Source: an uncultured Lachnospiraceae bacterium (GTDB lineage Bacteria > Bacillota > Clostridia > Lachnospirales > Lachnospiraceae). From it: a stretch of 32,253 bases of DNA. Shown here one piece after another: positions 1 through 32,253 of the stretch; positions within the stretch are counted from its first letter, which is position 1; every line of letters starts with the position of its first letter. A model generated the notes under the pieces. The model was not told where the DNA came from and ran no database searches. It saw nothing but the letters and a program-made list of their open reading frames with translations. The stretch spans positions 1-32,253 of the forward strand of contig CANRLR010000027.1 in the NCBI GenBank assembly GCA_947631505.1, given 5' to 3'. The position numbers and the translations under genes are program-made.

Positions 1-14
1 TCATCCAATTCCAT
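1..14 (-). CDS. Possible 5' end of a gene leaving the left edge
   Basis: On the minus strand an AAGGAG Shine-Dalgarno core (complement of 17-22) is followed within a few bases by ATG at 14, TTG at 8 and ATG at 4. Too little is inside the window to choose a start or name a product. The gene would lie downstream of the LytTR regulator in the same direction, so it could be that regulator's target or the next operon member. This is inference only. Confidence 0.25.
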
Positions 15-146
15 CACTCCTTGCTTATATTCTATCAAAAAATCTCACCACACCCTAAGAACAATTGTTATAAAGAAGGTAACTTTTTGTTCCTGATATA
101 GAATACTCGCTCAAAAAACAGTTTTTCAAAATAAGCGTCCAAATCG

Positions 147-186
147 GTTATTTTCCTACTGAAGCAACATAGAGTTGTTATTTTCC
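147..186. repeat. 10-bp direct repeat downstream of the LytTR regulator gene
   Basis: GTTATTTTCC occurs at 147-156 and again at 177-186, exactly 30 bp apart, in the gap between the LytTR regulator gene and the possible gene at the left edge. Direct repeats in phase with the helix are typical of LytTR-regulator binding sites, but the usual spacing of those is nearer 21-22 bp. The role is therefore uncertain. Confidence 0.35.
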
Positions 187-193
187 CCTTTTT

Positions 194-925
194 TCACTTC
201 ATTCTGGCACGGAACTTCTCCATAAACTCCTTTTTCATCACCGGACCAATCTCTAAATGGTCCTCGATTTCCTGAAAATAAATGAACCGGTTCACGGAAT
301 CCACTTTACAGATCTGCTTCACATTTACAATTGTTCCACGGCTGCACCGGATAAAATCCGGCGAGTCCAGTTCACAAAGGATTGCCTTACAAGACTTGTA
401 TGGTATGTAAAACTCTTCCCCTTCAAGCACTACATGCAGCTTATGGTTTCTGCTCTCGATGTAACAGATCTCTTTTATTTTTACCGAGTGCAGCAGACCG
501 TCAACATGAAAAATGTACTTCCGGTCATCGGCATTTTCTGTCTGATAGAACATTGCTTCGGAAATCGTTTTCCTTATTTTATTAAAATCAAAGGGCTTTT
601 CTATAAAACTATAGTAACGGACAGCAGAGAAAATGCTCATCCTTGAATCATAGAGAGAAGTAACAATAATAATCGGGGTAAAACGGTATTTATCTACCGT
701 TCGTATGTTCTGGGCAAATTCTGCTCCTGCCTGATCTCCGGTATGCTCCGGGTGCAGAATAATATCTACTAAGAAAACATCAATGGTCGTCTTCATGGCA
801 ATCACATAGGCTTCCTCTTCATCCTTCGCCTCATAAATTCTGGCATGGGAATCAATTTCAGAAACAATTTTCTTCAGTGTTTTTCGTTCAATTTCTTTAT
901 CTTCAATAATAAGTACCTCTTTCAC
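194..925 (-). CDS. LytTR-family response regulator
   Basis: A 243-aa two-component response regulator of the AgrA/LytR type. Residues about 1-125 form a receiver domain, with acidic residues in IIEDKE near the N-terminus, the likely phosphorylated Asp54 in FLVDII, and the conserved Lys of IEKPFD. Residues about 135-243 form a LytTR DNA-binding domain (ICYIESRNHKLHV, then the FIRCSRGTIVNVKQI block). The start is ATG at 925. The gene follows the GHKL kinase gene by 32 bp and is surely its partner. AgrA-type regulators bind pairs of direct repeats upstream of peptide, bacteriocin or virulence genes. No AgrB/AgrD peptide genes are visible here, so the signal is unknown. Confidence 0.93.
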   Translation of the reverse strand: MKEVLIIEDKEIERKTLKKIVSEIDSHARIYEAKDEEEAYVIAMKTTIDVFLVDIILHPEHTGDQAGAEFAQNIRTVDKYRFTPIIIVTSLYDSRMSIFSAVRYYSFIEKPFDFNKIRKTISEAMFYQTENADDRKYIFHVDGLLHSVKIKEICYIESRNHKLHVVLEGEEFYIPYKSCKAILCELDSPDFIRCSRGTIVNVKQICKVDSVNRFIYFQEIEDHLEIGPVMKKEFMEKFRARMK

Positions 926-957
926 AACCTGCCTCCTCTTTTACCAAAGTTATTTTT

Positions 958-2244
958 CTATTTTTCGGTAAACCAGAATGATATTTGAAAAGAAATCCAA
1001 GAGTCATCTTCATCTCTGCCTGATCGGATTTCTATCTCTCCATTGTAATCGTGTATAATATCCATTACTTTCGCTAAGCCTAAGCCCCTGCTCTCACCTT
1101 TTGTGCTATAGCCCAATTTCAAGAAATCAACCAAATCTTTTCGAGGAATATAGGGAAAAGAATTTTGAACCAAAAAAGTTATTTCATTCTCTGTTTCTTG
1201 TATTTTCACAAAAAGATTTTTCTTTTCCTGTTCTTCTAAAGCTTCCCTTGCATTATTTAGTAATACTGTTAAAATTTCAACTATTTTATAGATAGGGACA
1301 CAACAGGACAGGCTGTCTACCTTAATGTCAAATTTTATCCTGCACCCGGCTTCTTTTGCCTGACAGAACTTAGAATATAAAAATCCTCCTAAAACAGGAT
1401 TTTTAATGGCTAACAAATGGGAAAAGGAATTCTCATCTATAATCCAGTTACAATATTCTTTTTGCAGAGACACTAATTCATCCAATGTTTTTGCAATTTT
1501 ATGTTGGCAGAATATAACGTTAATATGGTCATCGATATCATGCTGCTTTTTCCGGGCTGATGTCACTAGATCCTGAAATAGGGAATCGTATTGCTCCCGC
1601 AGTGCAATTTCCTTTTCTTTTGCTGTCTTTTCACATTTCTCTTTCTGCCAGGATATTGCCAATATCCATATTAATACAGTCACTACCCCAAACACCAAAT
1701 AATCAGTCACTCTAAAATAATTTCCAAGTTTATACACGATCAGCAAATAGGCAATCACAAAGAAACTGCCGATCATGGCAACATATGTCAAACAATTACT
1801 TTCAAGAACAAACCGGGATAATCTGTAGAATCGTTCCTTCCTGCTTCCTATCATAAGAAGCAATAATGTAAATACATTGATTGCAACAAAACCTCCCATT
1901 TGCCGGTCTGCCTGAAAAATATAACATAGCAAAAACAGTAAACCAGAACATAGCAACTGCACAAATGAATTGATAACAAAGAGCAGCACAACATTTACCG
2001 TTGTCTTTTTTAATCCACCTTTAAATTTCACCAAGGCATAAGCATATATACCCAGATACGCAATCATTAATACTGCCTCATTCCAATGATTCAAATTCAC
2101 TAGTTCAGAAAGCATAAGTTCAGCCGCAATAAAAATACCATCACATATTTTAAAACAATATTTGGGACGGAATAAATAATTCAAACATATAAGTATTTGG
2201 AACAGTTCAATAATCTGATTGATACAAAACAATATTTCTAACAT
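958..2244 (-). CDS. GHKL sensor histidine kinase (AgrC-like)
   Basis: A 428-aa membrane sensor kinase. Residues about 1-198 are very hydrophobic, with around six predicted transmembrane segments and no large external domain. After a charged linker, His235 in KKQHDIDDH is the probable phospho-acceptor. The ATP-binding part has an N-box (TVLLNNAREAL, Asn331) and a G-box (STKGESRGLGLAK). This arrangement is typical of AgrC/ComD-type peptide sensors (HATPase_c_5). The start ATG directly abuts the TAA of the upstream HTH-like gene, so the two are translationally linked. The LytTR regulator gene follows 32 bp downstream. The ligand cannot be inferred from the sequence. Confidence 0.92.
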   Translation of the reverse strand: MLEILFCINQIIELFQILICLNYLFRPKYCFKICDGIFIAAELMLSELVNLNHWNEAVLMIAYLGIYAYALVKFKGGLKKTTVNVVLLFVINSFVQLLCSGLLFLLCYIFQADRQMGGFVAINVFTLLLLMIGSRKERFYRLSRFVLESNCLTYVAMIGSFFVIAYLLIVYKLGNYFRVTDYLVFGVVTVLIWILAISWQKEKCEKTAKEKEIALREQYDSLFQDLVTSARKKQHDIDDHINVIFCQHKIAKTLDELVSLQKEYCNWIIDENSFSHLLAIKNPVLGGFLYSKFCQAKEAGCRIKFDIKVDSLSCCVPIYKIVEILTVLLNNAREALEEQEKKNLFVKIQETENEITFLVQNSFPYIPRKDLVDFLKLGYSTKGESRGLGLAKVMDIIHDYNGEIEIRSGRDEDDSWISFQISFWFTEK

Positions 2245-2607
2245 TTACTCACTCATATTGACTAAAATATCTGCCAAATAGTGCAATTCCCTACTGACTG
2301 CTTCATTCATTTTGGAATCCGATATTTTGTCTTTTGTTACTTCTAATTGAATATTAACCTTTTCTGTATAAGATATCCCACCATATATAAAGTTCAAATC
2401 ACAATTGTACTCATTTAATAATATATAATTGTAAGGACCTGAAATCGCATTTCGTCCACTCAAAATCTTTTGAAGTGAATCCGGCTCAATGCCAAAACTG
2501 GCCGCCAACTGTTCCTCTTGAATATCATTCACATCCATAAAATATTTCAAGTTTCGGCCAGCAAATACATTTGCCGGATTTCTTGTCCTTTTTGATATAC
2601 TTTTCAT
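2245..2607 (-). CDS. Small HTH-like protein heading the two-component operon
   Basis: A 120-aa protein. Residues about 17-60 look like an XRE-type helix-turn-helix (NDIQEEQLAASFGIEPDSLQ, then a KILSGRNAI turn and helix). The C-terminal half (about 70-120) is acidic and helical with no family I recognise. The start ATG at 2607 has an AAGGTG site upstream. The stop codon is immediately followed by the kinase ATG. As first gene of a kinase/regulator operon it may be a DNA-binding accessory or autoregulator. Two palindromes in its own promoter region would suit that. The HTH assignment is by eye only. Confidence 0.62.
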   Translation of the reverse strand: MKSISKRTRNPANVFAGRNLKYFMDVNDIQEEQLAASFGIEPDSLQKILSGRNAISGPYNYILLNEYNCDLNFIYGGISYTEKVNIQLEVTKDKISDSKMNEAVSRELHYLADILVNMSE

Positions 2608-2644
2608 GAATCATCACCTTCCATGCTTTTCCTATATCATATCA

Positions 2645-2698
2645 ATTATAATTTCACCAGAATATGGTTTAATTATCTGTTTTTGGATAAATAATCCA
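2645..2698 (-). promoter_or_regulatory. Candidate promoter and two palindromes before the HTH/kinase/regulator operon
   Basis: Reading leftward, a perfect TATAAT lies at 2645-2650. Its -35 region is weak. Immediately upstream is a palindrome ACCA-N5-TGGT (2656-2668), and further upstream TGGAT-N5-ATCCA (2684-2698). Both have 5-bp spacers and sit where a repressor or activator would act. The binding protein is unknown. The HTH-like protein encoded just downstream is a candidate. Confidence 0.45.
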
Positions 2699-2766
2699 TT
2701 TTTCAACGATATAGCAATAAAGAAAGGCTCTCAATTGTATTTAACTTCTCCGTTGAAAGTATCACA

Positions 2767-3654
2767 TTACATGCGGCTCCATCTTCCACTGGCACCGCAT
2801 GGCAGAACAAGCTTTCCTCCCCTTACAGGAAGTCCGATTTCATCCGCTTCTACCACTCCGTCAAAACGTCGGGTAATTTCCAAATTCATCATATAGGAAA
2901 GGACCGCTGGCTGTAACCCTGTTGTATAGGAATTGATTAAAAAGAACAGTGGTTTCTCAGAAAGAATTTGTGTACATAACTGTATCAGTGGAAAAATCCT
3001 TTCTTCAATCTTCCAGATCTCCCCCTTCGGACCTCTTCCATAAGAGGGCGGATCCATAATAATGCCGTCATAATGATTTCCCCGGCGAATTTCCCTCTCT
3101 ACAAATTTTACACAGTCATCCACTAAATACCGAATCGGTGCCTGAGAAAGTCCAGAGGCTGCCGCATTTTCCTTTGCCCATGTCACCATTCCCCTTGAAG
3201 CATCTACGTGTGTCACTGAGGCTCCTGCTTTTGCACATGCCATCGTTGCTCCACCGGTATAGGCAAAAAGATTAAGCACTTTAACTTCCTTTTCCTGCCG
3301 AATCAGACTGCTTGTCCACTCCCAATTCACTGCCTGCTCCGGAAATAATCCAGTATGCTTAAAATGAAATGGTTTCAAATGAAAGGTCAACTTATTTTCA
3401 CCTTCCGGCAGTTCAGAAAGATTATAAGAAATATTCCACTGCTCGGGCAAATCAAAAAATTCCCACTGGCCACCGCCCTTATTGCTGCGATGATAATGAC
3501 CATTTTTCTTTTTCCACTCCGGAACCCGGCGGGGAGTATTCCAGATCACCTGCGGATCTGGACGCACCAATACATAGCTTCCCCACTTCTCTAATTTTTC
3601 TCCTGATGAAGTATCTAACACCTTATAATCTTTCCATCCGTCTGCAATCCACAT
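2767..3654 (-). CDS. SAM-dependent methyltransferase, RlmI/RlmK-like
   Basis: A 295-aa class I methyltransferase of the type assigned to 23S rRNA cytosine-5 methylation (Methyltrans_SAM family). The SAM-binding motif I is VLNLFAYTGGATMACAKAG followed by an acidic strand end (VTHVDAS). The catalytic motif IV is IIMDPPSYGRG. It is shorter than RlmI (about 396 aa) because the N-terminal PUA RNA-binding domain is absent. Such short versions are common in Clostridia. A GGGAAAGG-type ribosome site precedes ATG at 3654. It sits alone between the two-component operon and a small gene. rRNA is the likely substrate by family, but the exact nucleotide cannot be inferred. Confidence 0.87.
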   Translation of the reverse strand: MWIADGWKDYKVLDTSSGEKLEKWGSYVLVRPDPQVIWNTPRRVPEWKKKNGHYHRSNKGGGQWEFFDLPEQWNISYNLSELPEGENKLTFHLKPFHFKHTGLFPEQAVNWEWTSSLIRQEKEVKVLNLFAYTGGATMACAKAGASVTHVDASRGMVTWAKENAAASGLSQAPIRYLVDDCVKFVEREIRRGNHYDGIIMDPPSYGRGPKGEIWKIEERIFPLIQLCTQILSEKPLFFLINSYTTGLQPAVLSYMMNLEITRRFDGVVEADEIGLPVRGGKLVLPCGASGRWSRM

Positions 3655-3730
3655 CGTTTTCCTTTCCCTTCCGTTCTTTCCTCATTTCTTGACCACTTTT
3701 GCCTGCGATGTATTCCTAATCAGGTACCCC

Positions 3731-3928
3731 CTATTTTCCAGTAAACGCTTCTTTCAGATTTTTCCCGATATCCTTTACCCCCTTCTCAAAACTATCTGCT
3801 GCCCTTATAATTTTTTTATCCCACTCTTTTTCTTTTGCATAAAGTGCAGCCTTATCCGCTGTATCATTAACCGCATCCACTGCTTTACCAAAGCCATTCA
3901 TCATCTTTTCCTTATTCAGCAACGGCAT
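3731..3928 (-). CDS. 65-aa amphipathic helical protein, function unknown
   Basis: A small, charged, predicted all-helical protein rich in Lys, Asp and Ala, with no Cys and no signal sequence. I place the start at ATG 3928, because the AGGAGG core (3936-3941 complement) lies 7 bp upstream. The longer frame starting with GTG at 3934 overlaps that ribosome site and cannot be the start. The strong ribosome site and coding-like composition make it probably real. I do not recognise a family. Confidence 0.65.
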   Translation of the reverse strand: MPLLNKEKMMNGFGKAVDAVNDTADKAALYAKEKEWDKKIIRAADSFEKGVKDIGKNLKEAFTGK

Positions 3929-4009
3929 TGTCACACCTCCTATTTCCTGCTTATTCTCTTTGCCACAGCTTTTCCTCTTCCTTATACTATCATCATAACA
4001 TAATCACAC

Positions 4010-5191
4010 CTAGATGAAAAGTCCGAAAGCGTTCTTTCGCCGCTTCGTCCGAATCGCTTTCTGCGGGCACATCTCCTGACAGCAGTAACAGCGAATGCAT
4101 TTTTTATAATCATATTTCGGCGGTTCACTTCTACCGTTTTTAAAATCTACCGCTTTTCCCGGTACCGGACAATGCTCCACGCAGATACCACATTTGATAC
4201 ATTTTTCTTTATCAATGACAGGACGCTTGGCAATTGATGTCATCACATCTGAAAACCGACTGAGAAATGTCCGCTTCGCTCCTGTCCGGTCCACATCGAA
4301 TTTCAGGCTGCCATATCGTTTCTGCAGTTCCTGAACTGTCAACGGCTCTGCATTACCATTGTCCGATGCAAGAAAAATTTCTATTTCCTCATCCTTATAT
4401 GTTCCAATCCCCATCGCATAACCCTGCGTATTCGTTGGCACCATTTCCGGATTCAGATAAACCAGATGACAAAAAACGGTATCAAGTGCCACAGCATCTG
4501 CCGATACAAGCATTACGTTCATCGGCGTCGGCTCTCCGGAGCCCGGACCATTTCCCTCCATGGCAAGTATGCCATCCATAATATGCAGCCGTGGTCTCGT
4601 ATAACGGTGAATATCCACCAGCATACGGGCAAATACACTGGCATTCGGATAACTTACATGTCCTGCCGCCTTGCGATAACCACAAATTAGACCATATAGA
4701 TTTTTCACCGCTCCTGTTACACGCTCCAGTGCATGGGTCTTCATTTTGCATATGTTGATAATAGCATCTGTTTCTACCACTTCTTCGCAAAAGTAAAATT
4801 CATTAGCTGTCATTCCCTCATCATAATGTACTTTTACTTCTTTTGACATATCCGCTCGTTCTGCCCCATAGGTGGAATCTTCTTCCAGCCCAATTTTATT
4901 TGCCGCATTGACACAGCTTCCATGTCCCGGCGAATCCCCATACAGCACTTCCGCACATCCCATTTCCTGCAGTATACGGAAAACTGCTTTCATCACCGAT
5001 GGGTGTGTTGTGACCGCTGATTCCGGCAGGGAAGCAACAAGAAAATTTGGTTTTACTAAAATTTTCTCTTCCGGTCTCACAAAAGCTTCCATACCACCCA
5101 GATAAGAAAGCCCTCTCTTCAGTGCTTTGTATACTTTTTCTTCCTCATAAGTATTACATGGTATCACAATTACTTTTGATTTTTTGTTCAT
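4010..5191 (-). CDS. DUF362 protein with C-terminal 2x[4Fe-4S] ferredoxin domain
   Basis: A 393-aa protein. The first ~300 residues are the DUF362 fold (ILVKPNFL, TTHPSVMKAVFRIL, YGDSPGHGS, NICKMKTHAL). The C-terminal ~70 residues carry two ferredoxin motifs, CIKCGICVEHCP and CIRCYCCQEMCP, expected to bind two [4Fe-4S] clusters. DUF362-ferredoxin fusions are common in anaerobes and have no firmly established role. Electron transfer is an inference. The start at ATG 5191 is supported by AAGGAG seven bases upstream. The longer reading frame from 5224 runs into the purB terminator hairpin. The gene lies 102 bp downstream of purB with that terminator in between. Confidence 0.88.
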   Translation of the reverse strand: MNKKSKVIVIPCNTYEEEKVYKALKRGLSYLGGMEAFVRPEEKILVKPNFLVASLPESAVTTHPSVMKAVFRILQEMGCAEVLYGDSPGHGSCVNAANKIGLEEDSTYGAERADMSKEVKVHYDEGMTANEFYFCEEVVETDAIINICKMKTHALERVTGAVKNLYGLICGYRKAAGHVSYPNASVFARMLVDIHRYTRPRLHIMDGILAMEGNGPGSGEPTPMNVMLVSADAVALDTVFCHLVYLNPEMVPTNTQGYAMGIGTYKDEEIEIFLASDNGNAEPLTVQELQKRYGSLKFDVDRTGAKRTFLSRFSDVMTSIAKRPVIDKEKCIKCGICVEHCPVPGKAVDFKNGRSEPPKYDYKKCIRCYCCQEMCPQKAIRTKRRKNAFGLFI

Positions 5192-5222
5192 AAAATTCTC
5201 CTTGTCCTGAAACGACTTATTC

Positions 5223-5250
5223 AAAAAGGTGCCCGAAAAGAGGGCACCTT
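5223..5250 (-). terminator. Rho-independent terminator after purB
   Basis: A perfect 9-bp stem (AAGGTGCCC at 5226-5234 with GGGCACCTT at 5242-5250), a 7-nt loop and a short T run on the minus-strand RNA. It separates purB from the downstream DUF362 gene. The U-tract is short, so some readthrough is possible. Confidence 0.85.
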
Positions 5251-5293
5251 CTCATTTTTACCAATGGTCGAAAGCAAAATTGTTCCCTGAACT

Positions 5294-6748
5294 CTAACAG
5301 TTAATCTCTGCTTTCATACCAAGCAGCTCCTTATTCTCATCCAAAATCGGCTGAACCACTTCTTCCACAAATTCTTTTACCTGACTTGGTGCCCGTCCCA
5401 CATACTTGCTCGGCTCCATTGTCTTCTGCAGCTCTTCCAAGGTCATTGGGAATGCATCATCCGCTGCAATCAATTCTAATAAATTATTGTCCAAACCTCT
5501 CTCTTTGACATTCTTACCGGCTTCCATAGAAAGCTCACGAATCTTCTCATGAAGTTCCTGACGGTTTCCACCGGCTTTTACCGCATCCATCATAATATTT
5601 TCTGTTGCCATGAACGGAAGCTCAGACATTAATCTCTTCGTAATTACTTTATCATATACAACCAATCCGTCCACAACATTTAGGAACAGATCCAAAATTC
5701 CATCTATCGCAAGAAATCCTTCTGCAACACTCAGACGTTTGTTCGCAGAGTCATCTAACGTTCTCTCAAACCACTGAGTAGCTGATGTAATTGCCGGATT
5801 CAGTGCATCAATCATTACATAGCGGGAAAGAGAGGCAATACGTTCACTACGCATCGGATTTCTCTTATATGCCATGGCAGAAGAACCAATTTGACTCTTT
5901 TCGAATGGTTCCTCAATTTCCTTTAAATGCTGTAACAGACGAATATCATTTGAAAATTTGTGAGCAGTGGCGGCGATTCCAGCCAATACATTACATACTC
6001 TTGTATCCAATTTGCGGGAATAAGTCTGTCCCGAAACAGGGAAACAAGCACTAAATCCCATTTTCTCAGCAATCTTTTTATCCGCTTCTTTACACTTACT
6101 CTCATCTCCATCAAAAAGCTCCAAAAAACTAGCCTGCGTTCCCGTTGTTCCCTTTGAACCAAGAAGTTTCATATTGTCAAGGACATGGGTCAGATCTTCC
6201 AGATCCATTACTAACTCCTGCATCCATAACGTAGCACGTTTACCAACTGTTGTCGGCTGTGCCGGCTGAAAATGAGTAAATGCAAGAGTTGGCAGATCTT
6301 TGTACTTCATTGCGAAGCCAGCCAGTTCATTCAGAACATTTATTACTTTCTTCTTTACCAGTTTGAGTGCCTCTGTCATAATAATAACATCGGTATTATC
6401 ACCTACATAACAGGAGGTTGCACCAAGATGGATGATTCCTGCTGCATTTGGACACTGCTGCCCATATGCATATACATGGCTCATAACATCATGACGGACT
6501 TCTTTTTCTCTTGCCTTTGCTACGTCATAATTAATATCCTCTGCATGTGCCTTCAGCTCTGCGATCTGCTCATCTGTAATGCGGGGATTTCCGTCGGCAT
6601 CTTTCAGTCCTAATTCCTGTTCTGTTTCTGCAAGGGCAATCCACAGCTTTCTCCATGTACGGAATTTCATATCCGGTGAAAAAATAAACTGCATCTCTTT
6701 ACTGGCATAACGCTCGGATAATGGACTAATATAGTTATCTGTACTCAT
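5294..6748 (-). CDS. purB: Adenylosuccinate lyase
   Basis: A 484-aa fumarase/aspartase-superfamily enzyme. It cleaves SAICAR to AICAR plus fumarate and adenylosuccinate to AMP plus fumarate in purine synthesis. Visible motifs are the early TSCYVGDNTD block, THFQPAQPTTVGKR with the catalytic-region His, and the family signature SSAMAYKRNPMRSE on the flexible catalytic loop. The start is ATG 6748 (MSTDNY...), preceded by a GGAAAGGA-type site. An upstream ATG at 6772 would add eight Arg/Lys-rich residues not expected for the family. It lies 57 bp after purF and ends in a clear terminator. Confidence 0.96.
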   Translation of the reverse strand: MSTDNYISPLSERYASKEMQFIFSPDMKFRTWRKLWIALAETEQELGLKDADGNPRITDEQIAELKAHAEDINYDVAKAREKEVRHDVMSHVYAYGQQCPNAAGIIHLGATSCYVGDNTDVIIMTEALKLVKKKVINVLNELAGFAMKYKDLPTLAFTHFQPAQPTTVGKRATLWMQELVMDLEDLTHVLDNMKLLGSKGTTGTQASFLELFDGDESKCKEADKKIAEKMGFSACFPVSGQTYSRKLDTRVCNVLAGIAATAHKFSNDIRLLQHLKEIEEPFEKSQIGSSAMAYKRNPMRSERIASLSRYVMIDALNPAITSATQWFERTLDDSANKRLSVAEGFLAIDGILDLFLNVVDGLVVYDKVITKRLMSELPFMATENIMMDAVKAGGNRQELHEKIRELSMEAGKNVKERGLDNNLLELIAADDAFPMTLEELQKTMEPSKYVGRAPSQVKEFVEEVVQPILDENKELLGMKAEINC

Positions 6749-6805
6749 CGTTCTTTTTCCTTTCCTTCTCATCCAAAAAATTTCATTACAAAAATTACTT
6801 ACACA

Positions 6806-8242
6806 TCATTCATCAAATTCACCGCGGATATCCTCCTCCGGTGGTTCTACCGGATATTTCCCTGAAAAGCAGGCATCACAATATCCCATATCTCCTCCAA
6901 TCAGCTCTGGCAGTCTCTTCCCGTCCAAATAGCCGAGGGAATCTGCACCAATTAGTTCACAGATCTGCTCAATCGTATGGTCGTGGGCAATTAACTGCTC
7001 ACAGCTTGGTACATCCGTTCCGAAGTAACATGGAAATAAAAACGGCGGTGAACTGATTCTCACATGAACCTCTGTTGCTCCAGCATCCCGAAGCATCTGA
7101 ACAATATGACCACTCGTAGTTCCTCTTACAATGGAGTCATCCACCATAACCACCCGCTTGCCCTGTACGACCTCCTTCAAAGCATTCAGCTTTATATTTA
7201 CACTGCTCTCCCTTGCCGATTGCCTTGGTTTAATAAAGGTCCGTCCCACATAACTGTTCTTGACAAAACCAACACCATAGGGAATATTTGCCTGTAACGC
7301 AAACCCCATGGCGGCGGCATTTCCGGAATCCGGAACTCCTACCACAATATCTGCTTCTGCCGGATGCATCTGTGCCAAAATCTTTCCTGCCATAATACGG
7401 GAATTATAAACACTGACTCCATCCACGTAGCTATCCGGTCTTGCAAAATAGATGTACTCAAATATACAGCGGCGCGGGTTCTCTGTGCAAAGACTTTCAT
7501 CCGAGGAAATGCCGGCCTTGTCCAGCATAACAATTTCACCCGGTTTCACATCCCTGACAAATTCTGCACCGACCGCATTTAATGCACAAGTTTCACTGGC
7601 AAGCATATACGTATTTTCCCTCTTTCCAATTACCAAAGGACGGAAGCCAAAAGGATCTCTCGCCCCTATAAGTTTACGGGGACTGGAAATCACAAGGGAA
7701 TATGCTCCCTTTAACTTCATCATGGCATTTTTCACAGCCGCTTCCACCGTTCCCGTATTCAGACGTTCTCTGGCAATAAGATAGGCAATCACCTCACTGT
7801 CAATTGTCGTTTGAAAAATAGCACCGGTATACTCTAATTCTTTGCGAAGTTCTAATGCATTGACCAGATTTCCATTATGTGCCAGCATCAAAATTCCTTT
7901 TACGTAGTTTAAGACCAATGGCTGCACATTCTGGCTGTTGCTTGCCCCGGCTGTAGAATAACGCACATGTCCGACGCCAATATTTCCATTTAATTTTTGC
8001 AGACTCTCTGCATCAAAAACCTCGTTCACAAGTCCCATGCCTTTGGACGAGAGCACCTTCCCTTTCGGTCCCTCTGTATCACTCACGGCAATACCACAGC
8101 TCTCCTGTCCACGATGCTGCAAAGCAAATAAACCATAGTAAATTGTCCCTGCCACATCTTCACCATTTAAGTCATACGCTCCAAACACACCACATTCTTC
8201 ATGCAGACCGTCTGAACAGTATTCGTTTATCTGTGAATCCAT
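6806..8242 (-). CDS. purF: Amidophosphoribosyltransferase
   Basis: A 478-aa enzyme for the first committed step of purine synthesis (PRPP plus glutamine to 5-phosphoribosylamine). It starts with a 16-residue propeptide. Cys17 in HEECGVFGAY is the N-terminal nucleophile of the Ntn glutaminase domain after processing. The PRPP-binding loop is VVMVDDSIVRGTTS. Cysteines in RCIFEYIYF, PCYFG and CDACFSGKYP match the [4Fe-4S] ligands of Bacillus PurF, so this is the Fe-S, oxygen-sensitive form. The gene follows the GH3-like lipoprotein by 52 bp and precedes purB. No purine riboswitch is visible upstream. Confidence 0.97.
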   Translation of the reverse strand: MDSQINEYCSDGLHEECGVFGAYDLNGEDVAGTIYYGLFALQHRGQESCGIAVSDTEGPKGKVLSSKGMGLVNEVFDAESLQKLNGNIGVGHVRYSTAGASNSQNVQPLVLNYVKGILMLAHNGNLVNALELRKELEYTGAIFQTTIDSEVIAYLIARERLNTGTVEAAVKNAMMKLKGAYSLVISSPRKLIGARDPFGFRPLVIGKRENTYMLASETCALNAVGAEFVRDVKPGEIVMLDKAGISSDESLCTENPRRCIFEYIYFARPDSYVDGVSVYNSRIMAGKILAQMHPAEADIVVGVPDSGNAAAMGFALQANIPYGVGFVKNSYVGRTFIKPRQSARESSVNIKLNALKEVVQGKRVVMVDDSIVRGTTSGHIVQMLRDAGATEVHVRISSPPFLFPCYFGTDVPSCEQLIAHDHTIEQICELIGADSLGYLDGKRLPELIGGDMGYCDACFSGKYPVEPPEEDIRGEFDE

Positions 8243-8251
8243 TTATCCACA
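8243..8251. promoter_or_regulatory. Perfect DnaA-box sequence in the purF leader
   Basis: TTATCCACA lies directly upstream of the purF start codon. It matches the consensus DnaA box exactly. A single 9-mer can occur by chance in 32 kb (roughly one-in-four by simple base counting), so function is doubtful. Confidence 0.3.
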
Positions 8252-8294
8252 CTCCCTTACTCTGTCGTTTCCTCGTTGTTCGTACCTACATTCA

Positions 8295-9545
8295 TCATTT
8301 ATTGTTTAACACCAAAATGCCCTGTTGAATTTTATTTTGCAAAATCCGCCGCACTGCAGTGTTAATCACCTTTTCATCCAATCTGCCGCTCTGAACCTCT
8401 GATAGAATCGTTTGATATGCCTCATCCAAATCAAGCGGCTGTACCAAAACATCACAGCCCGCTTTCAAAGCTTCTATCACTGCAAATCCTGTTGTATATT
8501 CGTTCGTAATTGCCGGCTGGTTCAGGGGGGAAGTCATGATGACCCCTCCAAAGCCAAGCTCTTCCCGGAGCAGGCTGGTCACAACCTCCTGTGCCATAAA
8601 TGCCGGTCGTTTTTCCGGTGTGATCTTGCTCAAATGGGTATTCCCCACCATAACACAATCCGCTCCCGCTTTAATGCCGGCACTATACAGAATAAAATTT
8701 CTATTTCTCAACTGCATTAAACTAATATCATTTTTTACAATTTTTTGATTCACATCTTCTTGGATATTTCCATAACCGGGAAAATACTTTAAGGTAACCG
8801 AGAGTCCCCCCTCCTTCATGCCTTCTACCAATGCCGCCAGCAAATCAGCAGTATCCGATGGGTCTTCTCCCAAACAACGTTTACGATAAATATCATTTTC
8901 CTCTTCGCAGATATCCGCCACCGGAGCCAGATTCAAGTTAAGTCCCCAAAGGCTTAATTCCTCACCAATCGACTTGCCCTTTTCCCGGATCTGTAATTCC
9001 GACATATTATTTCCCATCTCTTCCGGTGTCATATAACCACCTGCCGTAAGCGCCGGACAATCTGCCGAAACAGAGTTCTCTCCACCACATTCCTCTGTCA
9101 CTGCTACATAGACCGCCCCTCCGGAAGCAGCACTTTTCAGACCGGTAACCAGCTCCTGTGTCTGCTTTTGGCTTCTTATATTTTCCTTTTGAAGAATCAC
9201 ACCGCCAAGATGATATTTTGCAATCTTATCCTTCATCTTTTTCGTCACATTATAGGAGGTCCGCTTCTCCTTCGGATTATCCAGCTGTGACAGGGAAACA
9301 AGAAAAAGTTGTCCCACTTTTTCTTCCAGTGTCATCCCCTTTACTAATTCCTCTGCCTGATCAAAAGCTTCCGTTCCCGAAAGCACAGGTTCTTTTGCGT
9401 TAATCGCCCCACTGGTTGCTGTCCCATCTGCCAGTGGACTCGCAACCGGTTCCTTTGTGTTCTGCTGTTCTTCCGATTTTTTTTCACAGGCAAAAAGAAC
9501 TATCCCTGCCATCAAAAGAAAAGCAGCTATCATTAACCGTTTCAT
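8295..9545 (-). CDS. GH3 (NagZ-like) lipoprotein, probably catalytically inactive
   Basis: A 416-aa exported lipoprotein with a signal peptide and lipobox VLFAC (lipid-anchored Cys20), a Thr/Ala/Ser/Glu linker, then a glycoside hydrolase family 3 N-terminal barrel from about residue 60 (MTLEEKVGQLFL, LNLNLAPVADI, RCLGEDP, LLREELGFGGVIM). NagZ-type members remove N-acetylglucosamine from muropeptides. Here the key residues are changed. The usual KHFPGHGDT...DSH loop reads KYFPGYGN...DVN (Tyr254, Tyr258). The nucleophile Asp of MTDAL is replaced (MTSPL, Ser339). The EGGR loop has no Arg. The fold seems intact, so a sugar- or muropeptide-binding role is possible. Start ATG 9545 is chosen because the signal peptide begins there. 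Confidence 0.85.
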   Translation of the reverse strand: MKRLMIAAFLLMAGIVLFACEKKSEEQQNTKEPVASPLADGTATSGAINAKEPVLSGTEAFDQAEELVKGMTLEEKVGQLFLVSLSQLDNPKEKRTSYNVTKKMKDKIAKYHLGGVILQKENIRSQKQTQELVTGLKSAASGGAVYVAVTEECGGENSVSADCPALTAGGYMTPEEMGNNMSELQIREKGKSIGEELSLWGLNLNLAPVADICEEENDIYRKRCLGEDPSDTADLLAALVEGMKEGGLSVTLKYFPGYGNIQEDVNQKIVKNDISLMQLRNRNFILYSAGIKAGADCVMVGNTHLSKITPEKRPAFMAQEVVTSLLREELGFGGVIMTSPLNQPAITNEYTTGFAVIEALKAGCDVLVQPLDLDEAYQTILSEVQSGRLDEKVINTAVRRILQNKIQQGILVLNNK

Positions 9546-9609
9546 TTGTTTTCTAACCCCTTTCGGTCTATTGCGACCTCGTACCAATAAGGACTTTGGC
9601 ACAAAATTT

Positions 9610-9638
9610 ATTATACTATATTATGTCCATACATACAA
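9610..9638 (-). promoter_or_regulatory. Sigma-A-type promoter for the GH3-like/purF/purB genes
   Basis: On the minus strand the -35 TTGTAT (9633-9638) and the -10 TATAAT (9610-9615) are separated by 17 bp. It lies 65 bp upstream of the GH3-like start codon and points towards it. Confidence 0.65.
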
Positions 9639-9716
9639 ATAAAATATTTCTTTCTTTTTTTAGAAAATTTTCTGGCATATTTTTCTTTTTTTATGGAAAT
9701 CGCCCAAGCTGCCCTG

Positions 9717-9725
9717 CATAGTATA
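9717..9725 (+). promoter_or_regulatory. Candidate -10 element for the Cys/Gly-rich gene
   Basis: CATAGTATAAC lies about 32 bp before the ATG. It contains a vegetative-like TATAAC and also fits the CATAnnnTA pattern of mother-cell (sigma-E/K type) sporulation promoters. No convincing -35 is visible for either, so this is tentative. Confidence 0.3.
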
Positions 9726-9756
9726 ACATTGTAAATGAATAATAGGAGGCAACAAT

Positions 9757-9987
9757 ATGAGTGATTTATCTGCAACACACTGCGGAGGTGACTGTTCCTG
9801 CAACGATGGAAACGGCTCTTCCTGCTGGATTATCATCCTTTTACTTCTCTGCTGCGGAGGCGGCTGTGGTGGAAACGGATTCGGATCCTTTGGTGGCGGC
9901 GACTGCAGCTGCATCATCTGGATTCTCTTGATTCTTTGCTGCTGCGGTGGTAACGGAAACAACGGTGGATGTGGTTTCGGCTGCTAA
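9757..9987 (+). CDS. Cys/Gly-rich 76-aa protein with an internal duplication
   Basis: A small protein with 14 Cys and about 21 Gly. It is built from two similar units: GGDCSC, a short hydrophobic block (WIIILLLLCC near 24-33, IIWILLILCCC near 53-63), then a Gly/Asn tail ending GFG. The hydrophobic blocks are about 9 residues, too short for ordinary membrane helices. AGGAGG seven bases before ATG 9757 and a strong terminator after the stop show that it is a genuine monocistronic gene. Similar tiny high-cysteine proteins in gut Clostridia are sometimes auto-named chorion-like, with no known function. Options include a surface or spore-coat component or a metal-binding peptide, none of them proven. 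Confidence 0.8.
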   Translation: MSDLSATHCGGDCSCNDGNGSSCWIIILLLLCCGGGCGGNGFGSFGGGDCSCIIWILLILCCCGGNGNNGGCGFGC

Positions 9988-10001
9988 TTCTTTCGTTCAA
10001 A

Positions 10002-10040
10002 AAGAGGGGTTTGGTTCGCAAACCCCTCTTCTTTCTTTTC
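10002..10040. terminator. Strong bidirectional terminator between the Cys-rich gene and the aroC transcript
   Basis: A perfect 12-bp stem (10002-10013 with 10019-10030) closes a GTTCG loop. T-rich sequence follows on the plus strand (CTTTCTTTT), and a TTTTT run follows on the minus strand. It ends both converging transcripts. Confidence 0.92.
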
Positions 10041-10077
10041 GGTAAAAGTAACTCCATACGGAATCATATAACACTTG

Positions 10078-10227
10078 CTATTCTCCCTCGATTTTTCTTC
10101 GTTCTTCGCTTTTAAAATATTGTTGCTTTTCCCATTCTGACAAACAATGATAACAAGAAAGGTCAATTTCGTAAATGGTTGTATCATCTACAATTACTCT
10201 AGTATCTTCCCAAACATTTTTGTCCAT
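10078..10227 (-). CDS. 49-aa protein co-transcribed with aroC
   Basis: A short gene with ATG at 10227, a GAGGTG ribosome site about 6 bp upstream and a TAG stop at 10078. The product is acidic and probably cytosolic (MDKNVWEDTRVIVDDTTIYE..., then a CYHC motif and a charged C-terminus). It starts 42 bp after the aroC stop, and the next downstream signal is the shared terminator, so it is likely the last gene of the aroC transcript. The CxxC-like pair could bind metal or be redox active, but this is speculation. I do not recognise a family. Confidence 0.6.
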   Translation of the reverse strand: MDKNVWEDTRVIVDDTTIYEIDLSCYHCLSEWEKQQYFKSEERRKIEGE

Positions 10228-10269
10228 TTTTACACCTCTGCTTTTTTTATCATTCTATGTCGGAAAATG

Positions 10270-11373
10270 TCAAAAGTCATAAAAATCCTTAATACGTTCT
10301 ATTCGGGATGTCATTCCCACGAACAAACGGTCTACAATTGTCAGTGCTGCCATCGCTTCTATAACTACCACCGCTCTCGGCATAATAACCGGGTCGTGCC
10401 GTCCCTTGATCTGGATTTCGATATCCTCCCCCTGACAATTTACCGTTTTTTGCTTTTGAAAAATAGACGGTGTCGGTTTGAAAGCAGCACGGATAATGAT
10501 ATCATCACCATCACTGATTCCTCCCAAAATTCCACCGGCAAAATTTGTTTGCTTCTTCACCGTTCCATCCGATGCCATATAGAAATTGTCATTATTTTCT
10601 GAACCTGTTTTCTCTGCCACGGCAAATCCGGCTCCAATCTCTACTCCTTTTACAGCTCCGACAGAAAAAATATTTCCTGCCAGTGCCGCATCTAATTTCC
10701 CGAATACCGGCTCACCAACTCCGGCTGGCATACCACTGATTACACATTCTACAATTCCTCCCACAGAATCCATCTCTTTCATTTTACCGGATAAATATTC
10801 TTCTGCCTCAGCAGAAATTCCCAAGTCCGGCATTTTAAGGGGACTCTTTTCAATATTCTCCGGTTTTATTTGGTCTTCCCGACAGACAAAAGGGCCAATT
10901 TGTTTTGTATAAGCTACTATATGAATCCCCAATTCCTCAAGAATTTTATTAGCAACCGCCCCCGCCGCTACTCGTCCGATTGTCTCCCGTCCAGATGAAC
11001 GTCCACCGCCCCGGTAATCCCGAAATCCATACTTCGCATCAAAAGTATAATCTGCATGTCCCGGCCGGTAATACCCTGCAATATCCGAATAATCTTTCGA
11101 ACGCTGTGAAGTATTCTGCACCATGAGAGAAATCGGTGTACCTGTTGTTTTACCTTCAAAAACACCGGAAAGAATCTGAACCAGATCTCCTTCCTTCCGC
11201 GGCGTAGAATAACGGGTTTCCCCCGGCTTTCTACGATTTAAAAAAGCCTGTATATCTTCTTCTGCCAATGGAATTCCCGCTGGACAGCCATCAATCACAA
11301 CACCCACTCCCGCACCATGAGATTCTCCCCATGTAGATATTTTAAATACTTCTCCCAGTACCGAACCAGCCAT
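10270..11373 (-). CDS. aroC: Chorismate synthase
   Basis: A 367-aa FMN-dependent enzyme converting EPSP to chorismate, the last step of the shikimate pathway. Visible signatures are STWGESHGAGVGVVIDGCPAG at the N-terminus, FLNRRKPGE, SGVFEGKTTGTPIS, RPGHADYTF and GGGRSSGRETIGRVAAGA, with the GGILGGISDG and KPTPSI segments near the C-terminus. The start is ATG 11373 (MAGSVLGEV). An in-frame GTG nine bases earlier is too close to the AAAGGA ribosome site. It is divergent from the CheX-like gene. Confidence 0.97.
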   Translation of the reverse strand: MAGSVLGEVFKISTWGESHGAGVGVVIDGCPAGIPLAEEDIQAFLNRRKPGETRYSTPRKEGDLVQILSGVFEGKTTGTPISLMVQNTSQRSKDYSDIAGYYRPGHADYTFDAKYGFRDYRGGGRSSGRETIGRVAAGAVANKILEELGIHIVAYTKQIGPFVCREDQIKPENIEKSPLKMPDLGISAEAEEYLSGKMKEMDSVGGIVECVISGMPAGVGEPVFGKLDAALAGNIFSVGAVKGVEIGAGFAVAEKTGSENNDNFYMASDGTVKKQTNFAGGILGGISDGDDIIIRAAFKPTPSIFQKQKTVNCQGEDIEIQIKGRHDPVIMPRAVVVIEAMAALTIVDRLFVGMTSRIERIKDFYDF

Positions 11374-11410
11374 TTTTTGCACTTCCTTTCAACTTCTTGC
11401 GAAAATTGCT

Positions 11411-11438
11411 TTGCTTTTTCTCCGTTCTATTGTATAAT
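11411..11438 (+). promoter_or_regulatory. Promoter for the CheX-like/CheY-like pair
   Basis: A perfect TATAAT lies at 11433-11438, with TTGCTT at 11411-11416 (16-bp spacer) as a plausible -35. It is 30 bp upstream of the CheX-like ATG. I see no sigma-D-type flagellar promoter here. Confidence 0.5.
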
Positions 11439-11467
11439 AAAATCATTATAATTGAAAGGAGATTTTT

Positions 11468-12337
11468 ATGTTTAGTCAGTTTTTTGGAAATTATCTATTG
11501 GAAAACCAGAAAATTACCGCTGAGCAATTCGACTCCTGTATGAATTACATAAAGGCAAATCGCGTGAAGTTGGGGTTAATTGCCGAGAGTGAAGGACTTC
11601 TTACACGAACTCAGGCAAATGAATTAAATTATCTGCAAATGCAGACAGACAAGAAATTCGGCGATTTGGCTGTGGAGAAAGGTTACTTAACGGAAACCGA
11701 TGTCAACTATCTTCTTGGCCGACAGGGAAATCCCTATCTGATTTTCATTCAGGCACTAGAAGAAGGCGATATTCTTTCCCGCGAAGAAATCGAAGAGAAT
11801 TTAAACGATTTCCAGCAAAAAAATAATTACTCTGATGATGTGATGAATGCGATTAAAAATGGTGATATTGAGGGATTGCTTCCTGCTTTCGTTAGTACCG
11901 AGAACAGCCACTACTTTGATTTAATTGCCTTGACTCTTCGTAGTCTTGTGCGTTTTGTTAGTTCCTATATCCGCATTGACAAGGGAAGCATTGTTTCTTC
12001 TGTAACAGCTAAAGCGATTGCATATCAGCACACAATTGGAGACTATAATGGTTTCCTCGGTTTCTGCTGTGATGACAAGGGCATCTTGAAAATTGCAGAC
12101 GGTTATGCAAAAGAAGAATTTACAGATGTAGATGAAGATGCTTTGGATGCAGTTGGTGAATTTACAAACTGTGTAAATGGATTATACTCTGCTGAGCTCA
12201 GTTTCAAAGACATTATCATTGATATGCGTCCACCGGAGCTTCTCTTTGATACTACCATCGAAGGAGATGGTGACTTTTACATGATTCCTATCTATGTAGA
12301 AGGCAAAAAATCAAATTTAATTGTTAAATTAGGTTAA
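11468..12337 (+). CDS. CheX-like phosphatase with an N-terminal GspE/MshEN-like region
   Basis: A 289-aa protein. The N-terminal ~95 residues contain repeats of the ITAEQ / KFGDLAVEKGYLTETDVNYLL kind, reminiscent of the N-terminal domains of GspE/MshE ATPases. The C-terminal ~130 residues match the CheC/CheX/FliY phosphatase fold. Glu231 and Asn234 form the ExxN motif (GEFTNCVNGLYSAEL) that dephosphorylates CheY-P in this family. An AAAGGAG site precedes ATG 11468. A single-domain response regulator is encoded 16 bp downstream and is the obvious substrate. Confidence 0.8.
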   Translation: MFSQFFGNYLLENQKITAEQFDSCMNYIKANRVKLGLIAESEGLLTRTQANELNYLQMQTDKKFGDLAVEKGYLTETDVNYLLGRQGNPYLIFIQALEEGDILSREEIEENLNDFQQKNNYSDDVMNAIKNGDIEGLLPAFVSTENSHYFDLIALTLRSLVRFVSSYIRIDKGSIVSSVTAKAIAYQHTIGDYNGFLGFCCDDKGILKIADGYAKEEFTDVDEDALDAVGEFTNCVNGLYSAELSFKDIIIDMRPPELLFDTTIEGDGDFYMIPIYVEGKKSNLIVKLG

Positions 12338-12353
12338 TTTGGAGGAATAAAAA

Positions 12354-12707
12354 ATGGCAAGAATTCTAATTGTAGATGATTCCCGCACCTCCCGTCGTAT
12401 GCTGAAAAATATTTTAATTGAAAACGGACATGAAATTATCGGTGAAGCAAACGAGGGGCAATTGGGATACGAAATGTATGTTGACAAAAAACCGGATATC
12501 GTCACTCTGGATATTACAATGCCAGTATTGGATGGACTTGGCTGCTTAGATAAAATCATGACCTTTGATGAAAATGCAAAAGTAATTATGATAACTGCTG
12601 CGGGTCAAAAAGAAAAAATGGTTGAAGCAATTAAATTGGGAGCAACCGAATTTATCCAAAAACCATATGAACCAAAGCAAATATTAAGTGTAATTGAATC
12701 TCTGTAA
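12354..12707 (+). CDS. Single-domain CheY-like response regulator
   Basis: A 117-aa receiver domain with no output domain. Acidic residues Asp8-Asp9 (LIVDDS), phospho-acceptor Asp53 (VTLDITMP), Thr81 (MITAAG) and Lys103 (IQKPYEP) are all present, so it should be phosphorylatable. GGAGG precedes the ATG. It forms a two-gene unit with the CheX-like phosphatase and ends at a terminator. No histidine kinase is adjacent, so the phosphodonor must be encoded elsewhere. Confidence 0.92.
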   Translation: MARILIVDDSRTSRRMLKNILIENGHEIIGEANEGQLGYEMYVDKKPDIVTLDITMPVLDGLGCLDKIMTFDENAKVIMITAAGQKEKMVEAIKLGATEFIQKPYEPKQILSVIESL

Positions 12708-12732
12708 TCCAGAGGTTGGCAAAATACAGATA

Positions 12733-12774
12733 AAAGAAGAAACTATATGGATGCAGATAGTTTCTTCTTTTTTC
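12733..12774. terminator. Bidirectional terminator between the CheY-like gene and the secreted-protein operon
   Basis: A 14-bp perfect stem (12733-12746 with 12757-12770) with a 10-nt loop, followed by a T run on the plus strand and TTTTATCTG on the minus strand. It serves both converging transcripts. Confidence 0.88.
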
Positions 12775-12786
12775 TATATAGATGTC

Positions 12787-13848
12787 TTAACGAATAAACT
12801 TATCGGCAACATCTGACTCCAGCACGGAATATTTTTCTTCCACACTCTTTTCCTCTGTTTCATCCGACGACAGGCTAATCTGTAATTCATTCACATAATG
12901 ACCTACAAATAATACTCTTTTAATGTATTTCTCACTCATTTCATAGCAGTTTTGATATAATTCATCCAGTGTCATACCATTCTTTTTCGCATATTGTTCC
13001 AGCGAAATATCTTGTACATAAGCGAGCTGTTCATAATCATATACAAAATGAACCGCATAATCTGCTATTTCTTCCTTGTCCATCTCAAATTCACATTGGC
13101 TTGTGATTTTATCAAATAAGGCATCTGTTTTGTCCTTGTATACAATCTGTTTCTTCTCTTTTTCCGCTCTTTTCCGCTGTTTTTTATAAAATTCTTCCAC
13201 AGAATTACAGTCCAGTTCCCTTTGGACAAATTCATCATTTAATTCTGGAATTACATAGTTATTAATAGATTCAATCGTAAATGAAACCGTAACCGTTTTC
13301 CCTGCCATCTCTTTATAGATGCTGTCATCGGGAACTTTCATTTTCCTTTTATACGTTTTTCCTACTGCAAGACCAGTCAAGATTTCCTCAAAAGCTTTAT
13401 CATAATTACCAGAACCAACCTTTATGATCTCCCCTTCCCTTTCCGAGCGGAGTTTCCCCTTATAATATGTTCTATAATTAACACGGGCAAAGTCACCTTT
13501 CCGAACCGTTTTCCGCCCTTTAATCTTTACCAGTTCAGACTGAGATTCCAGCATTTCTTTTACAAACTGTTCTATTTCCTCCTCCGACACACTGACCTTT
13601 AAGTCATCCACCAAAATAAAACATTCTTTCTTTATGTTTTCATATTTCGGATATTTCACCAACGTGCTCTTCGTGACATTAAGAGTTTTTAGATAAGCCT
13701 TTACATCACTATCTATCTCACATATGGTTTCTTCCCTGTTTTCCCTGACAACAGAATTATCCCCCTGCGTACATCCAGTAAATGTACACAGGGAGATAAC
13801 CAAAACAATCGCTGAACAAATTTTTTTACACCACGTTACACTTCTCAT
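12787..13848 (-). CDS. Trigger-factor-like peptidyl-prolyl isomerase lipoprotein
   Basis: A 353-aa exported lipoprotein with a signal peptide and lipobox FTGC (Cys26). Residues about 115-197 resemble the FKBP domain of trigger factor (KGDFARVNYRTYYKGK, then KVPDDSIYKEMAGKTVTVSFTI). Residues about 200-345 resemble the helical C-terminal chaperone domain. Trigger factor is normally cytosolic and ribosome-bound. Here the ribosome-binding domain is replaced by a lipid anchor, so it should act outside the membrane. As last gene of an operon of secreted proteases it is probably their foldase, analogous to PrsA in Bacillus. The ribosome site is weak (it follows the upstream stop by 12 bp). Confidence 0.83.
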   Translation of the reverse strand: MRSVTWCKKICSAIVLVISLCTFTGCTQGDNSVVRENREETICEIDSDVKAYLKTLNVTKSTLVKYPKYENIKKECFILVDDLKVSVSEEEIEQFVKEMLESQSELVKIKGRKTVRKGDFARVNYRTYYKGKLRSEREGEIIKVGSGNYDKAFEEILTGLAVGKTYKRKMKVPDDSIYKEMAGKTVTVSFTIESINNYVIPELNDEFVQRELDCNSVEEFYKKQRKRAEKEKKQIVYKDKTDALFDKITSQCEFEMDKEEIADYAVHFVYDYEQLAYVQDISLEQYAKKNGMTLDELYQNCYEMSEKYIKRVLFVGHYVNELQISLSSDETEEKSVEEKYSVLESDVADKFIR

Positions 13849-13860
13849 CTGTCAACATAC

Positions 13861-14673
13861 CTATTTCTTCTTTACTACTCGTTTTGTCCATGCTCCCCAC
13901 TTTTTCCTCGACTTATTATAAGCTTTTACTTTTACCGTATACTTTTTAGCCACTTTACCCTTTATCTTATAAGAATAACTGACCTTTTTCGTCGTTTTAT
14001 TTAGTACAGTTTTTCCACCACTTTTTGTAATTACAATTTTATACTTGCTGACCGTAGACATTTTCTTCCACTTCACCGTGATTTTCTTTTTTGCAAGTTT
14101 TACACTCTTAAATTTTACCGTTGGCGTTACCGGTGGCTGATAAGGTTTTATAGGTGCCGGCGGCAGCGACTGATTACCTCCCGTCAGCACAGTATAAACC
14201 TTATCCCCAAATTTTTCTGCCAATTTTTTAGCGGTAACCTCGTAATTGTCTTTCATAATTTTGACACTTACCCGGGGTTCTACTGCACCTGATGCCAGCG
14301 TAACCGCCGCTATCCCCCAGGATTGCACTCCCGGGTATTCAGCCGTCGTAATCTCACTCATAACCTGCCGCAGCTCATTCTTTGAATAATCACACGATGC
14401 AAATATAATTTTCATATTATTTGGTATTCCGTCCAAAATTATCTTCCGATTCTCTTTTGTATTTTCTTTTAAATAAACTAGAAATGCGTCTTTCTCTGAT
14501 AAATATTCTAAATGGCAGTAATAATCCGGCGCCGAATGTTCCCACTGACCAAGTATTCCTAAATCCCCGTACTGTGCCGCTTTTGCCGTGTAAACACCAA
14601 TTTGACCATTCTGCAGTAACAGCACAGAAAAAGCAAGCATGATAGCTGCTACTCTTCTTATCTTCTTTTTCAT
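13861..14673 (-). CDS. Secreted protein with a Lys-rich Fn3-like C-terminal domain
   Basis: A 270-aa protein with a Sec signal peptide (cleavage probably near AKAA-Q, about residue 33), a middle domain of about 135 residues that I do not recognise, a proline-rich linker (about 172-184), and a C-terminal ~85-residue beta domain resembling fibronectin type III. The Fn3-like part is extremely rich in lysine, so it is strongly basic and could bind acidic wall polymers. GAGGGGG lies 7 bp before ATG 14673. It sits between the chymotrypsin-like protease and the foldase and may be a protease partner, inhibitor or substrate. This is inference only. Confidence 0.72.
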   Translation of the reverse strand: MKKKIRRVAAIMLAFSVLLLQNGQIGVYTAKAAQYGDLGILGQWEHSAPDYYCHLEYLSEKDAFLVYLKENTKENRKIILDGIPNNMKIIFASCDYSKNELRQVMSEITTAEYPGVQSWGIAAVTLASGAVEPRVSVKIMKDNYEVTAKKLAEKFGDKVYTVLTGGNQSLPPAPIKPYQPPVTPTVKFKSVKLAKKKITVKWKKMSTVSKYKIVITKSGGKTVLNKTTKKVSYSYKIKGKVAKKYTVKVKAYNKSRKKWGAWTKRVVKKK

Positions 14674-14693
14674 CTTAATTCCCCCTCGTTTAA

Positions 14694-15953
14694 TTAAAAC
14701 AATGATAATGTTGAGCTAAATGATGAGCGGATATTGGAGAATTTCGCCCCATATCCAGTGATTGTATTACTAGCTTCTGTTATTCCAACCACCTTCAATG
14801 TAGACGTATTTGGGTCGTAAGCATAATTAATTCCTCCACTATCCCCACTTTCTGACTTGTTCGTATATTCAATATAATCACTAAATGTTTTACCATCACA
14901 AGTAACGGTAGTTGATACACTTACAACTTTTCCACTTGTATGCCCTGTCGTAGAACCAATTTTCTCTATCGCCATTCCAGTATAAATTTGAGGCATAATA
15001 GATGGGCTCAGGCTACTACTCGTAGCTATTCCATACAAATTATTCGAAAGTGTGTACGCCGCTCCGGAAGCGTCCAGTCTCACCACGGAAACATCCACAT
15101 TTCCAGAATATTTTCTTTTTACGACAGGTCCCAACAAACTGCTTCCCAATGAACTATTGGCATAAAAATTATCTCCAACTGCATTTCCATGAGCTGATGT
15201 AATAAACCCGTATTTTGTATTGCCATATGAAGTAACCCATTTTACCCGGCATCCCAAACTATATCTGCTTTTAGTGGTATAAATCGGCTGACCAGCTTTT
15301 AATGCTACGACTTGCTCATTTTTTTTCTCTGTATTAATAAGCCGGATGCATGCCGCATCTGAAATATACTTTTGAAAAGCATTCTCCTTTTCCTCATTCA
15401 ACTGAAAAATCTTCACATCAATACAGTTATCCTTTATATTGACAGCATATGACTGGATTGATTCCAAAAGAACCTTAAAATCTACTTTTGCTTTTTTATA
15501 TTTTTTTGTATACACTTTCGCAATCTGTTTTTCATACTTTTTCAGTTCTTTCAGAGAGTATTCTACTTTTCTTATCTGGATATCCTCTGTCTTCGACACC
15601 TCTTTTATATTCTTGACCGTTTTATCGGCTTTATCCGTCATACTTATAACCGCATCCTGATTCTCATCCAGATAAATTCCGGCAAAACCATCTTTAATTT
15701 TATCCTCCGAAAACTGCTCATGCCCATATTCTTCCGTGAGCCTGTTCGCAACGATAACACCTTTGTTCTTTTTCTTAACCGCTTTCTCTTCTGTCTCCTG
15801 TTTTATACTCTCGTAAATTTCTTTTACTAAAACTCCACCGGTCTCTGTGTCCGTACCCTGTGCCAGTGCAGACGTCTCTCCTCCCATATTTTGGATTAAC
15901 ATAATCCCTAGACATACGACAACGCATAATAAATAGTTTCTGACCTTTCTCAT
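14694..15953 (-). CDS. Secreted chymotrypsin-fold (S1-type) serine protease with pro-region
   Basis: A 419-aa protein with a signal peptide (about residues 1-32), a long charged pro-region (about 35-215) and a catalytic domain from about 220. The triad is visible as His255 (GFITSAHG), Asp287 (GNVDVSVVRLD) and Ser372 (ESGDSGG), with the GDSGG oxyanion signature. The arrangement resembles alpha-lytic-protease-like bacterial enzymes, whose pro-region assists folding and inhibits until cleaved. The start at ATG 15953 has AGGAGG six bases upstream. A longer frame from 15971 has no such site. The gene has its own promoter and is in an operon with a foldase lipoprotein. Confidence 0.87.
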   Translation of the reverse strand: MRKVRNYLLCVVVCLGIMLIQNMGGETSALAQGTDTETGGVLVKEIYESIKQETEEKAVKKKNKGVIVANRLTEEYGHEQFSEDKIKDGFAGIYLDENQDAVISMTDKADKTVKNIKEVSKTEDIQIRKVEYSLKELKKYEKQIAKVYTKKYKKAKVDFKVLLESIQSYAVNIKDNCIDVKIFQLNEEKENAFQKYISDAACIRLINTEKKNEQVVALKAGQPIYTTKSRYSLGCRVKWVTSYGNTKYGFITSAHGNAVGDNFYANSSLGSSLLGPVVKRKYSGNVDVSVVRLDASGAAYTLSNNLYGIATSSSLSPSIMPQIYTGMAIEKIGSTTGHTSGKVVSVSTTVTCDGKTFSDYIEYTNKSESGDSGGINYAYDPNTSTLKVVGITEASNTITGYGAKFSNIRSSFSSTLSLF

Positions 15954-16020
15954 AAATATCCTCCTGTACATAAGATTGTTTTAATATTACTCAAAATTGT
16001 TGTATAATACACTTGTTTTA

Positions 16021-16049
16021 AGTATAGTAATTATCAAATTGTGTGTCAA
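16021..16049 (-). promoter_or_regulatory. Consensus promoter before the S1-type protease
   Basis: On the minus strand, TTGACA (16044-16049), a 17-bp spacer and TATACT (16021-16026). It starts transcription about 65 bp before the protease ATG, inside the secreted-protein operon, so the last three genes can be expressed separately. The design copies that of the promoter in front of the subtilisin gene. Confidence 0.82.
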
Positions 16050-16060
16050 TACCAGTAAAA

Positions 16061-16086
16061 TTCACTTTTTAGTGAAGTTTAGTTCA
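16061..16086. promoter_or_regulatory. Phased TTCAC/GTGAA site upstream of the S1-protease promoter
   Basis: Three half-sites, TTCAC (16061), GTGAA (16072) and TTCA (16083), start exactly 11 bp apart. The first lies 11 bp beyond the -35 box. The inner pair forms a palindrome TTCACT-N4-AGTGAA. The same array occurs at 19679-19705 at the same distance from the other promoter of this locus. It is probably an activator site, with an unknown regulator. Confidence 0.6.
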
Positions 16087-16115
16087 GTATGAATAACTCT
16101 TTCCTTTTCTTGCCC

Positions 16116-16418
16116 TTATACTGATAAGTTTTTATTATTGTTTTTACCGGCCAATTTAGCTGGAATCACTAGTTTTTTCTGTTCGTTCTCTATCTTTACA
16201 ATATTCACATATTTCTTGGAACTGTTCAAAAACTCATAGGTGTATTTTGTCCCATTTACTGTAACAGTTACTGGTTCTTTTTTGTTTTTGTGCTGTTCCA
16301 GAGCACTATAATTGACTTTTTTCCCGACTGGTGCAGCCAGCACCTTTTCGTTTTCTGCAGATAACAAGGTAACACATACTCCCAGTAGCAGAACTACGCT
16401 CATTACTAGCTTTTTCAT
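16116..16418 (-). CDS. Truncated duplicate of the LRR surface protein
   Basis: A 100-aa product. Its signal peptide and first ~60 residues are almost identical to those of the adjacent leucine-rich protein (MKKLVMSVVLLLGVC, EKVLAAPVGKKVNYSA, HKNKKEPVTVTVNGTK). A diverged stretch follows, then IPAKLAGK, after which it stops where the other protein continues into its repeats. The ribosome site (GGGGGGA) and both candidate ATGs are retained. I read it as a tandem duplicate that has lost the LRR region. It may still be made as a short secreted peptide. The start could also be ATG 16424. Confidence 0.6.
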   Translation of the reverse strand: MKKLVMSVVLLLGVCVTLLSAENEKVLAAPVGKKVNYSALEQHKNKKEPVTVTVNGTKYTYEFLNSSKKYVNIVKIENEQKKLVIPAKLAGKNNNKNLSV

Positions 16419-16436
16419 GTTCATTTCCCCCCTAAT
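16245..16436. repeat. 192-bp direct repeat, copy 1
   Basis: This segment matches 17341-17532 without gaps at a constant offset of 1096 bp, with only about a dozen mismatches. It covers the ribosome site, signal peptide and N-terminal coding region shared by the truncated and full-length LRR genes. Confidence 0.9.
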
Positions 16437-16473
16437 GTTTCCCATTCCTGCGTGTAACAATGCCGTTTTCAGA

Positions 16474-17514
16474 CTACTTTTTCACAATCTTAACTTTATG
16501 CATATCCGCCTCGGACGTACTAAAGTAATAGTTTTTCTCCCCACTGTAACGGTCTTTTCTAGAATCACTTACCGTTCCGTACTTTGCATTTTTTAACACA
16601 GGGATTGCCTTTGAGCCCTTCGGTACAATAAATTTCTTGAACTGGATATAGTAATAGGACCGGTCTTTTGGTTTCTTAAATCCGGTCAGTTTTGTCTGCC
16701 TTCCCAGCAGCTGTACCGTTCCTGCATTCGCATTTACTTTAGACGAAAAGGTCTTCACCTGTTTTCCCACAATTATCTTTGCGTTTGGACAATCAGTAAA
16801 CCAGTCTTCTCCTAAAGAGACCTTTTTTTGCCGACTCGAAAAGGTCACCTTTTTCATCCGCTTATTGTCGGCAAACGCAAAACGTCCCACCTGTTTTTTC
16901 ATGTTTTTCATATAAGGCAGTTTTACCCCTCTCAAACTACTGTATTCAAAAGCACTTTCTCCTATTTTCCCGGTAAATTCTCCTTTCGGAAAAGATACTT
17001 TTTCCAGTTTTCTGCACCCCCAGAATGCACTCTCACCTATTTTTACACTTAGATTTTGAAATTTTATTTCTTTTATCGGTGCACGATAAAAAGCAGTAAT
17101 ACCAATTTTTTTAACTGATTTCGGAATTGTAACAGATGTTAATTTGTGTAGTCCACCAAACGCACTCTCACCTATTTCCTGTATTCCATTTTTAATTACC
17201 ACTTTTCGGATTGTAGGTACAAATATCCTCTCAATCTTATAAACCCGTTTCCCGTTTAATTTTGCCGGAACCACCAATTTTTCCTTGCTGCATTGAACAT
17301 CTATAATTTCTATCCCTTTCCCATATGGCTGATACGTGAATTTTGTCCCATTTACTGTAACAGTTACCGGTTCTTTTTTGTTTTTGTGCTGTTCCGGAGC
17401 ACTATAATTGACTTTTTTCCCGACTGGTGCAGCCAGCACCTTTTCGTTTTCTGCAGTTAACAGAATAAAACATACTCCCAGTAGCAGAACTACGCTCATT
17501 ACTAACTTTTTCAT
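16474..17514 (-). CDS. BspA-like leucine-rich repeat secreted protein
   Basis: A protein of about 346 aa with a signal peptide (MKKLVMSVVLLLGVCF..., probable cleavage after KVLA), a short N-terminal domain, then about five LRR_5-type repeats (IGESAFGGLHKLTSVTIP, IGESAFWGCRKLEKVSFP and similar). The C-terminal segment of about 80 residues has no repeats and is basic. BspA-type LRR proteins are surface or secreted adhesion modules, and no wall anchor is visible here. Two ATGs follow the GGGGGA ribosome site. The second (17514) has the better spacing. The stop of the subtilisin gene lies just upstream, so the two are co-transcribed. Confidence 0.85.
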   Translation of the reverse strand: MKKLVMSVVLLLGVCFILLTAENEKVLAAPVGKKVNYSAPEQHKNKKEPVTVTVNGTKFTYQPYGKGIEIIDVQCSKEKLVVPAKLNGKRVYKIERIFVPTIRKVVIKNGIQEIGESAFGGLHKLTSVTIPKSVKKIGITAFYRAPIKEIKFQNLSVKIGESAFWGCRKLEKVSFPKGEFTGKIGESAFEYSSLRGVKLPYMKNMKKQVGRFAFADNKRMKKVTFSSRQKKVSLGEDWFTDCPNAKIIVGKQVKTFSSKVNANAGTVQLLGRQTKLTGFKKPKDRSYYYIQFKKFIVPKGSKAIPVLKNAKYGTVSDSRKDRYSGEKNYYFSTSEADMHKVKIVKK

Positions 17515-17532
17515 GTTCATTTTCCCCCTAAT
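17341..17532. repeat. 192-bp direct repeat, copy 2
   Basis: The full-length LRR gene copy of the repeat described at 16245-16436. It includes the TAG stop of the subtilisin gene and the overlapping ribosome site at its right end. Confidence 0.9.
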
Positions 17533-19570
17533 ACGTTATAGAATATTTTTTTATTTGATTTGCCATTCCACGATTTCCTGCCTGATTCATATACTCCCAG
17601 AAGTTATATAGCTTAAATTTCTTTTCATTATATAGGCTGCAATAAAAATCACCTGACTGACCCTGTTCGCCTTTCACATAATGGGCGATAATATTCTTTG
17701 TCACTTCTTTCGCCACTGTAAAACGGAGATCAAGTGCATTCGAATCATCTGCGTAATTATTTCCATGTTTCTTTTTATCATGAAAAAATCTCTGCCATTT
17801 ATATCCACTTTCTTTGTTTGGATCTTTCCAATACCCATATATGCAATGTGAATACACATCCGTAGCCGAATGAATCGCAACTCCCCAAGCAAATGCACCC
17901 TTTTGGGCATTGTTCGTACAGGATTGGTTCGACCAGCCGATTCGTTTATAAAAAGTATCAGCAGTCGGAATATAAGGTAACACGATACTTCCTATATAGT
18001 CTTCCTTTCCCCGTCTGATTTTCTCCGCCTCTTTGGTTAAATCAATATAAGAAAGAATATAGTTATTGTTTGCTTTCTTTGTATCATATTTAAAGTAACC
18101 ATGCATATACGGATATGCCCCCATTCCGGTTACAGTACTTTCTGATTTGTCCGGATATATCGCCCCTCTCTTCATGGCACTAATGGTTGCTGCCGCTATC
18201 CCTTTTCCACTTATTCCAACAGATACGCACGTTTTATGGTCTGCTAATTCCCATGAACCATTTACATAATCTACGTCGGTAAACTGTTCGACCGGAGAAA
18301 GATTCTCCCCCACTGCTTCCTTATTCTCCTCTACTGTATTTGCCGGCTCATAATTCTCAGCAAATTCATCATATACCTTGACTGCCTGCTCATAATCTAC
18401 CAGACCGTTTCCATACTCGCTAGTATCTCCATACTGGTTGGCACTGGCATTCATAAGCTGACGGATAAAATCTGCTGAAACCATCCGGTCTTTTTCCCAC
18501 AGTTTTGCTGCCACTCCTACCACATGAGGTACTGCCATACTGGTACCGTTGCAGATAACGGTCCCGTCAAAGGAACCCGTGGCACAGATTTGTTCTGCCG
18601 GTGCTACTAATTCGATTTCTTCCCCTTTCGCACTATAATCACACACCTCGCCGGAGGTATCGGTTCCCCCTACGGCTATCACTTCTTCCATTGCTGCCGG
18701 ATATTCCACTTTTCCTTGGTTTCCTGCCGCTGCCACAATAAGGATACCTTTATTATATGCTTCTTTTATTGCCAGTTCCAGTGCTTCGGAATACTGCGTT
18801 GTTCCAAAACTGATACTGATAATATCCACGTTCTTCTCAATTGCCCAATATACAGCCTCTATAATGCGGCTGACCGGTGCCGATTTTTCCGCATCCAGTA
18901 CTCTTGCCGAATACAACTCAATATTTGGATCAATACCGGTAATTCCCTCTTTGTTATCCTGTGCTGCCAGTACTCCGGCAATACTGGTACCATGACCGCT
19001 GGTATCCCAGAACAGAGGAAGCACCTCTTCCTCCCCCGGTATTAAATTAATGGATTCTTTTACTTCAATATCATTGAACAAATCGACTCCTGAATCCAAA
19101 ATAGCTACTTTGACCTTGTTTTTTCCGTTTCCTTTCTTTTTCTGCTTTTTGGTATGTATTGCCTGTAAATTCCACTCCCTGTTTTTATCTGCTTTCCGAG
19201 ACCTGATTTTTTCCACCTTTTTATCCGTGCAACAAATAGAAGAGCCTTTTACCACAACATCCGGTTCCACTAACTCTACAGCATCCTTCTTTTCTAATTT
19301 CTGTGCCTCAGTCTCTGTCAATTCAAGGGTAGTGAAATTTTCTTCCTGCATTCTGTCACTGCTGAGATCGGAAATCGTATTCACTTTTTCATATTGACTG
19401 CTCAGTTTTTTTCTTGTGCTTTCATCCTCGGTATGGATGATGTAAGTCCGTTTTGTATCTTGAGCAGTCTTTGCTCCGGCTCGTTCCGTTTCGTGCATTC
19501 CTGAACTGAAAATAATCGCGGTACCGAACAAAAATGCCTGCAGTTTTTTTACTAATTCTCTCTTTTTCAC
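17528..19570 (-). CDS. Subtilisin (S8) protease with pro-peptide and a Zn-PLC-like C-terminal domain
   Basis: A 680-aa secreted protease. It has a signal peptide (about 1-34), an I9-type inhibitory pro-peptide (about 40-108), a long basic linker, and a subtilisin domain (about 145-400) with Asp159 (AILDSGVD), His193 (SGHGTSIAGV), oxyanion Asn284 (AAAGNQ) and Ser344 (NGTSMAVPH). The last ~230 residues contain His567-x3-Asp571-x3-His575 (AIHSATDVYSH). That pattern is seen in zinc-dependent phospholipase C and related metal-binding folds, and it is unusual on a subtilisin. The start GTG 19570 follows AAAGGGG by 5 bp. The longer frame begins with a TTG inside the ribosome site. It is first gene of the secreted operon. 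Confidence 0.88.
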   Translation of the reverse strand: MKKRELVKKLQAFLFGTAIIFSSGMHETERAGAKTAQDTKRTYIIHTEDESTRKKLSSQYEKVNTISDLSSDRMQEENFTTLELTETEAQKLEKKDAVELVEPDVVVKGSSICCTDKKVEKIRSRKADKNREWNLQAIHTKKQKKKGNGKNKVKVAILDSGVDLFNDIEVKESINLIPGEEEVLPLFWDTSGHGTSIAGVLAAQDNKEGITGIDPNIELYSARVLDAEKSAPVSRIIEAVYWAIEKNVDIISISFGTTQYSEALELAIKEAYNKGILIVAAAGNQGKVEYPAAMEEVIAVGGTDTSGEVCDYSAKGEEIELVAPAEQICATGSFDGTVICNGTSMAVPHVVGVAAKLWEKDRMVSADFIRQLMNASANQYGDTSEYGNGLVDYEQAVKVYDEFAENYEPANTVEENKEAVGENLSPVEQFTDVDYVNGSWELADHKTCVSVGISGKGIAAATISAMKRGAIYPDKSESTVTGMGAYPYMHGYFKYDTKKANNNYILSYIDLTKEAEKIRRGKEDYIGSIVLPYIPTADTFYKRIGWSNQSCTNNAQKGAFAWGVAIHSATDVYSHCIYGYWKDPNKESGYKWQRFFHDKKKHGNNYADDSNALDLRFTVAKEVTKNIIAHYVKGEQGQSGDFYCSLYNEKKFKLYNFWEYMNQAGNRGMANQIKKYSITY

Positions 19571-19638
19571 AAAAACCCCTTTCAAATTAACAATATTGCT
19601 TCTCCCATCTATAAAAGACCCTCAAATTATTAATATCA

Positions 19639-19667
19639 AATATAGCAATTACGGCTTAGCATGTCAA
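19639..19667 (-). promoter_or_regulatory. Consensus promoter before the subtilisin gene
   Basis: On the minus strand, TTGACA (19662-19667), a 17-bp spacer and TATATT (19639-19644). It lies 69 bp before the GTG start and drives the secreted-protein operon. Confidence 0.82.
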
Positions 19668-19678
19668 TACCATTCCAC

Positions 19679-19705
19679 TGCACTTTTATGTGAACTTTAT
19701 TTCAC
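19679..19705. promoter_or_regulatory. Phased half-site array upstream of the subtilisin promoter
   Basis: TGCAC (19679), GTGAA (19690) and TTCAC (19701) start 11 bp apart. The first lies 11 bp beyond the -35 box. This is the same arrangement as at 16061-16086. It partly abuts the terminator of the neighbouring operon. Confidence 0.6.
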
Positions 19706-19714
19706 CAAAAGTAA

Positions 19715-19783
19715 TATAAAAAAAGTAATATAAATCAGTAAAAACAATGCTTGTTCATGTTTCTAACCAAATTATATTACTTT
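19715..19783 (-). terminator. AT-rich terminator of the secA operon
   Basis: A 12-bp inverted repeat (AAAGTAATATAA at 19722-19733 with its complement at 19772-19783) encloses a 38-nt loop. It is followed on the minus-strand RNA by a run of seven U. An extra direct copy of the arm lies at 19708-19719. It ends transcription after the AP-superfamily gene. Confidence 0.6.
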
Positions 19784-19814
19784 CTTTTCTATTCTATGAC
19801 GATTTCAGTTTCTG

Positions 19815-21014
19815 TCAGGCAAACAGCTGATTCACTAACTCATATCCGTTCTCTACGAAATTGCCGCTTGCTTTTGCCTCTTTTTCATTATAAAGCCAAT
19901 CTTTATTCAGCTGCTTTGTACTATCATAAAGCATGTACGGGACCGGCTCACTGGAATGGGTTCTCGTACGAATCGGTGTTGGATGGTCCGGCAGCACAAT
20001 AACACGATAATCTTCACCGGAAGCATCCATCCTTTCCAGCACACGGGAAATAATTCGAGTGTCAATATTCTCAATAGCTTTGATTTTTCTCTCCACACTG
20101 CCCTGATGCCCCATTTCATCCGGTGCTTCCACATGGATATAGGCGAAATCATAACCATCTTCCAGCAGTGCTTTCATTGCCGCATCTGCTTTTCCTTCAT
20201 AATTCGTTTCCAGTGTTCCGTCAGCACCCTCCACTTCTATATTAGTCATTTCCGCACCTACCGCAATTCCTTTCAACAAATCAACAGCGGAAATCATAAC
20301 GCCCTTCTTGCCAAATCTGCCCTCAAAAGAATCTAGTGTCGGTTTCGTTCCGGCACCCCAGAACCAAAGGGAATTTGCTTTATGTAAACCTTTTTTAGCA
20401 CGCTCTTCATTTAAAGGATGATGATTTAAAATAGCATAACTCTTTTTCATCATCTCACGTAGCTTCTCATCTTCCGGCAGATACTGTCCGATTACCTGCC
20501 CCAGAACATCATGAGGCGGGGTAAGTTCCACTACCTGTCCCTCTTTCCAGATCGTACAGTGGCGGTAACTGGTTCCCAGCCAAAATTTGTACACATCATC
20601 TTCTAGCTGCTCCTGTACCGCTTTCAGAAGAACCGCCGCATCTTCGGTCGATATCTCACTGCTGCTGTGATCAATGATTGTATGTTCTTCGTATGGCATA
20701 TCTTCTTCCGATACCGTAACAATATTACAACGGATGGCAATGTCCGTATCCTCCATCGGCACACCGATGCTTAACGCCTCCAGCGGAGAACGCCCTGTAT
20801 AATACTTTTGGGGATTATAGCCAAGTACCGCAAGATTAGCTGTATCACTTCCCGGCTTCATTCCCTCTGGGATAGTTTGTGCCATTCCAATCATAGATTT
20901 AGCTGCCAATTTATCCATATTCGGTGTGACCGCATATTCCAATGGTGTTCTATTTCCCAATTCCGCAATCGGCTCATCTGCCATTCCATCACCTAAAACT
21001 AATACATACTTCAT
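19815..21014 (-). CDS. AP-superfamily phosphotransferase, candidate homoserine kinase (iPGM-like)
   Basis: A 399-aa alkaline-phosphatase-superfamily protein of the archaeal-type cofactor-independent phosphoglycerate mutase family (ApgM). Metal ligands and catalytic serine are visible: Asp9 (VLGDGMAD), Ser56 (KPGSDTANLAVLGY), DEMGH, LPDHPTP and RTHSSEP. Members next to threonine-pathway genes form the subgroup proposed to act as homoserine kinase. Here it follows homoserine dehydrogenase by 27 bp, which supports phosphorylation of homoserine for threonine synthesis. Phosphoglycerate mutase activity remains the alternative. No GHMP-type thrB is in this window. Confidence 0.82.
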   Translation of the reverse strand: MKYVLVLGDGMADEPIAELGNRTPLEYAVTPNMDKLAAKSMIGMAQTIPEGMKPGSDTANLAVLGYNPQKYYTGRSPLEALSIGVPMEDTDIAIRCNIVTVSEEDMPYEEHTIIDHSSSEISTEDAAVLLKAVQEQLEDDVYKFWLGTSYRHCTIWKEGQVVELTPPHDVLGQVIGQYLPEDEKLREMMKKSYAILNHHPLNEERAKKGLHKANSLWFWGAGTKPTLDSFEGRFGKKGVMISAVDLLKGIAVGAEMTNIEVEGADGTLETNYEGKADAAMKALLEDGYDFAYIHVEAPDEMGHQGSVERKIKAIENIDTRIISRVLERMDASGEDYRVIVLPDHPTPIRTRTHSSEPVPYMLYDSTKQLNKDWLYNEKEAKASGNFVENGYELVNQLFA

Positions 21015-21041
21015 TTACACTAAGCCTCATTTCTATCAAAA

Positions 21042-22247
21042 CTAAAATCCTACACGGATTCTTGTAATAAAACTATGAAATCCAGCAATTGCTTCATGGA
21101 AAGATTTCTCTGTCATCTGCTCTGTAATAAAACCAAATTCTCCTGTTACACCACCGTCAACAGCTTCCAGATTTTCAAAAATTTCCTCTGCCTTTTCTCT
21201 TTCCTCCGCTCCAATACGGACAAAGAAACGATTCTCCATTTCATCCATTGGAGTAATGACCTGTTTCTCATCCTCCCATATTGTCATAACATTAATATTC
21301 ATATGCTTTACGGCATCTACCACATCAGATACTACAGCACTTGCCGTTGCCTCTTTTCCGGCACCCTTTCCATAGAACATAACATCTCCGAGCATATTTC
21401 CGGTAACACATATTGCATTAAATACATCGTTTACCGCAAATAGTGGATTATCACTCTGAATCATCTGTGGGGCTACCATCGCATAAAGTTTACCACCGAT
21501 CTTTTTACTGGTACCAAAAATTTTAATAGCCGCCCCAATTGCTTTGGCATACTTAAAATCCTCTGCTGTAATTTTTGTAATTCCCTCCGTGTAAATATCT
21601 TCGTAATCGACCTGTTGACCATATGCCAGAGAAGTAAGAATTGCAATTTTACGGCAGGCATCATAGCCCTCTACATCTGCTGTCGGATCTTTTTCCGCAT
21701 AACCAAGTTCCTGTGCTTCTTTTAACACTTCATCAAAATCAGAACCCTCTTTTGCCATTTTTGTAAGAATATAGTTGGTTGTTCCATTCAGAATACCATT
21801 GATCTGCTCAATTTTATCTGCTGTCAGGCTCTGGTTCAATGGGCGAATAATCGGAATGCCACCACCAACACTTGCCTCAAAAAGGAAATTAACACTCTTA
21901 CTCTTTGCAATATGAACCAGCTCTGCACCATAGGCAGCTACTAATTCCTTATTGGATGTACAAACACTTTTCCCGGACAACAATGCCTTTTTTACAAATT
22001 CGTAAGCTGGTTTTGTTCCCCCCATCGTTTCTACGACAATCGCAATTTCCGGATCCTCTACGATAATATTATAGTCATGTACCACTTTACTCTGTACCGG
22101 ATCTCCCGGAAAATCTCTCAAATCAAGCACATATTTTACTTCTACTTCCTGACCTGCACGTTTCGCAATAATTTTAGCATTTGTATTTAACACTTCGACC
22201 ACACCGGAACCTACCGTGCCATAACCTAATACTGCAATTTTAATCAT
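21042..22247 (-). CDS. hom: Homoserine dehydrogenase
   Basis: A 401-aa enzyme reducing aspartate semialdehyde to homoserine for threonine and methionine synthesis. The NAD(P)-binding Rossmann motif is VLGYGTVGSGVVEVL. The homoserine dehydrogenase signature is GILNGTTNYILTKM, followed by GYAEKDPTADVEGYDACRK. The C-terminal ~70 residues look like an ACT regulatory domain (FFVRIGAEEREKAEEIF). Its ATG overlaps the end of cheW by 8 bp and AGGAGG lies inside the cheW coding end, so the two are translationally coupled. Confidence 0.95.
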   Translation of the reverse strand: MIKIAVLGYGTVGSGVVEVLNTNAKIIAKRAGQEVEVKYVLDLRDFPGDPVQSKVVHDYNIIVEDPEIAIVVETMGGTKPAYEFVKKALLSGKSVCTSNKELVAAYGAELVHIAKSKSVNFLFEASVGGGIPIIRPLNQSLTADKIEQINGILNGTTNYILTKMAKEGSDFDEVLKEAQELGYAEKDPTADVEGYDACRKIAILTSLAYGQQVDYEDIYTEGITKITAEDFKYAKAIGAAIKIFGTSKKIGGKLYAMVAPQMIQSDNPLFAVNDVFNAICVTGNMLGDVMFYGKGAGKEATASAVVSDVVDAVKHMNINVMTIWEDEKQVITPMDEMENRFFVRIGAEEREKAEEIFENLEAVDGGVTGEFGFITEQMTEKSFHEAIAGFHSFITRIRVGF

Positions 22248-22725
22248 TTTGACCTCCTTCGCTGTCTTCCGCCAGCTCCTTCAACATCTTATCTATCATC
22301 CGCCACTCTGTTTCCGCTAACATTTTATCAGGATCAAGGACAATGATTAAATCATCTCCGTTTTTCACAACACAATCCGAATATCCCAATTTCTTATCTT
22401 TCACCAAACTCGGGAAATCCTGAACATCATTCCCATCTGCCTGAATAATCCCAAAAACTCCGTCTGCCACACAGGCAAGTACACCATGTTTCGTCCGGAA
22501 CACTATGATCCGGGTATCCATAGTCACTGGTGTCTGCGGAAGAATAAGGCGTTTCTTGATATCTAATACCGGGATTTTTTCATCCCTGATATCTACAGTC
22601 CCCAAAATGTTCTCTGTTTCACAGCTGGTTTTCACCACATCAGAATAGAGTTCAATTCCATTTACATCACTAACATCCACACCATATAATTTACCACATA
22701 AGAAAAACGACACAATCTCTTTCAT
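22240..22725 (-). CDS. CheW-domain protein
   Basis: A 161-aa single CheW domain (FFLCGKLYGVDVSDVNGIELYSDVV, then NILGTVDIRDEKIPVLDIKKRL and a CVADGVFGII segment). CheW couples chemoreceptors to the kinase CheA. The C-terminus has a charged helix beyond the normal domain. It sits between prfB (16 bp upstream) and hom (8-bp overlap), an odd place for a chemotaxis gene. Whether it serves the main chemotaxis array or an accessory receptor cannot be told from the sequence. Confidence 0.9.
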   Translation of the reverse strand: MKEIVSFFLCGKLYGVDVSDVNGIELYSDVVKTSCETENILGTVDIRDEKIPVLDIKKRLILPQTPVTMDTRIIVFRTKHGVLACVADGVFGIIQADGNDVQDFPSLVKDKKLGYSDCVVKNGDDLIIVLDPDKMLAETEWRMIDKMLKELAEDSEGGQND

Positions 22726-22741
22726 CCGTTACCTTCCCCTC

Positions 22742-23846
22742 TTAGCTGTTGATCCACTTCAGATAAGAATTCATAAACATATCAATATCCCCATCCAGAA
22801 CAGCAGATACATTACCGGTTTCTGCATTCGTACGATGGTCCTTTACCATCGTGTATGGCTGCATAACATAGGAGCGAATTTGGTTTCCCCATCCGATTTC
22901 TTTGACTTCTCCCCGGATATCGGATTCTTTCGCCATATTTTCCTGTTCCTTTAAAATTAAGAGTTTCGCCTTCAACATTTGCATTGCCTTATCTTTGTTC
23001 ATATGCTGGGAGCGTTCATTCTGGCACTGCACTACGATTCCCGTCGGAAAATGAGTGATGCGGATGGCAGATGACGTTTTATTAATGTGCTGTCCTCCTG
23101 CACCACTGGAACGATACGTATCAATACGGATATCGTCATCCGCAATTTCAATATCAATATCATGTTCAATCTCCGGCATAACATCACAGGACACAAATGA
23201 AGTCTGTCGTTTGCCTGCTGCATTAAAAGGCGAAATACGAACAAGGCGATGCACTCCATGCTCACTCTTCAAATACCCATATACGTTTTCACCGCTAATT
23301 TCCAGTGTGACAGACTTCAGACCTGCTTCATCACCATCTAAAGAGTCTAACACTTTTACAGCAAATCCACGTCGGTCTGCCCACCTCTCATACATACGGC
23401 AAAGCATGCTGGCCCAATCGCAGCTCTCGGTTCCTCCTGCTCCTGCATGTAGTGTTAAAATGGCATTTTCACTGTCATGTTCACCCGTCAGCATCGTTGT
23501 AATTCTAAGGTCATCAAATTCCTTGCAAAAATCCTGATATTCCTTCTGAACTTCCGGCACTAAAGACTCGTCATTTTCTTCATTTCCCATCTCGATCAAT
23601 GTCATAATATCGTCATAGGACTCACTGAGCTTGTCGACCCGTTCCACGACATCTTTCAAATCTTTTACTTCTTTCATGGAGGCACTTGCCTTTTCCGCAT
23701 CATCCCAAAAATCCGGCGCCTCCATATTCCGCTCCAGTTCTTCTATCCTTAACTTCTTATCTGCTAAGTTAAAGTGAATCCCTTACTTCCAAAAGCGGTT
23801 TTTCAAAACTACTTAACTCAATTCGAATATTGTCAAGTTCAACCAC
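22742..23846 (-). CDS. prfB: Peptide chain release factor 2, with programmed +1 frameshift
   Basis: RF2 ends translation at UGA and UAA. The gene is split. Codons 1-25 start with GTG 23846 (VELDNIRIELSSFEKPL...) and end at an in-frame TAA (23769-23771). The main part continues in the +1 frame from 23770, giving 367 aa. The joined protein reads EVRDSL-NLADKKLRIEELERNMEAPDFW, as in RF2 proteins. The stop-recognition loop SPF (ISPFNAAGKRQTSF) and the catalytic GGQ (SGAGGQHINKT) are present. The gene is 42 bp after secA, as in many Firmicutes. Confidence 0.95.
23768..23783 (-). promoter_or_regulatory. prfB: RF2 autoregulatory frameshift site with a UAA stop
   Basis: On the minus strand the site reads AAGGGATTCACTTTAAC. 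An internal Shine-Dalgarno-like AAGGG lies five bases before the slippery CTT, and the zero-frame stop is TAA. Slippage CTT-T restores the RF2 frame. In most bacteria this stop is UGA, read only by RF2. UAA can also be read by RF1, which should weaken the feedback. Confidence 0.85.
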
Positions 23847-23888
23847 TGTAATCACCACCTATAAATGATTTTAATTTTAGTGCAGACA

Positions 23889-26450
23889 CTAGCGTCCGCA
23901 GCAATACTTATATTTTTTACCACTGCCACATGGACATGGCGCATTTCTGCTGATTTTATCCGACTTGCGCACTACGGGTGCATTGGCGGAATCATCCTTG
24001 TTCGTTCCTGTAACCTGAGCGACCTGCTCGCGCTCAACTTTCTGTTCAATGCGAACATGCATCAGCATCTTCACAGTCTCTTCACGAATGGACTCTGTCA
24101 TATCATTGAACATATCATATCCCTGTAGACGGTATTCTACAACCGGATCACGCTGTCCGAATGCCTGCAGGCCGATTCCCTGCCGCAATTGATCCATATC
24201 ATCAATATGATCCATCCAACGGCTGTCCGTAACCTTTAAAATAATAACACGCTCAATTTCACGAATCTGCTCTGATTCTGGGAATTCAGCCTCTTTGCTT
24301 TCGTAGATCCGCAGTGCTTTCTCTTTCAGATCCTGAATCAATCCGCTCTTCGTCAGATTATCTTCTGCATAATCTGAAATCTTGACCGGCTCCATCGGAA
24401 TCATTGGAATCAGAATTTCATTTAATTCATTCAGATCCCAGTCCTCCGGCTGCTGGTCATCACCGATTACCGCATTTACATACTTCTCCACCAAATCCTC
24501 AATCATGCCGATAATCGTATCACGCATATTATCACCATCCAGCACCTTACGGCGCTCTGCATAGATAATTTCACGCTGCTCATTATTCACCTGGTCATAT
24601 TCTAATAAATTCTTACGAATTCCGTAGTTGTTGCCCTCAATCTTCTTCTGGGCACGCTCAATTGCCTTGCTCAGCATCTTATGCTGAATCTGCTCCCCCT
24701 CCGGTATTCCCAACGAATTAAACATCTGCATCAGATTTTGGGAACCGAACAAGCGCATCAGATCATCTTCCAATGAAATGTAAAATCTGGACTCGCCCGG
24801 ATCACCCTGACGTCCGGCACGTCCGCGAAGCTGATTATCAATACGTCTTGATTCATGACGTTCTGTACCGATAATCTTCAAACCACCTACTTCTTTTACA
24901 CCGTCACCAAGTTTGATATCCGTACCACGGCCTGCCATATTTGTTGCAATCGTAACGGCACCTGCCAAACCGGCATCTGCTACAATTTCAGCCTCCATTT
25001 CATGGAACTTCGCATTCAATACTTTATGAGGAATGCCGCGTTTACGAAGCAGTTGGGAAAGTTCTTCCGAAGAATCAATGGTAATGGTACCAACCAGCAC
25101 CGGCTGTCCCTTTTCGTGGCTGGCAATAATTTCATTCACAATCGCATTCAATTTTTCTTTCTTCGTTTTATAAACAGCATCCTCTCCATCGATACGCTGT
25201 ACTGGGAGATTGGTAGGAACTTCTACTACGTCCATTCCGTAAATCTCACGAAACTCCTTTTCCTCGGTCAGAGCAGTACCGGTCATACCGCATTTCTTCG
25301 TATATTTGTTAAAGAAATTCTGAAATGTAATGGTAGCTAATGTTTTACTTTCTCTCTTTACTTTCACATGCTCTTTGGCCTCAATCGCCTGATGCAGCCC
25401 ATCCGAATAGCGGCGTCCCGGCATAATACGGCCCGTAAACTCATCGACGATCAATACCTGATCATCTTTCACTACATAATCTTTATCCAAATGCATTAAT
25501 GCATGGGCACGAAGAGAAAGATTGACACAATGCTGAATTTCCAAATTCTCCGGATCTGCCAAATTTTCCAAATGGAAGAAACGTTCTACCTTCTTTATAC
25601 CCTGTTCCGTAAGATTTACTGTTTTCTCCTTTTCATTGGCAACATAGTCTCCCGTTTCATTGCTGTCTTCTTTCATGATAATGTCCATCTTGGACAATTC
25701 CTTTTCCGTACCTCTTTTCAACTGACGCACCAAATTATCACATGCTTCATAAATCTTTGTCGATTTGCCACTGGAACCGGAAATGATAAGCGGTGTTCTT
25801 GCCTCGTCGATTAAGACCGAGTCCACCTCGTCCACAATTGCATAATTCAATTCCCGCTGCACCAGCTGCTCTTTATAAATAACCATGTTGTCGCGCAGAT
25901 AATCAAATCCCAGTTCGTTGTTGGTCGCATACGTTATATCACAATTGTAGGCTTCCCTGCGCTCATCATTATCCATACTATTCAAAATCACACCAACGGT
26001 CAATCCCAAAAACTCATGAATCTGCCCCATCCACTCAGCATCACGTTTAGCTAAATAGTCGTTGACCGTTACAATGTGCACTCCCTTGCCCTCCAGTGCA
26101 TTTAAGTATGCCGGCAAAGTAGATACCAGTGTTTTACCCTCACCAGTACGCATCTCGGTAATACGTCCCTGATGTAAAATAACACCACCAATTAACTGTA
26201 CGCGGAAATGGCGAAGTCCGATTGTTCTTTTCGATGCTTCACGAACTACCGCATAGGCTTCCGGCAAAATATCATCTAATGTTTCCCCGTCCGAAAGGCG
26301 CTTTTTAAATTCCATTGTTTTTGCCTTTAGTTCATCATCTGACAATTTCTCTATTTCAGGTTCCAATGCCTCTATTTCATTTACAGTAGAAATTACCCTT
26401 TTGACCTCACGTTCGCTGTGAGTTCCAATCACTTTGCTTAATAATCCCAT
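23889..26450 (-). CDS. secA: Preprotein translocase ATPase SecA
   Basis: An 853-aa SecA motor that drives Sec-dependent export through SecYEG. The Walker A is MRTGEGKT (about residues 100-107), the DEAD-type box is [16 protein letters not shown], with [12 protein letters not shown] and [10 protein letters not shown] in the second ATPase domain. The C-terminus ends in the zinc-binding SEC-C motif ([15 protein letters not shown]). The start is ATG 26450 with GGAGAG 7 bp upstream. A TTG at 26465 lies inside the ribosome site. It is first gene of the secA-prfB-cheW-hom-ApgM operon. Confidence 0.98.
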
Positions 26451-26495
26451 TTGTTCACTCTCCAATTATTTATATGGGTGCTAATTCCCCAAAAT

Positions 26496-26524
26496 ATTTT
26501 AACATTTGTGGCGTACGGTTTCAA
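26496..26524 (-). promoter_or_regulatory. secA operon promoter
   Basis: On the minus strand, TTGAAA (26519-26524), a 17-bp spacer and TAAAAT (26496-26501), 46 bp before the secA ATG. A good sigma-A match. Confidence 0.75.
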
Positions 26525-26534
26525 CCTTTATTTT

Positions 26535-26597
26535 AAAAAAGAGGGTATTTCCCACAGTACGCAAAATGAAGACCCACTTTACCTGTGAAAAATACCC
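26535..26597 (-). terminator. Terminator after hpf
   Basis: A long imperfect stem (GGGTATTT..CACAG at 26543-26557 pairing with CTGTG..AAATACCC at 26583-26597) with a 25-nt loop. It is followed on the minus-strand RNA by TCTTTTTTA. It lies between hpf and the secA promoter. Confidence 0.8.
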
Positions 26598-26646
26598 CGC
26601 TATATTTACCCGATTCTTCTATGGCAGCTGCCACTGCCTGTCTTTC

Positions 26647-27174
26647 TTAAAACTCCGGTTCAATCAAACCGTACGTATTACCTTTTCTCTTGTAAACCAC
26701 ATTTACTTCATCTGTATCTGCATTGCGGAATACAAAGAAACTGTGTCCCAATAATTCCATTTGTACACAAGCTTCCTCTGGATCCATTGGCTTCATTGCA
26801 AATTTTTTGGAACGGATAATCTGAATCTCCTCATCATCATAAATATCCTCTTCGATGAAATCCTTGTTTAAATGCGCCGCTGCTTGCTCTTTATCAATTA
26901 ATTTGTTCTTATATTTGCGAAGCTGTCTTTCTATCACTTCTTCTACAAGATCAATCGCCACATACATATCAGTGCTTGTCTGCTCTGCACGGATAATACT
27001 TCCCTTCATCGGAATTGTGACTTCAATTTTCTGACGCTCTTTTTCGGTACTCAATGTAATATGTACCTCTGTGGATTCGTTGAAATATCTTTCCAACTTA
27101 CCAATTTTTTCCTCCACCGCTGAACGTAACCCTTCTGTGATGTCGATGTTTCTGCCGCTAATTACTAAATTCAT
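26647..27174 (-). CDS. hpf: Long-form ribosome hibernation promoting factor
   Basis: A 175-aa protein. Residues 1 to about 100 form the HPF/YfiA ribosome-binding domain (ISGRNIDITEGLRSAVEEKI, VAIDLVEEVIERQLRKYKNK). Residues about 118-175 form the dimerisation tail (IIRSKKFAMKPMDPEEACVQ, LLGHSFFVFRNADTDEVNVVY). It binds the 30S subunit in slow growth and joins two 70S ribosomes into an inactive dimer. AAGGAG precedes ATG 27174. The gene is monocistronic with its own promoter and terminator, next to secA as in many Firmicutes. Confidence 0.97.
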   Translation of the reverse strand: MNLVISGRNIDITEGLRSAVEEKIGKLERYFNESTEVHITLSTEKERQKIEVTIPMKGSIIRAEQTSTDMYVAIDLVEEVIERQLRKYKNKLIDKEQAAAHLNKDFIEEDIYDDEEIQIIRSKKFAMKPMDPEEACVQMELLGHSFFVFRNADTDEVNVVYKRKGNTYGLIEPEF

Positions 27175-27236
27175 AATGCTCAGCTCCTTTGCCCATAAGT
27201 TTCAAGGTAAATCCGCTAGATTTATCTTGTAGGTTC

Positions 27237-27265
27237 ATTATACAACAAAAACCTCTATTCGGCAA
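27237..27265 (-). promoter_or_regulatory. hpf promoter
   Basis: On the minus strand, TTGCCG (27260-27265), a 17-bp spacer and TATAAT (27237-27242), 63 bp before the hpf ATG. Directly upstream lies a palindrome TGACAA-N9-TTGTCA (27285-27305) that could be an operator. Confidence 0.65.
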
Positions 27266-27272
27266 CCGATTT

Positions 27273-27477
27273 TTTTGAATTGTTTGACAACTTAATAAAT
27301 TGTCATTTCTATTTTTTTATGCTACAAAAGTCTACTATTTTTGTTGACAATGTTGATAACTTTGTGTATAACTCTCAAATATCGCAAAACCGCACTTTAA
27401 AATGTGGATAACTTTACCAATCTGTCCAGACTACATGTGTCTGCGTACAACCGTTTGCTTTTGAATTGTTTGACAAC
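27273..27477. repeat. 19-bp direct repeat in the hpf / NlpC-P60 intergenic region
   Basis: TTTTGAATTGTTTGACAAC occurs exactly at 27273-27291 and 27459-27477. Each copy carries a TTGACA -35-like hexamer. The first lies next to the hpf promoter, the second just before the downstream terminator. No gene lies between them. Confidence 0.8.
27344..27372 (+). promoter_or_regulatory. Plus-strand promoter overlapped by DnaA-box-like sites
   Basis: TTGACA (27344-27349), a 17-bp spacer and TATAAC (27367-27372), pointing away from hpf. TGTTGATAA (27351) lies in the spacer, TGTGTATAA (27363) overlaps the -10, and the perfect DnaA box TGTGGATAA lies at 27403. The second matches TTATNCACA on the other strand. 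Confidence 0.5.
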
Positions 27478-27524
27478 ATAAAACGTCGTGAGGTTCCAAC
27501 AACATTCTCACGACGTTTTCTCTA
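27379..27524 (+). ncRNA. Candidate small RNA between hpf and the NlpC/P60 gene
   Basis: A consensus-like promoter (TATAAC at 27367-27372) and a strong terminator (27481-27518, followed by TTTTCTCTATTT) on the same strand would define a transcript of about 145 nt. No open reading frame with a ribosome site is visible. A hairpin CAGAC-N7-GTCTG occurs at 27427-27443. No known family (6S, tmRNA, riboswitch) is recognised. The terminator may simply serve the minus-strand NlpC/P60 gene. Confidence 0.35.
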
Positions 27525-27525
27525 T
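27481..27525. terminator. Terminator of the NlpC/P60 gene, probably bidirectional
   Basis: A perfect 12-bp stem (27481-27492 with 27507-27518). On the minus strand it follows the NlpC/P60 stop codon and is trailed by TTTTATGTTG. On the plus strand TTTTCTCTATTT follows. Confidence 0.88.
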
Positions 27526-27533
27526 TTATCTAT

Positions 27534-28988
27534 TTAGTTCAATATACGTCTTGCACAATACGGGGTACGATAATACATATTACTTGTTGTAATTCCGGTT
27601 CTCGGATTACTAGCATGAACAACTCGTCCACCGCCAATACAAAGTGCTACGTGATTAACCCGACCGCCGCTGGAATAGAAAATCAAGTCTCCTGCTTCCG
27701 CGTCCGAAGGACTAATCTTTTTACCAACTCTAGACTGCTCTCTGGAAGTACGTGGTAAGCTGATACCAAATTTCTTAAATACAGACATTGTAAATCCGGA
27801 ACAATCCGTACCGCCCGTCAGGCTGGTACCACCATATACATACGGATTACCAACAAATTTCAGGGCATAAGAGGCAATTACTGAACCATCTCCGCTTCCC
27901 AGAGCAGAGCCGCCTCCGCCTCCATCACTGCCGGAGCTGCCAGAGCTTCCTCCTGCTGCTCCACCACCTCCATTGCTGGAACCGGTATCTTTCTTTGAAG
28001 AGCTGGAGCTTCCGCCCCCTCCAGTGGAAGAACTATGGCTGGAAGGCTTTTTGGTTGCACTGCTGCCCGAATTTTTCTTGCTGCTATTATTACTGCTCGA
28101 ATTCTTCCTACTGTTGTTACTGCTGGAATTGTTCGATTCGTTTCTCTGGGAAATTTTTCTCTGTTCTTCCCGTTCCGCCGCTTCTGCTGCGGCTTTCCGT
28201 CTCGCTTCCTCCCGTTCCTCCTCAATGGATACTGCCTTTTTGAACTGTACTGAAATCTTTACATATTCTTTTGATACATATCCGATCGTATCACCATCCA
28301 CACGAATCTTTGCCCAATCCGTTTCCTCCCGGATTACCTCATAGCTTTCATCCGCCGGAATTAAAGTAAGCACCTTACATGTTGTGTTTTTTTCCTCACG
28401 CACTTTCAATGTGTCCGTCGTAACCGTTGCCCATTTCGTACCGAAATCACCTATCAATTTTTCAGCGCTATATCCTATCGCCAAATAGTCTTTCATAATA
28501 TAACCGCTGACCGAACCGGATTTAATATATACCCAGTCCCCTTCTGTTTTCATAATGGTAGCGGCACTGCCACGATATAATTTACCAACAATATCTGCAT
28601 CCGTACTTGGTTTTTTCCGAATATTTACATAATCCGCCGCAATCGAAATGCCGACATTGGCATATTCGGATTCCGGCTTCGGTGTTGCTGTCGCCGTTGC
28701 CTGCTGAGTCGGTGCCGGCGTTGCCCCCTCTACCGATGTACCGCTGACTACGGTATTTACTGTACCACCATTCGATGTTGTATTTTCGAATGCCACGATA
28801 GCTTCCGGATCTGTCTGGGTAAGCCCTGCCTGTGCAGAACAGAACTGGTCTAATGTATACGATATTCCTGCTAATTCTGTTTCTGTCCCCATCGTTGTTG
28901 ATGTCGATGTAATATGATAACAAAATATGCCTAAAGACAGCACAAGCCCTGTCCCCAACAGGGTTTTTACCAACCTCTTCTGTTGCAT
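27534..28988 (-). CDS. Secreted SH3 / NlpC-P60 cell-wall peptidase
   Basis: A 484-aa exported protein. It has an N-terminal signal or anchor (about 8-24), a Thr/Ala/Pro linker, two bacterial SH3 domains (about 112-172 and 186-246, ADYVNIRKKPSTDADIVGKL and TDTLKVREEKN), a charged helix (255-280), a long Ser/Asn/Gly-rich flexible linker (about 283-365) and a C-terminal NlpC/P60 domain with Cys396 (GGTDCSGFT), His446 (VNHVALCIG) and His458. It should cleave peptidoglycan stem peptides, probably in daughter-cell separation or wall turnover. The start ATG 28988 has GGAGGG 6 bp upstream. It is monocistronic with a consensus promoter. Confidence 0.93.
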   Translation of the reverse strand: MQQKRLVKTLLGTGLVLSLGIFCYHITSTSTTMGTETELAGISYTLDQFCSAQAGLTQTDPEAIVAFENTTSNGGTVNTVVSGTSVEGATPAPTQQATATATPKPESEYANVGISIAADYVNIRKKPSTDADIVGKLYRGSAATIMKTEGDWVYIKSGSVSGYIMKDYLAIGYSAEKLIGDFGTKWATVTTDTLKVREEKNTTCKVLTLIPADESYEVIREETDWAKIRVDGDTIGYVSKEYVKISVQFKKAVSIEEEREEARRKAAAEAAEREEQRKISQRNESNNSSSNNSRKNSSSNNSSKKNSGSSATKKPSSHSSSTGGGGSSSSSKKDTGSSNGGGGAAGGSSGSSGSDGGGGGSALGSGDGSVIASYALKFVGNPYVYGGTSLTGGTDCSGFTMSVFKKFGISLPRTSREQSRVGKKISPSDAEAGDLIFYSSGGRVNHVALCIGGGRVVHASNPRTGITTSNMYYRTPYCARRILN

Positions 28989-29077
28989 ATACTTCCCTCC
29001 AAAATGTATGTTACCCCGCAATTTTTTCATTCATTACGCTTTTATCAAATATTACAAAATTATTAACTACATGTTAC

Positions 29078-29106
29078 AGTATAACAAGGAAAACCCTATC
29101 TGTCAA
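29078..29106 (-). promoter_or_regulatory. NlpC/P60 gene promoter
   Basis: On the minus strand, TTGACA (29101-29106), a 17-bp spacer and TATACT (29078-29083), close to the sigma-A consensus. It is 90 bp from the start codon and divergent from yjfB. Confidence 0.8.
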
Positions 29107-29138
29107 CATTTCCTCTTTCTTTTTTTCTATAACTGTGT

Positions 29139-29144
29139 TATAAT
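29139..29144 (+). promoter_or_regulatory. Candidate -10 for yjfB
   Basis: A perfect TATAAT 29 bp upstream of the yjfB ATG. The -35 region (TTTCTT) is weak, so an activator may be needed. No sigma-D pattern is evident. Confidence 0.4.
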
Positions 29145-29173
29145 ATCATCACAATTTTAAAGGAGGTGCTCCC

Positions 29174-29368
29174 ATGGAGTTCGGAGATGGAATGGATATT
29201 ACGGCATATTCCATGATGGTTTCCCAAGCATCTACAATGTCTGCTGTTAATACACGTATTTTGGCAAAAACGTTAGACGCTGCTGAAATGCAGGGTGAGC
29301 AGCTCACAAAAATGATGGAGCAATCTGTCAACCCGGGATCAGGCCGCAATATTGATATTCTACTGTAA
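29174..29368 (+). CDS. yjfB: YjfB-family putative motility protein
   Basis: A 64-aa protein matching the YjfB family (MDITAYSMMVSQASTMSAVN, then AKTLDAAEMQGEQLTKMM and NPGSGRNIDILL, which matches the family's conserved C-terminal end). The family is named for an association with motility in Firmicutes; its biochemical role is unknown. AGGAGG precedes ATG 29174. An alternative ATG lies seven codons in (MDITAY), closer to the usual family start. It is monocistronic and ends at a strong terminator shared with ridA. Confidence 0.82.
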   Translation: MEFGDGMDITAYSMMVSQASTMSAVNTRILAKTLDAAEMQGEQLTKMMEQSVNPGSGRNIDILL

Positions 29369-29408
29369 GAGAAAATATAGTTCTGCCTAATGAGGGTGCA
29401 GAACAGAA

Positions 29409-29458
29409 AAACAAACTGGTGCAAACGGATAAAATCGGTCTGCACCAGTTTGTTTTTT
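29409..29458. terminator. Bidirectional terminator between yjfB and ridA
   Basis: A perfect 15-bp stem (29409-29423 with 29441-29455). A T run follows on both strands. The right arm ends at the ridA stop codon. Confidence 0.9.
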
Positions 29459-29837
29459 AGTTCGTTGCTACAACCGCCTCAATTTCAATTAGCACATCCT
29501 TCGGCAGTCTTGCCACCTCTACGCAGGAGCGTGCGGGACACTCGCCATGGAAATATTTTGAATAGATTTCATTTACCTTGGCAAAATCATTCATATCCTG
29601 AATAAACACAACTGTTTTTATTGTATTCTCCACTTTGGCGCCTGCCGCCTCAATCAAAGCAGCCAAGTTGCCAATCGCCTGCTCCGCCTGCTCTTCGATT
29701 CCGCCCTGTACCAATTCACCGGTAGCAGGAATAATCGGAATTACCCCGGAAGTAAAGAGGAAGCCATTTACTTCAACTGCCTGGGAATATGGTCCGATTG
29801 CTGCCGGAGCCTTATTGGTAGAAATAATTTTCTTCAT
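29457..29837 (-). CDS. ridA: RidA-family enamine/imine deaminase
   Basis: A 126-aa protein of the YjgF/YER057c/UK114 family, which hydrolyses reactive enamine/imine intermediates such as those made by PLP-dependent dehydratases. Visible are the N-terminal KAPAAIGPYSQAVEVNGFLF, the KTVVFIQDMNDFAKVNEIY block and the C-terminal PARSCVEVARLPKDVLIEIE with the conserved Arg and Glu. The start ATG 29837 (MKKIISTNKAP) fits the family length and has AAGGTG upstream. A longer frame from 29873 does not. Confidence 0.95.
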   Translation of the reverse strand: MKKIISTNKAPAAIGPYSQAVEVNGFLFTSGVIPIIPATGELVQGGIEEQAEQAIGNLAALIEAAGAKVENTIKTVVFIQDMNDFAKVNEIYSKYFHGECPARSCVEVARLPKDVLIEIEAVVATN

Positions 29838-29901
29838 GAAAAACCACACCTTTCTCAGATAAACATCTGTCATAATTCTATGTAATCCCTCGATAATAAA
29901 C

Positions 29902-29934
29902 GAACGATTACACTCCTATTATATCGTATCGTTC
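29902..29934. promoter_or_regulatory. Inverted repeat over the ridA promoter
   Basis: GAACGAT (29902-29908) and ATCGTTC (29928-29934) flank the minus-strand TATAAT of ridA (29918-29923). The layout suits a repressor operator. The -35 is poor. Tentative. Confidence 0.35.
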
Positions 29935-29969
29935 AAAAAATTTCACTGGTTTTTTTCCCTTAATAATAG

Positions 29970-29975
29970 TATACT
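29970..29975 (+). promoter_or_regulatory. Candidate -10 for the thioesterase gene
   Basis: TATACT 41 bp upstream of the thioesterase ATG, with a weak -35 region (TGGTTT at 17 bp). Confidence 0.35.
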
Positions 29976-30016
29976 GTCCTATATACAAATATAAACAAGA
30001 AATCGAGGTAATCTAT

Positions 30017-30727
30017 ATGTATAGTTATACAGACCGTGTTTCTTACAGCCGTATTGATAAAGACGGACTTCTCGGTGTTTCCAACGTTGTAGATGCCATG
30101 CAGGACTGCTGTCTGTTCCACAGCGAAGATGTGGGACATTCTGCCCTTACTCTCTTGAAGAAAAACCGGGCATGGCTCGTCAGTTCATGGCATGTCATTT
30201 TTAAACGCCGTCCAAAAATGGGGGAAGTTTTCCATGTTCATACATGGCCTTATCAATTTAAAGGAATTTTTGGCAGCCGCAATTTTCTCATGGAAACGCC
30301 GGAAAAAGAAATATTAGCAGTCGCTGACTCAAAATGGTTCTATTTTGATTCTGTTTCCGGCAGACCGGCACGGGTGGATAAAGAAGAACTGGAAGCTTAT
30401 CCGACAGAACCCGCTTTGGAAATGAATTACTCCTCACGCAAAGTGATATGTCCGGAGAACCTGACATTGGTACAAGAGGTTACGGTATGCCAGAATTATC
30501 TGGATACGAACAACCATGTAAATAACGGACAATATGTCCGACTTGCCGTTAATGTACTCCCCATTGATTATGAAGTCTCGGAATTCCGGGCAGAATTTCG
30601 ACTGGCTGCAAAAATGGGGGATAGCATGTACATTCACACCGCAGCTCAGGATTCTTATTTTTACGTTGTCTTTACCGATAAAGAAGGAACTCCCTATTTT
30701 ATCAGTGAATTTCAAGAAAAGAAATAA
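30017..30727 (+). CDS. Acyl-ACP thioesterase
   Basis: A 236-aa double-hotdog enzyme of the plant FatA/FatB-like bacterial family. It releases fatty acids from acyl carrier protein. The N-terminal hotdog has DAMQDCCLFHSEDVG and WLVSSWHVIFKRRPKMGE. The second hotdog has the catalytic segment DTNNHVNNGQYV (Asp163, Asn165, His167). GAGGTAA precedes ATG 30017. It is followed 52 bp later by the S1-domain gene in the same direction. The chain-length preference cannot be inferred. Confidence 0.9.
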   Translation: MYSYTDRVSYSRIDKDGLLGVSNVVDAMQDCCLFHSEDVGHSALTLLKKNRAWLVSSWHVIFKRRPKMGEVFHVHTWPYQFKGIFGSRNFLMETPEKEILAVADSKWFYFDSVSGRPARVDKEELEAYPTEPALEMNYSSRKVICPENLTLVQEVTVCQNYLDTNNHVNNGQYVRLAVNVLPIDYEVSEFRAEFRLAAKMGDSMYIHTAAQDSYFYVVFTDKEGTPYFISEFQEKK

Positions 30728-30779
30728 AGCAATTACCCACATTATGACCGAATAGAACAGAACGAAACAGGAGAACGGA

Positions 30780-31628
30780 ATGACTACAAAACAAAATTTA
30801 CTGGGCCGTACCGCCCGCCTTTATATCATCGAAAAAAGTAAACACGGTGTCTATCTTGGTTCCGGCAATGACCGGGATTTAAAAGTATTACTGCCAAACA
30901 ATCAAGTACCGGACAAATGGGAAAAAGGGGATATTTTAGAGGTTTTTTTATATAAAGATTCCGAAGACCGTCTCATTGCCACTACCACAAAGCCTTATAT
31001 TGAATACAATCAAACAGCTTGTCTCACTGTAACAGATGTGACTTCGATTGGTGCATTTCTTGATTGGGGGCTTGCGAAAGATTTATTTCTTCCTTTTAAA
31101 GAACAGACTGCACGAGTTCGCGTAGGTGATGACGTATTAGTTGCCCTATATACCGATAAGAGCGGACGCCTTTGTGCCACCATGCATGTTTATGATTATT
31201 TATCCTGCCATAGTCCATACAAAAAAGGGGACCACGTAACCGGACAGGTCTACGAGATAATAGATGCGTTCGGTGTTTTTGTCGCCGTTGACGGGATATA
31301 TTCTGCCTTACTGCCACACAATGAAATGTCCCGCGAATTTCGTATTGGAGAAAAGATAGAGGCAAGAATTAAAGATGTGACGGAAGAGGGAAAATTAACA
31401 CTTAGTCTACAGGAAAAGGTCAAGGTTCAAATGGGGATGGATGCAGAAATTATTTTGCAGCGTCTCGAAAATGCAGGTGGATTTCTTCCCTTCCACGACA
31501 AAACCTCTCCTGAGATTATCAAACGGGAATTTAGAATTAGCAAAGCCGCTTTCAAACGTGCAATCGGAAGACTTATGAAACAAGGCAAAATAGAGATAAA
31601 AAAAGAGGGCATTTATCTTAGAGTTTAG
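30780..31628 (+). CDS. cvfB: CvfB-like S1 RNA-binding protein
   Basis: A 282-aa protein with S1-type RNA-binding domains in series (VTDVTSIGAFLDWGLAKDLFLP, then GQVYEIIDAFGVFVAVDGIYSALLPHNEM) and a C-terminal winged helix (about 215-282, ISKAAFKRAIGRLMKQGKIEI). This is the architecture of CvfB/YitL, an RNA-binding protein that affects virulence and gene expression in staphylococci. AGGAG lies 7 bp before ATG 30780. It is probably co-transcribed with the thioesterase. Confidence 0.88.
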   Translation: MTTKQNLLGRTARLYIIEKSKHGVYLGSGNDRDLKVLLPNNQVPDKWEKGDILEVFLYKDSEDRLIATTTKPYIEYNQTACLTVTDVTSIGAFLDWGLAKDLFLPFKEQTARVRVGDDVLVALYTDKSGRLCATMHVYDYLSCHSPYKKGDHVTGQVYEIIDAFGVFVAVDGIYSALLPHNEMSREFRIGEKIEARIKDVTEEGKLTLSLQEKVKVQMGMDAEIILQRLENAGGFLPFHDKTSPEIIKREFRISKAAFKRAIGRLMKQGKIEIKKEGIYLRV

Positions 31629-31758
31629 CATATGCCTCATCATCCACTGGCTCCAGCCACTCATTGGATATCCACTGCCAGATGGGAGAAACTTCTAGAC
31701 AGTGCAGCACCCTGCATTTTGCAGGGTGCCGATGAATCCGCCTATTTGAGATGTTGTA
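31618..31758 (-). other. In-frame open extension beyond the yvyF stop
   Basis: Directly after the yvyF TAG the same frame stays open for 46 codons to TAA at 31618, overlapping the 3' end of cvfB. The translation ends in a protein-like, Trp-rich acidic segment (SPIWQWISNEWLEPVDDEAY). No start with a ribosome site is visible. It may be a coincidence, a gene remnant, or a readthrough tail. Confidence 0.25.
31707..31729. other. Perfect hairpin between cvfB and yvyF
   Basis: GCACCCTGCA and its exact complement enclose a 3-nt TTT loop. No T run follows on either strand, so it is not a typical intrinsic terminator, though it may block 3' exonucleases at the converging transcript ends. Confidence 0.6.
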
Positions 31759-32169
31759 CTAGTTATCTAAGAAACGCATTTTATTGTCAGTGCTCCGTCT
31801 TGGTGTATGTGGAGCAGGTGCGGCCTTATTCAGGCCTGCCGCATCCCGAAGTCCATTGCTGAGATTAGACTTACAAGAATCGCAAAATCGTCCTGTCTTG
31901 ATGACCTTACCACAGCTTTCACACGGAAGCCCGATCGGGGAATCATCTGAGAATACCAAACGTTCTTCCCGTACCCAGCGCTTTATCTGGCTAACACTTA
32001 CCTCCATTTCCTCCGACAATGTCTTGATGTCCACATGGGGATGCTCTTTTACATACTTTTTTACTTCCCGAAAACGTTCTTCTGCCCTTTTCTGACAAGC
32101 CGGACACACCCGGGCTCCCCTAATATAATTGAATAGTTTTCCACAACTGGAACATGACATTATTTCCAT
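31759..32169 (-). CDS. yvyF: YvyF-family flagellar-operon zinc-ribbon protein
   Basis: A 136-aa protein with two zinc-finger pairs (Cys6/Cys9/Cys22/Cys25 and Cys83/Cys86/Cys96/Cys99) around a small helix-turn-helix (VDIKTLSEEMEVSVSQIKRW, then VREERLV). This matches the flagellar-operon protein family TIGR03826/YvyF, found upstream of flgM in Bacillus. AGGAGG 8 bp before ATG 32169 fixes the start. In Bacillus, flgM and flagellar genes follow. Here the gene is followed by convergent cvfB instead, so it stands apart from any flagellar genes in view. Confidence 0.85.
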   Translation of the reverse strand: MEIMSCSSCGKLFNYIRGARVCPACQKRAEERFREVKKYVKEHPHVDIKTLSEEMEVSVSQIKRWVREERLVFSDDSPIGLPCESCGKVIKTGRFCDSCKSNLSNGLRDAAGLNKAAPAPHTPRRSTDNKMRFLDN

Positions 32170-32253
32170 CTTTGTATCCTCCTACTACAATATATTTATG
32201 GTTAATACCCCTTACAGCCAGTAAGGAATTACCCATCTTGTTGCTTAAGCTGT

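Follow-up and report, generated by a model that had tools for sequence, protein, structure and literature searches.

Phospholipases C of the PC-PLC family, such as B. cereus PLC (1ah7), Listeria PlcB and C. perfringens alpha-toxin, have a helical fold, a short propeptide and the ligand set Trp1-His-Asp-His-HxxxD-His-His-Glu. For the Listeria enzyme, a published account (PMC10576769) describes zymogen control: residues ahead of the Trp block activity, the Trp must be N-terminal for the enzyme to work, and a second protease, the separate metalloprotease Mpl, exposes it in trans. S8A subtilisins (subtilisin E, Savinase) carry a pro-domain and an Asp-His-Ser triad. BspA-type or internalin-like leucine-rich repeat (LRR) proteins combine LRR_5 or LRR_4 repeats with a hydrophobic N-terminus.

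Here, we describe a locus in a window of 32,253 nucleotides (the whole stretch analysed) from an uncultured Lachnospiraceae bacterium. Six minus-strand ORFs lie side by side at 12787-19585, and all six have hydrophobic N-termini, taking a simple hydropathy score as the sole export criterion; this agrees with the first-pass annotation, which had listed six adjacent exported-type genes. No Rfam family reached its gathering score in the window, and no tRNA was detected. The gene that concerns us most (17528..19585, minus strand; 685 aa counted from TTG) encodes a pro-subtilisin, a linker and a phospholipase-C-like domain, and we call it S8-PLC. Its start is likely the GTG at 19570, which follows an AAAGGGG ribosome-binding-like stretch, rather than the TTG at 19585. 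In titles and abstract openings of the papers listed from an open library, we found no description of an S8-PLC fusion. On balance, we think it probable, with some reserve, that S8-PLC is a self-activating phospholipase-like zymogen with a subtilisin as its propeptide and an LRR protein as its co-secreted partner.

In the subtilisin half, pro-domain and catalytic domain span residues 44-407 (18365..19456, minus strand) and match PF00082 at E 5.4e-45. Asp164, His198, Asn289 and Ser349 are kept in 16/16 alignment rows, and in the nine best VIA-align rows the alignment runs from residues 42-44 to 403-407 of the protein. The protein has the Asp-His-Ser triad, the oxyanion Asn and the subtilisin fold of S8A, and among the matches listed, a fold search with the full model gave subtilisin-type proteases only. 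An S8 subtilisin with a pro-peptide had been proposed from the first reading; both are present, but a second domain, the C-terminal 240 residues, had been overlooked. S8-PLC shares the pro-domain and triad with S8A subtilisins and differs from them in being fused to a phospholipase-like domain.

That second domain (residues 445-685; 17531..18253, minus strand) resembles PC-PLC and PF00882. The domain model of a homologue (L076) aligns with solved PC-PLCs and brings the invariant Trp into register with residue 1 of these, which points to a PC-PLC fold as far as that homologue's model goes. The putative metal ligands are Trp445, His450, Asp479, His495, His572-x3-Asp576-x3-His580 and His602, a pattern of the type Trp-His-Asp-His-HxxxD-His-His. 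A clear counterpart of the PC-PLC Glu ligand was not found in the domain, and Asp613 is a candidate; spacing of the ligands and loops also differ from PC-PLC. Family scores are low: PF00882 gives 21.9 bits against the 26.8 cut-off for the domain of the window and E <= 0.1 for 15/18 related domains, and some S8-PLC frames exceed the cut-off (e.g., G000:C6 with 27.2 and G005:C34 with 33.0 bits). Foldseek with the domain model gave PC-PLC rows that were weak only, a profile of the domain had no match at E <= 1 among sequences of solved structures, and an NCBIfam search returned nothing relevant.

These weak scores would fit a C-terminal domain that keeps the phospholipase fold but is inactive, or serves for binding alone, and targets the protease; so would the replacement of His602 in 11/63 frames (52/63 keep it). 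We find this reading distinctly unlikely: Trp, His450, Asp479, His495, His572, Asp576 and His580 are invariant in the S8-PLC frames wherever letters exist, despite just 24-68% identity to the domain of the window across 17 relatives.

Between both domains runs a linker of 39-92 residues across the family, and the motif directly before the Trp is [V/I/L]-x-[G/A]-x-W. Among S8-PLC frames that reach the Trp, P2 is Gly or Ala in 65/65, P4 is Val, Ile or Leu in 63/65, and the Trp itself is present in 65/65. Of the 25 positions N-terminal to the Trp, none is as conserved as P4 and P2, and P1 and P3 vary far more than P4, P2 and P1'. In the protein of the window, this predicts a self-cleavage site at Val441-Asn-Gly-Ser444 (18254..18265, minus strand), with the cut before Trp445. 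The motif agrees with the published cleavage site of a subtilisin (PMC3378952).

The catalytic domain offers a possible match to this motif. Position 100, counted by pairwise alignment to Savinase in the S8-PLC frames with a residue there (n = 58), holds Asn in 48, Lys in 7, Ser in 2, Leu in 1 and Gly in 0; thus, the position that limits the S2 pocket is Asn or Lys in 55/58. In the window, the residue is Lys234 (codon 18884..18886, minus strand); it aligns with Gly100 of Savinase and, through it, corresponds to the S2-pocket-limiting Lys465 of PfSUB1. PfSUB1 has a similar site motif and is compared here for specificity, not kinship. No covariation was visible in S8-PLC frames between P2 (Gly/Ala) and the residue at position 100.

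We propose that S8-PLC is secreted as a zymogen whose zinc phospholipase-C-like domain would be capped on its N-terminal side by a subtilisin bearing a pro-domain of its own; the propeptide would be a whole subtilisin where PC-PLC has a short peptide. After export, the subtilisin would fold on its own pro-domain and then cut the linker at [V/I/L]-x-[G/A]-x|W. The cut would expose Trp445 as the new N-terminus and complete the metal site, which would switch on the C-terminal hydrolase, with phospholipid as the likely substrate. The zymogen logic would be the one of the Listeria enzyme, with the difference that the S8 protease sits on the same chain.

A simpler alternative is a bifunctional enzyme without self-cleavage, with two independent domains on one chain and V-x-G-x-W as a hinge packing on the C-terminal domain. 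V and G could be conserved for structural reasons, cleavage is a prediction from sequence, and a free Trp N-terminus is perhaps unneeded because the ligand spacing differs from that of PC-PLC. Nevertheless, the alternating conservation of P4, P2 and P1' with freer P1 and P3 resembles an extended protease substrate, the L076 homologue model has low confidence N-terminal to the Trp, and the Trp falls on residue 1 of PC-PLC in the structural alignment. We consider the uncleaved enzyme unlikely.

If cleavage does occur, it could also happen in trans, with the cut before the Trp made by a different secreted protease, be it a paralogous S8-PLC or the S1 protease at this locus. Many genomes hold several S8-PLC paralogues, the locus has a second protease gene further downstream, and Mpl matures the Listeria enzyme in trans. 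We regard this as quite improbable, since 63/65 frames carry the subtilisin Ser and the Trp in one chain (the exceptions, L084 and L116, start after the Ser), and an S1 match exists in just 1/38 other genomes of the genus, yet the site is conserved. Our preferred reading is cleavage in cis.

The LRR gene (16474..17520, minus strand) begins 7 nt after the S8-PLC stop. Its product is of the BspA type, as first annotated, with PF13306 at E 2.1e-27 (96 bits vs. the 27.7 cut-off). An LRR protein is encoded downstream in 35/39 S8-PLC-type genes with a readable downstream gene, and an LRR_5 match was found in 1/30 genes upstream of them. Diverged S8-PLC and LRR pairs sit side by side in many genomes. 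These partners share their repeats and hydrophobic N-terminus with BspA-type and internalin-like proteins and differ in being genetically tied to the S8-PLC enzyme. In titles and abstract openings of the papers listed from the open library on this subject, we found no description of such a pair. The co-secreted LRR protein would most likely be a targeting or binding subunit.

More tentatively, and at somewhat less than even chances, we suggest a family in Lachnospiraceae and their kin in which a complete subtilisin replaces the PC-PLC propeptide, with an S2 pocket narrowed to suit the single linker site [V/I/L]-x-[G/A]-x|W, and in which multiplied copies each have an LRR partner of their own as an exchangeable targeting module. 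If true, the one-chain version would be a new design of protease-gated enzyme and would put the requirement for an N-terminal Trp to a clean test. Lachnospiraceae-type bacteria would in that case secrete a set of lipase-like enzymes in multiple copies and with variable LRR partners, which may be relevant for how they deal with phospholipids of host, dietary or microbial origin.

The remaining genes seem to be neighbours of this pair. In the next ORF (16116..16460, minus strand), first described as a truncated LRR copy, DNA alignment reveals a tandem duplication of the LRR gene's 5' end, with 73% identity to LRR residues 1-94; the ORF has no LRR family match, so we consider it a remnant.

The first-pass annotation had combined all six genes into one functional unit with shared promoters, with a foldase to mature two zymogens and the LRR and Fn3 proteins as their tethers. 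The same-strand secreted genes do adjoin with mostly small gaps. However, gene order in relatives kept the S8-LRR pair only: no S1, Fn3-like or trigger-factor-like match lay beside S8 among the ORFs of 20 + 14 relatives' loci (one locus, L066, was chosen for its trigger-factor match and contains no S8). The remnant is one of the six, and the S1 protease brings its own long pro-region, so a separate foldase is unneeded to explain it. Promoter-like sites precede both S8-PLC (TTGACA-17-TATATT, 19639..19667) and, separately, the S1 gene (TTGACA-17-TATACT, 16021..16049), both on the minus strand with 11/12 matches; the 144-bp gap ahead of S1 holds its site and an AT-rich hairpin in 16050-16090 (z -2.67). 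This arrangement lends no support to shared promoters and suggests two units, S8-LRR and S1-Fn3-TF. Since the scan gave 25 promoter-like sites against a shuffle mean of 19.8 (sd 4.4), the promoter evidence is suggestive only. We therefore reject the six-gene operon, which we find scarcely credible as a conserved system, together with its cascade; judged by gene order, the conserved unit is two genes, S8-PLC and the downstream LRR gene.

The S1-like protein (14694..15971, minus strand) has no convincing Pfam family. Among solved structures, it matches S1E proteases (2sfa, E 8.9e-5), and it has the chymotrypsin-type domain and triad of S1E (alpha-lytic/streptogrisin), with TSAHG at 258, NVD at 291 and SGDSGG at 375. 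Its long pro-region, noted at the first reading, resembles the alpha-lytic one weakly (2pro, E 0.081). The only other genus genome with a match (G020; 30% identity, partial) has no S8 match. The next protein (13861..14673, minus strand), annotated as Lys-rich and Fn3-like, has a weak PF00041 match (E 0.0012) that stays under the cut-off, and partial matches only in 4/38 other genus genomes.

Finally, the last gene (12787..13848, minus strand) encodes a trigger-factor/FKBP-like protein with Trigger_C above cut-off (1.4e-7). The equivalog TIGR00115 matches from profile position 113 (E 5.1e-34) with 117.8 bits, under its cut-off of 180.2; no N-domain family is among the Pfam matches, and a lipobox-like Cys is present, so we keep the original label of trigger-factor-like lipoprotein. 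Matches occur in 40/41 genomes and, the window's own aside, are 18-29% identical and mostly frames of trigger-factor length; those at 36-37% are fragments on a short contig of one genome (G013). A foldase serving both zymogens was unsupported, and two further matches lie elsewhere in the source genome: a 413-aa frame on contig C1, and a 439-aa frame on contig C7 that is probably the trigger factor itself.

The first-pass annotation had combined six minus-strand ORFs (12787..19667) into one operon with a foldase and two zymogens. The six ORFs are real and all have hydrophobic N-termini, but the second domain in the S8 gene was overlooked, and the object inside this gene is more interesting than the six-gene grouping. 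This gene (S8-PLC, 17528..19585, minus strand) encodes a pro-subtilisin, certain by sequence and fold, followed by a linker and a C-terminal domain (residues 445-685). Within the latter, residues 468-590 gave a second, weak Pfam match to PF00882 (zinc-dependent phospholipase C, E 9.5e-4). The family matched at E<=0.1 in 15 of 18 C-terminal domains from this genome and its relatives (best 7.8e-8), and some S8-PLC frames exceeded its curated cut-off. Invariant across the 18 domains were, among others, Val, Gly, Trp, His, Asp, Pro, His-Gly, Asn-Tyr, HxxxDxxxH, His, and Arg.

For a larger set, 147 loci yielded 114 six-frame stretches with a match, and 71 after removing contained ones (near-identical ones were kept). 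Leaving out L105, L107, L114, L119, and L142, without the Trp region, and L101, which begins two residues before Trp, 65 frames remained. Trp, His450, Asp479, and His495 were kept in all 65. HxxxDxxxH was present in every one of the 63 frames with sequence at that point, and His602 in 52 of 63. A PC-PLC-like fold with conserved ligand-type residues, read through the model of a homologue, is well supported.

In Listeria PC-PLC, according to PMC10576769, the N-terminal Trp coordinates a metal through its main chain, Trp substitutions except Phe lower activity, a single extra residue ahead of Trp abolishes it, and Mpl cuts off a 26-residue propeptide. Unlike in the Listeria enzyme, Trp445 is internal here, with a subtilisin ahead of it. 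If the same rule holds, a cut between residues 444 and 445 would have to come before the C-terminal domain could be active. That the protein cleaves itself ahead of Trp445 is a specific prediction, for which the support is indirect but convergent.

Conservation in the 25-residue stretch ahead of Trp is most marked at two positions, P2 (Gly 57, Ala 8) and P4 (Val 55, Ile 7, Leu 1, Ala 2; 65 frames), with P1 and P3 variable. Their information content was 3.7 and 3.5 bits, respectively, and 2.4 at the next best position (set thinned to 54 sequences). The subtilisin PfSUB1 has the consensus Ile/Leu/Val/Thr-x-Gly/Ala-Paa(not Leu)↓x; the restriction at P2 is attributed to Lys465, where most bacterial subtilisins have Gly (PMC3378952). 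Three S8-PLC frames depart from the PfSUB1 P1 rule, with Leu at P1. Lys234 of the window protein aligned with a Gly of Savinase, which we take to be number 100 and equivalent to PfSUB1 465. At this position, S8-PLC frames presented Asn (48), Lys (7), Ser (2), Leu (1), or a gap (8), and never Gly, whereas ten S8 frames without a match to the C-domain profile presented Gly (5), Asn (3), Arg (1), and a gap (1). Two of these three Asn rows (L020 and L004) have HxxxDxxxH and look like divergent family members; the third (L114) has a PLC-like piece in another frame. P2 and position 100 did not covary within the S8-PLC family, and thus represent one shared state at best rather than repeated co-evolution. 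The linker, from the Asp of the C-terminal GLxD of the subtilisin to Trp, spans 39-92 residues (61 frames), which we infer to be long enough for cutting in cis.

Directly after S8-PLC lies a BspA-type LRR gene (16474..17520, minus strand). We surveyed this pairing in the window and 40 loci picked by S8 or C-domain matches, not by LRR; the exception, L066, was picked for a trigger-factor match and lacks the C-domain. Of 45 C-domain ORFs (one an 81-aa fragment), six lacked a complete same-strand downstream gene: L057 and L177 (contig ends), L159, L165, and L171 (open downstream frame), and L063, where an opposite-strand gene precedes two LRR-like genes. LRR_5 matched 30 of the 39 remaining downstream genes at E<=0.01. 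Ten were scanned singly, and five of the seven without LRR_5 matched LRR_4; altogether, 35 of 39 matched an LRR family. The exceptions were a 168-aa protein without match (after the 81-aa fragment), a protein with sub-threshold LRR and DUF matches only, and, apparently from family counts, a GH25/SH3 protein and an AAA ATPase. As a control, we scanned the gene upstream of each of the 44 larger ORFs where it lay on the same strand (30 genes; for five other ORFs it was on the opposite strand, and for nine the piece had no gene): LRR_5 appeared in one of 30, among the families listed (first 25 of 39). Two of the 30 (L049 and L174) seem to be N-terminal fragments of an S8 gene whose frame is broken. 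The S8-PLC/LRR pairing is strong.

The window carries a tandem duplication of the LRR 5' end (16116-17520), of which a 114-aa remnant is left; the LRR partner genes appear to undergo recombination. With the exception of the partner on contig C6 (61%), the LRR matches elsewhere in this genome show much greater divergence.

The S1, Fn3-like, and trigger-factor-like lipoprotein genes (12787-15971) were sought next to S8-PLC in the relatives read and found in none, so the proposed six-gene unit does not hold there. Upstream of the S1 gene there is a promoter-like site, along with an AT-rich hairpin. Read most simply, the region would be a two-gene unit of S8-PLC and LRR adjoining an unrelated secreted-protease unit. 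The six ORFs sit among genes of housekeeping or chemotaxis-related type, with chorismate synthase, CheX-like, and CheY-like genes to one side and phosphoglycerate mutase, homoserine dehydrogenase, CheW, a release factor, and SecA to the other. A 22-pair hairpin (13750-13806; -30.7 kcal/mol over 57 nt, z -7.97) falls within the 5' coding part of the lipoprotein gene.

At E<=1e-5, and counting this genome, the C-domain was found in 25 of 39 genomes of the genus (1-8 matches each), 16 of 397 genomes (13 of 334 genera) of the family sample, and 3 of 295 genomes (2 of 129 genera) of the order sample. Titles of 14 named loci include Lachnospiraceae, Eubacteriaceae, Eubacterium, Roseburia, Lachnoclostridium, Clostridia, and Tenericutes, ten with a MAG label; a gut origin is our inference. 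This genome (2.74 Mb, 49 contigs; the window is C27) holds five C-domain matches and, at C4:107850, a divergent S8 frame that has the motifs GSW and HxxxDxxxH. Four of its contigs (C9, C25, C17, and C42) start inside S8-PLC genes, which suggests near-identical repeat copies collapsed in assembly. A second copy on C4 (L049, 12211-14368) lies over two overlapping frames and is apparently frameshifted. L148, L149, L152, L155, L157, and other places encode a distinct short PF00882 protein that lacks a hydrophobic N-terminus and belongs to a different branch; short PF00882 frames (270-330 aa) are present in 21 of 39 genus genomes, and the five read have 271-279 aa.

Upstream of S8-PLC, AgrB (PF04647) matched two of the 30 genes among the families listed, by position presumably those of L059 and L176; beyond each come a gene resembling a histidine kinase and one resembling a regulator. 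The trios lie at 13452-16283 in L059 and at 7310-7750 plus the next two genes in L176; L060 has a trio similar by sequence likeness further upstream (10014-12837). A quorum-sensing link is possible. The window itself carries a LytTR regulator and a GHKL kinase (194-2244), and a 120-aa ORF (2245-2607) that shares about 30% identity with ORFs close to the clusters of L059 and L060. An AMP-ligase, a carrier-protein, and a second short AMP-binding-like gene (presumably PaaK-like), or some of them, lie directly upstream of S8-PLC in L058, L061, and L067, and also in L057, L059, L172, and L174. Pfam matches in the upstream region of L076 (the same locus as L058) were AMP-binding (2.3e-43), PP-binding (4.2e-7), and AMP-binding again (5.1e-7, just under the cut-off); the carrier gene in L077 matched at 2e-12.
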